In this document: positions 1 to 64,000 of the stretch, in pieces
How positions within the stretch are numbered: the stretch's first letter is position 1
Layout of the letters: every line of letters begins with the position of its first letter
From: Sulfurimonas lithotrophica
Lineage (GTDB): Bacteria; Campylobacterota; Campylobacteria; Campylobacterales; Sulfurimonadaceae
Assembly (NCBI RefSeq): GCF_009258225.1
Contig: NZ_CP043617.1
Coordinates: 2,108,001 to 2,172,000, forward strand
DNA: 64,000 bases
Direction: 5' to 3'
The notes under the pieces: model-generated
What the model saw: only the letters and a program-made list of their open reading frames with translations
The model's database searches: none
What the model was told of the DNA's origin: nothing
Translations under genes and position numbers: made by a program

Positions 1-1477
1 TAATTCAGATGATGACGGTATAGAGTTATGGGGTGGTACTGTTAATTTGACAAATATCACTATTACAAGATGTACAGACGATCACTTCGATATCGATGAC
101 GGTTATGCAGGTACTGTAACTAACTTAAATATTACACAAACATCTGGTAATGCAGCTATCGAGATGTCTGGTACTACTCATGCAACATTTGACGGATTTA
201 CTATTGTTCAAAATACATCTGCTAAAGAGGGTGGAATCTACTTCAAAAAAGACGGTATCGGAGGACACTTTAAAAACGGTGTTATTATAGATAACGTGGC
301 TGATAGTTTTGGTGCTATCCATTCATTAAGTGCAGATGAAGCTTCAGATACTGCCGATATCGCAAATACTTCATTTGAGAACGTAACAGTCGGCGGTACT
401 TCAACCGGTGCTAGATTTACAGGTACTTCAGATGCAGCGTTGGAGACAAAGTTTAAAGCAGGAAATACAAATACTATTGCTCAAGCTCCAACGGTAAGTT
501 CTACTTTATCAGGGGATATAACAAGTAACAAGACTTTAACTGCAGATACTTTATGGATAATCGACGGTTTAGTAACTGTTAACAATAATGCTACTTTAAC
601 TATTGAGCCGGGAACTACAATAGCAGGACTTGACGGTAACGGTGCAGCTACATCTTATCTTGTTATAGATAAAGGTTCTAAAATTGAAGCTCCGGGTACT
701 GCGGCAAACCCAATTACTTTTACGTCAACTAAAGTAGCTGTTGAAGGTGAAGCACCTGCAGTCGGTCAATGGGGTGGTGTTACAATTATCGGTAATGCAG
801 GTAATGCTCAAGTTGAACCTTATGAGGTAAATCCTATTTTTGTTGCAGGCGATACTGACTTAACTGATAACTCAGGTACATTAACATACATAAGAATCCT
901 AAACTCGGGTATTACAATGGAGCAAGATAAAGAGATTAACGGTCTTTCTTTTGTTGGTGTCGGTTCAGGAACTACGGTTGACAACATCACTATCGATAAT
1001 TCCGATGATGACGGTATTGAACTATGGGGTGGTACTGTTGATTTATCAAATATCTACATCACAAGATGTACAGACGATCACTTCGATATCGATGACGGTT
1101 ATGCAGGTACTGTAACTAACTTAAATATTACACAAACATCAGGTAATGCAGCTATCGAGATGTCAGGTACGACTCACGCAACATTTGATGGATTTACTAT
1201 TGTTCAAAATGCATCTGCTAAAGAGGGTGGAATCTACTTCAAAAAAGACAATATCGGTGGATTCTTCTCTAACGGTACAATTACCGATAACGTTGACGAT
1301 GCTTACGGTGCTATCCACTCATTAAGTGCTGATGAAGCTTCAGATACTGTTGATGGCGGAAACATAACATTTACGAATGTAACAATTAACGGTACATCTA
1401 CGGATGACGGTATCACAGGTACTTCCGATGCAACTCTTTCAGGTATATTTGACGGTGGTGCAGGTAACGCTAGATAG
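1..1477 (+). CDS. Large secreted beta-helix repeat protein, 3' end only
   Basis: The reading frame is already open at base 2, so the true start lies left of the window; about 491 C-terminal residues are visible. The protein is rich in Gly, Thr, Asn, Asp and Ile with short periodic beta segments (for example LWIIDGLVTVNNNATLTIEP, then GQWGGVTIIGNA, then DDDGIELWGGTV), which is the look of a right-handed parallel beta-helix exported to the surface. A block of about 160 residues (DDDGIELWGG through SADEASDT) occurs twice, 332 residues apart. There are no Cys residues or membrane segments in the visible part. It sits just upstream of the TonB operon on the same strand but is separated from it by a hairpin and a strong promoter candidate. 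Surface or extracellular location is inferred; substrate unknown. Confidence 0.8.
   Translation, partial: NSDDDGIELWGGTVNLTNITITRCTDDHFDIDDGYAGTVTNLNITQTSGNAAIEMSGTTHATFDGFTIVQNTSAKEGGIYFKKDGIGGHFKNGVIIDNVADSFGAIHSLSADEASDTADIANTSFENVTVGGTSTGARFTGTSDAALETKFKAGNTNTIAQAPTVSSTLSGDITSNKTLTADTLWIIDGLVTVNNNATLTIEPGTTIAGLDGNGAATSYLVIDKGSKIEAPGTAANPITFTSTKVAVEGEAPAVGQWGGVTIIGNAGNAQVEPYEVNPIFVAGDTDLTDNSGTLTYIRILNSGITMEQDKEINGLSFVGVGSGTTVDNITIDNSDDDGIELWGGTVDLSNIYITRCTDDHFDIDDGYAGTVTNLNITQTSGNAAIEMSGTTHATFDGFTIVQNASAKEGGIYFKKDNIGGFFSNGTITDNVDDAYGAIHSLSADEASDTVDGGNITFTNVTINGTSTDDGITGTSDATLSGIFDGGAGNAR
2..1474 (+). repeat. Internal 996-bp tandem repeat in the beta-helix gene
   Basis: Bases 2 to about 480 and 998 to 1474 are near-copies, offset by exactly 996 bp (332 codons). 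Both encode DDDGIELWGGTV, TRCTDDHFDIDDGYAGTV and GAIHSLSADEASDT. The intervening 520 bases would belong to the first unit, so the gene probably contains further units to the left of the window. The copies differ at scattered synonymous and non-synonymous sites and diverge over the last 40 or so codons. Confidence 0.85.
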
Positions 1478-1548
1478 TTATAAAAACTAACTACCTCTTC
1501 CATATCTGTTCTCTAGCTTTTGGCTAGGGAATAACTTCTCTCTATTAT

Positions 1549-1578
1549 TAAGTGACATTGTAATCAAAATGTCACTTA
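1549..1578 (+). terminator. Hairpin after the beta-helix gene
   Basis: AAGTGACATT at 1550-1559 pairs perfectly with AATGTCACTT at 1568-1577 around an 8-base loop, plus one flanking T-A pair. There is no T tract after it, so it is a weak intrinsic terminator at best. Its right half overlaps the phased 11-bp units of the next promoter, so the same bases may serve two roles. Confidence 0.45.
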
Positions 1579-1613
1579 TTAGTATCATAACTGTAATCCA
1601 ACAAATATAAAAT
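1560..1613 (+). promoter_or_regulatory. Pho-box-like promoter of the TonB operon
   Basis: Four consecutive 11-bp units each begin with GT: GTAATCAAAAT (1560), GTCACTTATTA (1571), GTATCATAACT (1582), GTAATCCAACA (1593). They are followed by 4 bp and a -10 candidate TAAAAT at 1608-1613, 27 bases before the start of the DUF3450 gene. The unit length and the 4-bp gap to the -10 are the same as at pstS and pstC in this window. Control by a PhoB-family regulator is inferred. Confidence 0.6.
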
Positions 1614-1640
1614 TCGCTAAATTATAACTATGGAGCGAAT

Positions 1641-2411
1641 ATGTTTACAAAACATACAAAGGGTTTAATCTCTTTAACACTAGCTACCTTTTTATCTACA
1701 TCTTTATATGCTACTAATGATGAAGATATGGTAAAGTCAATCATGAAACTTCGCGGTGATGTTGAATCATTATATACTCAAATAGATGAGAATAAAGAGT
1801 CTTACAAAGCTCAAATGAAATCATTGGCACTTCAAAATGCAGATACGGATGCACAGATAAATCGTAAATCTACATCTATAAAGCTTGCTGAATTGGAATT
1901 ACAAAAAGTAAAACTAAAAATTGCCAATACCTCAACCCAAAGTTTTGAATTAAAACCACTTATAAACGAAGTTTACAACAAACTTGAACATTCTATTAAA
2001 ACGGGTATCCCTTTTAAGATAGAACAACGCCTAAGTGCTATTAAAAAAATTCAAAACGATTTAGATGAAAACACTATCACTCAGGAGCGTGCACTTGCAC
2101 TTTTATGGGCAAGTTACGATGATAATATTCGCTTAACCAAAGAGATCGGTCTTTTTAAACAACATATAAAAATAAACGACAAAAAAATACTTGCAAAAAT
2201 AGCAAAACTAGGTTCTATGATGCTTTATTTTCAAGCACCTGAGAAGAGTGTAGGTTATGCAATAAAAGACGGTGATTCTTACTCTTATAAAGTCGTAACA
2301 AACGAAGATGACGTAAAACAGATAAATAACCTTTTCGATGCTCTTAATAAACAGATTCGTACAGGTTATTTTTCAGTACCAAATGCACTAGTTCTTAAAG
2401 GAGATAAATAA
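1641..2411 (+). CDS. DUF3450-family periplasmic protein of a TonB energy-transduction operon
   Basis: 256 residues. A signal peptide (KGLISLTLATFLSTSLYA) is followed by a long Lys/Glu/Gln-rich helical region typical of a periplasmic coiled coil. DUF3450 proteins are known as the first gene of TtpC-ExbB-ExbD-TonB operons in marine Proteobacteria, and that is the order found here. The start is supported by GGAG seven bases upstream. The stop codon overlaps the next start by one base (TAATG), implying translational coupling. It probably regulates or scaffolds the ExbB complex from the periplasm, but no biochemical role can be read from the sequence. Confidence 0.8.
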   Translation: MFTKHTKGLISLTLATFLSTSLYATNDEDMVKSIMKLRGDVESLYTQIDENKESYKAQMKSLALQNADTDAQINRKSTSIKLAELELQKVKLKIANTSTQSFELKPLINEVYNKLEHSIKTGIPFKIEQRLSAIKKIQNDLDENTITQERALALLWASYDDNIRLTKEIGLFKQHIKINDKKILAKIAKLGSMMLYFQAPEKSVGYAIKDGDSYSYKVVTNEDDVKQINNLFDALNKQIRTGYFSVPNALVLKGDK

Positions 2412-3712
2412 TGAAGTTATTACTATTAACGCTATTTACACTAACATCATTAGTAGCAAATGAACTCTCAGATGCATATAAAAAAGAATATACATTCTTA
2501 AAAGCTCAAAAAACAGAACTTGAAAAACGTTTAAAATCAGAACGTAAATCACAAGCAGATGAATTATACAAAGCAAAACAAGAGGTTAAAAACAAGCAAA
2601 ACGACTATGTTAAGCTCTCAAAAACCCTAAAAAATAAAGAGCGTGAAATTGAAAAGGCAAATGAGCGTCTTCGCGATAAAACAAGCAATAAAGAGATAAT
2701 TAACAGTGTACTTATACAAGCTAAAGTATCGCTTGGAGATTATGGTGTAAAGGTCGATGAAAATGCTCTCTCAAAAGTTGATGAACTTAAAAAAGCTTTT
2801 AAAGGTTCTGCAAATCTTTACAACACATTATCGAGTGTACGTACGGAGTACGGAAAGTTTTATCTGCTTGACGGTACTACTGCTCAAGGTGAAATCGTAA
2901 AAATCGGAAATATTGCAGCTTACGGTATTTCAACAAAAGCAAACGGTGCTTTAGCACCTGCAGGTAACGGTGAGTACAAGCTATGGAATAAACCTGCCGA
3001 ACTTAGTGCAAAAGCACTTTATAGCAAACAAACTCCTTCAAATATTGATATATTTGTTTATGAAAACTTAGATAAAGACGTAGAGTACAGACAAGAAAAA
3101 ACTCTCAAAGACACTATAAAAGGCGGTGGAGTTATTGGGTATATAATCCTAACACTTGGTGCTTTTGGCGTGCTTCTTCTTCTTTTGAGAGTTTTATTTT
3201 TAAGCAGTGCCGGAACAAACGTTAAAAAAGTTACGGACATAGTTTCAAACAAGCTTGAAACTTCAAATGCCGAAGATGCATATGAAGCTATCAAAAATTT
3301 TAAAGGCTCTACTGCAAGGGTAATCCGTGCAACACTTAGAAACATTAAACGTGATCGCGAGCATATCGAAGATATCATAATGGAAAATATCCTAAATGAA
3401 AGTTCTGCACTTGACAGATTCGGTAACTTTATCTTAGTTTTAGCAGCCGTAGCACCGCTTCTTGGTCTTCTTGGAACAGTAACGGGAATGATATCTACAT
3501 TTGACATCATTACGGTTCACGGAACGGGTGATCCAAAACTCTTAAGCGGCGGAATAAGTGAAGCACTTGTTACAACTATGCTTGGTCTTGTAGTAGCTAT
3601 TCCATTATTACTACTTGGTAATTTATTAAGCGGTTGGGCAAACAGCATTAAAGACTCTATGGAGCAAAGTGCTCTTCGTGTAGTTAACTTATATGAGAAA
3701 CTGGGCGTGTAA
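2411..3712 (+). CDS. Long ExbB/TolQ-family proton-channel protein (TtpC-like)
   Basis: 433 residues. After a signal peptide (LLLLTLFTLTSLVA) there is a charged coiled coil at about 20-110 and a globular periplasmic stretch to about 230. A transmembrane helix (GYIILTLGAFGVLLLLLRVLF) precedes the conserved MotA/TolQ/ExbB region at about 310-430, which carries the ExbB-type APLLGLLGTVTGMISTF and the motif TMLGLVVAIPLLLLGN. The extended periplasmic N-terminus distinguishes it from ordinary ExbB and matches TtpC-type proteins needed by some TonB systems. It is coupled to the next gene by TAATG. Confidence 0.85.
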   Translation: MKLLLLTLFTLTSLVANELSDAYKKEYTFLKAQKTELEKRLKSERKSQADELYKAKQEVKNKQNDYVKLSKTLKNKEREIEKANERLRDKTSNKEIINSVLIQAKVSLGDYGVKVDENALSKVDELKKAFKGSANLYNTLSSVRTEYGKFYLLDGTTAQGEIVKIGNIAAYGISTKANGALAPAGNGEYKLWNKPAELSAKALYSKQTPSNIDIFVYENLDKDVEYRQEKTLKDTIKGGGVIGYIILTLGAFGVLLLLLRVLFLSSAGTNVKKVTDIVSNKLETSNAEDAYEAIKNFKGSTARVIRATLRNIKRDREHIEDIIMENILNESSALDRFGNFILVLAAVAPLLGLLGTVTGMISTFDIITVHGTGDPKLLSGGISEALVTTMLGLVVAIPLLLLGNLLSGWANSIKDSMEQSALRVVNLYEKLGV

Positions 3713-4326
3713 TGTTTGATATAGCCCAAAATATAGAACTATTTGCCCTTTTTATGAATAAAGGCGGCTTGGTTATGTGGGTTTTATTTGTACTAAACCT
3801 CTTACTATGGTATGGGCTTGGATACAGATACTTAACCCTTCAACGCGGGACTATGGGAAATGTTAGAAGACTGGTTGAAAAGCATGAACAACGTGGAGCG
3901 AGCAAAGAGTTTAAAGGACTTTTAGATTATGCCGTTTCAGATGCACTTCAAGCCGCAAACGAGGCAAAAGCAATAAATAAAGTTTGCAGAAACTATATAA
4001 CAGATGCACTCTTTAAATACAACATAGTTATAAAACGCTATTCGACTTTAGTAAAAACGATAGTTGTTTTAGCTCCGCTTATCGGGCTTTTAGGAACTGT
4101 AATGGGGATGATTGAGACTTTTGATGCACTCCAAAGCAGTTCTATGTTCTCTCAAGGTGCGAGTATATCAGGCGGTATATCAAAAGCGCTTTTTACGACT
4201 GAGCTTGGTCTTGTCGTAGCAGTACCGGGGCTTATTATAGGTCGTATATTAGACAAAAAACAAAACAGATTTGCTCTTGAATTTGAGCAAATCACGGACA
4301 TAATATGTACAAAGGATAATAAATGA
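3712..4326 (+). CDS. exbB: ExbB-family biopolymer transport protein
   Basis: 204 residues, the usual ExbB size. An N-terminal membrane helix (GGLVMWVLFVLNLLLWYGLG) is followed by a cytoplasmic loop and two further helices with the hallmark APLIGLLGTVMGMIETFDAL and TTELGLVVAVPGLIIGRI. With ExbD it forms the inner-membrane proton channel that energises TonB. Having two ExbB-type proteins in a row (long and short) is the normal arrangement in DUF3450-TtpC operons. The stop overlaps the exbD start by four bases (ATGA). Confidence 0.9.
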   Translation: MFDIAQNIELFALFMNKGGLVMWVLFVLNLLLWYGLGYRYLTLQRGTMGNVRRLVEKHEQRGASKEFKGLLDYAVSDALQAANEAKAINKVCRNYITDALFKYNIVIKRYSTLVKTIVVLAPLIGLLGTVMGMIETFDALQSSSMFSQGASISGGISKALFTTELGLVVAVPGLIIGRILDKKQNRFALEFEQITDIICTKDNK

Positions 4327-4727
4327 GATTTAGACCAAAAGAGCAGAATGTAGATAATGTAGATGTATCTCCACTTATAGATATGGTTTTTATTCTTCTA
4401 ATATTTTTTATGGTTACTACAACATTTGTTAAAGATATGAAACTCGATATCAACCGTCCTTCGGCTGCATCTGCATCACTCTCAAACGAGAAAGTTATTC
4501 GCGTATATATTGACAATAACCGTGAGATATATATAGATAACCAGTCGGTAAAAATCTGGGCACTTCAAAGCAAACTTAGAGATATGCTTAGAAGCTCTAT
4601 AGACAAAGCGGTACTTGTTATAACAGATACTGAAATTCCTGTTGATTCTCTTATTGACGTAATTGATGAGTGTAAACAAAGCGGTGCAATAGATGTAGCC
4701 GTCTCAACTACAAAAGAGATAGGATAA
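4323..4727 (+). CDS. exbD: ExbD-family biopolymer transport protein
   Basis: 134 residues. A short cytoplasmic N-terminus precedes a single membrane helix, VDVSPLIDMVFILLIFFMVT. The Asp in PLIDMVF is the conserved proton-translocating residue of the ExbD/TolR family. A periplasmic domain follows, with the typical IYIDNQSV and VLVITDTEIPVDSLIDVID segments. It is the partner of the two ExbB proteins encoded just upstream. Confidence 0.92.
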   Translation: MRFRPKEQNVDNVDVSPLIDMVFILLIFFMVTTTFVKDMKLDINRPSAASASLSNEKVIRVYIDNNREIYIDNQSVKIWALQSKLRDMLRSSIDKAVLVITDTEIPVDSLIDVIDECKQSGAIDVAVSTTKEIG

Positions 4728-4734
4728 AACAATA

Positions 4735-5373
4735 ATGTCAAAAAAGATATACAACACCAAGCTAAGACCTTTTTATGCATTTGTAAGCATGATACTCGGT
4801 GGTTTGCTTATGGTAATACTTGTTATCTCATTTAATAAAAACGTAGATGAAAAAGAGGATAAAGAAAAAGCAAAAAGCAGAATTGTCCAAGTAAAAAAAC
4901 AAAAAAAACAAGTTACTCAAAAACCAAAACCTGAGCCTAAACCTAAACCTAAAAAACAAACACCAAAAGCACCGCCCCCAAATCTCTCAAATATACTCGG
5001 CGGAGTTAGTATGAATATACCGGAGTTTGCAAGCCAAGGGATTACCGGAGATTCAACGGATTTGCTTGAATCAATCGTTGAAGATACCGTTATGAGTGAA
5101 AGTAGTGTTGATTCTAAACCTAAAGTAACGTCACGCTCAGCCATGGAGTATCCTGAATCTGCAGCGAAAGACGGGATAAAAGGTTTTGTAATCGTTAACC
5201 TGCTAATTTCTAAAGACGGCTCGGTTGAACTTGCAAAAATCATAGAGTCACAACCAGAGGGCGTGTTTGACAATACTGTTTTAAATGGCGTTAGAGGCTG
5301 GAGATTTACACCTGCACGTTACAAAGGCAAAAGTGTAAAAGTATGGGCGAAACAAAAAGTATCATTTAACTAA
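4735..5373 (+). CDS. tonB: TonB-family energy transducer
   Basis: 212 residues. The N-terminal membrane anchor lies at about 13-33 (YAFVSMILGGLLMVILVIS). A Lys/Pro-rich periplasm-spanning linker follows (QKPKPEPKPKPKKQTPKAPP). The C-terminal TonB domain at about 135-212 contains YPESAAKDGIKGFVIVNLLI, and GWRFTPARYKGKSVKVW near the end. It transmits proton-motive force from ExbBD to the outer-membrane receptor encoded two genes downstream. It lies seven bases after exbD, in the same operon. Confidence 0.92.
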   Translation: MSKKIYNTKLRPFYAFVSMILGGLLMVILVISFNKNVDEKEDKEKAKSRIVQVKKQKKQVTQKPKPEPKPKPKKQTPKAPPPNLSNILGGVSMNIPEFASQGITGDSTDLLESIVEDTVMSESSVDSKPKVTSRSAMEYPESAAKDGIKGFVIVNLLISKDGSVELAKIIESQPEGVFDNTVLNGVRGWRFTPARYKGKSVKVWAKQKVSFN

Positions 5374-5384
5374 GGAAAAAAGAG

Positions 5385-6644
5385 ATGAAAAAGTTTTTAC
5401 AAATATTATTATTAATTTCACTAAGTGCATCTCTTGTAGCAAAAGAGAAAGATACTTTAGTAGATCACTTGGCAATAGCTTCACTTTTAATATATGACGG
5501 AAAATACGATAAAGCTAAAGATGAACTCTTGCTTGTAGATAAAAAAGCAGATAACTTCGATGCAGCAAAGTACTATACTATTTTGGGTGTGCTTGCATCT
5601 AAGACGGATGATTATAAAAATGCCGTAAGTAACTACACTAAAGCTATAGATGCAACAAAAACAAAAGTTTTTAAAGCTCCAAAAATCGTACATAAAGAGA
5701 AGTATCTTTTCTCTATCGGTTCAAGCGAGAAAAAAGATACCGCACCTGAATTTGATGCCGCAAAAGTTAAAAAAGAGAAACTTGAAAAACTTTATATGTA
5801 TCTATCACAAAGCTATTTTAAAATAAAAGAGTACGAAAAAACTGCAAAGTCTCTTGATTTAGCAGGAGACAAAGGGCGTGAACGTGCATCTCTTTTTGCA
5901 CTTCGTGCAGAGTGTTACTGGAAAATAAAGCAATATTCAAATGCTATAGATGCACTCAATATTGGCTCGAATCTTTTTCCTAAAAATACAAACTTGTTAA
6001 AACAAAAGTTTTATTATTTTGCAGATTTGGGTCTTTATCAGGCTGCAATTAAAAATGCAAAACTTTATATGGACAAGACTAATGCAGATGCAAACGAATA
6101 TATAATCCTGGCTCAACTTTTATTTGAAGCAAAACAGGTAGATGAAGCTATAAAAATTTTAGAGATTGCAAAAGCTAAATTCCCTAGTAGCGCAAAAAGC
6201 AAAATACTTTTAGGTCACGTATATCTTAAAAAAGATATGCCTCGCACCACTGCATATATGTTTAAGCACGCTGCATATAATGATACAAGTTACCTAAAAG
6301 ATGCAGTCGAGATGCACAGACGGATTAAAGACTATCCACACGCTATATTTTTAAACTCACAAATACCGGACAAAGTTGAAAAACTAAAACAAAAATTGGC
6401 ACTTCATATAGACAGAGGTGAGTTTGCAAAAGTTATAGGTTTAAAAGATGCACTTAACAGATACAACCTATTAAAAGATGACAATATAAGATATGCACTT
6501 GCATATTCATACTATATGTCAAAAGACTACAACAGTGCAGAAAAAAATCTTAAAAAGATACAAGATACAGATCTTTTTAAAAAATCAACAATTATAAGAG
6601 CTAATATTGAAAAATGCCGCAATAATAGTATGGAGTGTATATAG
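5385..6644 (+). CDS. TPR-repeat periplasmic protein of the TonB operon
   Basis: 419 residues with a signal peptide (FLQILLLISLSASLVA). The rest is a series of helical hairpins of TPR character, for example AAKYYTILGVLASKTDDYKN, LYMYLSQSYFKIKEYEKTA and ALRAECYWKIKQYSNAIDAL. A TPR protein after TonB is the standard last accessory gene of DUF3450/TtpC operons. It probably works as a periplasmic adaptor between TonB and the receptor. The stop is directly followed by the receptor start codon with no spacer. Confidence 0.85.
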   Translation: MKKFLQILLLISLSASLVAKEKDTLVDHLAIASLLIYDGKYDKAKDELLLVDKKADNFDAAKYYTILGVLASKTDDYKNAVSNYTKAIDATKTKVFKAPKIVHKEKYLFSIGSSEKKDTAPEFDAAKVKKEKLEKLYMYLSQSYFKIKEYEKTAKSLDLAGDKGRERASLFALRAECYWKIKQYSNAIDALNIGSNLFPKNTNLLKQKFYYFADLGLYQAAIKNAKLYMDKTNADANEYIILAQLLFEAKQVDEAIKILEIAKAKFPSSAKSKILLGHVYLKKDMPRTTAYMFKHAAYNDTSYLKDAVEMHRRIKDYPHAIFLNSQIPDKVEKLKQKLALHIDRGEFAKVIGLKDALNRYNLLKDDNIRYALAYSYYMSKDYNSAEKNLKKIQDTDLFKKSTIIRANIEKCRNNSMECI

Positions 6645-9600
6645 ATGCAAAAAATAACTAAAATATTTTTAATCAGTTTTATATTTTTAACGACTGTTTT
6701 AAATGCAAGTGAAAATGCAGGTAGCTTAAGCATATCTATCTTTAAAGACGGGAAACCTCTTCAAAACACTCAGGTAATACTGGATGCTAAAGATAATTAC
6801 GTTACCGATGCAGACGGTTCTTTACATATATTTTTAAGTGTAGGTAAACATAAAGTAGAAATATTCGGTAAAGAAGGGGATAAAAATCTCGGTTATTTTA
6901 AAAGAAGTGTTGAGATAAAAAGAGATAAAGATACACAAATCACGGCAGAATTTACTGAAGATGAAAATGATGAGATAGATATCGATACACCTTTTGATAC
7001 CGATATCTCAATTAACAAATCAACAGGTTTAGCTATTTTTAGCGGAGTGCTAATATCTTCCGATACAAAAAAAGCTATATCAAACGCAAGAATATTCGTA
7101 ATGGGAACAGATGTAGATGCAAGAAGTGATGCAGAGGGTAAATTTGAATTTGAAGTACCTTCGGGAATCAAACTAAATATATCATTCATACACTCTGAAC
7201 ATACATCCAAAACATTAAAAGATATAGTTTTAGACAAAGATGCAAAGCTAAACAAAACCGTATCTCTCTCTCCTGCTTCTATGGAACTTGAAGAGTTTGT
7301 GATACTCGCTCCAAAAGTTACAGGTAGCATAGCTATGGTTATGGCTGAGGAGAAACAAGTAAATGCCATAGTGAATATCTTAGGCTCTGAGCAGATAAGT
7401 AAAAAGGGTGATTCATCTGCTGCATCTGCACTAAAGCGTGTAACGGGAGTAACATTGATAGGCGGTAAAAACATATATGTTCGCGGTCTTGGTGACAGAT
7501 ACTCAAACATAGAGATGAACTCTATGCCTCTTCCATCACCTGACCCTACAAAAAGAGTAGTACCTCTTGATATATTCCCCGCAGGTGTAATAAGTTCTAT
7601 GAAAGTTCAAAAAAGTTCTACACCCGATATTCCTGCGAGTTTTGGCGGTGGATATGTAGATATACGTACAAAAGATAAGTCAAAAGATGATTATATGAAA
7701 ATATCTTTTGGTATAAAGGCAAACTCAAATACAGGAAAAGATGCACCGACATATGAGGGTAGCGATACCGATATATATGGTTTTGACGACGGATATAGAG
7801 AGATAGGCGGCGGTATTTTAGAAAACTCTACTATAGTCGTTGGAGAGAGACAAAAATCTTTTACGACAGCTTATTTTACAAAAGAAGAAATATCCGCTTT
7901 TACCCAAAGTTACGTAAACGGAAGAAATTTTAACGTAACAAATGAAGCTTTGCCTTTTGGAGGAAGTATTTCAGTTGAGGGTGCCGTAAATTATGATATT
8001 AACGATAAAAATAAAATAACTATCTTCGGTAACTACGGATATGTTCAAGAAAATCAATACAGACTAGAAAATTGGTATAAATATGAGATGGATAAAACTA
8101 CGAATTCACTCTATAAAATGCCAAACCAATACGGTACGACCAAGAAATCATACTCTGATTATTCACATGCGGGTATATTTAATATCGGGTATAACTTTAT
8201 GGATGTATTTAGAATTAAATATACTAAACTATATACGCATACAGGTACTAAAAGTACAAGAATTACCGATGGAAAACTCGGTTCAAACCAAAATGATTAT
8301 TATACGAAATATTATTTAGACTGGGAGGAGCGTACTTTAAATACCGACCAAATTAGCGGAAACTTTGATTATGCAATATTTGATATAGAAAACAACTTTA
8401 GATTTGGCTTTGAAAATGCCATAGCAGAGTTGTATCAGCCAAATAATTTTGTATATTCGTATTTGGATGACGGAAGTACTGAGAATCCGTTCTTAACAAA
8501 ACAAATTTCTAATCACGTAGGGACTAATCTGGAGTCTGATGATGAACTTAGTGCATTTTATTTAAAAAATAAATTCAACATTGAATTTTTTAGCGAAGAT
8601 GATTATATAGACATAGGTTTCTCAAGTAGCTTTAAAGAAAGAACTTCAAAACAAAACAAATACTTCCTAGCCTATAGGTCCGGTGCAGGATTAACGCCCG
8701 ATACAGATATGACAGCAGATATTGAAACCGTATATAATGAAGAAGTTCGTACAGATATAGACTATGATGATAGAGCTTTAATTATAGGAACTTTATCTCA
8801 ACCAAAAGATTACTTTGATGCAGAGGTAGATGAGACCAACTTTTATCTATCGACACTATTAAAACCGACAAAGTCTATAGAGTTTTTATTTGGCGGCAGA
8901 CAGGTAGATTTAACTCAAACAATATACCAATATGTAGAGGACAGAGATAATCCGGACTTTTCTCTTAGACGTCTTGTGCAAAAAGTTCCGACCGTATTAA
9001 GCATTAACGACTTTTATCCGAGTGCATCGCTTAAGTACAAGTTTAATAAAAACAATCATCTTGACTTTGCATATACCAAGACATATATTATGCCGGACTT
9101 ACGCGAGGCATCCGATGGGATATATACGCACCCGTATGACGTAGCAGATATTATGGGTAATCCTAATCTTGTTAATACCGATATTGAAAATTTTGACTTA
9201 AAATACTCTCACTATTTTTCCGATACGGAAAATATAAAAACAGGATTATTTTATAAAGACCTCGACAAACCTATAGAAGATGTTATGAAACCGTCTTCTT
9301 CACTGCCTATTTACTCTTTTGACAATGCAGACAATGCTGTTTTATACGGTATAGAGTTTGACGGAAGAAAAAAACTTAGCTTTATATATCATAAACTGAT
9401 AAACTATTTTATTTCAGGAAATCTCTCATATACAAAATCAGACGTTACGCTTAGAAAAGAGCAAGAATCTACTTATACAAACAACCATAGGGAGCTTCAA
9501 GGTTTATCAAAAATCGTAATCAACATCTCTTTATCGTATGAGCGTAAAGATCGCTCCGCTACGCTTTCTTACAATAAAATGGGTGAGAGAATAAGAAAAG

Positions 9601-9848
9601 TAGGTATGATTGATTATGACGGAGGTGAGGGAGAATTACCGAGTATGTATCCAGACTATATGGAAGACCCGGCAGCCGTAGTTGATTTTGTATGGATTGA
9701 AAAGCTAGATTTCGGTATGGGTCTAAAAGTAAAATTCGGAAATATTTTGGACAAAGAGACAGTGTGGTTTCAAGGCTCAAAAGATAATGTAACCAACAGA
9801 TTTAAAAAAGGCAGAACATTCAGTGTATCCGCTTCATATAGATACTAG
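6645..9848 (+). CDS. TonB-dependent outer-membrane receptor with N-terminal regulatory-like domains
   Basis: 1067 residues. A signal peptide (IFLISFIFLTTVLNA) is followed by two beta-sandwich regions like the carboxypeptidase regulatory-like domain at about 25-95 and 125-205. The plug domain at about 230-345 contains SSAASALKRVTGVTLIGG, IYVRGLGDRYSN and PASFGGGYVDIRTKD. A 22-strand-type barrel follows and ends in the aromatic terminus FSVSASYRY. The substrate cannot be read from the sequence. Because the operon promoter carries Pho-box-like units and a PhoB-like regulator follows, a phosphorus-containing ligand is a reasonable inference, weaker than the family call. Confidence 0.88.
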   Translation: MQKITKIFLISFIFLTTVLNASENAGSLSISIFKDGKPLQNTQVILDAKDNYVTDADGSLHIFLSVGKHKVEIFGKEGDKNLGYFKRSVEIKRDKDTQITAEFTEDENDEIDIDTPFDTDISINKSTGLAIFSGVLISSDTKKAISNARIFVMGTDVDARSDAEGKFEFEVPSGIKLNISFIHSEHTSKTLKDIVLDKDAKLNKTVSLSPASMELEEFVILAPKVTGSIAMVMAEEKQVNAIVNILGSEQISKKGDSSAASALKRVTGVTLIGGKNIYVRGLGDRYSNIEMNSMPLPSPDPTKRVVPLDIFPAGVISSMKVQKSSTPDIPASFGGGYVDIRTKDKSKDDYMKISFGIKANSNTGKDAPTYEGSDTDIYGFDDGYREIGGGILENSTIVVGERQKSFTTAYFTKEEISAFTQSYVNGRNFNVTNEALPFGGSISVEGAVNYDINDKNKITIFGNYGYVQENQYRLENWYKYEMDKTTNSLYKMPNQYGTTKKSYSDYSHAGIFNIGYNFMDVFRIKYTKLYTHTGTKSTRITDGKLGSNQNDYYTKYYLDWEERTLNTDQISGNFDYAIFDIENNFRFGFENAIAELYQPNNFVYSYLDDGSTENPFLTKQISNHVGTNLESDDELSAFYLKNKFNIEFFSEDDYIDIGFSSSFKERTSKQNKYFLAYRSGAGLTPDTDMTADIETVYNEEVRTDIDYDDRALIIGTLSQPKDYFDAEVDETNFYLSTLLKPTKSIEFLFGGRQVDLTQTIYQYVEDRDNPDFSLRRLVQKVPTVLSINDFYPSASLKYKFNKNNHLDFAYTKTYIMPDLREASDGIYTHPYDVADIMGNPNLVNTDIENFDLKYSHYFSDTENIKTGLFYKDLDKPIEDVMKPSSSLPIYSFDNADNAVLYGIEFDGRKKLSFIYHKLINYFISGNLSYTKSDVTLRKEQESTYTNNHRELQGLSKIVINISLSYERKDRSATLSYNKMGERIRKVGMIDYDGGEGELPSMYPDYMEDPAAVVDFVWIEKLDFGMGLKVKFGNILDKETVWFQGSKDNVTNRFKKGRTFSVSASYRY

Positions 9849-9852
9849 GTCT

Positions 9853-9884
9853 GTAACCTTACTGAAATAATGAAGCTATAAAAT
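9853..9884 (+). promoter_or_regulatory. Pho-box-like promoter of the PhoB-like regulator
   Basis: GTAACCTTACT (9853-9863) and GAAATAATGAA (9864-9874) form two 11-bp units, followed by 4 bp and TAAAAT at 9879-9884. The geometry is identical to the pst promoters, which suggests that the regulator controls its own gene. The second unit is the most degenerate of the set. Confidence 0.55.
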
Positions 9885-9908
9885 ATGATAATTAATAAGG
9901 AATACTAG

Positions 9909-10589
9909 GTGCAGGAACATATTTTAATTGTTGATGACGACAACGATATTTTAGAGCTTTTAGAATATAATCTTAGTAATGCAGGTTATGACGTACTTGG
10001 TTTTTTAAATACCAAACATGTAAGACGTGTATTGCAAGAAGAAGAGATTGATTTGATTATTATGGATAGAAACCTACCCGATATAGAAGGTTCAACCTAT
10101 GTAGAGATGCTAAGGAGTAAAAATATAAACACACCCGTTATATTTTTAAGTGCCAAAGATACACAAGAGGATATAAATGACGGTTTGTTAAAGGGCGGTG
10201 ACGACTATATTACAAAACCTTTTGATATTGAGGAGCTTCAACTTCGCATAAAAGCCGTTTTAAATCGCTACAACATAAACTCCAAAGAGACTCAAAAAGA
10301 TTTAGAATACAAAGATATAAAACTTGATTTGAATTTGCACAAAGCCTTTATTGACAATTATGAAGTTGATTTGACAAAGTTGGAGACTTCTCTTCTTCAT
10401 ATACTAATTGTAAACAAGGGTAAGGTACTAGATAGAGAGTTTTTACTCAAACAAATTTGGAAAGATTCCGATAATATACATCAAAAAACCGTAAACGTAG
10501 CGATAAAACGTTTAAAAGAAAAAATAGACCCTTTTAAAAATAAAGACTATATAAAAACTATACGTGGAGTCGGATATCTTTTAAACTGA
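9909..10589 (+). CDS. PhoB-like OmpR-family response regulator
   Basis: 226 residues, GTG start. The receiver domain (1-120) has the acidic pocket ILIVDDDND, the phospho-acceptor Asp in LIIMDRNLPD, and the conserved Thr/Ser and Lys in FLSAKD and YITKPF. The winged-helix DNA-binding domain (about 130-226) ends NVAIKRLKEKIDPF then IKTIRGVGYLLN. The opening ILELLEYNLSNAGYDV closely resembles PhoB/PhosR-type regulators. No histidine kinase is adjacent, so its sensor must lie elsewhere. The gene sits 60 bases after the TonB receptor with its own Pho-box-like promoter. Assignment as the phosphate regulator rests on this context and is inferred. Confidence 0.85.
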   Translation: MQEHILIVDDDNDILELLEYNLSNAGYDVLGFLNTKHVRRVLQEEEIDLIIMDRNLPDIEGSTYVEMLRSKNINTPVIFLSAKDTQEDINDGLLKGGDDYITKPFDIEELQLRIKAVLNRYNINSKETQKDLEYKDIKLDLNLHKAFIDNYEVDLTKLETSLLHILIVNKGKVLDREFLLKQIWKDSDNIHQKTVNVAIKRLKEKIDPFKNKDYIKTIRGVGYLLN

Positions 10590-10594
10590 TGCAA

Positions 10595-10611
10595 CTCCGC
10601 ATATTGCGGAG
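10595..10611. terminator. Bidirectional hairpin between the regulator and gdhA
   Basis: CTCCGCA and TGCGGAG pair over 7 bp around a TAT loop, just 5 bases after the regulator stop and 19 bases beyond the gdhA stop on the other strand. It is well placed to end both convergent transcripts, although neither side has a long T tract. Confidence 0.6.
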
Positions 10612-10629
10612 AAAGCAAACAAGTGATAA

Positions 10630-11991
<1,362 letters not shown>

Positions 11992-12150
11992 TTAATTTTA
12001 AATTTTTATAAGCAAGGATACTACTATAAATAAAATTAAATTATCTATAATATCTACTAAAAAAGTGAAAACTGATTAATATTTAATCATTTTTTTATTG
12101 ACAAAGCCATTTTTTTTTGATAGAGCCTAAGATATTGTTAATTCCTTTTC

Positions 12151-12193
12151 GTAACCTTTTTGCAACATTTACGTAATAAATAAATCATACTAT
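12151..12193 (+). promoter_or_regulatory. Pho-box-like promoter of the EAL-CBS-GGDEF gene
   Basis: Three 11-bp units, GTAACCTTTTT (12151), GCAACATTTAC (12162) and GTAATAAATAA (12173), are followed by 4 bp and TACTAT at 12188-12193. The -10 ends 7 bases before the ATG at 12200 and no Shine-Dalgarno is present, so transcription would start at or next to the start codon. The rest of the 11983-12199 gap is AT-rich and holds the gdhA promoter region without a clear consensus. Confidence 0.6.
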
Positions 12194-12199
12194 CTCAGC

Positions 12200-14023
12200 A
12201 TGAAAAATGAACTGCCAAAAAGATGGGTTGAAAACTTAGAAGTTTTAGATATAGCATTTCAACCGATATTAAATATACATACAGGTGATATTTTCGGTGT
12301 AGAAGCCTTACTTAGAAACTATCAAGATATAGGATATAAAACTATATTTGACCTTTTTGACGATATATATTTAGAAAATATACTTTACAGTTTTGACATA
12401 GCCCTTAGGGAAAAAGCTATAAAAAAATTTACGAAAATAAAAAACTACAATGCAATAAAACTCTTTTATAACCTTGATAACCGTCTTTTTGAGATGCCAA
12501 ATTTTGAATCTGGAAATACCGCCCAAATCATTAAGAATTACAATATTTTAAAAGAAAACATATGTTTTGAAATATCTGAAAGGCATGAACTAAAGGGTGA
12601 GAGCACAATCGACAAAACACTTCATCACTATAAAGATGAAAGTTTTTCAATCGCTATAGATGACTTCGGTATAGGCTATTCCGGATATAAACTACTCTAC
12701 GATGTAGAACCGGATGTTATTAAAATAGACAGATTTTTTCTCACAAATATCGAAAAAGATGCCAAGAAAAAACTGATGGTAAGAAATATAATCCACCTTG
12801 CCGTTCAGCTTGGAATAAAACTTATCGCAGAAGGCGTTGAAACAAAAGAAGAGCTTTTAACCTGTAGGGACATCGGATGCCATCTTGTTCAAGGATATTT
12901 TGTACAACACCCCACAAAAGAAACTTCCGAAATTTTAGAGACTTATCCACATATTGCAAAACTTGTAAAAAGAAACTCCCGTTCAAACAATGTAAAAGAA
13001 AATATAAAATCAAATCTCGACAAGATAGATTCACTCAAAATAAATACAAATATGAGCGATGTATTTGATTATTTTAAAAAACATCAAAAAGTAACTATAG
13101 TCCCTGTAATCAACTCAAATAAAGAACCCGTAGGGATACTTCTCGAAGAGGAAGTAAAAGATTTGTTATATTCACCCTATGGACGTTCACTTTTACTTAA
13201 TAACGGCTCAAAAAAATCAAAACTAAAAAATTTAATCAAACCATGCGGAAGTACCGATATAAACTCCGACACCTCAACTATAATAGAGCTATTTTCAAAC
13301 GATACGGAATCAAAAGGGATAATTATTACCAAAAATTCCAAGTATTACGGTTTTTTATCTGCAAGATCTATCATCAATATTATGAACGCACAAAATATAC
13401 TGCATGCAAGGGAGCAAAACCCTTTGACTAAACTTCCGGGTAATTCTTTAATAGAGAAGTATATCGATGAAGCTATTCACTCTAAAGAGACATATATAAT
13501 GTGCTATTTTGATTTGGATAACTTTAAAGCATTTAACGATGTTTACGGGTTTAGAAACGGGGACAGGGTTATTCAACTGTTTTCCGATATTTTACGTAAA
13601 AACCTTAACAGCAGTTTTTTTAAAGCTCATATTGGCGGTGATGATTTTTTTGTAGGAGTTAAATGTTCAAACGAAACTACTTATTCTTACTCTTTTGAAT
13701 CAAACTGTAGTTTAGATATAGAAAATTGTTCCGAGGAAAGTAGTTGCGCTAAGATATTGTCCATTGAGCATATTATTCATAAATTTATAAACGATGTAAA
13801 AGAATTTTATACGCCCGATGATAAACTAAACGGTTACATCGTCTCAAAAGACAGAGACGGTGAAGCAAAAAAATTTGATCTTTTAAGTGTAAGTGCCGCT
13901 ATAGTAGAGGTTCATAAAAAATCAAAACAAAGAGATAAAAACCTTCTTGACAATGTATTTAGTGCACAAAAAAAAGTAGCAAAACATTCACCGAAACATT
14001 TTTCGATATCTACACTTTTATAG
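12200..14023 (+). CDS. EAL-CBS-GGDEF cyclic-di-GMP protein
   Basis: 607 residues, cytoplasmic. The EAL phosphodiesterase domain (about 10-250) is catalytically complete by eye: GVEALLRN, LFYNLDN, FEISERHEL, IDDFGIGYSG, VIKIDRF, IAEGVETKEE and VQGYF. A CBS-pair region follows at about 270-395. A C-terminal GGDEF-type domain at about 410-600 has NPLTKLPGN, CYFDLDNFKAFND and the loop GGDDF in place of GGDEF. The intact EAL and altered GGDEF loop suggest that it degrades c-di-GMP, with the GGDEF part sensing or silent. Its promoter has the Pho-box-like geometry and the transcript looks leaderless. Confidence 0.88.
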   Translation: MKNELPKRWVENLEVLDIAFQPILNIHTGDIFGVEALLRNYQDIGYKTIFDLFDDIYLENILYSFDIALREKAIKKFTKIKNYNAIKLFYNLDNRLFEMPNFESGNTAQIIKNYNILKENICFEISERHELKGESTIDKTLHHYKDESFSIAIDDFGIGYSGYKLLYDVEPDVIKIDRFFLTNIEKDAKKKLMVRNIIHLAVQLGIKLIAEGVETKEELLTCRDIGCHLVQGYFVQHPTKETSEILETYPHIAKLVKRNSRSNNVKENIKSNLDKIDSLKINTNMSDVFDYFKKHQKVTIVPVINSNKEPVGILLEEEVKDLLYSPYGRSLLLNNGSKKSKLKNLIKPCGSTDINSDTSTIIELFSNDTESKGIIITKNSKYYGFLSARSIINIMNAQNILHAREQNPLTKLPGNSLIEKYIDEAIHSKETYIMCYFDLDNFKAFNDVYGFRNGDRVIQLFSDILRKNLNSSFFKAHIGGDDFFVGVKCSNETTYSYSFESNCSLDIENCSEESSCAKILSIEHIIHKFINDVKEFYTPDDKLNGYIVSKDRDGEAKKFDLLSVSAAIVEVHKKSKQRDKNLLDNVFSAQKKVAKHSPKHFSISTLL

Positions 14024-14032
14024 TTCCGTTTT

Positions 14033-14075
14033 GTAACCGTTTGGAAACACTTTCGTAATATTTCTCCTATAAGAT
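14033..14075 (+). promoter_or_regulatory. Pho-box-like promoter of the olsF-like gene
   Basis: GTAACCGTTTG (14033), GAAACACTTTC (14044) and GTAATATTTCT (14055) are three phased 11-bp units, followed by CCTA and the -10 candidate TAAGAT at 14070-14075. The array starts only 10 bases after the stop of the EAL-CBS-GGDEF gene, so the two genes have separate but similarly controlled promoters. Confidence 0.65.
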
Positions 14076-14107
14076 TTTAAAATATTAAACTAGCAGGAGA
14101 TTTTAAT

Positions 14108-15817
14108 ATGATAGATATTCAAAAAGAGATACACTCCAAATATCCGAATCTTAAAAATAACAAACTTATAAATGCATCTCTATCAAAGTTTGCAAAAACC
14201 GTTATTCATGAAAAAACAATAAACGATTTTTTAGAAGAACATGAGCATTTAAAAGGGTTTGAGTTCATAGATGCGGTATTGGAATATTTTAATTTTGATT
14301 TTTTAATATCTGATAATGAACTAGAGAACATCCCTACAAGCGGTAGAGTAGTTATTATAGCAAACCATCCGCTAGGCTCACTCGATGCATTTGTACTTTT
14401 AAAACTCATAGGTAGAGTTAGACCTGATGTAAAAATAGTAGCTAATGATTTTTTGGCTGAATTTAAATCGATAGAGTCTCTTTTGATTACTATAAATAAC
14501 TTCAAAAATACTCAAACAAAAGAGTCTATTCACAAAATGTATTCTCATTTAGAAGATGAGGGTGCACTTATTATATTTCCTGCGGGAGAGGTCAGCCGCA
14601 TGACGCCTGTAGGTGTACGCGACGGTAGATGGCAAAAAGGTTTTTTAAAAATAGCTACGCGTACAAACAGCCCTATTTTACCTATATATGTGGGTGCTAA
14701 AAACTCTAAAACATTTTACTCGGTAAGCACGTTAAATAAAAAAATATCCACACTTCTGCTTTCACACGAGATGTTTAAACAACGTAACAAAAGTATAAAA
14801 ATAAATATAGGCGAGCTTATTCCAAGTACAAATATTCATCCGCCTTCGCTGCAAACTGCGGGTGTGATTGAACTTTACAGACAACATATATATCAACTAA
14901 AAAAAGGTCGTTCACTCTTTAAAACGCAAAAAGCCATAGCGCATCCCGAAGATACGAAACAGATAAAAAAAGAGTTAAAAAATGCCGAACTTTTGGGTAG
15001 TACAAAAGACGGTAAAAGTATATATCTTTACTCAAATACGGAAGAGTCTATCATTTTAAAAGAGATAGGCAGACTTCGTGAGGTGGCTTTTAGAAAAGTG
15101 GGTGAAGGGGCAAACGAGAGACGTGATTTAGACAAGTATGATAAGTACTACAAACACATAGTTTTATGGGATGACAACGACTTGGAGATTGTAGGGTCAT
15201 ACCGCATCGGAGAGTGTAAAGAGATTATTCAAAGTTTTGGTATCGACGGACTTTACAATTCTACTTTATTTGAATTCTCAGGGGAGTTTTTAGAGATGCT
15301 TCCTGATGCTATAGAGTTAGGGAGAAGTTTTGTACAACCAAAATATTGGGGCACGCGTGCACTTGATTATCTATGGTACGGGATAGGTGCCTATCTGCAT
15401 AAAAACCCTCAAATAAAATATATGTTCGGACCCGTGAGTTTGAGTGCATCTTACTCGCCAATGAGTAAAGATATTATTTTTAACTTTTTTGATAATTACT
15501 TTGGAGATGATACGAATCTTGTTAAAGCAAAATCTCCGTATAACTTTAAAACCGATAAAACTTTATTAAGAGTTTTAAACAACGAACTTGTCAAAAACGA
15601 CTATAAACAAGATTTTAAAGCCATCAAAAAGTTTCTTAAAAACTTTGACAGTTCAATACCTGTTTTATACAAACAATATGCCGAACTTTGTGAAGATGGC
15701 GGTATAAAATTTTGTGCTTATAATATTGATGAAGATTTTGCGTCTTGTGTTGATAGTTTTATTATTGTAGATATTTCAAAAATAAAAGATTCCCAAAGAC
15801 AAAGATATATAAAGTGA
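14108..15817 (+). CDS. olsF: Two-domain acyltransferase, OlsF-like ornithine-lipid synthase
   Basis: 569 residues. The N-terminal half is a PlsC/LPLAT domain with VIIANHPLGSLDAFVLL (His87 and Asp93, the HX5D spacing of the hemolysin-type subgroup) and the substrate loop IIFPAGEVSRM. The C-terminal half (about 300-480) is an OlsB-type N-acyltransferase fold with RRDLDKYDKYYKHIVLWD, ELGRSFVQPKYWG and FGPVSLSASYSP. This O-acyl/N-acyl domain order is that of the bifunctional ornithine-lipid synthase OlsF. Such lipids lack phosphorus and replace phospholipids under phosphate limitation, which agrees with the Pho-box-like promoter. Another N-acyl amino-acid product is possible, since acceptor specificity is not visible. 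AGGAGA precedes the start. Confidence 0.8.
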   Translation: MIDIQKEIHSKYPNLKNNKLINASLSKFAKTVIHEKTINDFLEEHEHLKGFEFIDAVLEYFNFDFLISDNELENIPTSGRVVIIANHPLGSLDAFVLLKLIGRVRPDVKIVANDFLAEFKSIESLLITINNFKNTQTKESIHKMYSHLEDEGALIIFPAGEVSRMTPVGVRDGRWQKGFLKIATRTNSPILPIYVGAKNSKTFYSVSTLNKKISTLLLSHEMFKQRNKSIKINIGELIPSTNIHPPSLQTAGVIELYRQHIYQLKKGRSLFKTQKAIAHPEDTKQIKKELKNAELLGSTKDGKSIYLYSNTEESIILKEIGRLREVAFRKVGEGANERRDLDKYDKYYKHIVLWDDNDLEIVGSYRIGECKEIIQSFGIDGLYNSTLFEFSGEFLEMLPDAIELGRSFVQPKYWGTRALDYLWYGIGAYLHKNPQIKYMFGPVSLSASYSPMSKDIIFNFFDNYFGDDTNLVKAKSPYNFKTDKTLLRVLNNELVKNDYKQDFKAIKKFLKNFDSSIPVLYKQYAELCEDGGIKFCAYNIDEDFASCVDSFIIVDISKIKDSQRQRYIK

Positions 15818-15891
15818 TGTAATATTGTCACTTTAATGTCATTTAATAATAATCTGATAATATTCGAGCAATTTTTTACCAAGGATTGCTT

Positions 15892-17085
15892 ATGAAAAGA
15901 AGAGATTTTTTTAAATCATCTCTTGTAGCATCGGCTGCACTTATGGGAAGCTCTTTAAGTGCAGGTGTTACACATCAACCTATAGATTCCAGAAAAGTTT
16001 CAAAAATGGCTTTTCCTGAGAAGAAACCTCTTATAACTTATTCTGACAGACCACCTCTTTTAGAATCGCCAAGAAGTACTTTTACTCAGGCTTTAACTCC
16101 AAATGACGAGTTTTTTGTAAGATGGCATCTTCCGGAGATTCCGACATATATCGATCCTGATAAATATACTATCCATATCAACGGTTTAGTAGATAAAGAG
16201 TTACATATATCTCTAAACGATTTAAAAACTAATTTTGAACAAGTTGAAGTAGATGCAGTACTACAATGCGGCGGGAACTCAAGAAGTGCTTTTAATCCGA
16301 TCGCCGGCGGTATTCAATGGGGAAGCGGTGCTATGGGCTGTGCTAGATGGAAAGGTGTTAGACTCTCAGACATCCTAGCTCGTGCAGGACTTAAAAAAGA
16401 AGCAAAATTTATTGGTTTTAACGGTGAAGATAAAGCAGCTTACTATGAAACACCGAACTTTGTACGTGAAATGGAACTTCACGAATTGGACGATCACGTT
16501 ATTTTAGCATATGAGATGAACGGTGAAGACCTGCCTTACCTAAACGGATATCCTTTACGTTTAGTAATTCCGGGTTATTACTCAGACAGCTGGGTAAAAA
16601 TGATTAGTAATATCACAGTTACAGATAAGTATAGATCTCTGTTTTTTATGGATGTAGCTTACCGTGTACCTGATAATGAAACTGAGAGTGAAACTCCTGA
16701 GAACAGATTTAAGCCAACTAAACCTATTACGACTATGAACGTAAAATCGGTTATAGGTTACCCTGAGAACGGTGACAAAGTTTATCATAACTCACACCTA
16801 GTTATACGCGGTGTTGCATGGGATGACGGTCACGGTATTAAAGCTGTTAAAATCTCAACCGATGAGGGTAAAACTTGGGAAGATGCGCTAATCAAAAAAG
16901 CAGGACGTTACGCATTTCAAGCGTTTAGATTTGCTTACAAGCCGACTAAATACGGCAAAGTAAAAATAATGGCTAAAACAATCGATAACTTAGGCAACGA
17001 GCAGCCATTGGCTAAAAACGTACTTTGGAACCACGGCGGATACAAATACAACGGTATCGACGAAGTTACGATAGAAGTGATATAG
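15892..17085 (+). CDS. sorA: Tat-exported molybdopterin sulfite dehydrogenase, catalytic subunit
   Basis: 397 residues. A twin-arginine leader (MKRRDFFKSSLVASAALMG) directs folded export to the periplasm. The sulfite-oxidase Mo-pterin domain contains VDAVLQCGGNSRSAF, with Cys126 as the likely Mo ligand, and PLRLVIPGYYSDSWVKM. A C-terminal Mo-co dimerisation domain follows from about 275. With the small cytochrome gene nine bases downstream it makes a SorAB pair that oxidises sulfite to sulfate. A SoxC role is less likely because no SoxD-size diheme partner or other sox gene is nearby. ATG 15892 is preferred over TTG 15886 because AAGGA lies at the right distance from it. Confidence 0.88.
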   Translation: MKRRDFFKSSLVASAALMGSSLSAGVTHQPIDSRKVSKMAFPEKKPLITYSDRPPLLESPRSTFTQALTPNDEFFVRWHLPEIPTYIDPDKYTIHINGLVDKELHISLNDLKTNFEQVEVDAVLQCGGNSRSAFNPIAGGIQWGSGAMGCARWKGVRLSDILARAGLKKEAKFIGFNGEDKAAYYETPNFVREMELHELDDHVILAYEMNGEDLPYLNGYPLRLVIPGYYSDSWVKMISNITVTDKYRSLFFMDVAYRVPDNETESETPENRFKPTKPITTMNVKSVIGYPENGDKVYHNSHLVIRGVAWDDGHGIKAVKISTDEGKTWEDALIKKAGRYAFQAFRFAYKPTKYGKVKIMAKTIDNLGNEQPLAKNVLWNHGGYKYNGIDEVTIEVI

Positions 17086-17094
17086 GGAGCAAAG

Positions 17095-17415
17095 ATGAAA
17101 AATATTTTAACAAAAACTTTAATAACAGCAACACTTAGTGCAGCTCCACTTCTAGCTCAGGTAAAAGGCGACGTTGCAGTACCTTATATCCCGTATGAAA
17201 TTAAAATGGGTAAGGGTTTTGATGCCGTTCAGGCAAACTGTCTAATGTGTCACTCTTTTGGTTACATCATAAACCAAGGTCCACAGTCTTATGAATTCTG
17301 GGTTAAAAAAACACAGAAGATGATTGTACACTTTAAAGCTCCAATTTCAAAAGAGGATGCTAAAGCTGTAAATGATTATCTATTTGAACACTACGGAAAC
17401 GGTAAACTAAAATAA
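17095..17415 (+). CDS. sorB: Sulfite dehydrogenase cytochrome c subunit
   Basis: 106 residues. A signal peptide (LTKTLITATLSAAPLLA) is followed by a single heme c site, CLMCH at residues 49-53. The small size and position directly after the Mo subunit fit SorB, the electron acceptor of SorA. It is preceded by GGGAGCAAAG as ribosome binding site. A hairpin terminator follows the stop codon, closing a two-gene operon. Confidence 0.85.
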   Translation: MKNILTKTLITATLSAAPLLAQVKGDVAVPYIPYEIKMGKGFDAVQANCLMCHSFGYIINQGPQSYEFWVKKTQKMIVHFKAPISKEDAKAVNDYLFEHYGNGKLK

Positions 17416-17422
17416 TAAAACG

Positions 17423-17445
17423 TCCCCTTAAAAGGGGATATTTTT
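17423..17445 (+). terminator. Rho-independent terminator of sorAB
   Basis: TCCCCTT (17423-17429) pairs with AAGGGGA (17432-17438) and is followed by TATTTTT. It overlaps the end of the convergent BCCT gene and may also serve it. Confidence 0.85.
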
Positions 17446-19456
17446 AATCTATAGGTATAGCAGGGCTTAAACCTGCCGTATTATGTAAAAAGTGACGGTG
17501 TTTTTCAAACTGGTCTATAATATCCGTAGCAATCACCTCTTCATCATATCCGTATATATCATAAGCTTTATTTCCGTCTTGTAAGTAAACTTCCGCTCTG
17601 GCATATTCATGTTGTTCTTGTGTCGGGTTTATAGATTCGGGAAAAGCATATTCGGGTGTATCGTATTTTTTGGCACGGACTTCATATATAAAGTCCATAT
17701 CTCCCGAATGTTCCGCTTTGAAAAAAGATACTGAATTTTTGTTATCGTGAATAATTTCAACATCCCAGTAATGTGTATTTAGTTCATCTTTTACAAGCTT
17801 CATAGCATTCATTACATCTTCGGAAATAAATCTTTTTGTCTCTTGCATCGAGGGATAACTGACTATCCTGCTTAAACGTGACTTCCATGTCCCGCTAATC
17901 TTTCCGTGCCTACCTGCGTTCATATGGTGTTGCAAACTCTCATAACGTGTGCTCTCCAGATGCAGAGCTCGGTAAAGTCCCCATGAAGCTATAAGCATTA
18001 TCACTGCAAAGGGTAAAGCTATGGTAATAGAAGCAGATTGTAAAGCTCCAAGACCGCCTGCCAGAAGTAAAGTTGCAGCTACTACACCCTCTAGCACAGC
18101 CCAAAATATACGTTGCCAGACAGGTGCTTCAAGTTTTGTTTTTGAAGCAATAGTATCAACTACCAATGAACCCGAATCTGAAGATGTAACAAAAAAAGTT
18201 ATAACTAATATCATTGCAACAACGGAGACAAAACTTGACATTGGAAAATGTTCCAAGAATTTAAAAAGTGCAGTTGAAACATCGGCAGATACTGCTTCGC
18301 TAAGCGCTACAAAACCATTGTTCATAATAGCATCCAAAGCAGTATTCCCAAAAACAGTCATCCAAATAAATGTAAATCCTACAGGAACAAACATAACACC
18401 AAAGACAAATTCACGAATAGTCCTACCGCGAGATACTCTAGCTATAAACATTCCGACAAAAGGAGCCCATGCTATCCACCAAGCCCAGTAAAATAAAGTC
18501 CATGAACTCATCCATTTTGTATCATTATACGCATACTGATTAAAAGTCATATATACAATATCAGATAGATAATTACCAATATTTTGCAGCCATGCATCTA
18601 GTAAAAAGAATGTAGGTCCGGCTAAAAGTACAAAAAGCAACAAACTAGCTGCCAAATATAGATTCAAGTTTGAGAGTTTTTTTATACCGCCTTCCAAACC
18701 AAGCACTACAGATACAGTAGCCATAGCAGTGATTATAGCTATTAATACTACTTGTACGCTCGTACTGATAGTTATATCAAAAAGATAATTTAGTCCTGCA
18801 TTTACCTGCATTACTCCAAGACCAAGAGATGTAGCTACCCCTAAGATGGTCCCAAGTACTGCTACCGTATCTACAGTGTGCCCTATAGAGCCGTAAATTT
18901 TTTTACCGACTAAAGGATAAAGTGCTGAACGCACAGAAAGCGGCAATCCATGACGAAAAGAAAAATAAGCTAAAACCAATCCCACAACTGCATAAATAGC
19001 CCAAGCATGAAATCCCCAATGAAAAAAAGTAATCTTCATAGCATCTTTAGCCGCTTGCATAGTTCCACCATCACCAATAGGCGGTGATGTATAATGCATA
19101 ACAGGTTCGGCTACACTCCAAAACATCAAACCTATCCCCATCCCTGCACTAAAAAGCATTGCAAACCATGACGAATAAGAAAAATTTGGTTTTGACTGAT
19201 CCGGTCCTAATTTAAAACGACCATATGGAGAGAGAGCTAAAAATAACACGAAAAAGGTAAAAACACCAACACTTAACATATATAACCAGCCGAACTTCTG
19301 GGCTATAAATTGTTTTATACTACTAAATATTTCACCTACATCCTGAGGGTCTATAACAGCAAAAACAACCATTATAAAAATAACTGCAACAGATGGATAA
19401 AATACCGGTTTTAATATAGTCGATTCTCTCGACTTACTGGCCTCTGATTCTTCCAT
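17444..19456 (-). CDS. BCCT-family betaine/choline transporter
   Basis: 670 residues with about 12 membrane helices. The family signature is present: SYSSWFAMLFSAGMGIGLMF followed by WSVAEPVMHY. FFHWGFHAWAIYAVVGL and the Trp-rich segment WTLFYWAWWIAWAPFVGMFI are the substrate-path helices of BCCT carriers. A soluble C-terminal tail of roughly 140 residues (from about 530) resembles the long regulatory tails of BetT-type osmosensing transporters. The substrate is most likely glycine betaine, choline or a related quaternary amine. The gene is monocistronic, divergent from the porin and preceded by AAGGGA. Confidence 0.9.
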   Translation of the reverse strand: MEESEASKSRESTILKPVFYPSVAVIFIMVVFAVIDPQDVGEIFSSIKQFIAQKFGWLYMLSVGVFTFFVLFLALSPYGRFKLGPDQSKPNFSYSSWFAMLFSAGMGIGLMFWSVAEPVMHYTSPPIGDGGTMQAAKDAMKITFFHWGFHAWAIYAVVGLVLAYFSFRHGLPLSVRSALYPLVGKKIYGSIGHTVDTVAVLGTILGVATSLGLGVMQVNAGLNYLFDITISTSVQVVLIAIITAMATVSVVLGLEGGIKKLSNLNLYLAASLLLFVLLAGPTFFLLDAWLQNIGNYLSDIVYMTFNQYAYNDTKWMSSWTLFYWAWWIAWAPFVGMFIARVSRGRTIREFVFGVMFVPVGFTFIWMTVFGNTALDAIMNNGFVALSEAVSADVSTALFKFLEHFPMSSFVSVVAMILVITFFVTSSDSGSLVVDTIASKTKLEAPVWQRIFWAVLEGVVAATLLLAGGLGALQSASITIALPFAVIMLIASWGLYRALHLESTRYESLQHHMNAGRHGKISGTWKSRLSRIVSYPSMQETKRFISEDVMNAMKLVKDELNTHYWDVEIIHDNKNSVSFFKAEHSGDMDFIYEVRAKKYDTPEYAFPESINPTQEQHEYARAEVYLQDGNKAYDIYGYDEEVIATDIIDQFEKHRHFLHNTAGLSPAIPID

Positions 19457-19575
19457 TTTGTATCCCTTTTATCGTGAACTACCTATCAGAGTATCAGATT
19501 CGAGCTTAAATACAAATTGAAAGTTAACTTCAGTTTAAGTCAATATTAACTACGATAGGAGGAAAAGGATTCCAA

Positions 19576-20778
19576 ATGAAACGCCCCAATAAATTCTTAA
19601 GTTTAAGCCTCAGTTTTCTTGCAACAAGTTGTTTTTTAGAAGCTTCTTCTAGTTATAACTCCATTAAAATAGGTGACTTTAGTTTAGGTGGAGCACTAAG
19701 AGTCAACTACGTAAATGACAGTTCAAAAACAGATACTGCAAATGCTTCAAAGGGGAGTCAAGGTATATTTGATTTGGATACTGCAAGAGTAAATATAGAC
19801 TATAAACATGATGATTTTTTAGGAAAGTTTGAGTATAGATGGTATCCAGGATTTGGAAATACACAAAACGGTACCAACTATAGTTTTATTCATACTGCAT
19901 GGCTGGGATATGCTATAAATAACACTGCTCATGTAGAGGTGGGTATCAACCGTGTTCCATTTGGTCCAACTGCTTATGGAGCATCTCAAAGTTGGTTTTT
20001 TGACCAACACTACTACGTAGGTCTTGCAGATGATATGGACTTGGGCGTAAAATTTAGCTCAACACTAAATAATATAAAATACGATTTAGCATACTACTAT
20101 GGTAGTGAGGATGACGGTATCGGTGCAGGAGGTGAGAGTACACGTTATGCTTATGACGTTGTTGATGATTTTCATGAAAAAAATCAGCTCTCAGCAAGAG
20201 TAATCTACTCTAGTAAGTTATGGGATAAAAAACAAGAATACGGTATATCATTACTATATTCACAACTCGAAGCTCAAACTCAAGGTGTGGATGATGGTTC
20301 AAGGTTTGCAGTGTCTGCTCATATGATAAACCGCTATAAAAACTTTACACTTACCACCCAATTAACAAGATATGAGATGAGTGTTGATGCAAATAACGAC
20401 TCCGTAGATGATGCACTAATCAAAATGGGTGGATTTAACTATGGTGAAGGGGTAGCTTCAGAAGCTTGGCTACCATCTGTTTCACTTAACTACAAAATAG
20501 ATACGCCAAATATAGAGTGGCTTGACTATGCACTGCCGTATATAGAGTATAGCAATATAATAAAAGATGAAGATACGTTTAACAACAGTTATATGTGGAT
20601 GATAGGTACTGCATTTGCAAGAGGAAACTGGTATATATATACGGACCTAGCTTTAGCAAACGGTAACTACTTTGTAGGACCTTATACAGGTTCGGACGGA
20701 GGGACTAATAACTTTGGTGCAAACAGTTCAAATGATTTAGAACATCGTCTTAATATCAATTTTGGATATTATTTTTAA
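19576..20778 (+). CDS. Outer-membrane porin, OprP/OprO-like
   Basis: 400 residues. A signal peptide (KFLSLSLSFLATSCFLEA) is followed by an antiparallel barrel pattern with FLGKFEYRWYPGF, VEVGINRVPFGPTAYGASQS and the terminal strand HRLNINFGYYF ending in Phe. The VGINRVPFG motif and overall length resemble phosphate-selective porin O/P family members. Unlike the porin at 34.5 kb, its upstream region has no phased GTAAY units. Divergence from a BCCT transporter suggests a small-solute role, but this is only a guess. GGAGGAAAAGG lies upstream of the start. The last 23 bases overlap the convergent AraC gene. Confidence 0.75.
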   Translation: MKRPNKFLSLSLSFLATSCFLEASSSYNSIKIGDFSLGGALRVNYVNDSSKTDTANASKGSQGIFDLDTARVNIDYKHDDFLGKFEYRWYPGFGNTQNGTNYSFIHTAWLGYAINNTAHVEVGINRVPFGPTAYGASQSWFFDQHYYVGLADDMDLGVKFSSTLNNIKYDLAYYYGSEDDGIGAGGESTRYAYDVVDDFHEKNQLSARVIYSSKLWDKKQEYGISLLYSQLEAQTQGVDDGSRFAVSAHMINRYKNFTLTTQLTRYEMSVDANNDSVDDALIKMGGFNYGEGVASEAWLPSVSLNYKIDTPNIEWLDYALPYIEYSNIIKDEDTFNNSYMWMIGTAFARGNWYIYTDLALANGNYFVGPYTGSDGGTNNFGANSSNDLEHRLNINFGYYF

Positions 20779-21661
20779 GGATATATGCCTTTGGAGATAA
20801 ACCAAACATTCTGGAAAACTCTCTGCTAAACTGCGAGGGAGATTCATACCCTACTTGAAATGCGGCTTCACTTATTTCAATATCTTTTAAAAGTAAAAGT
20901 TGTTTCGCTTCTTCAAGTCTAAGGTTTTTTTGAAACTGAATAGGCGACATCGTTGTTATGGTTTTAAAGTGCTGGTACAGCGATGACTCACTCATATCTA
21001 CACTATATGCCAACTCTTTTATATTTAACTTTTCATCAAAGTTTTCTTTGATTTGCGATATAACTTTTGTTATTTTATTTGAGGTAGTTCCCGCTTGTGA
21101 AAACTTTCTTAAAAAAGTTCCGCCTTTACTTTTAACCAAATTATAAAGTATCTCCTTGACCAAAAGCGGTGAAAGATACTCAATATCCTCTTTTGGTCTT
21201 TTAAGAAGCATGATAAACCTATGAATAGACTCGTACAGTTCAATATCCATATCACCGAAGTACAAACCTTTTTGCGCATTTTTATCTAGTTTTTCCTCAT
21301 GTGGTTTTAAAGTTTTTAGAAGTTCATATATATCTTCTAAAGAGAATTTTACTCTAAGCGACATATACGGTTTATCTTCTGATGCCTCTAAAATTTTCAT
21401 TTTAGCAGGTAGATGCGTAGAGGATATCAAATACTCTTCATTATCATAACTAAGTGTTTCATCTCCAAAACCAACAGCTTTATGCCCTTGCAAAATAACA
21501 CAAAGCGATGGCTCATACAAGATGTTTATCTGCTGGGTTGGAGATTTTGAGAAGAAAAAATCAAGATTTGAAATCTCACTTTGAACATCGCCTTCTAGTG
21601 GATATGTTGCACTTAAAAAATCAATCATTTCAGATCTTAACTTTTCTAAATTGCTATGCAT
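20756..21661 (-). CDS. AraC-family transcriptional regulator
   Basis: 301 residues. The N-terminal AraC-type sensing region (about 1-190) contains LYEPSLCVILQGHKAV. The C-terminal double helix-turn-helix (about 195-300) contains LNIKELAYSVDMSESSLYQH, FKTITTMSPIQFQKNLRLEEA and the signature FQVGYESPSQFSREFSRMFG. ATG 21661 is preferred to the in-frame ATG at 21673 because GGAGGG lies just before the former. It is divergent from the cyclophilin-like and pirin genes and probably controls them. Its 3' end overlaps the convergent porin gene by 23 bases. Confidence 0.9.
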   Translation of the reverse strand: MHSNLEKLRSEMIDFLSATYPLEGDVQSEISNLDFFFSKSPTQQINILYEPSLCVILQGHKAVGFGDETLSYDNEEYLISSTHLPAKMKILEASEDKPYMSLRVKFSLEDIYELLKTLKPHEEKLDKNAQKGLYFGDMDIELYESIHRFIMLLKRPKEDIEYLSPLLVKEILYNLVKSKGGTFLRKFSQAGTTSNKITKVISQIKENFDEKLNIKELAYSVDMSESSLYQHFKTITTMSPIQFQKNLRLEEAKQLLLLKDIEISEAAFQVGYESPSQFSREFSRMFGLSPKAYILKNNIQN

Positions 21662-21794
21662 TTTACCCTCCATATAGATAAGCAGTATTATATACTATTT
21701 ATACTCATCCTACAAAACTTCAAATACTATATATATTTGGATAATCAGGCATCTTTAATGGATTTTTATTATATTAATATACTGAAACTTAGTT

Positions 21795-21800
21795 TATAAT
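21795..21800 (+). promoter_or_regulatory. -10 element of a leaderless transcript
   Basis: A perfect TATAAT ends 6 bases before the ATG of the cyclophilin-like gene and no Shine-Dalgarno is present, so transcription should begin at or beside the start codon. The rest of the 21662-21806 gap is AT-rich and shows no other clear element. Confidence 0.55.
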
Positions 21801-21806
21801 GTTGAG

Positions 21807-22211
21807 ATGTTAAAATTTATATTTCTTATTTTACTTACATTTAATTTGGTTGCTGATGGAAAGGAAAAAAGTATGCAAATCACGATAGAAAGCAATGGTG
21901 AAAAAACTATTTTTGAGCTAAATGATTCAGATGCGGCAAAAGAACTTTACACTCAACTTCCACTTAATATAGATGTGGAAAATTTTGGAAGTAATGAAAA
22001 GATATTTTATCCGCCAAAAAAACTATCTACGTCTAATACACCGCCAGCTAATGCAAAAAACGGAACTCTTGCATATTATGCGCCTTGGGGAGACGTAGTT
22101 ATGTTTTATAAAGACTTTGGAGCTGCTAAAGGGTTATATGAACTTGGTAGCTGCATAAGTGCTTGTGAGAATATAAAAAATATGTCAGGTACTATAAATA
22201 TACATAAGTAA
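21807..22211 (+). CDS. Exported cyclophilin-like fold protein
   Basis: 134 residues. A short signal peptide (FIFLILLTFNLVA) is followed by a domain of about 110 residues with QITIESNGEKTIFELND, NAKNGTLAYYAPWGDVVMFY and GLYELGSC. These match the small bacterial cyclophilin-like family, which has a cyclophilin fold without proven isomerase activity. Two Cys near the C-terminus (SCISAC) could form a disulfide in the periplasm. It is followed 11 bases later by the pirin gene and so is probably in an operon with it under the divergent AraC regulator. Confidence 0.75.
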   Translation: MLKFIFLILLTFNLVADGKEKSMQITIESNGEKTIFELNDSDAAKELYTQLPLNIDVENFGSNEKIFYPPKKLSTSNTPPANAKNGTLAYYAPWGDVVMFYKDFGAAKGLYELGSCISACENIKNMSGTINIHK

Positions 22212-22222
22212 AAGGATAAAAC

Positions 22223-22957
22223 ATGCTATTACATAAATCAAAATCAGACCAACAAATTCAACATCTTTTTAATAACAGTTTTACTGAGAACAAACCCATA
22301 CCATTTCCTGAACATAATAAACACTATGCATATTCAAGCCTATTTTATTGGGCTCATTTAGTAGCTCATGAGAGTGCTGAATTTCCTCTACACGGGCATA
22401 AAGGTTTTGAGATAATGACCTTTGTTCTTAAGGGTTCTTTAGAACACTTTGATACGGCTACAAATGTATGGACACCAATTAAACAGGGTGGTTTTCAAAT
22501 TATTCAAGCAGGAAGTGGCGTCATGCATTCTGAACGTATAGTCAAAGGATCTGAAGTATTTCAAATATGGTTCGATCCAGATTTTTCAAAAACACTTAAA
22601 ACAGACCCAAGCTATCAAGACTATACTGAAGATAATCTAAGCATAGATAATGCTGAAAATGTTAAAGCTATTGAATATATCGGGACAAAAAGTGACATTG
22701 AACATCAAACTGCTGATATAAGCATACGTAGAGAGTTTTTTCAAAAAGGAACTTATACTAAAAAAACAGGTATATCATATGTATATTCTATTTATGTTAT
22801 GGAGGGCGAAGGCAGCATAAATAAAAAATCTGTAGTACAAGATGATTTTGTAGTTATCGACGATACATCTTCTTTTGTTGTAGATGCAAAAGACGAGCTG
22901 GAGTTATTTATTATAAAGTCTCCAAAAGTGCTTCCCTACCCTAGAGTTAAAATATAA
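22223..22957 (+). CDS. Pirin-family protein
   Basis: 244 residues, bicupin. The N-terminal cupin has the pirin metal-site pattern FPLHGHKGFEIMTFVLKG and later GSGVMHSERI, giving the three His and one Glu that bind iron. The second cupin lies at about 170-240 and is shorter. Bacterial pirins are redox-related metalloproteins, some with quercetinase activity; no specific substrate is visible. AAAGGAT precedes the start. It is the second gene of the presumed operon with the cyclophilin-like gene, and its end faces the MarR gene. Confidence 0.88.
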   Translation: MLLHKSKSDQQIQHLFNNSFTENKPIPFPEHNKHYAYSSLFYWAHLVAHESAEFPLHGHKGFEIMTFVLKGSLEHFDTATNVWTPIKQGGFQIIQAGSGVMHSERIVKGSEVFQIWFDPDFSKTLKTDPSYQDYTEDNLSIDNAENVKAIEYIGTKSDIEHQTADISIRREFFQKGTYTKKTGISYVYSIYVMEGEGSINKKSVVQDDFVVIDDTSSFVVDAKDELELFIIKSPKVLPYPRVKI

Positions 22958-22968
22958 ACTAAAAGATT

Positions 22969-23412
22969 TTATTCTAATTTGTCTAAAGAGAGATGCACCT
23001 TTTGAAGTAACTCTAAAAGCTTCTTAGCTTCATCTTTATCCAAATCTTTAATAATCTCTTGGTTTACTTCTTGAGCACAGGCAATAGTTTTTTTTGCCAA
23101 TGATACTCCGCTATGGGTTAAAACCAGATGCTTTTTTCTTTTGTCCTCTGTTGATTTTACCCTTTTAATCAAACCCTTTGATTCGAGTCTATCTATAAGC
23201 CTTGTAATACTTGCTTCATCACCGTTAACATATTTAAGCATCTCTTTTTGAGTTTTTACATTGTTTTTATATAGATTCACAAGGATACTAAACTGTAAAT
23301 GTGTCGCATCATAAATTTTCAACCTGCTCTCCATCATCCTTTTTATATTTGTAAATATAATATTGAAGTGGTAGCCGTAAGATTCTGATAAATTAAATTC
23401 CTCTTTTTTCAT
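22969..23412 (-). CDS. MarR-family transcriptional regulator
   Basis: 147 residues from ATG 23412. The winged helix has HLQFSILVNLYKNNVKTQKE, DEASITRLIDRLESKGLIKR and the wing STEDKRKKHLVLT, which is the MarR DNA-binding core. An in-frame TTG at 23430 is less likely, because TATAAT lies at 23424-23419 on the same strand, exactly 7 bases upstream of the ATG; this points to a leaderless transcript. The divergent intergenic region holds two 17-bp palindromes, so self-repression and control of the SDR gene are likely. Confidence 0.88.
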   Translation of the reverse strand: MKKEEFNLSESYGYHFNIIFTNIKRMMESRLKIYDATHLQFSILVNLYKNNVKTQKEMLKYVNGDEASITRLIDRLESKGLIKRVKSTEDKRKKHLVLTHSGVSLAKKTIACAQEVNQEIIKDLDKDEAKKLLELLQKVHLSLDKLE

Positions 23413-23440
23413 AAGAAAATTATAACACAATAAACTAAAT

Positions 23441-23457
23441 ACTTGTCTTTAACAAGT
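23441..23457. promoter_or_regulatory. MarR operator candidate 1
   Basis: ACTTGTCTTTAACAAGT is an inverted repeat of ACTTG-N7-CAAGT. It lies just upstream of the marR -10 element. The same 17-bp architecture recurs at 23478, with centres 37 bp apart. Confidence 0.7.
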
Positions 23458-23477
23458 TTTAAGATTTTTACTAATAT

Positions 23478-23494
23478 ACTTGCATACAACAAGT
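23478..23494. promoter_or_regulatory. MarR operator candidate 2
   Basis: ACTTGCATACAACAAGT again has the form ACTTG-N7-CAAGT, extended by one flanking T-A pair. It sits 18 bases before the SDR start codon and would block ribosome loading or promoter clearance of that gene when bound. Confidence 0.7.
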
Positions 23495-23512
23495 AAATAA
23501 AAAGGAGCAAAA

Positions 23513-24256
23513 ATGTCTAAGAAAAATGTACTTATAACAGGTGGAGCAAGAGGTATAGGAGCTGCAACTGCAAAAGAACTTGGAGCTCAAGGGTATAGAG
23601 TATTTATAAACTATGTAAACTCTACACAAGTGGCAAACGAGTTAGTAGATGAAATAAATTCAAACGGCGGGGAAGCATATGCTATTCAAGCTGATGTCAG
23701 AGTTGACACGCAAGTTGAAAGTATGTTTGATGATATTGAATCTAAATACGGCGGTGTAGATATTTTGGTATCAAACGCAAACATGAACTTTACTCAAAAA
23801 CCTTTTGTTGAGCAAACTTGGGATGAGTTTTCTCAAAAACTAAATGATGAGATGCATGCGGCATACGTATCTGCTAAATATGCAACAACTTCTATGATAA
23901 AGAAAAAATTCGGTCGTTTGGTGTTTATATCTAGTACTTTGTCCGAGAGTCCTGCACCTAGTTTTATAGCTCACGGTTCAGCCAAAGGGGCACTTGATAC
24001 TTTTAGTAAATATCTTGCACAAGAGTTAGGAGCTCATGGGATTACATCAAATATCATTGCACCGGGATTGGTACTAACGGATGCAACAAGCCAAGCACCA
24101 GATGAATTTAAAGAATTCATACGTTCTATGACACCTACTCAGACAATCTCAAAACCTGAAGATGTGGCAAATGCTATAAGCTTTCTTGTTAAGGATGAAA
24201 GTGCCCAAGTTACGGGAGCTTATCTATCTGTAAGCGGTGGGGCTTATCTATCATAA
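23513..24256 (+). CDS. SDR-family NAD(P)H oxidoreductase
   Basis: 247 residues, classical short-chain dehydrogenase/reductase. The cofactor motif is VLITGGARGIGAATAKELG, and the structural motif is VSNANMN in place of NNAG. The active-site region holds SSTLSE with the YxxxK position replaced by HGSAKGALD, so the usual catalytic Tyr appears to be His. A C-terminal glycine-rich stretch TGAYLSVSGGAYLS follows. It resembles FabG-like reductases, but the altered NNAG and Tyr positions argue against a standard ketoreductase role. AAAGGAG precedes the start. It is divergent from marR with shared operators. Confidence 0.85.
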   Translation: MSKKNVLITGGARGIGAATAKELGAQGYRVFINYVNSTQVANELVDEINSNGGEAYAIQADVRVDTQVESMFDDIESKYGGVDILVSNANMNFTQKPFVEQTWDEFSQKLNDEMHAAYVSAKYATTSMIKKKFGRLVFISSTLSESPAPSFIAHGSAKGALDTFSKYLAQELGAHGITSNIIAPGLVLTDATSQAPDEFKEFIRSMTPTQTISKPEDVANAISFLVKDESAQVTGAYLSVSGGAYLS

Positions 24257-24267
24257 ATAAAAAATTT

Positions 24268-24293
24268 GTACAGTGAGAATTTTCTCGTTGTAC
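24268..24293. terminator. Hairpin after the SDR gene
   Basis: GTACAGTGAGAA and TTCTCGTTGTAC can form a 12-bp stem with two G-U wobbles. No T tract follows, so termination strength is uncertain. Confidence 0.5.
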
Positions 24294-24374
24294 ATGACTA
24301 TTTTGTTCAATAATCTACTGTTTTAGTAACAAAATGAAATATCTAGTGTGTATACTATTCTTAATATGATTTGG

Positions 24375-24380
24375 TATAAT
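24375..24380 (+). promoter_or_regulatory. -10 element upstream of cas9
   Basis: TATAAT lies 45 bases before the cas9 ATG in an AT-rich gap (24294-24425) with no convincing -35 hexamer. A Shine-Dalgarno AGGAAA precedes the start codon, so this transcript has a normal leader. Confidence 0.45.
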
Positions 24381-24425
24381 AATGTGAATTATTATTATAT
24401 ATTTTATAAATATTAGGAAACATTA

Positions 24426-27400
24426 ATGAAGAGAGTATTGGGTTTAGATATAGGTGTTGCAAGTATAGGCTTTTCATTAATAGATGTGTTGGAAAAAGAT
24501 GGAAAAACTGAATTTAATAATCTTACAACAAATAGTATTATTTTTGATGTTCCAGAACTTGCAGAAGAGAGACGTAAAGGGCGTTCTTCGAGAAGATTGA
24601 ACGATAGAAAAAGCAGAAGAAAACAACATATACGTAATTTATTCTTTGAACATGGTTTAACAGATAAATCTTTTGTTACTGAGCCAAGTAGTTACTTGAA
24701 TACTTTAGATGTAGAGAGTGATGTTTATATTCTAAGAGAAAAGGCATTACATCAAGATTTATCTAAAGCAGAGTTTATCAAAGCACTTTATAGCATAACT
24801 ACAAGGCGTGGGTATTCAAATCAATTTGAATCGACCGAGCAAGATGAAAATAGTGCAAAAGAAAATGAAAAAATCAATGGCTCCATAAGTAAAAACATAC
24901 AGCTAATCAAAGAAAAAGGTTTCATCCTCCCTACTGAACTTTTAACATATAGACGTACTCAAAAAGAAGAACTTGGATACCAAAACATTCCTGTACGCAA
25001 TAAAGGCGGTAATTATACAAATTCACTCAATAGAAAACTCCATGAAGATGAATTAAAAATCGTAATTTTCAGTCAAAAAGATAATAGAAATATTTTTGCA
25101 AGTGAAGAGAAATGTGAAAAGTTTTATATCGCGGTAAGAGATGTAATGATGGAACAACGACCGCTTAAAAGTTTTGAAGATATGGTTGCATATTGCAGTT
25201 ATTTTGACAAATATCACGAAACACCGCAAAAGAGAATGTCTCTTTCAAGTATTTACAATATAGAACTCACTTTAAAACAATCTCTCAGCAATTATAAAAC
25301 TATGGATAAAAAAAGTGGTGAGATAATTTCTTTGTCAAAAAAGCAAATTGATGAGGTGGTTGCAAAATGGGTTAATGAGCCGACAAGCGATAAGATCACA
25401 TTTGCAAATATTTTTACAAAAACAAGTTTGAAAAACTGTAAACTTAATGATGTTGGTGGAAGTGCAGAAGTACTGAACATCAAAGGATTTAGAGAACTAT
25501 CTGCTATTTTCAAGCAGTATAATGTGGATTTTTATACTGAGCATAGAGATTTTTTTGAAAAAGCACTTCTTATTTTGAGTTACTATAAAAATATTTCTAA
25601 AAGAGTTGAAGAGTTACAAAAATCTTTTACTGGAAAATTGGAGCCAAAAGATGAATTCATTAATGAAGTTGCAAAAGTATCTTCCATAGATGGATTCGGT
25701 TCTTTTTCAGTTCGTTTTGCAAAAATGGTTTTAGAAAAAATGGAACAGGGGAATTCATTTTCGGAGGCTCTTGAGAGTTTGGGTTATTTTGATAAATATC
25801 TTGGTATGCCAGCTTATGATTACTTACCACCGTTTAACCCTACACAAGCAGATATAAAATGGTTAAAAGAGAATCTCTCTTACTTTGATACAAAGCATCT
25901 GTACTATAAAGCAAACAGTTCAAAAACAGTTGAACGAATTATCTCGGTAATGAGAAAACTTATCAATGACATAATAAAAAAATATGGGAAAATTGATGAG
26001 ATAGCGATAGAAGGTGGAAAAGAGCTTAACAGTAAAAAAGAAGAAGATAAAATTAAAGAAAACCAAAAAGACGATAAAAAGATCAACGATGAGGCAAAAA
26101 ATCTTTTAAAAGACAAGAATATCAAAGATTATGATAACCCTACAAAAGTTAGAAAAGCTAAAATGCTTATTGAACAAAAATATAAATGTCTTTACAGCAA
26201 CGAACCGCTAACCCTCAAAGAGGCATTAGATGAAGAAGAATGTGAAATTGAACATTTTATTCCACGTTCCCATTTTTGGAACAACTCTCAAAAAAACACC
26301 ATTCTCGTCCTTAAAAAGCATAATCAAAACAAAACTGATGTACCACCTATGGAGTATCTAAAACAGATAGGAAAGTGGGAAGATTATAAAGCAGCTGTTC
26401 ATAACAGCTCGATGAAAGAGAGTAAAAAAGATTGGCTCACAAATGAAGAAAAAATAGAAGCTATTTTTGATCAAGATACTAATGTTTTTCTAGCAAACTA
26501 TCTAAATGATACACGTTCAAGTATAAAGATTATCAAAAACTACCTTGAACATTATCTCTATCCTAAAACGAATCGTTACGGAAAAGATGAACAAAGCAAT
26601 GTACGGGTTGTGAGTGCAAAAGCAATTAATGAACTAAAACATATTTGGGGAATCAAGGAACTAATTACCTCAGAAGATACAGGAAAAAAAGACAGAACGA
26701 CTAACTATCATCACAGTATAGATGCTTTAACAGTTGCTTTGTGTGATAAAAAAGGGATGTTTGCTTTACATAACTTTTTCAAACAAAAAGAAAATAAGTT
26801 TAAAACAAAAGCTATGAAAGAGAATGTTTCCAAGAATGTTCCTTTTACAAGTGAAGGGGAAACTCTACACTCTTTCTGTAGTCATTTAGTGGAAAAATAT
26901 AAGAACAATGAACTCTATGTATGTCCATATAACAAGATTAAGACAAATAAAAAAGGTTTTAAAGATGGAAACAAAAAGCTTGTAGTGGCACAAAATTCTA
27001 AAGGGGTTAAACAGCTTCAAGAATTAAAAAATATCAGCTTACTTCCTTATGACCTTCTTCAGGAGAAGAAACAGCTAAAAGTGACAGATAGAACAGATGA
27101 GGGTGTAAGAATGTGTGTTCAAGAAATTGTATCGCAACTTGATATTTTTAAACAAAAAGGGATTAGAGAGGCTTTACCAAAATATGGCGAATTTTTGATT
27201 GCAAAAAGGGCAGAAGAAGAAAAATTTAGTGTACTAGAAAAAGAGCTTGTGAATAAACAAAAAGCTGATAAAAAGAAAGAAGATGTGGAACTTTCTAAGC
27301 AGATAGATGAGATAAAATCACAACTTCAATCCGTTAGAGATGAAATAGCGTTTTCAAATTGTTATTTTGTAACGAAAAATGGAACCAAACAGATTGTTAA

Positions 27401-27899
27401 AGGTGTGAAAAATTTAAGTGATTCAGAAACAAAAGCGAGTACTGTACTGATTCAAAATGGCAATAGTATTTTAATGGAAAAATTGAATATAGAAACTTTT
27501 AAACAAGCGCAAGAAGAGGGGCACCCATTTGTATGTAAAGAGAATGATTATACAGTTTCTGTAGATATTTACAGTTCTTCTAAACATCAGATAATCGGAC
27601 TTAAATATTTTAGATCTATAGAAAATGATATAGAACCAAATTTTAAGGAAAGTTTTCAAAATATAGATAAACAGTATGAGTTTTCTATACATAAAGGGGA
27701 AGTTGTCGTTATTTTAGATGAAAAAGAGAAAGTTCAGTATTTGGCGGTTGCTAATGGTGGAGGACAAATAGCTGGTACAAATCATAAGATACAAATTGAA
27801 AATATTAATACAAATGGTGTTGTAGCAGTAACTATCAATAAAAAAACAATCATAAAAAAAGCAAAAATTGACTTTTACGGAAATTTTCAGATTGGCTAA
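24426..27899 (+). CDS. cas9: Type II-C CRISPR effector nuclease Cas9
   Basis: 1157 residues, within the compact II-C size range. RuvC-I is at the N-terminus (LGLDIGVASIGFSL, catalytic Asp8). The Arg-rich bridge helix lies at about 46-72 (EERRKGRSSRRLNDRKSRRK). RuvC-II is IAIEGGKE with Glu529. The HNH domain has ECEIEHFIPRSHFWNNSQKN, with His610 as the general base. RuvC-III is YHHSIDALTVAL with His762 and Asp766. The C-terminal 300 residues form the wedge and PAM-interacting region and are not assignable by motif. All nuclease residues are present, so it should be active. It is the first gene of the cas9-tracrRNA-cas1-cas2 locus; no cas4 or csn2 is present, which defines II-C. Confidence 0.97.
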   Translation: MKRVLGLDIGVASIGFSLIDVLEKDGKTEFNNLTTNSIIFDVPELAEERRKGRSSRRLNDRKSRRKQHIRNLFFEHGLTDKSFVTEPSSYLNTLDVESDVYILREKALHQDLSKAEFIKALYSITTRRGYSNQFESTEQDENSAKENEKINGSISKNIQLIKEKGFILPTELLTYRRTQKEELGYQNIPVRNKGGNYTNSLNRKLHEDELKIVIFSQKDNRNIFASEEKCEKFYIAVRDVMMEQRPLKSFEDMVAYCSYFDKYHETPQKRMSLSSIYNIELTLKQSLSNYKTMDKKSGEIISLSKKQIDEVVAKWVNEPTSDKITFANIFTKTSLKNCKLNDVGGSAEVLNIKGFRELSAIFKQYNVDFYTEHRDFFEKALLILSYYKNISKRVEELQKSFTGKLEPKDEFINEVAKVSSIDGFGSFSVRFAKMVLEKMEQGNSFSEALESLGYFDKYLGMPAYDYLPPFNPTQADIKWLKENLSYFDTKHLYYKANSSKTVERIISVMRKLINDIIKKYGKIDEIAIEGGKELNSKKEEDKIKENQKDDKKINDEAKNLLKDKNIKDYDNPTKVRKAKMLIEQKYKCLYSNEPLTLKEALDEEECEIEHFIPRSHFWNNSQKNTILVLKKHNQNKTDVPPMEYLKQIGKWEDYKAAVHNSSMKESKKDWLTNEEKIEAIFDQDTNVFLANYLNDTRSSIKIIKNYLEHYLYPKTNRYGKDEQSNVRVVSAKAINELKHIWGIKELITSEDTGKKDRTTNYHHSIDALTVALCDKKGMFALHNFFKQKENKFKTKAMKENVSKNVPFTSEGETLHSFCSHLVEKYKNNELYVCPYNKIKTNKKGFKDGNKKLVVAQNSKGVKQLQELKNISLLPYDLLQEKKQLKVTDRTDEGVRMCVQEIVSQLDIFKQKGIREALPKYGEFLIAKRAEEEKFSVLEKELVNKQKADKKKEDVELSKQIDEIKSQLQSVRDEIAFSNCYFVTKNGTKQIVKGVKNLSDSETKASTVLIQNGNSILMEKLNIETFKQAQEEGHPFVCKENDYTVSVDIYSSSKHQIIGLKYFRSIENDIEPNFKESFQNIDKQYEFSIHKGEVVVILDEKEKVQYLAVANGGGQIAGTNHKIQIENINTNGVVAVTINKKTIIKKAKIDFYGNFQIG

Positions 27900-27925
27900 A
27901 GATGAATTACTCTAAAATTATACTC

Positions 27926-28013
27926 GTATCAAATGGGGATTTGATAGTCTGCTTAAGACAAGGGGTCCTCTCCGCACCCCGCAAGGTTTATCCTTTCAAG
28001 CGGAGAACTTCTT
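27926..28013 (+). ncRNA. tracrRNA between cas9 and cas1
   Basis: 27926-27959 is a degenerate copy of the CRISPR repeat (19 identical bases, then a bulged region, then AAGAC), on the strand that can pair with repeat RNA made from the minus strand. The tail folds well: TCTCCGC (27969-27975) pairs with GCGGAGA (28000-28006), enclosing a small AAGG/CCTT hairpin, and GGGG (27962-27965) can pair with CCCC (27977-27980) as a pseudoknot. A -10 candidate TATACT lies at 27919-27924. The 3' end is uncertain; CTTCTT just before the cas1 ATG is the only T-rich stretch. Confidence 0.8.
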
Positions 28014-28886
28014 ATGTTTAAACATATATTCATCAAAAACAGATCTCACCTCTACTATAAAAATAATTCACTTGGCATAAAAAATGATGATTTTGACACT
28101 ACTATATCTTTAGATGATATAGATATGCTTATAGTTGAAAACCAACAAACTACGATTACATCGTCGTTACTTTCACATCTAGCACAAAAAAATATCTGTA
28201 CCGTTTTTGTAGACGAAAAATATATGCCTTCATCTATCAATATCCCGCTTTATAAAAATAGTAGAGTTTCACTCGTACAAAAGGCACAGCAAAAAGTTTC
28301 CAAACCAAAGCACAACCAGTTGTGGAAACAGATAATCTTTGCAAAAATAAAGCATCAGTCTTTTGTCTTGGAAAAATATAAAAAGAGTAAAGCGATAGAT
28401 GGACTGTGGCATAAAGTAACCTCTGCCGATAAAACAAATATAGAAGCACTTGCCGCAAATATATACTTTCCAGAACTCTTTGGTAAAGAGTTCACAAGAA
28501 GAGATGACAGCGTTATAAATGCTGCACTTAATTACGGTTATAGCATTATAAGAAGTTCAATAGCCCGTTATATAATTGCTTACGGAATAAATCCGACAAA
28601 TGGTATATTTCATTCAAGCCAGTTAAACAATTTTAATTTGGCAGATGATTTTATAGAAGTATTTCGTCCTGTTGTGGATGAGTTTGTACATTGTAATATT
28701 AAAAGTAAAAGTTTTGGATGGGAAGAAAAAAAGAAGTTTTCTGTACTACTTTATGAGTATGAATTGTTTAATATAGAAGAGGAACGTAAAATCTCTCTTG
28801 ATAATGCAATAAAAACAGTTGTCGCCTCTTATCAGTCTTTTTGTCTGGGTAAAAGAGAAAACATAAATATAGCAAAAATGATATGA
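28014..28886 (+). CDS. cas1: CRISPR adaptation integrase Cas1
   Basis: 290 residues. The metal-binding catalytic triad of Cas1 is visible: Glu144 in NIEALAANIYFPELF, His200 in GIFHSSQLNNFN, and Asp211/Asp212 in LADDFIEVFRP. Length and motifs fit a type II Cas1. With Cas2 it integrates new spacers. Its Shine-Dalgarno (GGAG at 28002-28005) lies inside the last stem of the tracrRNA, so translation may depend on the state of that stem. The stop overlaps the cas2 start by four bases. Confidence 0.96.
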   Translation: MFKHIFIKNRSHLYYKNNSLGIKNDDFDTTISLDDIDMLIVENQQTTITSSLLSHLAQKNICTVFVDEKYMPSSINIPLYKNSRVSLVQKAQQKVSKPKHNQLWKQIIFAKIKHQSFVLEKYKKSKAIDGLWHKVTSADKTNIEALAANIYFPELFGKEFTRRDDSVINAALNYGYSIIRSSIARYIIAYGINPTNGIFHSSQLNNFNLADDFIEVFRPVVDEFVHCNIKSKSFGWEEKKKFSVLLYEYELFNIEEERKISLDNAIKTVVASYQSFCLGKRENINIAKMI

Positions 28887-29215
28887 GTAGATTTAGACGT
28901 ATGGTTTTATTTGCAATGTTTGATATGCCTACAGAGACAAAGGGTGATCTAAAAAGATATAGACAATTTAGAAAAGACTTGCTTTCATATGGCTTTATAA
29001 TGTTTCAGTACTCTGTATATGTCCGATTTTGTGACAGTTTGTATATGGCAGAAAAATATGAAGCAAAAATTGAAGAGGTTGCACCTGAAAAAAGTTCTAT
29101 TCGAGTACTTCGAGTTACAGAAAATCAATACAAAAATATGATAATTGTTGAAAACTATCGAGAAAAACCAGAGGAAAAAGTAGAAGAGATGACACAACTT
29201 GTTATGGTTTTTTAG
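28883..29215 (+). CDS. cas2: CRISPR adaptation protein Cas2
   Basis: 110 residues. The ferredoxin-like fold begins with MVLFAMFDMPTETK; Asp14 is the conserved Cas2 acidic residue. GFIMFQYSVYVRFCDS is the second characteristic strand. It is translationally coupled to cas1 (ATGA overlap). Only 49 bases separate its stop from the first CRISPR repeat. Confidence 0.95.
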   Translation: MSRFRRMVLFAMFDMPTETKGDLKRYRQFRKDLLSYGFIMFQYSVYVRFCDSLYMAEKYEAKIEEVAPEKSSIRVLRVTENQYKNMIIVENYREKPEEKVEEMTQLVMVF

Positions 29216-29255
29216 AAGGTAACGTCTCTAAAAAGTCCTAAATATAGTACCTTTG

Positions 29256-29294
29256 AGCTACTCTATTGTATCAAATGGGGATTTGAGAGTAGCT
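29256..29294. repeat. Inverted repeat joining the array edge to the first repeat
   Basis: AGCTACTCT at 29256-29264, directly before the first repeat, is the exact reverse complement of AGAGTAGCT at 29286-29294 inside that repeat. On the minus-strand array transcript it would fold the last repeat into a hairpin. It could act as a processing or termination signal, or as a landmark for Cas1-Cas2. Confidence 0.5.
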
Positions 29295-31386
29295 GAAGAC
29301 GAAGCGAATAGAGAGCGTAGCTCGTTGTGCATTGTATCAAATGGGGATTTGAGAGTAGCTGAAGACCAAAGTGAAAGTTTAGAGTATTATTCTAAAATTG
29401 TATCAAATGGGGATTTGAGAGTAGCTGAAGACACGAGTTTAGCACTATAACATCACTTTTAAATTGTATCAAATGGGGATTTGAGAGTAGCTGAAGACGC
29501 ATGTTCTGTAGCACCGACTATCTTCATAATTGTATCAAATGGGGATTTGAGAGTAGCTGAAGACAGTATGTTTTTATATAAATGATTTAGAACAATTGTA
29601 TCAAATGGGGATTTGAGAGTAGCTGAAGACTGTGTTTCAGATGGCGAAGGGGATTATGATATTGTATCAAATGGGGATTTGAGAGTAGCTGAAGACTTTT
29701 CGCAAGAGGACAATTCAACCACCAGAATTGTATCAAATGGGGATTTGAGAGTAGCTGAAGACCATACCATCTGAATTACATAGCACTTTATAATTGTATC
29801 AAATGGGGATTTGAGAGTAGCTGAAGACAAACTCAGTCAAGTTGATGTCACCTGTAGTATTGTATCAAATGGGGATTTGAGAGTAGCTGAAGACGCAGGT
29901 AAACGCATTATGATTTCTTTGCGAATTGTATCAAATGGGGATTTGAGAGTAGCTGAAGACTGTTATCTCATCATATTAGAAAAATAAACTATTGTATCAA
30001 ATGGGGATTTGAGAGTAGCTGAAGACATGACAGGTGTATTTATAGCACTTGGAACAATTGTATCAAATGGGGATTTGAGAGTAGCTGAAGACTACCTAAA
30101 AGAGCTGGACGCATACAGCTTGATTGTATCAAATGGGGATTTGAGAGTAGCTGAAGACACTAATTCTCAATTGAAATTCCAAAATGAGATTGTATCAAAT
30201 GGGGATTTGAGAGTAGCTGAAGACATAGCTTACAAATGGTAAAAGCAGAATCAGATTGTATCAAATGGGGATTTGAGAGTAGCTGAAGACAAAGGTGTAA
30301 TAAATGAATCTAAAACCAAATTGTATCAAATGGGGATTTGAGAGTAGCTGAAGACCATAACTTTGTCGGAGGTGTTACGAAAAGTATTGTATCAAATGGG
30401 GATTTGAGAGTAGCTGAAGACGGTATAACTCAACTAATGGGGATGAATTAATTGTATCAAATGGGGATTTGAGAGTAGCTGAAGACTATGAAAACATAAT
30501 TGATAGCGTTCTGCGTATTGTATCAAATGGGGATTTGAGAGTAGCTGAAGACTAGACTTTTCGCCATCAAAACCTTTACGTTATTGTATCAAATGGGGAT
30601 TTGAGAGTAGCTGAAGACTGTCCTACTGATATATTGATACTCATTTTTATTGTATCAAATGGGGATTTGAGAGTAGCTGAAGACAGACAAATTAGGAAAT
30701 GAAATTACAAAAGAATTGTATCAAATGGGGATTTGAGAGTAGCTGAAGACTAAGCACTATAACTTACCGATATGTTAATTATTGTATCAAATGGGGATTT
30801 GAGAGTAGCTGAAGACAGTAGTAGCTGATACGATACCGACTAAGAAATTGTATCAAATGGGGATTTGAGAGTAGCTGAAGACGTACAAGCTGACTACTCA
30901 TTCACTATGAAATTGTATCAAATGGGGATTTGAGAGTAGCTGAAGACCCTTGTCTTAGCTTATTAGCTCTTTTTTGAATTGTATCAAATGGGGATTTGAG
31001 AGTAGCTGAAGACAAAAGTGTTTTATGATCTAAATGCACCGGCATTGTATCAAATGGGGATTTGAGAGTAGCTGAAGACATGTTTGTTGGCAAAGAGCTT
31101 TTAACTAAAATTGTATCAAATGGGGATTTGAGAGTAGCTGAAGACCGCGTGGGTACAAAACCCTAATTTAATTTATTGTATCAAATGGGGATTTGAGAGT
31201 AGCTGAAGACATGAGTAGAGTTACTTATTATTCATTAGATATTGTATCAAATGGGGATTTGAGAGTAGCTGAAGACCGCGTGGGTGCAAAACCCTAATTT
31301 AATTTATTGTATCAAATGGGGATTTGAGAGTAGCTGAAGACATGAGTAGAGTTACTTATTATTCATTAGATATTGTATCAAATGGG
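29265..31386 (-). CRISPR. Type II-C CRISPR array, 32 full repeats, one truncated repeat, 32 spacers
   Basis: The 36-bp repeat begins ATTGTATCAAATGGGG and ends GAGAGTAGCTGAAGAC on the plus strand and looks identical in all 32 full copies. Spacers are 30 nt, six of them 29 nt. A 33rd copy (31372-31386) keeps only the first 15 bases. On the minus strand each repeat ends TTTGATACAAT, an extended -10 (TGnTACAAT), as in the repeat-embedded promoters of Neisseria II-C arrays. Together with a tracrRNA anti-repeat of plus-strand polarity, this sets transcription on the minus strand, toward cas2. The last two spacers at the right edge are a near-perfect duplication of the two before them. Confidence 0.98.
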
Positions 31387-31676
31387 AATATTCATTACAA
31401 CATTTAATAAATGTATATAGTTATAAAGGCTTTTTGCATCAAAATTACTTACTTTTAGAACAAATATAGTATATATAACTTTACTTGTTCCAAATAGTGT
31501 TCAAAAATTGAAAATCAACACTCCCATAACTATTTAATACTTTTTAAACAAACATAATCAAAATCCATAAAAAAATAAAATTTGTAGAATTGTGCATTTT
31601 ATATGGAGTATCTATCTAGTAGATAATTTTAAAAAGTTATAAAATTGTATTATAAAACCTTATTAGGAGGAGATAG
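31387..31676. other. AT-rich gap between the array and the alcohol dehydrogenase gene
   Basis: 290 bases without a convincing gene. On the minus strand this is the region upstream of the array transcript, so it is the candidate leader. It holds widely spaced GAACAA (31458) and TTGTTC (31485), and the palindrome at 31613. A strong AGGAGGAG just before 31677 belongs to the next gene. Confidence 0.5.
31613..31625. promoter_or_regulatory. 13-bp palindrome upstream of the alcohol dehydrogenase
   Basis: TATCTAGTAGATA is a perfect 6-1-6 palindrome, 51 bases before the start codon, in promoter position. It is probably an operator for an unidentified regulator. Confidence 0.4.
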
Positions 31677-32828
31677 ATGCAAACATCGCAAAATCCGTCT
31701 CGAAGAGATTTTATTAAAACCTCGGCAGCAATCGGTGCGGGACTCATACTTTGGAGTCCTGTTCTAGCAACAGACAAAGGAGATAAAATGAACGCTATAA
31801 CAACAAAAGGATACGCGGCATTTGATGAGTCGGGTGTTTTAAAACCTTGGACTTTTACCAGACGCCCTGTAGGTGATAACGATGTACTTATCGATATAAA
31901 ATTTGCAAGCATCTGCCACTCTGATATACACCAAGAAAAAGGTCACTGGGGTAAACAACAATACCCTCAAGTTCCTGGTCACGAGATAGCAGGTGTCGTA
32001 ACTGCAGTCGGTAAAAACGTGACTAAGTTCAAAGTTGGAGACCGTGCAGGTGTGGGTTGTATGGTTGATGGATGCACTACTTGTGAAAATGAGGAACAGT
32101 ACCAGAGCGATACACTATTTACATACGGTTATCCAGATAAAAGAGAACCTACGAGGATATCTCAAGGCGGATACTCAAAACAGATAGTCGTAAGAGACCA
32201 CTATGTTGTTCACATTCCGGATAGTCTTAGTTTTGAAAATGCCGCACCGCTTTTATGTGCAGGGATTACGACTTACTCACCTATTATGAGAGCAGACTTT
32301 AAAAAAGGCGATAAAGTAGCAGTAGCGGGAATCGGAGGCTTAGGGCATATGGCTGTAAAATTTGCGCTAAGTAGAGGTGCCGAGGTTTATGCTTTTACTA
32401 CAAGTGCCGACAAAGTAGAAGATATCAAAGCTTTTGGTGTAAAAGAGGTAATCGTCGTAGATGATACTAAAAAACTTTACGAATACGCAGGACAAATGGA
32501 TTATATGATTTGTACAATCCCTTATCAGTTTGATGTCGCAGCTTATGCATCTGTAGTTAAACCTTATGGATTTTTCACTCAGGTGGGGATGCCAGAAGCT
32601 TTTGAAATCACACTAAACAATCTTGGTCTTTCTTTCTCAAGGGTTAATTTTAATGCTTCTCTTATCGGAGGGATGAAAGAGACTCAGGAAGTAGTAGATT
32701 ATTGTGCGGAAAATAAAATATATCCGCAAATAGAGATAATAGATGCTAAAGATATTACTGATGCATGGAAGAAAGTTGAAAACAAACAAGCAAGGTTCAG
32801 ATACGTAATCGATACGGCTACAATTTAA
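31677..32828 (+). CDS. Zinc-type NAD(P)-dependent alcohol dehydrogenase with Tat leader
   Basis: 383 residues. A twin-arginine leader (PSRRDFIKTSAAIGAGLILW) precedes an MDR-family alcohol dehydrogenase of the YahK/cinnamyl-alcohol type. The catalytic zinc region is ASICHSDIHQEKGHWG with VPGHEIAG, and the cofactor motif is VAGIGGLGHMAVKFA. The structural-zinc lobe is abnormal: CTTCENEEQYQSD keeps two of the four usual Cys and is three residues short. A second start exists at codon 38 (ATG 31788), preceded by AAAGGAGATAAA, which would yield a leaderless 346-residue cytosolic enzyme of normal family length. Both starts have strong ribosome sites. The end overlaps the convergent antiporter gene by 11 bases. 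Confidence 0.85.
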   Translation: MQTSQNPSRRDFIKTSAAIGAGLILWSPVLATDKGDKMNAITTKGYAAFDESGVLKPWTFTRRPVGDNDVLIDIKFASICHSDIHQEKGHWGKQQYPQVPGHEIAGVVTAVGKNVTKFKVGDRAGVGCMVDGCTTCENEEQYQSDTLFTYGYPDKREPTRISQGGYSKQIVVRDHYVVHIPDSLSFENAAPLLCAGITTYSPIMRADFKKGDKVAVAGIGGLGHMAVKFALSRGAEVYAFTTSADKVEDIKAFGVKEVIVVDDTKKLYEYAGQMDYMICTIPYQFDVAAYASVVKPYGFFTQVGMPEAFEITLNNLGLSFSRVNFNASLIGGMKETQEVVDYCAENKIYPQIEIIDAKDITDAWKKVENKQARFRYVIDTATI

Positions 32829-34422
32829 TAGCCTCTTCAAACATAGCACTTGCAGTTTTTTCCGTCTCTACAATTATATGTGAGAGGTTTAAACTTGAAA
32901 GTGCTTCTTGTTCTTCATATTTATTTACTTTAACTATTGTCTTTTTATTTTCTCTCAAATCTTTTACCGCCTGACATATCTGATGAAGTTTTTCGGAGTT
33001 TCCTATAGATATAACTACCGCTGATGCATCTTTGATATTTACGGATTCGAGTACGTTTTTTTGTGCAGCGTTTCCAAATATAACAGGCTTGTTTAACTTT
33101 CTAGCCTCTTTTACGCTTAAAATATCATTCTCTATGGCAATATAATCCATATTTTTTTTCTCTATTAACCTTGATATATTTTTACCAAGTCTGCCGTAAC
33201 CTATCAGCACGATATGGTTACTTAGTTTTTCATTGTTATCGGGAGATGTATATTCTTGGGATTCTTCAGGAGTGTAACTAAACATATCAACTATTTTAGA
33301 TATATTTTTCAAAACAAAAGGCGTCATAATCATACTGATAACTACCATAACTACAAGTACTTGACCGATAACTGGATCAATCAAGTTCTTTGCAAAAGAG
33401 AGTTCAAATATAACCAAACCGAACTCTCCAAACTGAAAAAGGGTAATAGCACTCTTTAGTGCAACTCTTGAATCCGTAGCAAATCTAAGCAATAAATATA
33501 TAATTAGTATTTTTGCCAAAATAAGTACAGGCAATATCAATAAAACAGTATATATGTTTTCAAATATGATGCTAAAGTTAAGCTGCATCCCCACAGTTAC
33601 AAAAAAGACACCCAGCAAAAGATCTCTAAATGGTACAAGGTCGGCTTCTACCTGATGCTTGTAGTGAGTTTCAGCTATCATCATTCCTGCTATAAAAGCT
33701 CCTAATGAGTATGAAAATCCAAACGCATGAGCCAAATACGATGCACCCATAACAATAAGTAAAACAGACCCAACAAATATCTCATTTGATTTTGTTTTGC
33801 TTACCTGATGAAAAAACGGTTCTATCAAATACTTACCGACTAAAAATAAACCCATAAGTAAAACAACAGCATTGAGCAAAGTCTCAATAAGTAACGAAGA
33901 TACTGATTTATCCGTTACGCTAAACATGGTTATCATTAAAAGTATCGGTATAACCGCTATATCTTGAAAAAGTAATATTCCAAGCACTTTTCGACCGTAG
34001 AGTTTATTTATATCACCGTTTTCATTAAGCAGCTTTAATACTATGGCGGTTGAGGACAAAGCTAAAGCAGCTCCGATAATAATAGATGACTTAGCCTCTA
34101 TTGAAAAAATATTATGTGCTAAAAATGAAAAAAATGCGGCTGTTATGAAAACCTGGAGTGCTCCGTATAAAAAAACCTCTTTTTTCATTTTAATTAAATT
34201 TCGTACCGAAAATTCTAATCCGATAGTAAACATTAAAAATACTACACCAAACTCTGCTATTTCTTTTAGTTCGTGAGAATTTATTGCATCGTGAAGTTCA
34301 TACCCGTAAGCTATAATCGTACCCGTTGCGATATAGCCTATGATAGTTGGGATTGAGAATTTTTTAAGAAATAAATTTAAAATTGTTGCGCTTAAAATTG
34401 AAAATATTATTATCTCTAACAT
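32818..34422 (-). CDS. Kef-type CPA2 monovalent cation:proton antiporter
   Basis: 534 residues. About 12 membrane helices occupy 1-380, with the CPA2 motifs EFGVVFLMFTIGLEFSVRNL and YSLGAFIAGMMIAETHYKHQ. A C-terminal RCK/TrkA-N domain (about 410-530) begins VLIGYGRLGKNISRLI. It most likely exchanges potassium or sodium for protons with nucleotide gating through the RCK domain. No KefG/KefF ancillary flavoprotein is adjacent, so glutathione control is not supported. Confidence 0.9.
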   Translation of the reverse strand: MLEIIIFSILSATILNLFLKKFSIPTIIGYIATGTIIAYGYELHDAINSHELKEIAEFGVVFLMFTIGLEFSVRNLIKMKKEVFLYGALQVFITAAFFSFLAHNIFSIEAKSSIIIGAALALSSTAIVLKLLNENGDINKLYGRKVLGILLFQDIAVIPILLMITMFSVTDKSVSSLLIETLLNAVVLLMGLFLVGKYLIEPFFHQVSKTKSNEIFVGSVLLIVMGASYLAHAFGFSYSLGAFIAGMMIAETHYKHQVEADLVPFRDLLLGVFFVTVGMQLNFSIIFENIYTVLLILPVLILAKILIIYLLLRFATDSRVALKSAITLFQFGEFGLVIFELSFAKNLIDPVIGQVLVVMVVISMIMTPFVLKNISKIVDMFSYTPEESQEYTSPDNNEKLSNHIVLIGYGRLGKNISRLIEKKNMDYIAIENDILSVKEARKLNKPVIFGNAAQKNVLESVNIKDASAVVISIGNSEKLHQICQAVKDLRENKKTIVKVNKYEEQEALSSLNLSHIIVETEKTASAMFEEAIKL

Positions 34423-34484
34423 ATATGCACCTTAATAAATATAAAGTGCATTATACATTATAAAAATAATATTTATTTTAGGAG

Positions 34485-34516
34485 ACAAAGCCTTTTGAAA
34501 ATAGGCTTTGTTTTTT
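34485..34516 (+). terminator. Terminator-like hairpin with T tract on the plus strand
   Basis: ACAAAGCCT (34485-34493) pairs with AGGCTTTGT (34503-34511), followed by TTTTT. Both flanking genes are on the minus strand, so the T tract is on the side opposite to the porin transcript that should end here. On the minus strand the same stem, aided by a second stem at about 34536-34552, could still end porin transcription. Otherwise it terminates an unseen plus-strand transcript. Confidence 0.5.
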
Positions 34517-34559
34517 AGGGAGAATGAATGAATTTGCCCCAAATTGAGGCATGATATTT

Positions 34560-35693
34560 TTAGAATTCTACTTGAGCTGTTAACATATATGCCGTACTGT
34601 CAGCTTTTTCAGGCTTAGAAGCTTTAAACGCATCCTTCTCATTATCTTTAACGATAACGTTAGCTACCCATTGAACATTATGATTTTGTTGCCATGCAAA
34701 ACCGGCGATAAGTGAAGTTCTTTCTCTTTCGTCAGAGCTTACAAGTTCTTCATCAGTCCAAGCATCATAACGAGCAAGTACTCTATACTCATAAGTGTTA
34801 CCAAAACGGTATTCCCCGTTTATAGAGTAACCCGAACCGGCTTGAGCCGATACGTAAGTAGAATTATCAGCCGTGTCATCTGAGACAACATATTGAGCAG
34901 ACACTAAAAACTCAGGTTGATTATATACGGTATGAAGGCCGTAAAAAACTAAGTCATCATAATCATTTGCTAATCCACTTGCACTCGCTTTATGTTCTTG
35001 GTTGTATTGACCAAAGAAAGAAGCGTCAAAGTAAGTTTTTTTCGTTTGTTTATCTTTACCGTTTACACCAAGAATATGAGCAGTAGCTCTCCACTCCAAA
35101 CTCATACCGTTACCGGCTTTATCACTAGCTTCATCATCATTAAAATCTGAGTGGTAACCTTCACCGTTAAATATACCTATTTCACTGTCAAAGTACTGAG
35201 TTTTTGTTTTGAAGTTAAAACCAAAGTCCGCCGAGTTACTTAAATCTCCACCGTTTTTAGCTTCTATCATTACTTTTGAAATATCACGGTAAAACCAAGC
35301 ATTATGCTCTTCATAATCATGCCAAGGGCGGTGTACCAAACCAAGTTCAACACCTGTATTTTCTAACACGTTATTTAAATATAGGTATGCATATTTAGCA
35401 CGAACAACCATATCGTCTTCAGCATTTTGGTGCATATCGAATGTTACACGGTAGTATGATTTAGGGTCATCTAAAAGATATGCTTTTAGTTGAAAATACG
35501 CACGTCTTAACTCAAAGTTAGTTTCGTTTGGATTTACAAGCTCATCTTTATAAGAGTTTTTAGTAAGACCTATATATGTCAAACCGCTAAACTTTAGTTT
35601 ATCGGTATGTGAGAAAACAGGTGTAGCATCGCTAGCCATAACACTTGAAGCCAAAGTTAAACCGGCTACCGCAGATAGAATGATTTTTTTCAT
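34560..35693 (-). CDS. Phosphate-selective porin, OprP/OprO-like
   Basis: 377 residues. A signal peptide (ILSAVAGLTLASSVMA) precedes a barrel with NFELRRAYFQLKAYLLDDPK and GVELGLVHRPWHDYEEHNAW, and the terminal strand AYMLTAQVEF ending in Phe. These N-terminal features are those of the phosphate-selective porin O/P family. Its promoter has two GTAAY units and TATAAT with the same spacing as pstS, next to which it lies. This supports phosphate entry across the outer membrane under starvation. It has its own promoter, since a strong terminator separates it from pstS. Confidence 0.85.
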   Translation of the reverse strand: MKKIILSAVAGLTLASSVMASDATPVFSHTDKLKFSGLTYIGLTKNSYKDELVNPNETNFELRRAYFQLKAYLLDDPKSYYRVTFDMHQNAEDDMVVRAKYAYLYLNNVLENTGVELGLVHRPWHDYEEHNAWFYRDISKVMIEAKNGGDLSNSADFGFNFKTKTQYFDSEIGIFNGEGYHSDFNDDEASDKAGNGMSLEWRATAHILGVNGKDKQTKKTYFDASFFGQYNQEHKASASGLANDYDDLVFYGLHTVYNQPEFLVSAQYVVSDDTADNSTYVSAQAGSGYSINGEYRFGNTYEYRVLARYDAWTDEELVSSDERERTSLIAGFAWQQNHNVQWVANVIVKDNEKDAFKASKPEKADSTAYMLTAQVEF

Positions 35694-35722
35694 TATTTTT
35701 ATCCTTTTAAATTATTGGCAAA

Positions 35723-35754
35723 ATTATAAATTTCTTTGGTTACGAAAAGATTAC
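35723..35754 (-). promoter_or_regulatory. Pho-box-like promoter of the phosphate porin
   Basis: On the minus strand, GTAATCTTTTC (35754-35744) and GTAACCAAAGA (35743-35733) are followed by AATT and TATAAT (35728-35723). A further GTAAT upstream is out of phase by one base. Together with pstS this is the best match to the shared geometry. Confidence 0.75.
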
Positions 35755-35788
35755 ATTGAATTACACTTGTGTAACTTAAAAAACAGGG

Positions 35789-35827
35789 CAAAAAAAAAGC
35801 TCCCGCATCAAAGAGATGCAGGAGCTT
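35789..35827 (-). terminator. Rho-independent terminator of pstS
   Basis: On the minus strand AAGCTCCTGCATC pairs with GATGCGGGAGCTT (one G-U wobble) around a 5-base loop and is followed by a run of eight Ts. It lies 31 bases after the pstS stop. Confidence 0.92.
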
Positions 35828-35857
35828 AAAAAAATAATAAACTATATTAGAATATTA

Positions 35858-36862
35858 CTATTTGATATTTTCAGCCCAATACTCGCGAATCATTTTTTTC
35901 GTAGCATCAGGAAGTGCGATATAACCAAGTTTTTTAGCTTGAGCATCACCGTTCATAAAAGCATAGTCATAAAACTTTATAACTTTTTTATTCATTTTAG
36001 GTTTTTCAATCGGAAGCAATATAAATGTAGCTGCAACTATAGGATATGAAGTATCACCAGGTTGAAGTGCTAACATCGCATAAAAATGATCTTTTTTAGT
36101 CCAGCTTGCATATTTAGCGGCAGCTTTAAAATTAGCTTCCGTTGCCTGAACCCATTTACCGCTAGCTGTTTTAAGTACAGCTGCACTTAAATGGTTTTTC
36201 TCTTTATATGCATTTTCTATATAACCTATAGAGTTTGGAGTTTGCTTGATTAAGTTTGCAACACCCTCGTTACCTTTACCGCCTATACCAGTAGCCCAGT
36301 CAATAGCTTTACCGGTACCAAAATTTTCTTTCCAGTTTTTGCTGCTTCCGCTTAGGTAGTATGTAAAGTTATAAGTAGTACCGCTTCCGTCTGAACGGTG
36401 AACAACGATTATTTTTGCATCAGGAAGATTTATATCAGGATTATCGGCTTTAATAGCTGCATCGTTCCATTTTGTAATACGACCCGCAAAGATATCTGCT
36501 ACAACATCATTTTTAAGCTTTAGTGTTGCATCCGCAATACCGTCTATATTAAATGCGACTACAATCGAGCCGATAACTGCAGGGAATTGTAACAATTTAC
36601 CTTTAGATAGTTTTTTAGCATTTAACGGTTTATCGGATGCTCCAAAATCAACTACACGTTTAGTGATTTGCTTGATTCCGCCGCCTGAACCTATAGACTG
36701 GTAATTTACACGATTTTTTGTGTCTTTTCTATAGTCAAATGCCCAACCGTAATATAAAGGTGCAGGAAACGATGCACCTGCACCGTTGATTTTATCTGCT
36801 GCTAATAACGGAGTTACACCGACCGCCGCTACAAGTAATGTTGAGAGTATTTTTTTTAACAT
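35858..36862 (-). CDS. pstS: Phosphate ABC transporter substrate-binding protein PstS
   Basis: 334 residues. A signal peptide (ILSTLLVAAVGVTPLLAA) is followed by the PstS opening INGAGASFPAPLYYGWAFDY, VNYQSIGSGGGIKQI and the phosphate-loop VHRSDGSGTTYNFTYYL. It binds inorganic phosphate in the periplasm and delivers it to PstCA. It is transcribed divergently from pstCAB-phoU, each side with its own Pho-box-like promoter, and is closed by a strong terminator. Confidence 0.96.
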   Translation of the reverse strand: MLKKILSTLLVAAVGVTPLLAADKINGAGASFPAPLYYGWAFDYRKDTKNRVNYQSIGSGGGIKQITKRVVDFGASDKPLNAKKLSKGKLLQFPAVIGSIVVAFNIDGIADATLKLKNDVVADIFAGRITKWNDAAIKADNPDINLPDAKIIVVHRSDGSGTTYNFTYYLSGSSKNWKENFGTGKAIDWATGIGGKGNEGVANLIKQTPNSIGYIENAYKEKNHLSAAVLKTASGKWVQATEANFKAAAKYASWTKKDHFYAMLALQPGDTSYPIVAATFILLPIEKPKMNKKVIKFYDYAFMNGDAQAKKLGYIALPDATKKMIREYWAENIK

Positions 36863-36896
36863 TTTTCATGTCCTTTTTAAAATTAAAGTTGACGAA

Positions 36897-36928
36897 ATTA
36901 TAAATTTACCTTATTACAGATTGGTTAC
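36897..36928 (-). promoter_or_regulatory. Pho-box-like promoter of pstS
   Basis: On the minus strand, GTAACCAATCT (36928-36918) and GTAATAAGGTA (36917-36907) are followed by AATT and a perfect TATAAT (36902-36897). This is the clearest instance of the two-unit, 4-bp gap, -10 arrangement. Confidence 0.8.
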
Positions 36929-36945
36929 AAAAAAACTATAAGTCT

Positions 36946-36977
36946 GTAATCATTTCGTAATAAAAACTTCATAAAAT
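36946..36977 (+). promoter_or_regulatory. Pho-box-like promoter of pstC
   Basis: GTAATCATTTC (36946-36956) and GTAATAAAAAC (36957-36967) are followed by TTCA and TAAAAT (36972-36977). It lies back to back with the pstS promoter, 17 bases apart. Confidence 0.78.
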
Positions 36978-37003
36978 TTCAAACTTTTTTATTGGAGGAT
37001 TCT

Positions 37004-37861
37004 TTGAGTTTAATAATTGATAAATTTTTTGCAAACTCTACAAAACTTATAGCAGTGGGGATACTGCTTTTAGTAGCTAGTATATTTGCTATTTTATTTG
37101 AACACTCCCTGACATCAATACAAGCTTTTGGAGTCAGTTTTGTCACAGAAACAAAATGGGCTCCGAATTTAGAAAAGTTTGGAGCATTGCCTGCTATATA
37201 CGGTTCTGTTTTATCAACTTTTTTAGCGATGATTTTAGCAGTCCCGGTAGCTATAGGTGTAGCTATATTTTTAAGTGAATTAGCCCCTGCAAAACTTAAA
37301 TCACCGGTTGGCGTATCTATAGAACTTTTAGCTGCAATTCCATCAGTTATATACGGTATGTGGGGTCTTTTTTACTTCGTACCTATAGTTCGCGATGCCG
37401 TAGGCGGTATAGGTATATCGATGCTGACTGCGGGGATTGTTTTAAGTATTATGATTTTACCGTTTATGGCAGCCGTTACACGTGATGCTATGAACACGAC
37501 ACCCGATATCTTAAAAGAATCGGCTTATGCACTTGGCGGAACAAAATGGGATGTTATCAAGGATATTGTAATCCCTTACGCAAAAGCGGGAATAATAGGT
37601 TCTTTTATTTTAGCGCTCGGTCGTGCGATAGGCGAGACTATGGCTGTTACTTTTGTAATGGGTAATGTCCATAAAGTCTCTACAGATTTAACTCAACCTG
37701 CAACTTCTATACCTGTTACATTGGCAAATGAATTTACGGAGGCTGATACTGATTTATACTATTCATCATTATTTGAATTATCTTTATTGCTTTTAGTGAT
37801 CAGTTTTACGATTATCTTTGTTGCAAAATTCTATTTTCTAAGAAGAAAGAAGGCGGTATAA
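37004..37861 (+). CDS. pstC: Phosphate ABC transporter permease PstC
   Basis: 285 residues with six membrane helices and the inner-membrane permease signature ESAYALGGTKWDVIKDIVIPYA. IELLAAIPSVIYGMWGLFYF is typical of PstC. TTG 37004 is taken as the start because GGAGG lies 6 bases before it; the in-frame TTG at 36992 overlaps that ribosome site. The stop overlaps the pstA start (TAATG), so the two permeases are coupled. Confidence 0.94.
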   Translation: MSLIIDKFFANSTKLIAVGILLLVASIFAILFEHSLTSIQAFGVSFVTETKWAPNLEKFGALPAIYGSVLSTFLAMILAVPVAIGVAIFLSELAPAKLKSPVGVSIELLAAIPSVIYGMWGLFYFVPIVRDAVGGIGISMLTAGIVLSIMILPFMAAVTRDAMNTTPDILKESAYALGGTKWDVIKDIVIPYAKAGIIGSFILALGRAIGETMAVTFVMGNVHKVSTDLTQPATSIPVTLANEFTEADTDLYYSSLFELSLLLLVISFTIIFVAKFYFLRRKKAV

Positions 37862-38700
37862 TGACACAGACTCAAAAAAGAATATTAACAAATAAGATAG
37901 TTATGTCTCTCTCGACATTATCTGCACTTATTGGAATGGGTTTTTTATTTTGGATTCTTTATGTACTTGTTTTTAACGGTGTAGATGCACTAAGTTCTAC
38001 TATATTTACAAGCGAAGGTGCACCTCCGGGATATGAACAAAGCGGATTAAAACACGCCCTTATCGGTCAGCTGTATATTGTAGGATATGCAACCATATTT
38101 GGTGTCCCTCTTGGAATACTAGCCGGAACTTATCTTAGTGAGTACGGCGGACGTGCAAAACTGGCAGAGATTATTCGTGATATATCGGATATTATGATGA
38201 GTGCTCCGAGTATCGTAATCGGTGCATTCGTATATGCTATTGTCGTTGCACCTATGGGTCACTTTAGCGGTTGGGCAGGAAGTGTTGCTTTGACTATTAT
38301 TATGATACCTATCATTTTGCGTACAACAGATGATATGCTACAACTTGTACCATCAACCTTACGTGAAGCAGCATTTGCACTCGGTGCTCCAAAATATAAA
38401 GTTATTATACAGGTAGTTTACCGCGGTGCAAAAGCGGGAATATTGACGGGTATTTTACTCGGTGTCGCTCGTGTAGCAGGTGAAACTGCACCACTTCTGT
38501 TTACATCGTTTAACGATAACTTTTTAAATACGGACATGATGGAGCCTATGGCATCACTAACAGTTACTATGTACAACTATGCAACTTCTCCATATGAAGA
38601 CTGGCAGCGTCTTGGTTGGGCTGCGGCTTTTATACTTAGTATGTTTATTTTAGGTCTTAATATTATAGGAAGATTATTTATTATGAAGAAAAAGTCTTGA
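37861..38700 (+). CDS. pstA: Phosphate ABC transporter permease PstA
   Basis: 279 residues, six membrane helices. The permease loop is TLREAAFALGAPKYKVIIQV, and the segment DISDIMMSAPSIVIGAFVYA is characteristic of PstA. It forms the channel with PstC. A gap of 95 bases with a stable hairpin separates it from pstB, unlike its direct overlap with pstC. Confidence 0.94.
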   Translation: MTQTQKRILTNKIVMSLSTLSALIGMGFLFWILYVLVFNGVDALSSTIFTSEGAPPGYEQSGLKHALIGQLYIVGYATIFGVPLGILAGTYLSEYGGRAKLAEIIRDISDIMMSAPSIVIGAFVYAIVVAPMGHFSGWAGSVALTIIMIPIILRTTDDMLQLVPSTLREAAFALGAPKYKVIIQVVYRGAKAGILTGILLGVARVAGETAPLLFTSFNDNFLNTDMMEPMASLTVTMYNYATSPYEDWQRLGWAAAFILSMFILGLNIIGRLFIMKKKS

Positions 38701-38742
38701 TTTTTTCTTCTCTTGTCCTTGGACAAAGCTTTAGTGAATGAA

Positions 38743-38768
38743 GATAATTTGGACTTGTTCAAATTATC
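38743..38768 (+). other. Hairpin between pstA and pstB
   Basis: GATAATTTG (38743-38751) pairs perfectly with CAAATTATC (38760-38768). A smaller palindrome TTGTCCTTGGACAA precedes it at 38713-38726. Without a T tract these are more likely mRNA-stability or attenuation elements that set different levels of permease and ATPase than full terminators. Confidence 0.5.
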
Positions 38769-38795
38769 TGAGAAAATATAAAAAGGAAAGTAAGA

Positions 38796-39581
38796 ATGGC
38801 AAGTATTGTTGATATAAACGGTGAAATAGCACTAGATGTAAAAGATTTTGATTTTACATATGCCTCTGCGGAGGAAGCTAGTATAAAAAAAGTGAGTATG
38901 CCTATTGCAAAAAACTCTATTACGGCATTAATCGGACCTTCCGGATGCGGTAAGACTACACTTTTAAGAAGCTTTAACCGTATGCACGATTTATATCCCG
39001 GTAATAAATACGACGGTGAAGTTATGTTTAAAGGCAGAAACATTTTAAGTGCAAAAGAAGATTTGATAAATCTTCGCATCCAAATAGGTATGATATTTCA
39101 AAAGCCTACAGCTTTTCCTATGAGTATATTTGACAATGTAGCATACGGAATGAGACTTCAAGGTATAAAAAACAAAACTGAACTGCAAGACAGAGTCGAA
39201 AAAGCACTTAAAGATGCAGCTATCTTTAAAGAGGTTAAAGACAGACTAAAACACGATGCAAACGGTCTCTCAGGAGGTCAACAACAACGTCTCTGTATAG
39301 CTCGTGCCATTGCGGTTGAGCCTGAAGTGCTACTTTTTGACGAACCGACATCTGCACTTGACCCGATCTCTACGGCGGGTATAGAAGAGTTGGTAGTAAG
39401 TTTAAAAGACAGAGTTAGTATAGTTATAGTTACGCACAATATGCAGCAAGCTGCACGTGTAAGTGATTATACAGGTTTCATGTATCTAGGTGAGTTAATA
39501 GAACTCGGCAAAACTGAGGAGCTTTTTGTAACGCCGCGCGAAAAGTTAACGCAAGATTATATTACAGGCAAATTTGGTTAA
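38796..39581 (+). CDS. pstB: Phosphate ABC transporter ATP-binding protein PstB
   Basis: 261 residues. Walker A is [20 protein letters not shown], the ABC signature is [17 protein letters not shown], and Walker B is [13 protein letters not shown], followed by the switch His in [26 protein letters not shown] is the PstB-specific stretch. It powers PstCA. AAAGGAAAG precedes the start and phoU follows 14 bases later. Confidence 0.96.
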
Positions 39582-39595
39582 TTAGGAAGTGATTA

Positions 39596-40267
39596 ATGAG
39601 AAGTAAATACGAAATAAAAATAACTGATATAAGAGAAAAAATAGCAAAACTCTTAGAAAATATTACACAAGCAAATAAGATAGCTTATGATGCTTACAAA
39701 GACAACGATACGATTAAGTTTCAAGAGGTACAAGACAAACTGAACAATCTTGGATTTAATGCTGATATGATTGACAATGAAATTATAAAAGCATTCGCTC
39801 TATTTGGTCCTGAAGCAGATGAGCTTCGCTCTTTAATAGCATATTTAAAAATGACTAACGAGATAGTCCGCATAGGTATGGGTATAAAAAAATATGCACG
39901 CAGAATGAAAGAACATATAGACAGCGAGTGTGACTTAGAACCTCTAAACCCTACTATATTGCCTCTTCATAAAAGTACTATTGCTTCTTTGGAGTTGATA
40001 TGTGAATGTTTTGTGAACTTTGATGAGTGTAATATTGAAGACAACTATAGAAAAGTTATGGTTGAAGAGAGTAAAAACGATGATCTGTTCTCTATTTTAG
40101 AAAAAGATATTATGACCAATATTATAGATGAAAAAGAGTTAGCTATAGAGTATGTAAAAGTTCTTGGAAGTCTTAGAAAACTTGAGCGTTCATGTGACAG
40201 AACGGTAAATATAGCAAACCTAATGTTGTATGCAAAAAATGGCGGGGAAATTCACTTGCATCAATAA
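39596..40267 (+). CDS. phoU: Phosphate signalling protein PhoU
   Basis: 223 residues, all-helical, with the two PhoU-like three-helix bundles. Acidic and metal-binding positions are seen in DNEIIKAFALFGPEADELRS and, in the second half, KVLGSLRKLERSCDRTVNIA, which is the PhoU signature region. It links Pst activity to the phosphate sensor kinase. It is the last gene of the pstC-pstA-pstB-phoU operon. Confidence 0.92.
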   Translation: MRSKYEIKITDIREKIAKLLENITQANKIAYDAYKDNDTIKFQEVQDKLNNLGFNADMIDNEIIKAFALFGPEADELRSLIAYLKMTNEIVRIGMGIKKYARRMKEHIDSECDLEPLNPTILPLHKSTIASLELICECFVNFDECNIEDNYRKVMVEESKNDDLFSILEKDIMTNIIDEKELAIEYVKVLGSLRKLERSCDRTVNIANLMLYAKNGGEIHLHQ

Positions 40268-40297
40268 ATAAATAAATAAATAGCCTTATCAATAACT

Positions 40298-40322
40298 ATT
40301 TGCTACAATACTTGTAGCAAAT
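40298..40322. terminator. Hairpin after phoU
   Basis: ATTTGCTAC (40298-40306) pairs perfectly with GTAGCAAAT (40314-40322). It is followed by AAAATTAAA rather than Ts, so it is a weak terminator or an operator-like palindrome just upstream of the next gene. Confidence 0.45.
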
Positions 40323-40339
40323 AAAATTAAAGGTCCTTT

Positions 40340-42607
40340 ATGCCTATTCATTTTAACAAGTCACATAAAGTGTGGCCAATCGTTACAATTATAATTGGAC
40401 TTTTATTTAGCGCTTTAAGTGGGTGGCTCACCTATAATTACTACAAAGAGAAAGAAAACTTACGCCTTGATTTGGCAAGTAACGAAATAATTCTTCTCGT
40501 ACAAAATCGCATGGCAGCATATGAACAAGTTCTAAAAAGCGGTGTTGGCTTATTTAATGCTTCTGATATGGTTTCTCGTAAGGAGTGGACTATATTTGTT
40601 AAAGAGCATAAATTAAATGAAAACTTCAAAGGAATTCAAGGATTTGGCTATTCTGAAGTTGTTTTGCCACAAAACAAACATCAACACGAAGAACGTATAA
40701 GAAAAGAGGGATTTGCTGACTTTAAAATATATCCAGATGGGAAAAGAGAATTATATACTTCCATAATATATTTAGAACCTTTTGATGAGCGTAATATAAG
40801 AGCCTTTGGATATGATATGTTCTCCGAAAAAATTCGAAGAATTGCCATGAAAAAAGCGATGCTAAACGGTAAAGCAGCACTCTCTGGTAAAATTAAACTT
40901 GTTCAAGAATTTAACACAGATATTCAGGCTGGTTTTTTAATGTATTTACCTGTTTATAAAAAAGGCTATAAGTTAGATACCCCTCAAGAGAGAGCTTTGG
41001 CAATTCAAGGTTTTGTATATGCACCGTTTCGTGCAAATGACCTTATGAACGGTATTTTGGGAAAAATGTTTCCTAACATAGATTTTGAAATTTACGATGG
41101 AGATTCTATTGCTAAGGATAACATCCTATATAGCTCCAATTCTAATAATAAGTCAAAATTGTATAAAAAAACAAATATTACTATGAATGGACATACTTGG
41201 ACGCTTATATTTAAGACAAACAGCGTATTTAAAAGTGAAAATATTTACGTTATCTTTCTTATTCCTAGCCTTATCCTAATATTAACTTTCTTGCTATATT
41301 CATTGCTAAATTCATTGATTAAGACAGAAAAGAATGCAGTGCAAATTGCAAAAAAAGCCACTCAAAAGTTACAAAACTCAGAAGAAAGACTTAGATATGC
41401 ACTAGAAGGTGCCGGAGATGGACTATGGGACTGGAATCTTGTGACAGATGAGGTCTTTTTTTCAAAACGATGGAAAAAGATGCTTGGGTTTTCAGAAGAT
41501 GAAATAGGCTCAGATATAGATGAGTGGAAAAGCTTGATACATCCGGAAGATTTAGAACATATGGATGCAGATATAACGGCGCATATTGAAGGTAAAAGAG
41601 ATACCTACAAAAATGAACATAGAGTAAAATGCAAGGATGGTTCTTACAAATGGATACTTGATAGAGGAATTATAGTTAGCCGTTCAATTGATGGTACTCC
41701 ATTAAGAATGGTTGGTTCACAAAGTGATATTTCTGAGCGCAAACAGTCTCAATTAAAATTAGCATACTATTTAGAAATAATAGATAAAAATGTCATATCA
41801 TCAACAACTGATTTGCATGGTAAGATAACTAAAGTTTCACAAGCATTCTCTGATATTTCAGGCTATAGCAAAAATGAACTTCTTGGAAAAAGTCATAATA
41901 TTCTTAGACACAAGGATATGCCAAGTAGCACATATAAAGAGCTTTGGAAAACTATACAATCAGGTAATATATGGGAAGGTGAAATTAAAAATAAGCGTAA
42001 AGACGGCTCGACTTACTGGGTAGATGCCACTATATCTCCTGTCAAAAATGAACAAGGTGAAACTATTAATTACACATCTATACGCCATGACATTACAGAT
42101 AAAAAGCGCATTGAGGAACTATCTGTCACAGACAAACTGACACAACTTTATAATCGCCTAAAGTTAGACGAAATTTTTTCTATGAAACTTGCTTCTGCTC
42201 GAAGGTATAATAGTACCTTTTCTATTATTATGATGGACATTGACTACTTCAAAAGTGTAAATGATACATGGGGACATCAAGCAGGTGACGATATTTTAAA
42301 AGAGTTTGCAACAATTATAAAAAATAATATTAGAGAAACAGATGTCGTTGGTAGATGGGGAGGTGAAGAATTCCTAATTTTATCATCGGAGAGTGACCTT
42401 GAGAGTGCAATTAAATTATCTGAAAAATTAAGAGATATAGTATCTTTATTTAAATTCTCATTTGCAGGACATAAAACTGCAAGTTTTGGAGTAAGCTCAT
42501 ACCATGCAGGCGACGATGAAAAAACTATGGTAAAACGAGCCGATGATGCTTTATACCGTGCAAAAGAAAATGGAAGGAATAGGGTGGAAGTAGAAAAATA
42601 TGACTAA
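40340..42607 (+). CDS. CHASE-PAS-PAS diguanylate cyclase
   Basis: 755 residues. A membrane helix at about 12-31 is followed by a periplasmic CHASE sensor domain (about 75-250, with FKGIQGFGYSEVVLP) and a second helix (IYVIFLIPSLILILTFLLYS). Two PAS domains follow at about 350-470 and 480-595; the second has NILRHKDMPSSTYKELW and KDGSTYWVDATISP. The C-terminal GGDEF domain contains VTDKLTQLYNRLKLDE, MMDIDYFKSVNDTWGHQAGD and RWGGEEFLIL, an active GGEEF site. It should make c-di-GMP in response to a periplasmic ligand. It is monogenic, after the phoU hairpin. Confidence 0.92.
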   Translation: MPIHFNKSHKVWPIVTIIIGLLFSALSGWLTYNYYKEKENLRLDLASNEIILLVQNRMAAYEQVLKSGVGLFNASDMVSRKEWTIFVKEHKLNENFKGIQGFGYSEVVLPQNKHQHEERIRKEGFADFKIYPDGKRELYTSIIYLEPFDERNIRAFGYDMFSEKIRRIAMKKAMLNGKAALSGKIKLVQEFNTDIQAGFLMYLPVYKKGYKLDTPQERALAIQGFVYAPFRANDLMNGILGKMFPNIDFEIYDGDSIAKDNILYSSNSNNKSKLYKKTNITMNGHTWTLIFKTNSVFKSENIYVIFLIPSLILILTFLLYSLLNSLIKTEKNAVQIAKKATQKLQNSEERLRYALEGAGDGLWDWNLVTDEVFFSKRWKKMLGFSEDEIGSDIDEWKSLIHPEDLEHMDADITAHIEGKRDTYKNEHRVKCKDGSYKWILDRGIIVSRSIDGTPLRMVGSQSDISERKQSQLKLAYYLEIIDKNVISSTTDLHGKITKVSQAFSDISGYSKNELLGKSHNILRHKDMPSSTYKELWKTIQSGNIWEGEIKNKRKDGSTYWVDATISPVKNEQGETINYTSIRHDITDKKRIEELSVTDKLTQLYNRLKLDEIFSMKLASARRYNSTFSIIMMDIDYFKSVNDTWGHQAGDDILKEFATIIKNNIRETDVVGRWGGEEFLILSSESDLESAIKLSEKLRDIVSLFKFSFAGHKTASFGVSSYHAGDDEKTMVKRADDALYRAKENGRNRVEVEKYD

Positions 42608-42652
42608 AATTTAATATTCTATCAGTCTGACACAAAATTTCTTACACTCCCA

Positions 42653-43393
42653 CTATTTGTGGCTATCTTTTTGTTCATCAATATAATGTGAGATAGCTTC
42701 TTTTATGTTGCTGAGTTTATTTGGATTACCTTGCAGGTTTTGAAAGTGTTTACTTGTATCTTTATCCTCTTCAACTTTTAAATCCGCAATTTTTGAACAT
42801 ACCTGCAAAAAAACATCATACGGTACATCATCACCGCGCTTTAAAAAATATATAGCACGCTGAAGCGATACAAATGGATTTACGCTTACTCTTGTTAAAT
42901 GATTTATTCTGGTATTTATATAGTTTACAAACTCTATTCTCATATCACATTCTAAAATGCTGAAAAGTCTTTTTTTTGTATCATATACACATTCAAAAGC
43001 TATCTTTGTGGAGTCAAAGTCAAAGCCCTCAACCAGCTCTTTTAAAGAAGCCCCTTCAAAACGTTCTCTATATACAAGTTGGTATATATCATTTTTATAT
43101 TTGTAAGTATATGAGTTATTTTCATACTCAAAAAAATCTTGGTTCATCGCAGAATTTAAAAGTTCCCTGTCTTCATTGAATGGGAAAAACATATCCAAGT
43201 CCCTAAATCTATCTGCTTTTATACAAGAACCCGCAAGATAAAACTTTATATATCTTTTTTTTATATGGGTAATTATAAGTCTTTGAAAAAATTCGTTTAA
43301 TTTAATTGAAATATTGTCTAATCTATAATCTAAAAGAGAAGCTTGCTCGTAAGAAAGTAATTCTTCATAATTTTTCCAGAAATCATAAACCAT
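42653..43393 (-). CDS. Nucleotidyltransferase-fold protein of unknown function
   Basis: 246 residues. The stretch FYLAGSCIKADRFRDLDMFF has the Gly-Ser and spaced Arg-x-Asp-Leu-Asp pattern of the polymerase-beta nucleotidyltransferase superfamily, but with few other landmarks. The C-terminal third is helical (NPFVSLQRAIYFLKRGDDVP). ATG 43393 is preferred because GGAGG precedes it; an in-frame ATG at 43432 has no ribosome site. It is a lone gene, convergent with the diguanylate cyclase and divergent from glnA. Substrate unknown; a role as a toxin of the MNT/HEPN kind is possible, but no partner gene is present. Confidence 0.6.
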   Translation of the reverse strand: MVYDFWKNYEELLSYEQASLLDYRLDNISIKLNEFFQRLIITHIKKRYIKFYLAGSCIKADRFRDLDMFFPFNEDRELLNSAMNQDFFEYENNSYTYKYKNDIYQLVYRERFEGASLKELVEGFDFDSTKIAFECVYDTKKRLFSILECDMRIEFVNYINTRINHLTRVSVNPFVSLQRAIYFLKRGDDVPYDVFLQVCSKIADLKVEEDKDTSKHFQNLQGNPNKLSNIKEAISHYIDEQKDSHK

Positions 43394-43526
43394 AGATTCC
43401 TCCAAATTTAATGTAGTTAAATTATATCTCATTCTTAGATAATATAATTTTTATATAAACATATATAATCTTTATTAAATTTAAATTCGGATATACTTAT
43501 ATTAATTTTTTTTGGGAGAATAACGA

Positions 43527-44957
43527 ATGGGAAAATTTGTTAATAGTATAGATGAGTTCTTTACATATTGTGAAGATAATGACGTACAATTCGTTGATTT
43601 TAGATTTACGGATATAAAGGGTGCATGGCATCATTTAACTTATAGAATGGGTGCAGTATCAGCCGAACAACTTGAAGCCGGTCTTCCTTTTGACGGTTCT
43701 TCCGTAGATGCATGGCAGCCTATCAATAAATCGGATATGTTGCTAAAACCTGATGTTCCGACTGCTTTTTTGGATCCTTTTACAGCTGATCCTACTATAA
43801 TCATTTTTTGTGATGTGTATGATATCTATAAAAATCAAGCATATGAAAAGTGTCCACGTTCAATCGCTAAAAAAGCTTTACAACATGCCGATGAATTAGG
43901 TATTGCGGATGCTGCATACTTTGGACCTGAAAACGAGTTCTTTATTTTTGACGATGTTAAATTTGTTGATAATATCAATGAAGCCGGTTACAAAGTTGAT
44001 ACTGAAGAGGGTGAGTGGAATTCTAATACTCACTACGAAGATATGTACAACACGGCACATCGTCCAGGTACTAAAGGCGGTTACTTCCCTGTAGCTCCAA
44101 CCGACTCTATGGTTGATATGCGTGCAGAGATGATGCAAGTACTAGAACAAGTTGGACTTGAAGTTGTACTTGGTCACCACGAAGTTGCGCAAGGTCAAGG
44201 TGAAATCGGTATCGTATTCTCTGACATCATCGGTGCAGCCGACAACGTTCAAAAATATAAATATGTCGTAAAAATGATAGCACACCTAAACGGTAAAACT
44301 GCTACATTTATGCCAAAACCTCTTTACGGTGACAACGGTAACGGTATGCACGTACACCAATCGTTATGGAAAGACGGCAAAAACCTTTTTTACAAAGAGG
44401 GCGAATATGCTAACTTAAGCGAAACTGCTCTACATTACATCGGCGGTATCTTTAAACACGCTCGTGCAGTTGCTGCATTTACAAATCCTTCTACTAACTC
44501 GTACAAACGTTTAATTCCGGGTTTTGAAGCTCCAAGTATTTTAACTTACTCAAGCCAAAATCGTTCGGCATCTTGTCGTATCCCATATGGTGCGGGTGAG
44601 AAAGCTACACGTGTTGAGATGAGATTCCCTGATTCAACTGCATGTCCATACTTAGCGTTTGCTTGTATGATGATGGCTGGGCTTGATGGTATCAAAAACA
44701 AAGATATCCCAATAGGACCAATGGATGAAGATCTGTTTGAATTAACTCTTGATGAGATTCGCGAGAAAAAAATACCGCAGATGCCACATACTTTACGTGG
44801 TTCTCTTGAAGCACTTATCCGTGATAACGACTTCTTAAAACCTGTGTTTACAGATCTGTTTATCCAAACATATCAACACTATCAATTTGAGCGTCAAGTA
44901 TGGCCGGATGAAGGTCGTCCGACTGCTTACGAGTTCAAAACAACTTACCAGTGCTAA
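43527..44957 (+). CDS. glnA: Type I glutamine synthetase
   Basis: 476 residues, full length for the dodecameric enzyme that makes glutamine from glutamate, ammonia and ATP. Signatures include [31 protein letters not shown] and [13 protein letters not shown]. The adenylylation loop normally reading NLYDLPPEE is DLFELTLDE here, with Phe in place of Tyr, so GlnE-type control cannot operate. The absence of the adenylylation motif is known for Helicobacter glutamine synthetase. GGGAGAA precedes the start. Confidence 0.96.
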
Positions 44958-44976
44958 TAAATTTTTAGCATTGTTT

Positions 44977-44995
44977 ATTCCCACTTTGTGGGGAT
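44977..44995. terminator. Bidirectional hairpin between glnA and the hybrid kinase gene
   Basis: ATTCCCAC and GTGGGGAT form an 8-bp stem (one G-T wobble) around TTT. It lies 19 bases after the glnA stop and also just beyond the end of the convergent kinase gene. Confidence 0.65.
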
Positions 44996-45014
44996 ATCTA
45001 CACTTTTTTTAATC

Positions 45015-47228
45015 CTAAAAAAATTTTCTCAATGTTTTGGCAAGTTTGTTTTTATCTATTGGCTTTGTCAGATAATCATCCATTCCGGCTTCTAAAAAAC
45101 GCTCTTTATCGCCTTTTAAAGCATTAGCAGTTAATGCAATAACAGGGGTATGGACAAGGTTATTGTCCTTTTCATATTTCAATATGTTTCTCGTGGCCTC
45201 TATACCACCCATATTTGGCATATTTTCGTCCATAAATATTGCATGGTATTTATTTTCTTTATATAGTTTTATAGCTTCAAACCCGTCTTTTGCAAAATCA
45301 AAATTTAAGTTCATTTTTTTAAGGGCAATATCCATAAACATTCTATTGGCTTCATTATCTTCAACTACCAATATTTTTTCATTATTAAAAAGATTATTCT
45401 CGTATTTTTTAGCTTCATTCTCTATTATCGTATTTCCAACCTCTACCGGAATCTCAAAATAAAACTCACTTCCGACTCCAAGCTCACTTTTTACTTTTAG
45501 TTCTCCACCGAGCAGTCTAACCAACTCATGGCTGATAGCAAGCCCAAGACCTGTTCCTCCATACTTTCTTGTAGTTGAACTATCTTCTTGATGAAACGCT
45601 TCAAATATGTGTCCTAATTTATTTGGAGATATCCCCTTCCCTTCGTCTTTAACGGAGATTTTTAATATACCTTCAAAAAAAGCTATATTAACAAATATAT
45701 TTTTACCGCTGTCGGTGAATTTTATGGAATTACTTAAAAGATTAGATATAACCTGTCTAACTCTAAGAGGATCCGACTTTATTGATTTTGGCATATCGCT
45801 TTGAATATCTATATTAAGTGCAATATTATGTTTGGAACATTTTCCCGAAAACAAATCAATCACCATTTTAAACTCTTCAAAAGGATCGAAGTAAATCATA
45901 TCCATGTTTAATTTACCATTTTCTATTTTGCTAAAATCAAGAATGTCATTTATAATCTGCACAAGCGATTTACTAGAACTGTCTATGATATTTACGTACC
46001 CTAGTGCTTTTTCGCCATGAATCTCATCTTTTAATATATCTATAAATCCAAGTATTGCATTTAAAGGCGTTCTTATCTCATGTGACATATTAGCCAAGAA
46101 CTCGCCTTTTGCTTTAGCATACTCTTTAGCTTTATCTCTCTCCACATTGGCAATTTTGGTTTTTTCTTCAATGATAGCTTCTTGTTTTGCGGTTAGTTCT
46201 TCCAGTTCTATTTTATCCGTAATATCAATTCTGATGGCATCATATGAATCAAGTTTGTAGTTTTCGTCGTAATGCGGTTGTATAACTGCATCCACCCAAT
46301 AGTAAGTACCGTCTTTTTTTAAATTTTTTATTTTTCCACGCCAAGTTTTTCCGGCTTGTATAGTATCCCACATCTCTTTGAAAAAACTCTTTGACATATC
46401 GGGATGGCGTATAATATTATGTGGCTCTCCAATAAGTTCAGCTGTAGAATAGCCGCTTGTTGTGCAAAATGCTTCATTCGCATATGTTATAACACCCTCT
46501 AAATCAGTCGTTGAAATCAAAATATGTTGGTTTATAATATCCAGATATTTTTGCAACTCTTTAGTTTTACTATTTACTTTTTCTTCAAGCTTATCATTTA
46601 TATCGTACAATTGATCCGTAGTCTGTTTAATTCTTTTGCTTGCAGGATAAAATATAAAAAATCCTTCAAGCAACAAAATTAGTAAAGTTATAAAAAATAT
46701 TTTTTTTATACTGTCTGATAAATTGTTTATTTTCTCATTACTATAACTTTTATATTCTTGCACTGCTCTATCCAACTCTACAAGCAGACTTTGAGAATCT
46801 TTTCTGGCCGATACTAGCAAATCTATATTTCTAAAAGTATTTATACTCTCTATTTTTTTTATAAAATTTGTAACATTTTCATTGAGTTTTTCTTTATAAT
46901 ACAGCTTTTTTAAATCATCCGTATCTAAATTTTTTAATAAATACTCGTGAGATTCTTTCATTAAATATATATCTTTTTCAAGTTTATCTTTGTTAGAGAG
47001 GGTTGGATTTTCTATATATTCCCGACATAGTAAAATTATTTTTTGAGAAAGCATTCTTTGTCTGCCGGTAATATTTATTATTTCATTATCTTTTTCTATG
47101 GTTGAAATTATTTGGTGTTGGTTTAAATATGAAAGCCCGCTAAAGATAGCTATTAAAATAAGTGCAGGTATATATATATTTCTATTTGTTAATAATGTTA
47201 AATATTTAGTATTATGTTCTTTTTTCAT
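45015..47228 (-). CDS. Membrane hybrid histidine kinase with PilJ-type sensor and PAS
   Basis: 737 residues from ATG 47228. Two membrane helices flank a periplasmic helical domain that opens with NITGRQRMLSQKIILLCREY, the PilJ/NarX-like type IV pili methyl-accepting N-terminal motif. A PAS domain follows (HNIIRHPDMSKSFFKEMW, KKDGTYYWVDAVIQP). The kinase core has the H box NMSHEIRTPLNAILGF, the N box NLLSNSIKFTDSG and GTGLGLAISHELV. The C-terminal receiver has the Asp in AIFMDENMPNMGG and LTKPIDKNKL. Upstream in-frame ATGs exist to 47354, but they would add an unlikely hydrophobic leader; no clear ribosome site decides. The final output partner is not encoded nearby. Confidence 0.88.
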   Translation of the reverse strand: MKKEHNTKYLTLLTNRNIYIPALILIAIFSGLSYLNQHQIISTIEKDNEIINITGRQRMLSQKIILLCREYIENPTLSNKDKLEKDIYLMKESHEYLLKNLDTDDLKKLYYKEKLNENVTNFIKKIESINTFRNIDLLVSARKDSQSLLVELDRAVQEYKSYSNEKINNLSDSIKKIFFITLLILLLEGFFIFYPASKRIKQTTDQLYDINDKLEEKVNSKTKELQKYLDIINQHILISTTDLEGVITYANEAFCTTSGYSTAELIGEPHNIIRHPDMSKSFFKEMWDTIQAGKTWRGKIKNLKKDGTYYWVDAVIQPHYDENYKLDSYDAIRIDITDKIELEELTAKQEAIIEEKTKIANVERDKAKEYAKAKGEFLANMSHEIRTPLNAILGFIDILKDEIHGEKALGYVNIIDSSSKSLVQIINDILDFSKIENGKLNMDMIYFDPFEEFKMVIDLFSGKCSKHNIALNIDIQSDMPKSIKSDPLRVRQVISNLLSNSIKFTDSGKNIFVNIAFFEGILKISVKDEGKGISPNKLGHIFEAFHQEDSSTTRKYGGTGLGLAISHELVRLLGGELKVKSELGVGSEFYFEIPVEVGNTIIENEAKKYENNLFNNEKILVVEDNEANRMFMDIALKKMNLNFDFAKDGFEAIKLYKENKYHAIFMDENMPNMGGIEATRNILKYEKDNNLVHTPVIALTANALKGDKERFLEAGMDDYLTKPIDKNKLAKTLRKFF

Positions 47229-47447
47229 AATATTTATTAATCCATTTTTAACTATGTAATTTAATTCTAATTTTAATTTTATCATAATAATCTTTAATAT
47301 TTTGTGATATACGTCAAAAAACATTAACTTATATAAACAAATTATATATATCACACTTTACTTGCCTAATAATAAATTTGATATAATTCCAAAATTGATA
47401 ATAAATGTAAGAGTGTATTATCAAAAAATTCAAGATAAAGGTTTGTA

Positions 47448-49106
47448 ATGAGACATATTACAAAGGGCAAGTACCGCCCGTATCCACAAATAGATTTGCC
47501 AAATCGTACTTGGCCGGACAATACTATACAAAAAGCTCCTCGTTGGTGTAGTGTAGATTTACGTGATGGTAATCAGGCACTTATTAATCCAATGAACATG
47601 GAGAAAAAACTTGAATTATATGCACTCTTACTAAAACTTGGATTTAAAGAGATAGAAGTTGGTTTTCCTTCGGCTAGTAAAGTTGAATTTGACTTTTTAA
47701 GACGTTTGGTTGATGATAATCTTATACCGGATGATGTAACTATTCAAGTTCTTGTTCAAGCTCGCGAGCACTTAATAGCAAAAACTTTTGAAGCACTAAA
47801 AGGCGTTAAAAAGGCTACCGTGCATCTATACAATTCAACATCCGTTGCACAAAGAAAAATCGTCTTTAAAAAAGAAAAAGAAGAAATTATAAACTTAGCT
47901 TTAGAAGGTGTAGATTTAGTAAAAAAATATGAACAACAACATGAGGGTGAAATATTTTTAGAGTACTCACCTGAGAGTTTTACGGGAACCGAGTTAGAGT
48001 TTGCAGCCCAGATTTGTAATGCGGTAACTGAAAGATGGGGCATCTGTAGTGAGAGAAAAGTTATAATAAATCTTCCTGCTACGGTTGAAATGTCAACGCC
48101 GAATGTGTATGCAGACCAGATTGAATGGATGGGCAGACACTTAAATAATAGAGAAAATGTTGTTATTTCTACTCATACCCACAACGATAGAGGGACTTCG
48201 ATTGCTGCAACAGAACTTGCTTTGTTGGCAGGTGCGGACAGAGTTGAAGGTACACTTTTAAGTAACGGTGAGCGTACGGGTAATGTAGATATCATAACAC
48301 TTGCACTTAACATGACGACACAAGGCTTAGACAGTAACCTTGACTTAAGCGATGTAAATGAAATTTTAGATGTAGTTGAACGCTCTACCGAGATGCCGAC
48401 GCATCCACGTCATCCATATGTAGGTGAACTTGTATATACTGCTTTTTCAGGCTCGCACCAAGATGCCATAAATAAAGGTATGGCTCATCAAGAAATACGT
48501 GCGGATGCTTTTTGGGAAGTTCCGTATCTTCCAATCGATCCAAGAGACGTAGGACGTACATATGAAGATATCATACGTATAAACTCGCAGTCCGGTAAAG
48601 GGGGAGTTGCATATATTTTAGAGAAAAACTTCGGTTATCAGCTTCCAAAAGCTATGCATCCGGAAATTGGAAAGTTAGTTCAGATTCTTAGTGACAAAGA
48701 GGGGCGTGAGTTAGATGCTAAAGAGATTTTTGAAGTGTTGCAGGACAATTACTTTAGAAATAAAGAACATATCTCTTTTGTTGATTCTTCCATAAACTCT
48801 AAAAGTTCTACATCTACTTGTGAACTTACTTACAAAATGAACGGAAAAGAAATCATATCTGTAGGTGAAGGCAACGGACCTATAGATGCAGCAAAAAATG
48901 CACTTATGAAAGAGTATCCTAACGAGTTTAAGATTAAATCTTACTCTGAACATTCTTGCGGTGATAAAAGTACGGCAAAAGCTATTGCATATATAGAAAT
49001 TCAAAGTGAGAATACACTTTCTTGTTTTGGAATGGGTGCGGATAACGATATAACTACAGCATCTATAAAGGCACTATTTTGTGCTATAAATAGGGCATTT
49101 AATTAA
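47448..49106 (+). CDS. leuA: 2-isopropylmalate synthase
   Basis: 552 residues. It condenses acetyl-CoA with 2-oxoisovalerate, the first step of leucine synthesis. The TIM-barrel motif WCSVDLRDGNQALINPMNME contains the metal-binding Asp, VISTHTHNDRGTSIAATELA the metal-binding His pair, and the C-terminal LeuA dimer domain (about 430-552) senses leucine. The opening YPQIDLPNRTWPDNTIQKAP and the length match the longer LeuA type 2 form found in Actinobacteria and some Proteobacteria rather than the 510-residue type. AAAGGTTTG precedes the start. It is monocistronic and ends in a hairpin. Confidence 0.95.
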   Translation: MRHITKGKYRPYPQIDLPNRTWPDNTIQKAPRWCSVDLRDGNQALINPMNMEKKLELYALLLKLGFKEIEVGFPSASKVEFDFLRRLVDDNLIPDDVTIQVLVQAREHLIAKTFEALKGVKKATVHLYNSTSVAQRKIVFKKEKEEIINLALEGVDLVKKYEQQHEGEIFLEYSPESFTGTELEFAAQICNAVTERWGICSERKVIINLPATVEMSTPNVYADQIEWMGRHLNNRENVVISTHTHNDRGTSIAATELALLAGADRVEGTLLSNGERTGNVDIITLALNMTTQGLDSNLDLSDVNEILDVVERSTEMPTHPRHPYVGELVYTAFSGSHQDAINKGMAHQEIRADAFWEVPYLPIDPRDVGRTYEDIIRINSQSGKGGVAYILEKNFGYQLPKAMHPEIGKLVQILSDKEGRELDAKEIFEVLQDNYFRNKEHISFVDSSINSKSSTSTCELTYKMNGKEIISVGEGNGPIDAAKNALMKEYPNEFKIKSYSEHSCGDKSTAKAIAYIEIQSENTLSCFGMGADNDITTASIKALFCAINRAFN

Positions 49107-49116
49107 AAAACACTTT

Positions 49117-49140
49117 AGAGGTGACTTTTTTGTCTCCTCT
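49117..49140 (+). terminator. Hairpin after leuA
   Basis: AGAGGTGAC (49117-49125) pairs with GTCTCCTCT (49132-49140) except for one T-T mismatch, around six Ts. No T tract follows and its last base touches the next promoter's operator units. Confidence 0.6.
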
Positions 49141-49171
49141 TAACAAACTGCTAACACTTACATATTAAAAT
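49140..49171 (+). promoter_or_regulatory. Operator-promoter of the 49-kb two-component system
   Basis: TTAACAAACTG (49140) and CTAACACTTAC (49151) are two 11-bp units followed by ATAT and TAAAAT (49166-49171). GCTAACACTTA recurs exactly in the promoter at 50840. The -10 ends 5 bases before the ATG, which has no Shine-Dalgarno, so the mRNA is probably leaderless. Confidence 0.65.
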
Positions 49172-49176
49172 AATGT

Positions 49177-49809
49177 ATGAATAAAAAAATACTCCTATTA
49201 GAAGACGATTCACTACTGGCAGATACATTAAAAGAGTTACTACAATCAGAAACTTACAATGTAACTTTAGTTAAAACGGGAAATGAAGCTATAGACAAAA
49301 CTTACGATGAAAAGTTTGATTTGTACGTATTTGATATAAACGTCCCTGACATTAGCGGACTTGAAATTTTAGAATCCCTAAGAGATGCCAACGATAAAAC
49401 TCCAACTATATTTATCAGTGCCTTAGTAGATATAAACTCTATTTCAAAAGCTTTTAAAGTAGGTGCCGAAGATTATATTAAAAAACCTTTTTTCCCTGAA
49501 GAATTGTTAATACGCATAGATGCAAAGTTACTACCGAAACAAACAAATATAGTTTATAAAAATATAGAGTTTAATCCAAGTGAAAAAATATTAAAAATAG
49601 ACGGACATATAAAATCAATAGGTGAAGTTCAAGAAAGATTACTTGAAATGTTTTTGACAAATCAAAATCAGATTTTGGATAAGGATATTCTTTTGGAATG
49701 TTTGGATAAACCCTCACCTACGGCACTTAGAGTTGCAATAACTAAACTAAAGCAAACCACGGGATTAAATATAATAAATGTACGCGGTATAGGATACTCA
49801 CTTGAATAA
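49177..49809 (+). CDS. OmpR-family response regulator
   Basis: 210 residues. The receiver has ILLLEDDSLL, the phospho-acceptor Asp in YVFDINVPDISG, and FISALVD plus DYIKKPF. The winged-helix output domain (about 125-210) ends ALRVAITKLKQTTGLN then NVRGIGYSLE. It overlaps the kinase gene by 8 bases. The upstream operator is shared with the periplasmic gene at 50.9 kb, implying autoregulation plus control of that gene. It is about 15 residues shorter than typical, mainly in the linker. Confidence 0.9.
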   Translation: MNKKILLLEDDSLLADTLKELLQSETYNVTLVKTGNEAIDKTYDEKFDLYVFDINVPDISGLEILESLRDANDKTPTIFISALVDINSISKAFKVGAEDYIKKPFFPEELLIRIDAKLLPKQTNIVYKNIEFNPSEKILKIDGHIKSIGEVQERLLEMFLTNQNQILDKDILLECLDKPSPTALRVAITKLKQTTGLNIINVRGIGYSLE

Positions 49810-50854
49810 AGTCGAAACGGAATCTTTTTTAAAAAGTTTTTTTCTTTTTTTTACCTCACTTAGCATACTGATTGGAATTGTATATTATGTTAGTTTTTCA
49901 AAAAGTGTACAGACTTTGGATGAGAGTATTTTATCTCAGATGAGATTGTGCAGTTACGATTTAAAGTGCGAGCAGTTTAAACTAGATTTTATAGATATTA
50001 AAGAAGAGAAAAAACTATCTACCCTATATAAAAATGAAAATGGGCTTACGAGTTATTACCCTATTCCAAATTCCGAAAACTTTTTACTCTCATTTAATCT
50101 CTCCCAAGAAGACTATTTAAAAGAGGTTCAAATTTTAAAAGAAAAACTTTATCTGGAAATATTTGCAGTTTTAGTAGTTGTTTTTCTTTTATCTGTTTTA
50201 TTTTCTATATATTCACTCTACCCGCTTAGGAATGCCCTGCTTTTAACTCAGGAGTTTATTAAAGATATACTCCACGATTTTAACACGCCTCTTGCAACTC
50301 TAAGATTAAATTCTTCAATGTTAAAAAATGAAATCGGCACTAACGATAAAGTACAAAGGATAGAGCTCGGAGTTAAAAATATTCTTGATTTACAAGAGCA
50401 TCTACGCTCATATTTGCAAAACAGTTCTATTCAAAAAGAGGAGTTTGATTTAAAAGAGCTTATTCAAACTAGAATAGACATTATACAAATAAACTATCCC
50501 GATATAAAATTTTTCGAAGATATTAAAAATATTAAATTGTTTACTAATAAAGAAGCATTTACCAGAGTTATAGACAATTTACTAAGTAATGCCGCAAAAT
50601 ATAACAAGCAAAACGGCTCGGTAAAAATAGTTTATGAAGAAAATAGTTTAAAGATTATAGATACCGGCAAAGGTATTAAAAACCCGAAAAAAATATTTAA
50701 CAGGTTTTATAAAGAACAAGAAAGAGGCTTGGGAATCGGTCTGCATATAGTTAAAAAACTATGTGAAGAATTAGGTATAAATATACAAATAGAGAGTGAG
50801 TTAAATAAAGGTACTGTTTTTATGCTAAATTTATCTAAACTTACAACCCGCTAA
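49802..50854 (+). CDS. Sensor histidine kinase
   Basis: 350 residues with a TTG start overlapping the regulator gene. Two membrane helices (SFFLFFTSLSILIGIVYYVS and IFAVLVVVFLLSVLFSIYSL) flank a small periplasmic sensor of about 85 residues with two Cys (MRLCSYDLKCEQF). The H box is ILHDFNTPLATLRL, an unusual DFNTPL form, and the N box is RVIDNLLSNAAKYNK. The ATP-lid motifs are IIDTGKGI and GLGIGLHIVKKL. It is the cognate kinase of the preceding regulator. The paired Cys suggest a redox or metal stimulus, which is speculative. Confidence 0.9.
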   Translation: MNKVETESFLKSFFLFFTSLSILIGIVYYVSFSKSVQTLDESILSQMRLCSYDLKCEQFKLDFIDIKEEKKLSTLYKNENGLTSYYPIPNSENFLLSFNLSQEDYLKEVQILKEKLYLEIFAVLVVVFLLSVLFSIYSLYPLRNALLLTQEFIKDILHDFNTPLATLRLNSSMLKNEIGTNDKVQRIELGVKNILDLQEHLRSYLQNSSIQKEEFDLKELIQTRIDIIQINYPDIKFFEDIKNIKLFTNKEAFTRVIDNLLSNAAKYNKQNGSVKIVYEENSLKIIDTGKGIKNPKKIFNRFYKEQERGLGIGLHIVKKLCEELGINIQIESELNKGTVFMLNLSKLTTR

Positions 50855-50871
50855 CACTTAAATGTCATACT
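50840..50871 (+). promoter_or_regulatory. Second copy of the two-component operator
   Basis: CTTACAACCCG (50840) and CTAACACTTAA (50851) are two 11-bp units followed by ATGT and CATACT (50866-50871). The 11 bases GCTAACACTTA are identical to those at the response-regulator promoter. The first unit lies in the last codons of the kinase gene. Confidence 0.6.
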
Positions 50872-50900
50872 TTTAATATCCAAAAAGATAAGGAACAAAA

Positions 50901-51326
50901 ATGAAAACGCTAAACATAATAACAACTTCATTGTTGTTAGGGACTTTAACATTAGGTTTGTCAGCGACAATAGATGAGCAAATTACTGCTATACAAAATT
51001 CAACTACACAAGAAGAAAGAGTTGAGTTGATGAATGAGTTTAAAACTAATATTTCTACTTTAACTCAAGAGGAACGCTTAGAAGCTATAACACAACTTCG
51101 TACTACAATGCAAAACAGTGGTACTGAGTCACAATTACAAACCAGAGAGAGAATAAGAACTCGTATTCAAGACGGTGAACAAACTGGTGAAATGCTAAGA
51201 GAGCAAAAAATGAATCAAAATCAAGCTGCTTCAAAAGGTATGAACCAAATCAGAAATAGCGTAGATTCTATAATGGGAGGCGTAACAAGTGCAGGTGGAC
51301 AAAACGGTTTTATGGGAAAAAGATAA
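50901..51326 (+). CDS. Small periplasmic protein, target of the two-component system
   Basis: 141 residues. A signal peptide (LNIITTSLLLGTLTLGLSA) is followed by a highly charged helical region with two related segments, TTQEERVELMNEFKTNISTL and TQEERLEAITQLRTTMQNSG, then a Gln/Met/Gly-rich tail. Segments built on TQEER resemble the helical hairpins of Spy/CpxP-type stress chaperones, but no clear family match can be claimed. Its promoter carries the operator of the adjacent two-component system. AAGGAACAAA precedes the start. Confidence 0.7.
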   Translation: MKTLNIITTSLLLGTLTLGLSATIDEQITAIQNSTTQEERVELMNEFKTNISTLTQEERLEAITQLRTTMQNSGTESQLQTRERIRTRIQDGEQTGEMLREQKMNQNQAASKGMNQIRNSVDSIMGGVTSAGGQNGFMGKR

Positions 51327-51343
51327 TCGCATAAAAAACATAA

Positions 51344-51366
51344 ATATGTCGCTTATTGCGGCATAT
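51344..51366 (+). terminator. Hairpin after the small periplasmic gene
   Basis: ATATGTCGC and GCGGCATAT form a 9-bp stem (one wobble) with loop TTATT; ATTTTT follows 8 bases later. It lies 17 bases after the stop. Confidence 0.6.
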
Positions 51367-51391
51367 TATCATAATTTTTAAAAGGAGATAT

Positions 51392-52204
51392 ATGCTCAGA
51401 TTTTTATTACTACTCTTTAGCTTAAAACTAATACTTTTTGCTTATAGCGACTATGATTTAGACGGTGTCGATGATGCCAATGACAGATGTCCAAATACAC
51501 CCTTTAGTGAACTCGTAGATGCTTACGGATGTACAAAGTCGTCCTTAAAGTCTTATCATAACTTTGATATTATATACGGTATAGGTTATATAAAAACCGA
51601 TTATAGCGGTGAAACTACGGATACTACAATTCATAACCTACAATTTGATTATTACTACAAAAACTTTTCCCTAGAACTAAGCACCTCTTATTATGATTCT
51701 CAAAGCATCTCTTATAATGATAACGGGAATAATGATTCTTTTATAGGTGCATATTATCAGTTTATGCCGGTAAATAATTTAAAAATTAAAACAGGTTTTG
51801 GAATTATCATTCCAACCTACGACTCGGAACTAAATAATAACAACACAGACTATACAGGCACGGTTAGTCTAAGTTATGCACTGGATAAGGTAAATTTGTT
51901 TGCAGGCTATAACTATACAAAAATAAATGACGATGATTTAAATACGAATATAATCGTTAACTACCAAGATACAAATTCTTATAGTTTCGGTATAGGTTTT
52001 TACCCCTCTCAGAAACTTTATCTTAGCACATCATACTTTAGCAGTGACAGTGTTTACGTAGATGTTGAAAAAATCGACACAGTATCCGTTTATGCATTTT
52101 ATTCAATAAGCTCAAAATACTTTACAACTCTGAATTATGCCTACGGATTAAGCGATAGTGCAAGCGATACTTACCTATCTGCAAGAATTGGCTATAACTT
52201 TTAA
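51392..52204 (+). CDS. Outer-membrane barrel protein with an N-terminal calcium-type Asp motif
   Basis: 270 residues. A signal peptide (FLLLLFSLKLILFA) is followed by a single thrombospondin type 3-like loop, DYDLDGVDDANDRCPNTP, as found in OmpA-type proteins. Alternating amphipathic strands to the C-terminus (LSARIGYNF, ending in Phe) indicate a small outer-membrane barrel of perhaps ten strands. There is no OmpA peptidoglycan domain. ATG 51392 is chosen because AAAGGAGA precedes it; an in-frame start at 51356 has no ribosome site. It may be co-controlled with the preceding gene. Function unknown. Confidence 0.78.
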   Translation: MLRFLLLLFSLKLILFAYSDYDLDGVDDANDRCPNTPFSELVDAYGCTKSSLKSYHNFDIIYGIGYIKTDYSGETTDTTIHNLQFDYYYKNFSLELSTSYYDSQSISYNDNGNNDSFIGAYYQFMPVNNLKIKTGFGIIIPTYDSELNNNNTDYTGTVSLSYALDKVNLFAGYNYTKINDDDLNTNIIVNYQDTNSYSFGIGFYPSQKLYLSTSYFSSDSVYVDVEKIDTVSVYAFYSISSKYFTTLNYAYGLSDSASDTYLSARIGYNF

Positions 52205-52209
52205 TACTT

Positions 52210-53397
52210 TTAGTTAGCTAAGTATTTATTTATCATATTAGAGACTTTTTCACTCTCTAATATCGATTTGTGAGTTTCGTCAAATCCTCTAATCTGTTTT
52301 GCTTCATCTTGTGCTTTATATCTAAGTTGTGAAGCTATAGACACACTTCCGTCGGTTGAGTTAACCCCTTTAATTCCAAACAACAAGTAAGCTTCAGTAT
52401 CTTTAGGCAAAGATTTTCGATATAGCTTATTTAAAAACTCACTATTTGGGTCTAAATCCTTCCAAACGGGTATAACAAGAGGCGAGTTTTTAACTCCGAA
52501 TCCGGCAGCTATATTTCCGTTATAGGGTGCAGATATAGATATAAATTTATCCACTAAATTAAAATTATTTTCATTTAACCTATTGAGCATATCTCTTGCA
52601 ATTATTCCACCTAAAGAATGAGCTATTATAGATATCTTTTCAAACCCTAATTTAGATTGCAACAAGGTTGTGTTATTTGTTAAAATATTTGAAATTATAC
52701 TTGCCGAGAATCCACTCGGATAGTATGCTATAAAAGGTTGATATTTTGAATGGTCCAAATGTTCTATCAGGTAAGAAAAATGTTTTGGACTTCCAAATAC
52801 TCCATGTATAAATAGTACAGGTTTTTTATTTGGATTATATTTCTCCAACAAAAAAATACCAAACTCTACATCTTGTACGAATTCAATCGGTTTCCAAAAA
52901 CCTTTTGAAACATTTTCATTTGAAAAAACAGGGCTGTTAAGTGAAACTATATCACCAAGATAAGCCGAAGAATTATCAAGATTAATGCTGAACATATCTT
53001 TATTAAAATTTTCGTTCTTTCTAAGCGGTCTTAGTTTTAAAACTAGATTTAACTTATCTTTTGCATATATAAAGAGGTTATCGCTTATGCTTATATATTC
53101 GTCTTTAGAGTATTTTTTATCATTATTTGTATCTTCAAAAGCAAATATTTTATATTCATCGGGTTCAACATAAAAAGTAACTTCACTTTGTTTTTTTACT
53201 ACAGTGTAGTTTTTAACATCATAAGTTTTAGCCTTTTTTTTTGTTAAAACTATAAAAATATTTGAATTTGTTTTTGATTCTATCCGTATATTTATTTTAG
53301 CAATATTTGATTGTTTTTGTATATTTTTTTTTATATCCAAAAGTGCACAAGACGTAAAAAAAAACGGCAAAAAAATAAGACTAAAAAAAATTTTCAA
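52210..53397 (-). CDS. Alpha/beta-hydrolase lipoprotein (esterase/lipase-like)
   Basis: 395 residues. A lipoprotein signal with lipobox FTSC places it in the envelope. The N-terminal 150 residues are beta-rich. The hydrolase domain begins KPVLFIHGVFGSPKHFSYLI (oxyanion HG), has the nucleophile elbow IIAHSLGGIIARDML (Ser in GxSxG-type HSLGG), an acidic region GVNSTDGSVSIASQ, and a His in DETHKSILES. It is therefore probably an active PGAP1/lipase-like ester hydrolase. It is convergent with the barrel protein and lies 16 bases downstream of the methyltransferase gene on the same strand, so it is likely co-transcribed with it. Confidence 0.82.
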   Translation of the reverse strand: MKIFFSLIFLPFFFTSCALLDIKKNIQKQSNIAKINIRIESKTNSNIFIVLTKKKAKTYDVKNYTVVKKQSEVTFYVEPDEYKIFAFEDTNNDKKYSKDEYISISDNLFIYAKDKLNLVLKLRPLRKNENFNKDMFSINLDNSSAYLGDIVSLNSPVFSNENVSKGFWKPIEFVQDVEFGIFLLEKYNPNKKPVLFIHGVFGSPKHFSYLIEHLDHSKYQPFIAYYPSGFSASIISNILTNNTTLLQSKLGFEKISIIAHSLGGIIARDMLNRLNENNFNLVDKFISISAPYNGNIAAGFGVKNSPLVIPVWKDLDPNSEFLNKLYRKSLPKDTEAYLLFGIKGVNSTDGSVSIASQLRYKAQDEAKQIRGFDETHKSILESEKVSNMINKYLAN

Positions 53398-53413
53398 AAT
53401 GTTTGTAAGTCTT

Positions 53414-54475
53414 TTAAGCTTTTTTACAAATCATTAAAGTTGAGTTAAATCCCAAGTCACTTATTTGTTCTTCAACTTCTAAACCCGCTTGTATTACAAA
53501 CTTTTCCATTTCACTGGCTCTATACATCTTGCTTTTTCCATTTGCTAAGGCTGTAAAATAAGGTGAAGTATTTATAAGACAAAATGAACCTATCGGGTTA
53601 CTCTTGTCCCAAAAAGGCTCAACTATATACACTCGCCCATTGTCGTTTAAAGCATTACGCGAGCGTTTTAGAAGATTAACAATATCATTAGGTCCAAAAC
53701 AATCTAAAAACTGACTCATCCAAACACCGTCAACACCCTTAGGGAAAGCGACCGTATGATCTAAAAGATCCATAGGCTCACCCAAAACTCTTCCTTCTAA
53801 ACCTTTTTCCTTAGCATTTGCCAGTGCTACATTTATCTGACCTGGATGATCTAGTATAGTTACAGTAGTATCAGTAGTGGCACTTGTTAATCCTATAGCA
53901 AATTTTCCTGTATTTCCTCCGACATCTAAAAGGGTTTTTATGCCTCTTTGGCTCATTAATTCAATTAATTTGCCAAATGTAGCATCCGAATAAAAATGGT
54001 CAAATCCAAACCAACTTCTTTTAGCATCGCTTGGAAGTTGAGAAAGAATAGGATATATAGTCTCTTCTTTTGAAAAAGTTTCGTGTAATCCTGCCGGACG
54101 CTGCTCCTTCAACGATTCATCCAAGTTATATAAACCTAAATAGTTTACATAATGGTTAAAATCCATATTGACTTTTGTCATCTCATCCGTAAATAAAAAG
54201 TATCCTACGGTAGTAATGTAATATTTTTCATCTTTTAAATCAAGAGCACCCATTGAATAACCTGTTTCGCAAAGTATTTGAACTGCATATGTCGTAATAT
54301 TTAATGCTTTGGCAATCTCTTCAACACTCTGCCCTGTTCTTTTGTTTTTATAAATAAGTTCAAAAATACCGTAATCTCTTAATAATCTTGCGCATTGAAA
54401 TAAAATTGGAGCAAAAGCAATTTTCTGAGCTTCCATCAATGCTTCCGGTCCACTTAATTTTCTATCGTTAAACAT
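53414..54475 (-). CDS. SAM-dependent methyltransferase of the polyketide O-methyltransferase type
   Basis: 353 residues. An N-terminal helical dimerisation/winged-helix region (about 1-110, PILFQCARLLRDYGIFELIY) precedes a class I methyltransferase fold with motif I TLLDVGGNTGKFAIGL and VTILDHPGQINVALANAK. GVDGVWMSQFLDCFGPNDIV corresponds to motif IV. Related proteins with the AFAPILFQ opening accompany flexirubin-type clusters in Bacteroidetes (from memory). Its position divergent from the dehydratase at 54.5 kb supports a role in methylating the aryl head group or resorcinol, which is inferred. AAGGGAT precedes the start. Confidence 0.82.
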   Translation of the reverse strand: MFNDRKLSGPEALMEAQKIAFAPILFQCARLLRDYGIFELIYKNKRTGQSVEEIAKALNITTYAVQILCETGYSMGALDLKDEKYYITTVGYFLFTDEMTKVNMDFNHYVNYLGLYNLDESLKEQRPAGLHETFSKEETIYPILSQLPSDAKRSWFGFDHFYSDATFGKLIELMSQRGIKTLLDVGGNTGKFAIGLTSATTDTTVTILDHPGQINVALANAKEKGLEGRVLGEPMDLLDHTVAFPKGVDGVWMSQFLDCFGPNDIVNLLKRSRNALNDNGRVYIVEPFWDKSNPIGSFCLINTSPYFTALANGKSKMYRASEMEKFVIQAGLEVEEQISDLGFNSTLMICKKA

Positions 54476-54579
54476 CTATATCCCTTGAATTTGTTGTGCC
54501 GATTATACAAAAATATTAATAATTTTTAATTTAAATATGTTAAAATCATTTTCAAATATATATAATTAAAGTGAGATTT

Positions 54580-54873
54580 ATGTTACTCGATAATCTATAC
54601 GAGATAAACAGCAAAAACGACAAACTTGCCATTGTAACCCTTAGCAATGAAAAACATCCGGTATTTCAAGCACATTTTCCAAAACAGCCGATTTTACCCG
54701 GCTTTGTTCATTTTGATATTATTGAAGATGCTTTCAATATAGAAATAACTACTATAAAAAGAGCAAAGTATTTAAAAATAGCACATCCAAATCAATCTCT
54801 AAAATATGAAAGAGACAATAACAAATTTAAAGTCTCATGTAACGGTGAAGATATAGCGACATTTACCCTATGA
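54580..54873 (+). CDS. FabZ/FabA-like hotdog dehydratase (ApeI-like)
   Basis: 97 residues. The motif HPVFQAHFPKQPILPGFVHF is the hotdog-fold 3-hydroxyacyl-ACP dehydratase signature, with the His of AHFP. It is much shorter than FabZ (about 145) and like the small dehydratase/thioesterase-fold proteins of aryl-polyene clusters. ATG 54580 is preferred; a GTG at 54571 lies too close to TATAAT at 54561-54566 to be used. It is the first gene of a rightward cluster, coupled to the glycosyltransferase by an ATGA overlap. Confidence 0.75.
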   Translation: MLLDNLYEINSKNDKLAIVTLSNEKHPVFQAHFPKQPILPGFVHFDIIEDAFNIEITTIKRAKYLKIAHPNQSLKYERDNNKFKVSCNGEDIATFTL

Positions 54874-55553
54874 AAAATTGCGTTGTTATCCCTGTTTATA
54901 ATTCTCCGTATATTGATGAAGTTATTAAAGATGCATTAAAATACGACTACAAAATAATAGTCGTAGATGACGGTTCAGATAAAAAAGTTAGTGTACCGGA
55001 TGATGTAATATTAATAACTCATAAACAAAATATGGGTAAGGGAGAAGCTATTTTAAGCGGTGCAAAAAAAGCAAAAGAACTCGGATATAATTTTTTTGTT
55101 ACTATGGATGCCGACAAACAGCATCTTGCGTCTGAAATCCATAAACTTATAGCTGCATACAAAACAGACTCTATAGTTATAGGAAACCGTGACTTTCAAC
55201 ATGAAAATGTACCGGATAGTTCAAAATTCGGTAGAAAATTTAGTAATTTTTGGGTTAAGCTAGAAACATTTAAAACACTTGGTGATACACAAAGCGGTTT
55301 TCGTATATATCCTACGAATATATTGGACTTAAATATAAAAAATAAAAGATTTGATTTTGAAATAGAAGTTTTAGCACTACATTCATATAGAAACGGAAAT
55401 ATAATTGATGTAGAAACAGATTGTTATTATCCTCCAAGCGATGAAAGAGTTACACACTTTGATAAAGTTAAAGATAACATTAGATTGTCATTGATTCATA
55501 CTAAACTTGTTATTCAAAGATATTTACTGCTAAGAGGGATTTTATGGAGATAG
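54870..55553 (+). CDS. Family 2 glycosyltransferase
   Basis: 227 residues. The GT-A fold opens with CVVIPVYNSPYIDEVIKDAL, followed by IIVVDDGSDKK (nucleotide-binding Asp), HKQNMGKGEAILSGAKKAKE and the DxD-type FVTMDADKQH. GDTQSGFRIYP is typical of dolichyl-phosphate-mannose-synthase-like enzymes. There are no membrane helices. In aryl-polyene clusters a glycosyltransferase of this type is commonly fused or adjacent to an acyltransferase, as here (10-base overlap with the next gene). Confidence 0.88.
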   Translation: MKNCVVIPVYNSPYIDEVIKDALKYDYKIIVVDDGSDKKVSVPDDVILITHKQNMGKGEAILSGAKKAKELGYNFFVTMDADKQHLASEIHKLIAAYKTDSIVIGNRDFQHENVPDSSKFGRKFSNFWVKLETFKTLGDTQSGFRIYPTNILDLNIKNKRFDFEIEVLALHSYRNGNIIDVETDCYYPPSDERVTHFDKVKDNIRLSLIHTKLVIQRYLLLRGILWR

Positions 55554-56392
55554 CTAAAAAAGACAACTCCTTTGGATATTCTTTATTATTGTTTATCTAT
55601 AAAATTTTAGGTTACAAAAGCGTAAAATTTATACTTAACTTTGTAGCTTTATATTACGTTATTTTTGCAAAAAAAGTAAAAAAAGACCTAAAAAGTTTTT
55701 ACGATGTACAAAATATTGAATTGACTAATATAATTTTTTTCAAACACATAAAATCTTTTGCCGTATCTCTTTTAGACAGATTTGTATCGCGCATAAATCC
55801 TGAAGAATTTAAATACAACGGTATAAATCAAGAATATTTGGATATTTTCAATGAATCAGGAGGCTTACTACTTCTCTCACACTTTGGAGGATGGGCATCG
55901 TCAACCCATAATTTATCAACAAAAAACATACCTCCAATGAATGCGGTAATGGAAGACCAAGCAAATGAAAATATGAAAGAAGTTGAAAACAATGCTAAAG
56001 ACAATAGCAAACAAAACGTTAAAATCATAGATGTTAATCAGGGTTCACTTAGCACAAATATACAAATAGCAAATGCCTTAATAAATAATGAAATAGTTGC
56101 AATGATGGCTGATCGCGTTGTTGATTCAAAAAGAACTCTCAAAGTAGATTTTTTTGGTAAATCTGTATCTATAAACAAAGATCCTTTTGACATAGCTAAA
56201 AGATTAAATAAACCAATAGTTGTAGTCCATACCATCAACAAAGGTTCTAAAAATTATGATGCATATTATTTTAAACTAAACTCAAAAGAACAATCTATTG
56301 AAGATTTATCTCAACAATATATGTCCATATTGGAAAAGATTGTAAAAAAAGACCCTCAACAATGGTATAACTTTTATGATTATTTTATATAA
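55544..56392 (+). CDS. LpxL/HtrB-like lysophospholipid acyltransferase
   Basis: 282 residues with an N-terminal membrane helix (FILNFVALYYVIFA). The acyltransferase core has LLLLSHFGGWASSTHNLS, where His-x-Gly-x-Trp occupies the HX4D position as in the LpxL family, and later NNEIVAMMADRVV and DFFGKSVSINKDPFDIAKRL. It probably transfers an acyl or aryl-polyenoyl chain from ACP to a lipid or glycolipid acceptor. Start and stop overlaps show it is in one operon with the dehydratase and glycosyltransferase. Confidence 0.85.
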   Translation: MEIAKKDNSFGYSLLLFIYKILGYKSVKFILNFVALYYVIFAKKVKKDLKSFYDVQNIELTNIIFFKHIKSFAVSLLDRFVSRINPEEFKYNGINQEYLDIFNESGGLLLLSHFGGWASSTHNLSTKNIPPMNAVMEDQANENMKEVENNAKDNSKQNVKIIDVNQGSLSTNIQIANALINNEIVAMMADRVVDSKRTLKVDFFGKSVSINKDPFDIAKRLNKPIVVVHTINKGSKNYDAYYFKLNSKEQSIEDLSQQYMSILEKIVKKDPQQWYNFYDYFI

Positions 56393-56429
56393 ATTTTTTT
56401 ATACTGATACAAACAAAAGGAGTTAAATT

Positions 56430-57029
56430 ATGATGAAAAAGATTCTAAGAGCTACAAGTGCTGCCTTGGCGATAGGAATTTTAGGCTTTGCTTTAACAGG
56501 TTGTGGTGGAGCTAAACTCTCACCAAAGATTCAGCAGTCTTTTGACAAAAAAGAAGAGATGTACACTCAAAGGAATATGTTTATAAGTTCGCTCGGTAGA
56601 TACGGACAAAGAATGTTAGAAACGACAAATTACGGCAACGGTGAAGTTATACCCGTTAACACAAAGGTAAAATTTAAAGATGTTAACTCAAAACAAATGT
56701 CTTTTACATACAACGGCAAGTTAGTAATATTAAGAAATATTCCAAAATATTCAAACACTACCGTCGAGGGTATGATAAACAGATACTTTGGTCCAAAAAA
56801 AGTAAACTTGTCTAACTTCACTTCATCTGAAAGAAGTGCTATAAAAAACGCTTCTAGCAAGCGTATAGAAGTTGGTATGAGTAAAGATGCCGTTCTTGTT
56901 TCGCGCGGTTTTCCACCATCACACGTAACACCTGATATCAAATCAAATACATGGAAATTTTGGGAGACTAGATATAATACTATTTTAGTAGAATTTAAAA
57001 ATAATAAAGTATCTAAAATAGTTGATTAA
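56430..57029 (+). CDS. Lipoprotein with BamE/SmpA-like C-terminus
   Basis: 199 residues. A lipoprotein signal (AIGILGFALTGCGG, lipobox LTGC) precedes a beta-rich domain. The last 55 residues (RIEVGMSKDAVLVSRGFPPS, then TWKFWETRYNTILVEFKNNK) have the layout of a BamE/SmpA-like small domain. It has its own ribosome site (AAAGGAGTT) and is followed by a terminator-like hairpin. Whether it belongs functionally to the pigment cluster or is a bystander cannot be decided; its placement within the cluster favours a role in lipid transfer. Confidence 0.7.
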   Translation: MMKKILRATSAALAIGILGFALTGCGGAKLSPKIQQSFDKKEEMYTQRNMFISSLGRYGQRMLETTNYGNGEVIPVNTKVKFKDVNSKQMSFTYNGKLVILRNIPKYSNTTVEGMINRYFGPKKVNLSNFTSSERSAIKNASSKRIEVGMSKDAVLVSRGFPPSHVTPDIKSNTWKFWETRYNTILVEFKNNKVSKIVD

Positions 57030-57042
57030 CTAAACTTATAAA

Positions 57043-57083
57043 AAGAGAGTTTTAAGCCTTTAAACAGGCTTTTAAACCTCTTT
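57043..57083 (+). terminator. Terminator-like nested hairpin before the resorcinol genes
   Basis: AAGCCT (57054-57059) pairs with AGGCTT (57066-57071), and outer AAGAG and CTCTT arms add further pairing. TTTAAAAAA follows. It divides the cluster into two transcription units, 54.6-57.0 kb and 57.2 kb onward. Confidence 0.55.
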
Positions 57084-57170
57084 AAAAAACCCTCTTAAAC
57101 ACAATTTCACTAAAATTTAATCTTAAGTTTTGTATAATTCCCAAAACAATACTAAGAGCACACTATATAT

Positions 57171-58082
57171 ATGAAAAAAGTATTAATTCTGTACTATTCT
57201 CAAACAGGTCAATTAAAAAATGTCGTAAACAGTTTTATAGAAAAACTTCCTGATGAAGAGATTAAAGTAGATATCAGAGAGATTAAACCAAAACGACCAT
57301 ATCCGTTTCCATGGCCGTTTTATGAGTTTTTTGACGAGTTTCCTGAATCTGTATTTATGGACGGATGCGATATAGAACCTATAGAAAATTTAGATAGTGA
57401 TTACGATTTAATAATTCTTGGTTATACCGTTTGGTATATGGCACCATCAATACCCGTAACCGCATTTATGAAATCATCCCAAGCAAAAGAATTATTTAAA
57501 GACAAACCTGTAGTTACCCTTGTTGCTTGTCGCGATATGTGGGTATTGGCTCAAGAAAAAATCAAAAATATGCTCAAAGATGTAGGTGCAAGACTTATAG
57601 ACCATGTAGCACTAACCGATCAAGGCGGCGAAGTAAAAAGTCTCGTAACTCTTCCAAGATATCTACTAACCGGAAAACGAGGTCCGTTTTGGATATTTCC
57701 GCCTGCAGGGATTAAACAAGAAGACATAAAAGCTGCATCAAGGTTTGGTAAAAGGCTAAATGAAGCTCTAAAGCTTGACCAAGAAAAAAAAGATGAAGCT
57801 ATGCTAAAAAATTTAAATGCAGTAAACATCAACGGAAAACTTATAGCCACCGAAAAAATAGCCGATAGTAGTTTTAGAATTTGGAGTAAACTTATCAAGA
57901 TGGCTGGAGAAAAGTACGGCTTTGGAAGAAAAATACTAATTACTATATATGTAATATTTTTACTCTTGCTGATATTTACGGTAATTCCGATAAATATAAT
58001 AACAAGAAAGACTTTAAGCATATTTCAAAAAGAGAAAATAAAAGCTATGGAAGAATATTACGAACTTCCAAGCGGCAGATAA
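57171..58082 (+). CDS. darA: Flavodoxin-fold dialkylresorcinol enzyme, DarA-like
   Basis: 303 residues. The N-terminal flavodoxin fold has ILILYYSQTGQLKNVVNSF (FMN phosphate loop) and LIILGYTVWYMAPSIPVTAF. The stretches RPYPFPWPFYEFFDEFPES and CRDMWVLAQEKIKNML are, from memory, characteristic of the proteins named dialkylresorcinol condensing enzyme DarA beside flexirubin clusters in Bacteroidetes. A C-terminal membrane helix (ILITIYVIFLLLLIFTVIPI) anchors it. Its family acts with DarB in forming the aromatic resorcinol from two fatty-acyl units; the exact step is named differently in the literature and the flavin fold suggests oxidation or aromatisation. The darB-like gene follows 10 bases later. 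Confidence 0.82.
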   Translation: MKKVLILYYSQTGQLKNVVNSFIEKLPDEEIKVDIREIKPKRPYPFPWPFYEFFDEFPESVFMDGCDIEPIENLDSDYDLIILGYTVWYMAPSIPVTAFMKSSQAKELFKDKPVVTLVACRDMWVLAQEKIKNMLKDVGARLIDHVALTDQGGEVKSLVTLPRYLLTGKRGPFWIFPPAGIKQEDIKAASRFGKRLNEALKLDQEKKDEAMLKNLNAVNINGKLIATEKIADSSFRIWSKLIKMAGEKYGFGRKILITIYVIFLLLLIFTVIPINIITRKTLSIFQKEKIKAMEEYYELPSGR

Positions 58083-58092
58083 AGGAGAATTT

Positions 58093-59241
58093 TTGTCAAG
58101 AGATGTATATATAAACGATATAGCAGTTTTTTTACCGAATGAAGCTGTTGATAACGATAACATAGAAAAAGTACTAGGTCAAGTCGGGGATAGACCATCA
58201 CGTGCCAAAAGATTGATACTAAGATCAAACAAAATAAAAACAAGATATTATGCGATAGATCCAAATACTAGAAAAGCTACCCATACAAATGCCCAGCTTA
58301 CAGCTAACGCCATAAAAAAACTTGAAAAAAACGGTTTAGACCTTAATAGTGTTGATGTTTTATCATGCGGGACTACAATGCCGGATCAACTTATGCCAAA
58401 TCATGCATTAATGGTTCACGGTGAAACAAAAATGAAGCCGCTTGAAGTTATATCGACAGCGGGAATTTGCTTAAGCGGAATTACGTCTTTAAAGTATGCA
58501 TACAATGCTGTAAAAAGCGGTGATGCCGAAGTAGCTATATCCACGGGAAGTGAAAATGCTTCTGCGGTAATGAGAGCCGAAAATTTTGAACCTGAACTTG
58601 AATCAAGAGTAGATGAGCTAGAAAAAAACGGCGAAATAGCTTTTGAAAAAGACTTCCTTAGATGGATGCTAAGCGATGGAGCAGGTGCAATCGCACTTAG
58701 TTCTACACCAAATAAAAACTCACTCTCTTTAAAGATTAATAAAATCTTTTCACGTTCATTTGCCAATGAACTGGATGCCTGTATGTATGCGGGATGTGAA
58801 AAGCAAAAAGACGGCAGTTTAAAAGGATGGAGAGAATATATGCCGCAAGAATGGCTTGAAAAATCTATTTTTTCGGTAAAACAAGATGTAAAGTTGTTAA
58901 ATGAACATATAACTTACTATACGGTACAAAAACCGCTAGAGATGATGCTTGAGGAAAATATGTTTAATCCTGATGAGATAGACTGGTTTTTACCGCACTA
59001 TTCTTCAAATTATTTTAGAGATGAAGTTTATGAAAAAATGAAAAATGCTTCTTGCGATATACCACAAGAAAAATGGTTTACAAACCTTTCTTCAAAAGGA
59101 AATACAGGCTCTGCATCTATCTATATTATAATAGAGGAGCTGCTAAAATCAGGTAAAGTTCAAAAAGGTCATAAGTTATTATGCTACATTCCTGAGAGTG
59201 GAAGATTTTCAACGGCTTTTATGATTTTAGAAGCGGTATAA
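58093..59241 (+). CDS. darB: KAS III-like ketosynthase, DarB-like
   Basis: 382 residues with a TTG start preceded by AAAGGAGAA. The thiolase fold opens with VYINDIAVFLPNEAVDNDNI; the catalytic Cys lies in VISTAGICLSGITSLKYAY, His in WFLPHYSSNYF and Asn in FTNLSSKGNTGSASIY. RAKRLILRSNKIKTRYYAID and FEKDFLRWMLSDGAGAIAL match DarB-type ketosynthases. It should carry out the head-to-head condensation that makes 2,5-dialkylresorcinols or cyclohexanediones. It is followed one base later by a small unknown gene. Confidence 0.87.
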   Translation: MSRDVYINDIAVFLPNEAVDNDNIEKVLGQVGDRPSRAKRLILRSNKIKTRYYAIDPNTRKATHTNAQLTANAIKKLEKNGLDLNSVDVLSCGTTMPDQLMPNHALMVHGETKMKPLEVISTAGICLSGITSLKYAYNAVKSGDAEVAISTGSENASAVMRAENFEPELESRVDELEKNGEIAFEKDFLRWMLSDGAGAIALSSTPNKNSLSLKINKIFSRSFANELDACMYAGCEKQKDGSLKGWREYMPQEWLEKSIFSVKQDVKLLNEHITYYTVQKPLEMMLEENMFNPDEIDWFLPHYSSNYFRDEVYEKMKNASCDIPQEKWFTNLSSKGNTGSASIYIIIEELLKSGKVQKGHKLLCYIPESGRFSTAFMILEAV

Positions 59242-59242
59242 A

Positions 59243-59659
59243 ATGGATATTAAAAACGTCCCTCAAGATAATAGCAGCGTATTTGAAGGCGGTAAAAAAG
59301 CAATCTATGCAAAAGATACGGACGGTAAGGTAAAAGTAGTAGGTTCATCAGGTTGGGAAGCAGAAGAAACTGCAACCATGCAAGCAGTAAAAGATTTGCA
59401 AGATAAAGCAAAAGAAGCTTATTGTGCGGTAAAAAAAGGTCAAAAGTCACCTTTATATTATTATATGTATGCACTTAGAATGGATTTACAGCTTTTAGCC
59501 GAATCTACAGGGTTTTTCAAATGGACTATAAAAAAAGATTTTGATCCTTTAAAATTTGAGAAAATAAAAGATAAAAGACTTGAAGTTTACGCTGAAGCTT
59601 TAGGAAAAACAAAAGAAGAATTAAAAAAATTGGAAGACTTAAACTATGAGTGTAAATAA
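59243..59659 (+). CDS. Conserved small protein of the resorcinol cluster, unknown function
   Basis: 138 residues, cytoplasmic, no recognised domain. It opens MDIKNVPQDNSSVFEGGKKA and has a central helical segment YYYMYALRMDLQLLAESTGF followed by a basic tail. Similar small proteins appear, from memory, between darB and the BtrH-type gene in Bacteroidetes flexirubin clusters, so it is probably a true pathway component. It is one base after darB and overlaps the next gene by 14 bases, which implies coupled translation. Confidence 0.7.
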   Translation: MDIKNVPQDNSSVFEGGKKAIYAKDTDGKVKVVGSSGWEAEETATMQAVKDLQDKAKEAYCAVKKGQKSPLYYYMYALRMDLQLLAESTGFFKWTIKKDFDPLKFEKIKDKRLEVYAEALGKTKEELKKLEDLNYECK

Positions 59660-60641
59660 TTTTGAACATACGCACTCCGCACACTGTGAGAGCGGTGTTA
59701 TGTCATCTATGCTTAGACATTACGGCATCAACTTAAGTGAAGCCATGGTATTTGGATTAAGCAGTGCACTGACTTTTGCCTATCTTCCGTTTGTAAAGAT
59801 AGGGGGAATGCCTCTTATTGCATACAGAACCCTTCCAAAATCTATAATAAAAAACATCCAAAAAAATCTTGGTGTTAAGATGAAGTTGGAAACCTTTTCT
59901 TCTAAAGAAAAAGGACAAAAAAGACTTGATGAACTACTAAAAGAAGGAAAAGTCGTAGGTGCTCAAACATCGGTATTTTGGCTGCCTTATTTTCCCGAAG
60001 AGATGCGTTTTCACTTCAATGCACATAATATGGTTGTTTATGCAAAAGAAGCAGATAACTATCTTATAAGCGATCCTGTATTTGAAACAACACAAATCTG
60101 CGATAAAGCATCTTTAACAAAGGCTAGGTTTGTAAAAGGGATAATGGCTCCAAAAGGACTTCTTTACTATCCGCTAAAAGTGCCTGAAAATATCGATTTA
60201 AAACCCGTAATAAGAAAGAATATTAAAAAAACTGCAAAATCGATGTTAAAGACTCCTGTTCCTATTGCGGGCTTAAAAGGAATAAAATCTTTAGCTAAGT
60301 CTATATCAAAGCTAAAATCTAAGGATAAGAGGTACGCAAAACTATATCTTGGTCATATAGTAAGAATGCAAGAAGAAATTGGAACAGGCGGAGCCGGATT
60401 TAGATACCTTTATGCTTCTTTTTTACAAGAGGCAAGTGAGATTTTTGATAATGACGAGACATTAAAAAAATCATCACAACTGATGCTCGAAGTTGGCGAT
60501 AAGTGGCGTGAATTTGCTTTGATGATAGCAAAATCAATAAAATCTAAAGAGGATATAGATTATAAAAAATTATCTGAGAAACTTTTAGAGATATCGGATG
60601 ATGAATCTGCCGTATATAAAAAAATGCTAGAGTTTAAATAA
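59646..60641 (+). CDS. BtrH-N/DUF4872-type acyl-transfer protein
   Basis: 331 residues. The N-terminus has FEHTHSAHCESGVMSSMLRH with a Cys in the position of the BtrH nucleophile, then GMPLIAYRTL and FHFNAHNMVVYAKEADNYLI (candidate catalytic His). The fold is that of cysteine-peptidase-like transferases; BtrH moves an acyl chain from ACP to an amino group in butirosin synthesis. A DUF4872-like helical C-terminal half follows, with QEEIGTGGAGFRYLYASFLQ. Here it could transfer or release the acyl product from the ACP encoded downstream; this is an inference. Confidence 0.78.
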   Translation: MSVNNFEHTHSAHCESGVMSSMLRHYGINLSEAMVFGLSSALTFAYLPFVKIGGMPLIAYRTLPKSIIKNIQKNLGVKMKLETFSSKEKGQKRLDELLKEGKVVGAQTSVFWLPYFPEEMRFHFNAHNMVVYAKEADNYLISDPVFETTQICDKASLTKARFVKGIMAPKGLLYYPLKVPENIDLKPVIRKNIKKTAKSMLKTPVPIAGLKGIKSLAKSISKLKSKDKRYAKLYLGHIVRMQEEIGTGGAGFRYLYASFLQEASEIFDNDETLKKSSQLMLEVGDKWREFALMIAKSIKSKEDIDYKKLSEKLLEISDDESAVYKKMLEFK

Positions 60642-60646
60642 GTATA

Positions 60647-61513
60647 ATGATAAAAGTCTCTAATGTAATAAAATCTTACGGTGAGTTAAATGCACTTGAT
60701 TCACTCTCTTTAGAGGTTAAAGAAAATTCTATCTTCGGTCTTTTAGGTGTAAACGGTGCTGGAAAAACAACACTTCTCTCAATATTAAACGGACTTATAG
60801 AAATCGACAGCGGAAGTATAGAGATTTTCGGGCTTGATATTAAAAAAGATAGACGTGCAGTTAAAGAGATAAGTTCAATAATACCCCAACATCTTGCATT
60901 TTATGAAAAACTGACGGTGCAAGAAAATTTGGATTTTTTTGCAAAAGTACAAAATGCTTCTAAAGAAGCATTTGATAAAGCTATAGAAATCAACTCATTA
61001 TCTTCAATTTTAAACCAAACATCTTCTACCCTCTCAGGCGGACAAAAAAGAAGACTAAATATAGCTATAGGACTTTTAAATTCTCCAAAAATCATATACT
61101 TCGACGAACCTACGGTCGGTGTTGACCCAAAAAACAGAAATGAAATACTTGATTCTATAAAAGAGTATAAAAATTTTGGGATAACCGTCGTATATACATC
61201 CCATTACATGACGGAAATAGAACGTATATGCGATGAAGTAGCCATCATCTCAAAAGGCAAACTAGTAGAACAAGATCTCTTGGATAATATGCTTACAAAC
61301 AGAGTGTCTGATAAGGTGAGTATTGAAATATCGTACTCTAAAAACATTGATATTAGCGATATTATTTTAAAAGACAATACAATCATAGAAACAACTCAGG
61401 ATAAACTTTGTTTTGTTTTAGATAAACTTAATAAAAACAATATATCTATAAAAAATATAAGATACGGTTCAACAAATTTAGAAAAATATTTTCTAGATAT
61501 TTCAGAGGGTTAA
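60647..61513 (+). CDS. ABC transporter ATP-binding protein
   Basis: 288 residues. Walker A is LLGVNGAGKTTLLSILNG, the signature is TLSGGQKRRLNIAIGLL, Walker B is IIYFDEPTVGVDP, and the switch His lies in VYTSHYMTEIERICDE. It belongs to the CcmA/DRA-type exporters that pair with ABC-2 permeases, and such a permease follows two bases later. It likely energises export of the lipid-pigment product or precursor. Confidence 0.92.
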   Translation: MIKVSNVIKSYGELNALDSLSLEVKENSIFGLLGVNGAGKTTLLSILNGLIEIDSGSIEIFGLDIKKDRRAVKEISSIIPQHLAFYEKLTVQENLDFFAKVQNASKEAFDKAIEINSLSSILNQTSSTLSGGQKRRLNIAIGLLNSPKIIYFDEPTVGVDPKNRNEILDSIKEYKNFGITVVYTSHYMTEIERICDEVAIISKGKLVEQDLLDNMLTNRVSDKVSIEISYSKNIDISDIILKDNTIIETTQDKLCFVLDKLNKNNISIKNIRYGSTNLEKYFLDISEG

Positions 61514-61514
61514 G

Positions 61515-62648
61515 ATGTTTAGTGCTATGGTCAAAAAAGAGTTTTTACTTGTATTTCGCGACAAACATGCATTGTTGGCTCTGTTTGTTATGCCTGCTGT
61601 TTTTATACTAATCATGTCAGTAGCATTACGAGATCAATTTATAAGCGAAAAAATAAATTTTAGTATATACCTTCAAAACCATGATAATACAGAGATAAGC
61701 AAACAACTTACGGACAAACTAAAACAAGACCCCAACTTTATATTAACAAAAACAAAAAAAGATGCGGAATTTACGATAATAATTCCAAAAGATTTTAAAA
61801 AAGACAATAAAAAACTCTCTGTTATAGTCTCAAACGGCATAAAAAATGATTTACTCGAAATTTTTAAATCAAAACTATTAAAAAGTTTGGTAGCTTTAAA
61901 AATAAAAAGTGTAGCAGACGAATTAGCCCCTATGTCCTCAGAAGCTGCACAAGCCGTTAACAGTATTACCCTTTCTTACGATTCGTTATTTGACGTAAAG
62001 TATGAAAAAAATCAAAAAATACCCAATTCTACTCAACAAAGCGTACCTACTTGGATAGTATTTGGTATGTTTTTTGTAATAATACCTATGTCCACAATCT
62101 ACATAAACGAAAGAAAACAAAATACTTTAACTCGATTAACATCCATGAATATATCTGTAATCTCGATGACCTTTTCTAAGATAATTCCCTATCTTCTGAT
62201 TAACCACATACAAGTATGGATAATGTTATCCGTAGGAATATTCATTGTACCTCTTTTTAATACGCCTGCTTTGGAAATAAACGGTGATATATCGGCACTC
62301 ATATTCTTGTCTTTATCTCTTAGTCTTTCAGCCATAGGATTATCTACTTTAATAGCCGTTAGTGCCAATTCAAGTGAGCAAGCTACGACTATTGGCGGGA
62401 TACTAAATATCCTTCTTGGTGCTATAGGCGGGGTTATGGTTCCAAAATTTATAATGCCTGAATCTATGCAGAGTTTTGCAGATATTTCTCCAATGTCATG
62501 GGGGCTTGACGGATTTTTAGAAATATTTTTAAAATCCGCGGATATATGGATGGTTTTAAACGAATCAGGTATGTTATTGCTATTTGGCATGGTGTGCTTA
62601 ATAGCATCTATGATAATATTAAAAACTAGAATTTCCAAGGGGTTATAA
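61515..62648 (+). CDS. ABC-2 type transporter permease
   Basis: 377 residues. An N-terminal helix (HALLALFVMPAVFILIMSVA) is followed by a large extracytoplasmic loop of about 150 residues and a block of five helices, including TWIVFGMFFVIIPMSTIYIN and LLGAIGGVMVPKFIMPESMQ. This is the ABC-2/YhgE-like layout of drug and polyketide exporters. It is the membrane partner of the preceding ATPase. The stop is immediately followed by the ACP start codon. Confidence 0.9.
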   Translation: MFSAMVKKEFLLVFRDKHALLALFVMPAVFILIMSVALRDQFISEKINFSIYLQNHDNTEISKQLTDKLKQDPNFILTKTKKDAEFTIIIPKDFKKDNKKLSVIVSNGIKNDLLEIFKSKLLKSLVALKIKSVADELAPMSSEAAQAVNSITLSYDSLFDVKYEKNQKIPNSTQQSVPTWIVFGMFFVIIPMSTIYINERKQNTLTRLTSMNISVISMTFSKIIPYLLINHIQVWIMLSVGIFIVPLFNTPALEINGDISALIFLSLSLSLSAIGLSTLIAVSANSSEQATTIGGILNILLGAIGGVMVPKFIMPESMQSFADISPMSWGLDGFLEIFLKSADIWMVLNESGMLLLFGMVCLIASMIILKTRISKGL

Positions 62649-62915
62649 GTGGATATAGAAATATTAAAGCACGATTTAAAAGTCTTAATAATCGAAGATT
62701 GCGAAAAAGAAGATATAGAGCCGCAAGATATAAAAGACGACTTAGAACTTTTCTCTGAGGAGATAGGTTTAGAACTAGATTCTTTAGATGCATTGCAAAT
62801 ATCTATGGGTTTACAAAAAAAATATGGAATAAGATTAGGTGATTCTAAAGAGTTCAGACGCAGAGTTACAACTATCCAAAAATTAGCAGAGTACATACAA
62901 GAACAAAATGGATAA
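62649..62915 (+). CDS. Acyl carrier protein
   Basis: 88 residues with a GTG start directly after the permease stop. The phosphopantetheine site is Ser in EEIGLELDSLDALQISMGLQ, with the typical Leu-Asp-Ser-Leu context. It is an all-helical acidic protein, longer and less acidic at the C-terminus than the housekeeping AcpP, so it is a dedicated cluster ACP. The stop overlaps the ketosynthase gene by 8 bases. Confidence 0.88.
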   Translation: MDIEILKHDLKVLIIEDCEKEDIEPQDIKDDLELFSEEIGLELDSLDALQISMGLQKKYGIRLGDSKEFRRRVTTIQKLAEYIQEQNG

Positions 62916-63993
62916 TATATACCTATCAAATTTTGAAATACTTTGTTCGCAAGGTAACCTACAAAATACGCTTGAAGCTGTAAAAAGCAATAATATACGC
63001 ATAGATAAAAAACGTATAGTTACAGATATACAAACCTTAGATGCTCCGTATTTTTTATTTGAGGATGAAATAAAAGATGATAAAAACGAGATATATAGCT
63101 CACTCAAGGAACTAGTATCTAAAATAGTATCCAAAATAGACCAACATGAACTCTCTTCAACAGGTTTGATTATAGGAACTGCTTTGGCAGATTTAAATTT
63201 AGGTTTTGCAATAAATTCAGATGCACAAGGAGATGCTTATATCTCTAAAAAAACATCTATTGACACTTATGCTTCCAAACTTGTAAAACACTTTGGGTTA
63301 AATGAGTTTACAATGACTATAAACACGGCTTGTACATCAAGTGCCAATGCCATCTTGGAAGCTTCTAACCTAATTCAGTCAAATATTTTAAATAAAGTGA
63401 TTGTCTTAGGAGTGGAGATACATTCTAAAATGTTAAGCAGTGGTTTTTTGGCAATGAACTTAATAACACTTGACACACAAAAACCTTTTGAAGAATCTCG
63501 TGACGGCTTAGTATTAGGAGAAGCAATAGCAGGCTTGGTTTTATCTAAAGAAGCTTCAAAGTATAAACTTTTAGGCGGTTATTCAAACTGCAATGCCGCA
63601 AGTATTACCGGTGTGAGTGAAAGTGGTGAAGAGTATGTAGAAGTTATGCAAAAAGCACTTATAAATTCAAATCAAACTGTTGATTCTATAACTGCAGTTA
63701 AAACTCATGCTACATCTACCCCTGCTAGCGATCTTAGCGAGATGAACGCCATGGACAATATATTTTCAAAAAAACCGCCTTTATGTGCATTAAAACCTTA
63801 CGTCGGACATACCATAGGTGCATGTGGTACATTGGAATTATCTTTATTTTTATCGTGTATAGATAATGGTTTTATACCCAAGTTACCATCACAAAATAAA
63901 CATATCGAATGTAAAGGCGGTATATTTATGCTAAACTATTTTGGTTTTGGAGGTAATAATACCACCTTGATTATAAAAAGCGAACAAGAATGA
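62908..63993 (+). CDS. Beta-ketoacyl-ACP synthase (KAS I/II type)
   Basis: 361 residues. The Cys-His-His triad is intact: NTACTSSANAILEASNLI (Cys), KTHATSTPASDLSEM (His) and KPYVGHTIGACGTLELSLFL (His). The C-terminal FGFGGNNTTLIIK is standard. At 361 residues it is about 50 shorter than FabF, mostly at the N-terminus, as often seen for pigment-cluster ketosynthases. It is coupled to the ACP gene and to an ORF that starts at 63990. Confidence 0.9.
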   Translation: MDNIYLSNFEILCSQGNLQNTLEAVKSNNIRIDKKRIVTDIQTLDAPYFLFEDEIKDDKNEIYSSLKELVSKIVSKIDQHELSSTGLIIGTALADLNLGFAINSDAQGDAYISKKTSIDTYASKLVKHFGLNEFTMTINTACTSSANAILEASNLIQSNILNKVIVLGVEIHSKMLSSGFLAMNLITLDTQKPFEESRDGLVLGEAIAGLVLSKEASKYKLLGGYSNCNAASITGVSESGEEYVEVMQKALINSNQTVDSITAVKTHATSTPASDLSEMNAMDNIFSKKPPLCALKPYVGHTIGACGTLELSLFLSCIDNGFIPKLPSQNKHIECKGGIFMLNYFGFGGNNTTLIIKSEQE

Positions 63994-64000
63994 AGTTATA
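63990..64000 (+). CDS. Next cluster gene, first codons only
   Basis: ATG at 63990 overlaps the ketosynthase stop as ATGA, the same coupling used elsewhere in this cluster. Only Met-Lys-Leu is inside the window, so nothing can be said about the product. Confidence 0.45.

Follow-up and report, generated by a model that had tools for sequence, protein, structure and literature searches.

The tracrRNA of a Campylobacterota type II-C CRISPR-Cas clade ends in a helix that contains the cas1 ribosome-binding site

In the 64,000-nt stretch of DNA analysed here (the window), a CRISPR-Cas locus carries its tracrRNA between cas9 and cas1, in the orientation of both genes, and the Shine-Dalgarno sequence of cas1 lies inside the last helix of that tracrRNA. 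We are nearly certain of this anatomy, the overlap of the tracrRNA tail with the cas1 start. The overall interpretation that we build on it, in which the tracrRNA is the leader of a cas1-cas2 message and its fold lowers Cas1-Cas2 synthesis, would account for the arrangement, and we regard the case for it as evenly balanced.

The locus in the window

The locus lies in a host genome of 2.4 Mb and has the cas9-cas1-cas2-array order of type II-C systems: a three-gene operon with its array, with neither csn2 nor cas4 among its genes, and with no further genes in the interval from cas9 to the array. The cas9-cas1 gap is 114 nt long and contains the plus-strand tracrRNA. The features are as follows:

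24426..27899, plus strand: cas9, 1157 aa (TIGR01865, E 2.4e-136; matches to 36 solved Cas9 sequences, best E 3.5e-40)
27913..27918, plus strand: -10-like box TAAAAT, predicted tracrRNA promoter (TANAAT conserved in 18/19 loci)
27926..27959, plus strand: anti-repeat of the tracrRNA (the tracrRNA:crRNA repeat duplex spans these positions, -44.5 kcal/mol)
27962..27966, plus strand: S1 5' arm GGGGT (covarying helix)
27969..27975, plus strand: S2 5' arm TCTCCGC, within the S1 loop (covarying helix)
27976..27980, plus strand: S1 3' arm ACCCC (covarying helix)
27983..27995, plus strand: inner hairpin H, AAGG-TTTAT-CCTT (arms covary; TTTAT invariant in 13 type A tails)
28000..28006, plus strand: S2 3' arm GCGGAGA, containing the cas1 Shine-Dalgarno (covarying helix)
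28002..28005, plus strand: GGAG, cas1 Shine-Dalgarno (8-nt spacer to the ATG at 28014; anti-SD duplex -6.6 kcal/mol)
28014..28886, plus strand: cas1, 290 aa (TIGR03639, E 2.4e-77)
28883..29215, plus strand: cas2, 110 aa (TIGR01573, E 2.6e-20)
29265..31341, minus strand (probable): CRISPR array, 32 repeats of 36 nt, all identical to the consensus

The anti-SD sequence CACCTCCTTT is present at the 3' end of the genome's own 16S genes (2 of 4 examined). The repeat, read on the minus strand, ends in the -10-like TTTGATACAAT, and the crRNAs are probably read opposite to the cas genes, judging from their pairing with the tracrRNA and from the type II-C pattern given in the relevant parts of two reports, namely crRNA promoters inside the repeats and transcription opposite to the cas genes (PMC12080349, PMC3656092). 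At the far end of the array (31110-31388) a block of two repeat-spacer units is repeated (131 nt, one base different), and the array terminates in a broken repeat preceded by a copy of the final spacer; this looks like a partial duplication of the array. An Rfam scan of 27000-32000 returned zero families at E values up to 1.

Related loci and controls

Relatives were collected by Cas9 searches of 397 class-level genomes, of family-level sets of 104, 175, 44 and 228 genomes (partially overlapping) and of genome contigs, where a single-Cas9 query gave nothing and an alignment query gave relatives. Removal of duplicates from the same genomes as kept rows (L045, L047, L050-L052, L054-L061 and L063-L067, some of which were used in place of their shorter copies) and of fragments whose cas9-cas1 junction is off the contig (L019/L053, L020 and L062) left 19 loci with a cas9-cas1 junction, the window included. 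Their Cas9 proteins are ~40–44% identical to that of the window, and the record titles of all 15 loci from the contig search name Campylobacterota groups. Two loci, L041 and L042, are near-identical, so the 19 loci amount to about 18 independent ones; these two lie in MAGs titled Arcobacter and Sulfurospirillum (Cas9 99.6%, Cas1 99.7% identical), a likeness due to either recent transfer or a binning error. The plasmid collection yielded zero relatives at E 1e-30, and none was confirmed among viral contigs. Truncated cas1 genes stand beside an intact tracrRNA in L013 (102 aa) and L018 (247 aa), and the genome of L039 has an internal stop in cas9, again with the tracrRNA intact.

The initial annotation placed a plus-strand tracrRNA between cas9 and cas1, and this is borne out: its coordinates match the sequence, and all 19 clade junctions have a sense tracrRNA in the cas9-cas1 gap (95–135 nt), with the anti-repeat core TCAAATGGGGATTTGA in sense orientation in each. 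The core lies 80–92 nt before the cas1 start across the 19 loci, and its distance from the cas9 stop varies from 10 to 50 nt. The overlap of tracrRNA and cas1 start, whose conservation had been left to comparison with related loci, is likewise kept at all 19 junctions.

For controls we chose by hand 20 other Cas9 loci of the class, mostly the better-scoring of ~48 distant hits. Among the three best anti-repeat matches per locus, 0/20 fall in the cas9-cas1 gap; the anti-repeat was located in 17/20 (as the third-best match in L073, L074, L077 and L083), either upstream of cas9 or between cas2 and the array and on the strand opposite the cas genes, while no anti-repeat was found in L081 and L085 and L087 had array-end matches only. 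In 19/20 controls with both genes placed the gap is at most 50 nt (the script calls an overlap in L069 and L087), so that it lacks room for a tracrRNA. Within the set of loci examined, it is this Cas9 clade that carries its tracrRNA in sense within the operon. One genome (G174) carries both a clade locus, L012, and a distant Cas9 locus, L085.

Array repeats are visible in 18 of the 19 clade loci (none in L013, and only one or two copies in several). By eye, the nine bases that end the anti-repeat agree with the repeat of the locus' own array in 12/18 loci and have one mismatch in the other 6/18, the window among them; this agreement marks the RNA as the tracrRNA of that array. Array repeats show two differences from the anti-repeat core in L012 and one in L044. 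The core, TATCAAAT-GGGG-ATTTGATA (27927-27946), is itself self-complementary and its computed fold is a hairpin with a GGGG loop, and since the repeat has CCCC opposite this loop, pairing may start loop to loop.

Structure of the tracrRNA tail

The S2 5' arm sits in the loop of S1, so that S1 and S2 together form an H-type pseudoknot. The final stem TCTCCGC/GCGGAGA of the initial annotation is thus present where it had been placed, but it is not a plain hairpin, since it is interlocked with the covarying GGGGT/ACCCC helix. Single-sequence folding gave z -2.65 for the 91-nt stretch (1/200 shuffles as good) and z -1.93 for 27950-28016 (12/200), and was insignificant for the last 51 nt alone (27960-28010; z -0.62, 54/200). 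Thirteen of the 19 tails (12 distinct, the window included), which we call type A, were used for covariation in an unadjusted MAFFT alignment. Proposed partners pair in 97.1% of cells overall (S1 100%, S2 94.4%, H 97.8%), and both sides have changed in 6 of the 15 pairs. For paired fraction, changes on both sides and covariation score, no shuffle out of 500 reached the observed value (four of five measures overall), and 13/500 matched the fifth, further pair types. When the partner was slid by 1–3 columns, pairing fell to 22–65% (maximum 64.6%). The unpaired S2 cells are consistent with one misaligned row, L013, and with arms assigned by hand the six core S2 pairs are present in 13/13 tails; S1 has only three pairs in L010.

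A script that looks for interlocked helices found the pseudoknot in 11/13 type A tails (missing L010 and L046), with 0/330 shuffles scoring as high, and in 16/17 control tracrRNAs (missing L072), with 26/480 shuffles scoring as high; it found some pseudoknot in 12% of shuffled clade tails and 26% of shuffled control tails, and in L079 and L082 it took helices other than those chosen by eye. Because interlocked helices were found in most tails of both sets, the type A tail looks like an ordinary tail of the class in topology. The control tails also resemble the tail of the C. jejuni tracrRNA, and the order S1, S2 5' arm in the S1 loop, inner hairpin, S2 3' arm, with the anti-repeat at the 5' end, is that of other Campylobacteria tracrRNAs of the C. 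jejuni kind.

The remaining six tails (type B; five belong to a single family, f7, some of whose records are titled Arcobacter, and the sixth to an Aliarcobacter MAG) have an S1 of GGGAC/GTCCC or GGGGC/GCCCC followed by a long AT-rich hairpin whose 3' arm holds GGAG or AAGG and extends up to the cas1 start. Compared by eye, L011 and L016 differ in the hairpin arms by changes that occur in pairs. The script found no pseudoknot in type B tails; one of 4–5 pairs joining the S1 loop to the region of the AUG can be drawn, but this is speculation.

The cas1 Shine-Dalgarno in the last helix

The placement of the cas1 Shine-Dalgarno in the last stem was correct: GGAG at 28002-28005 is within the S2 3' arm. 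The arm ends 6–9 nt before the cas1 start in 13/13 type A tails even though the spacer sequences differ (5 nt in L015 if an eighth S2 pair is counted) and the stretch before the anti-repeat core varies as widely as given above, and it is SD-like in 11/11 script-resolved type A tails (-4.1 to -6.9 kcal/mol; 13/13 by hand). The variants CGGGA, CGGAG and CGGGG are each paired with matching changes in the opposite arm; CGGGA, the Shine-Dalgarno of most type A tails, is weak (-4.1). In the six type B loci GGAG or AAGG lies 8 nt before the ATG (7–8 in L014). The Shine-Dalgarno is therefore paired within a conserved helix, as it is in Shine-Dalgarno-occluding leaders. The control tracrRNAs, of opposite strand and different position, differ in this respect too: their S2 3' arm is SD-like in 0/16, with none below -0.3, and the better anti-SD match lies in the S2 5' arm in 14/16.

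Since the clade is one lineage, a single origin of this arm polarity is possible and its loci do not count as independent rows. Maintenance of the arrangement through later changes is a better argument for selection than the polarity contrast. Besides the compensatory changes above, L015, which has a type A tail, is nested in the type B group with starred support (its Cas9 and Cas1 are 84.4% and 90.7% identical to those of type B locus L011); the tail has thus been exchanged and the Shine-Dalgarno kept in a helix. We conclude that the Shine-Dalgarno has very probably been kept there by selection.

It could instead be that the bases are shared simply because the gap is short (95–135 nt), with ribosomes easily melting the helix and cas1 translated constitutively. 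Such compaction without regulation would fit the window's cas1 start, whose opening energy (below) is not an outlier. However, the arrangement has outlasted both the compensatory changes and the swap of a whole tail, the spacing is held at 6–9 nt, and the 16 control tracrRNAs lack an SD-like arm, and we judge this explanation decidedly unlikely.

Predicted cost of opening the cas1 start

Opening positions -18 to +5 of cas1 costs a median of 10.0 kcal/mol in the 19 loci, falling to a median of 5.1 kcal/mol when the leader is cut at -22. The value for control cas1 starts (n = 18, L069 and L071 omitted and the nearest start codon taken as the start) is 6.5 kcal/mol (Mann-Whitney p 0.002), although 5/18 control starts cost more than 10 kcal/mol (21.5 in L078). 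The window's cas1 start costs 10.0 kcal/mol, an elevated but not exceptional value: of the window's 28 other SD-bearing ORF starts, 5 cost more. The range is 7.3–13.9 kcal/mol in type A and 14.7–15.8 in type B, so the predicted occlusion, from folds that ignore the pseudoknot, is moderate for type A and stronger for type B. That the helix lowers cas1 translation is a reading that we somewhat favor.

Promoter and terminator signals

A TANAAT box ends 8–22 nt before the anti-repeat core in 18/19 loci (shuffles: mean 3.2, maximum 8/19), at a distance of 9–10 nt in 13 loci and otherwise 18–21 nt; L018 has TACCAT in its place. With this conserved -10-like box a separate cas1-cas2 message could have the tracrRNA as its 5' leader, and the arrangement suggests that the tracrRNA may form the whole of that leader. 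The initial annotation had considered the stem on a cas9-cas1 read-through mRNA; cas1 does lie behind the tracrRNA on the same strand, but given the box before the anti-repeat in 18/19 loci read-through is not required.

A promoter within the tail, from which a cas1 message would start downstream of the S2 5' arm with its Shine-Dalgarno free, is highly improbable. Candidate boxes do occur: L013, L040, L044 and L049 have TATACT in the H region, the type B hairpin contains TATAAA in its 5' arm (by eye), and the tail of L018 has one TANAAT. But in 18/19 loci, the window included, there is no TANAAT from the anti-repeat core to 12 nt before the start, and the H loop TTTAT is invariant in type A; loops like it (TTACAAT) occur in several control tracrRNAs that are not followed by cas1, so the H loop does not have to act as a promoter.

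Of the 92 spacer bases that follow S2 in the 13 type A tails, 61 are T and 9 are A, and this U-rich stretch makes termination plausible in type A; it is absent from type B. The main rival to occlusion is accordingly attenuation: S2 and the U-rich spacer would be the intrinsic terminator of the tracrRNA, cas1-cas2 would be expressed only by polymerases that read through, and the overlap with the Shine-Dalgarno would be a by-product of packing. Each of the 13 type A spacers is at least half T, L039, L041 and L042 have a T6 spacer (TTTTTTA after the helix), and a T-run likewise follows directly on the last helix of one control tracrRNA, L071. Several points disagree with this. The window's own spacer is ACTTCTT; type B tails (6/19) have only the start codon, and no T-run, after the last hairpin; most control tracrRNAs have no T-run there (by eye); and a terminator needs neither an SD-like 3' arm nor a spacing of 6–9 nt. 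A terminator scan of 27600-29400 was empty, but its loop limit of 8 cannot see S2. Attenuation is on this evidence unlikely to be the explanation of the overlap, and the two processes, attenuation and occlusion, may act together.

Known systems

A tracrRNA between cas9 and cas1 is described in the relevant passages for type II-A Bifidobacterium merycicum (PMC4521832) and for L. brevis (PMC9204096), and one upstream of cas1 for Ligilactobacillus salivarius (PMC11288051). Both B. merycicum and L. salivarius have type II-A loci, the passage on B. merycicum reports its tracrRNA on the minus strand, and the passages on all three mention no overlap with the cas1 ribosome-binding site. In the full-text literature searched, whose scope the Chylinski 2013 survey lies outside, a tracrRNA that overlaps the cas1 ribosome-binding site is undescribed among the matches listed. 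For C. jejuni, dRNA-seq data are published (PMC3656092). The tracr-L of S. pyogenes is, according to the relevant part of its description, a tracrRNA form that represses the cas genes at Pcas, relief of which gives more spacer acquisition (PMC11417352); tracr-L directs Cas9 to promoter DNA, whereas the clade tracrRNA is proposed to act in cis on the cas1 leader RNA.

A closer formal parallel is with the pseudoknots of preQ1 riboswitches and of ribosomal-protein leaders such as that of S15, which take up the Shine-Dalgarno of the next gene. The clade tracrRNA is not a member of these families; unlike in those leaders, Cas9 would be the ligand, and the RNA doubles as guide scaffold.

A possible link between Cas9 and adaptation

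To our knowledge, the control of spacer acquisition in type II-C systems is little understood. From the features above we propose the following: transcription of the tracrRNA would begin from a dedicated promoter where cas9 ends, and RNase III, acting on the crRNA:anti-repeat duplex, might additionally release the tracrRNA from RNA that reads through from cas9. The pseudoknot, by its topology common to tracrRNAs of the class, would be the fold that Cas9 is expected to hold. Because the cas1 Shine-Dalgarno is part of the S2 3' arm, RNA folded as tracrRNA loads no ribosome at cas1 unless the helix melts, and the likely outcome would be low Cas1-Cas2 synthesis, lower still on nascent or read-through RNA whose fold is held by Cas9. 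Spacer acquisition would then respond inversely to free Cas9. The most likely relation, in our view, is that the tracrRNA fold and cas1 translation are mutually exclusive, with Cas9 adding to that.

The Cas9 part of this proposal is its tentative part. Feedback on cas1 that depends on Cas9 is possible, though we would not expect it with any confidence, and the same caution applies to its specific form, in which Cas9 on the tracrRNA pseudoknot would block Cas1 translation so that the memory-writing proteins are made only when Cas9 is not holding the tracrRNA. If true, it would be a direct RNA-level feedback between interference and adaptation. One short RNA segment would serve as Cas9 cofactor, possible terminator and cas1 ribosome-binding site, and with this triple role a coupling of adaptation to Cas9 loading can be tested directly. 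Tools built on guide-RNA tails from these loci will, as a caution, also include a translation start region. The pair L011 and L015, with similar Cas9 proteins and unlike tails, is a natural test of which parts of the tail Cas9 needs.
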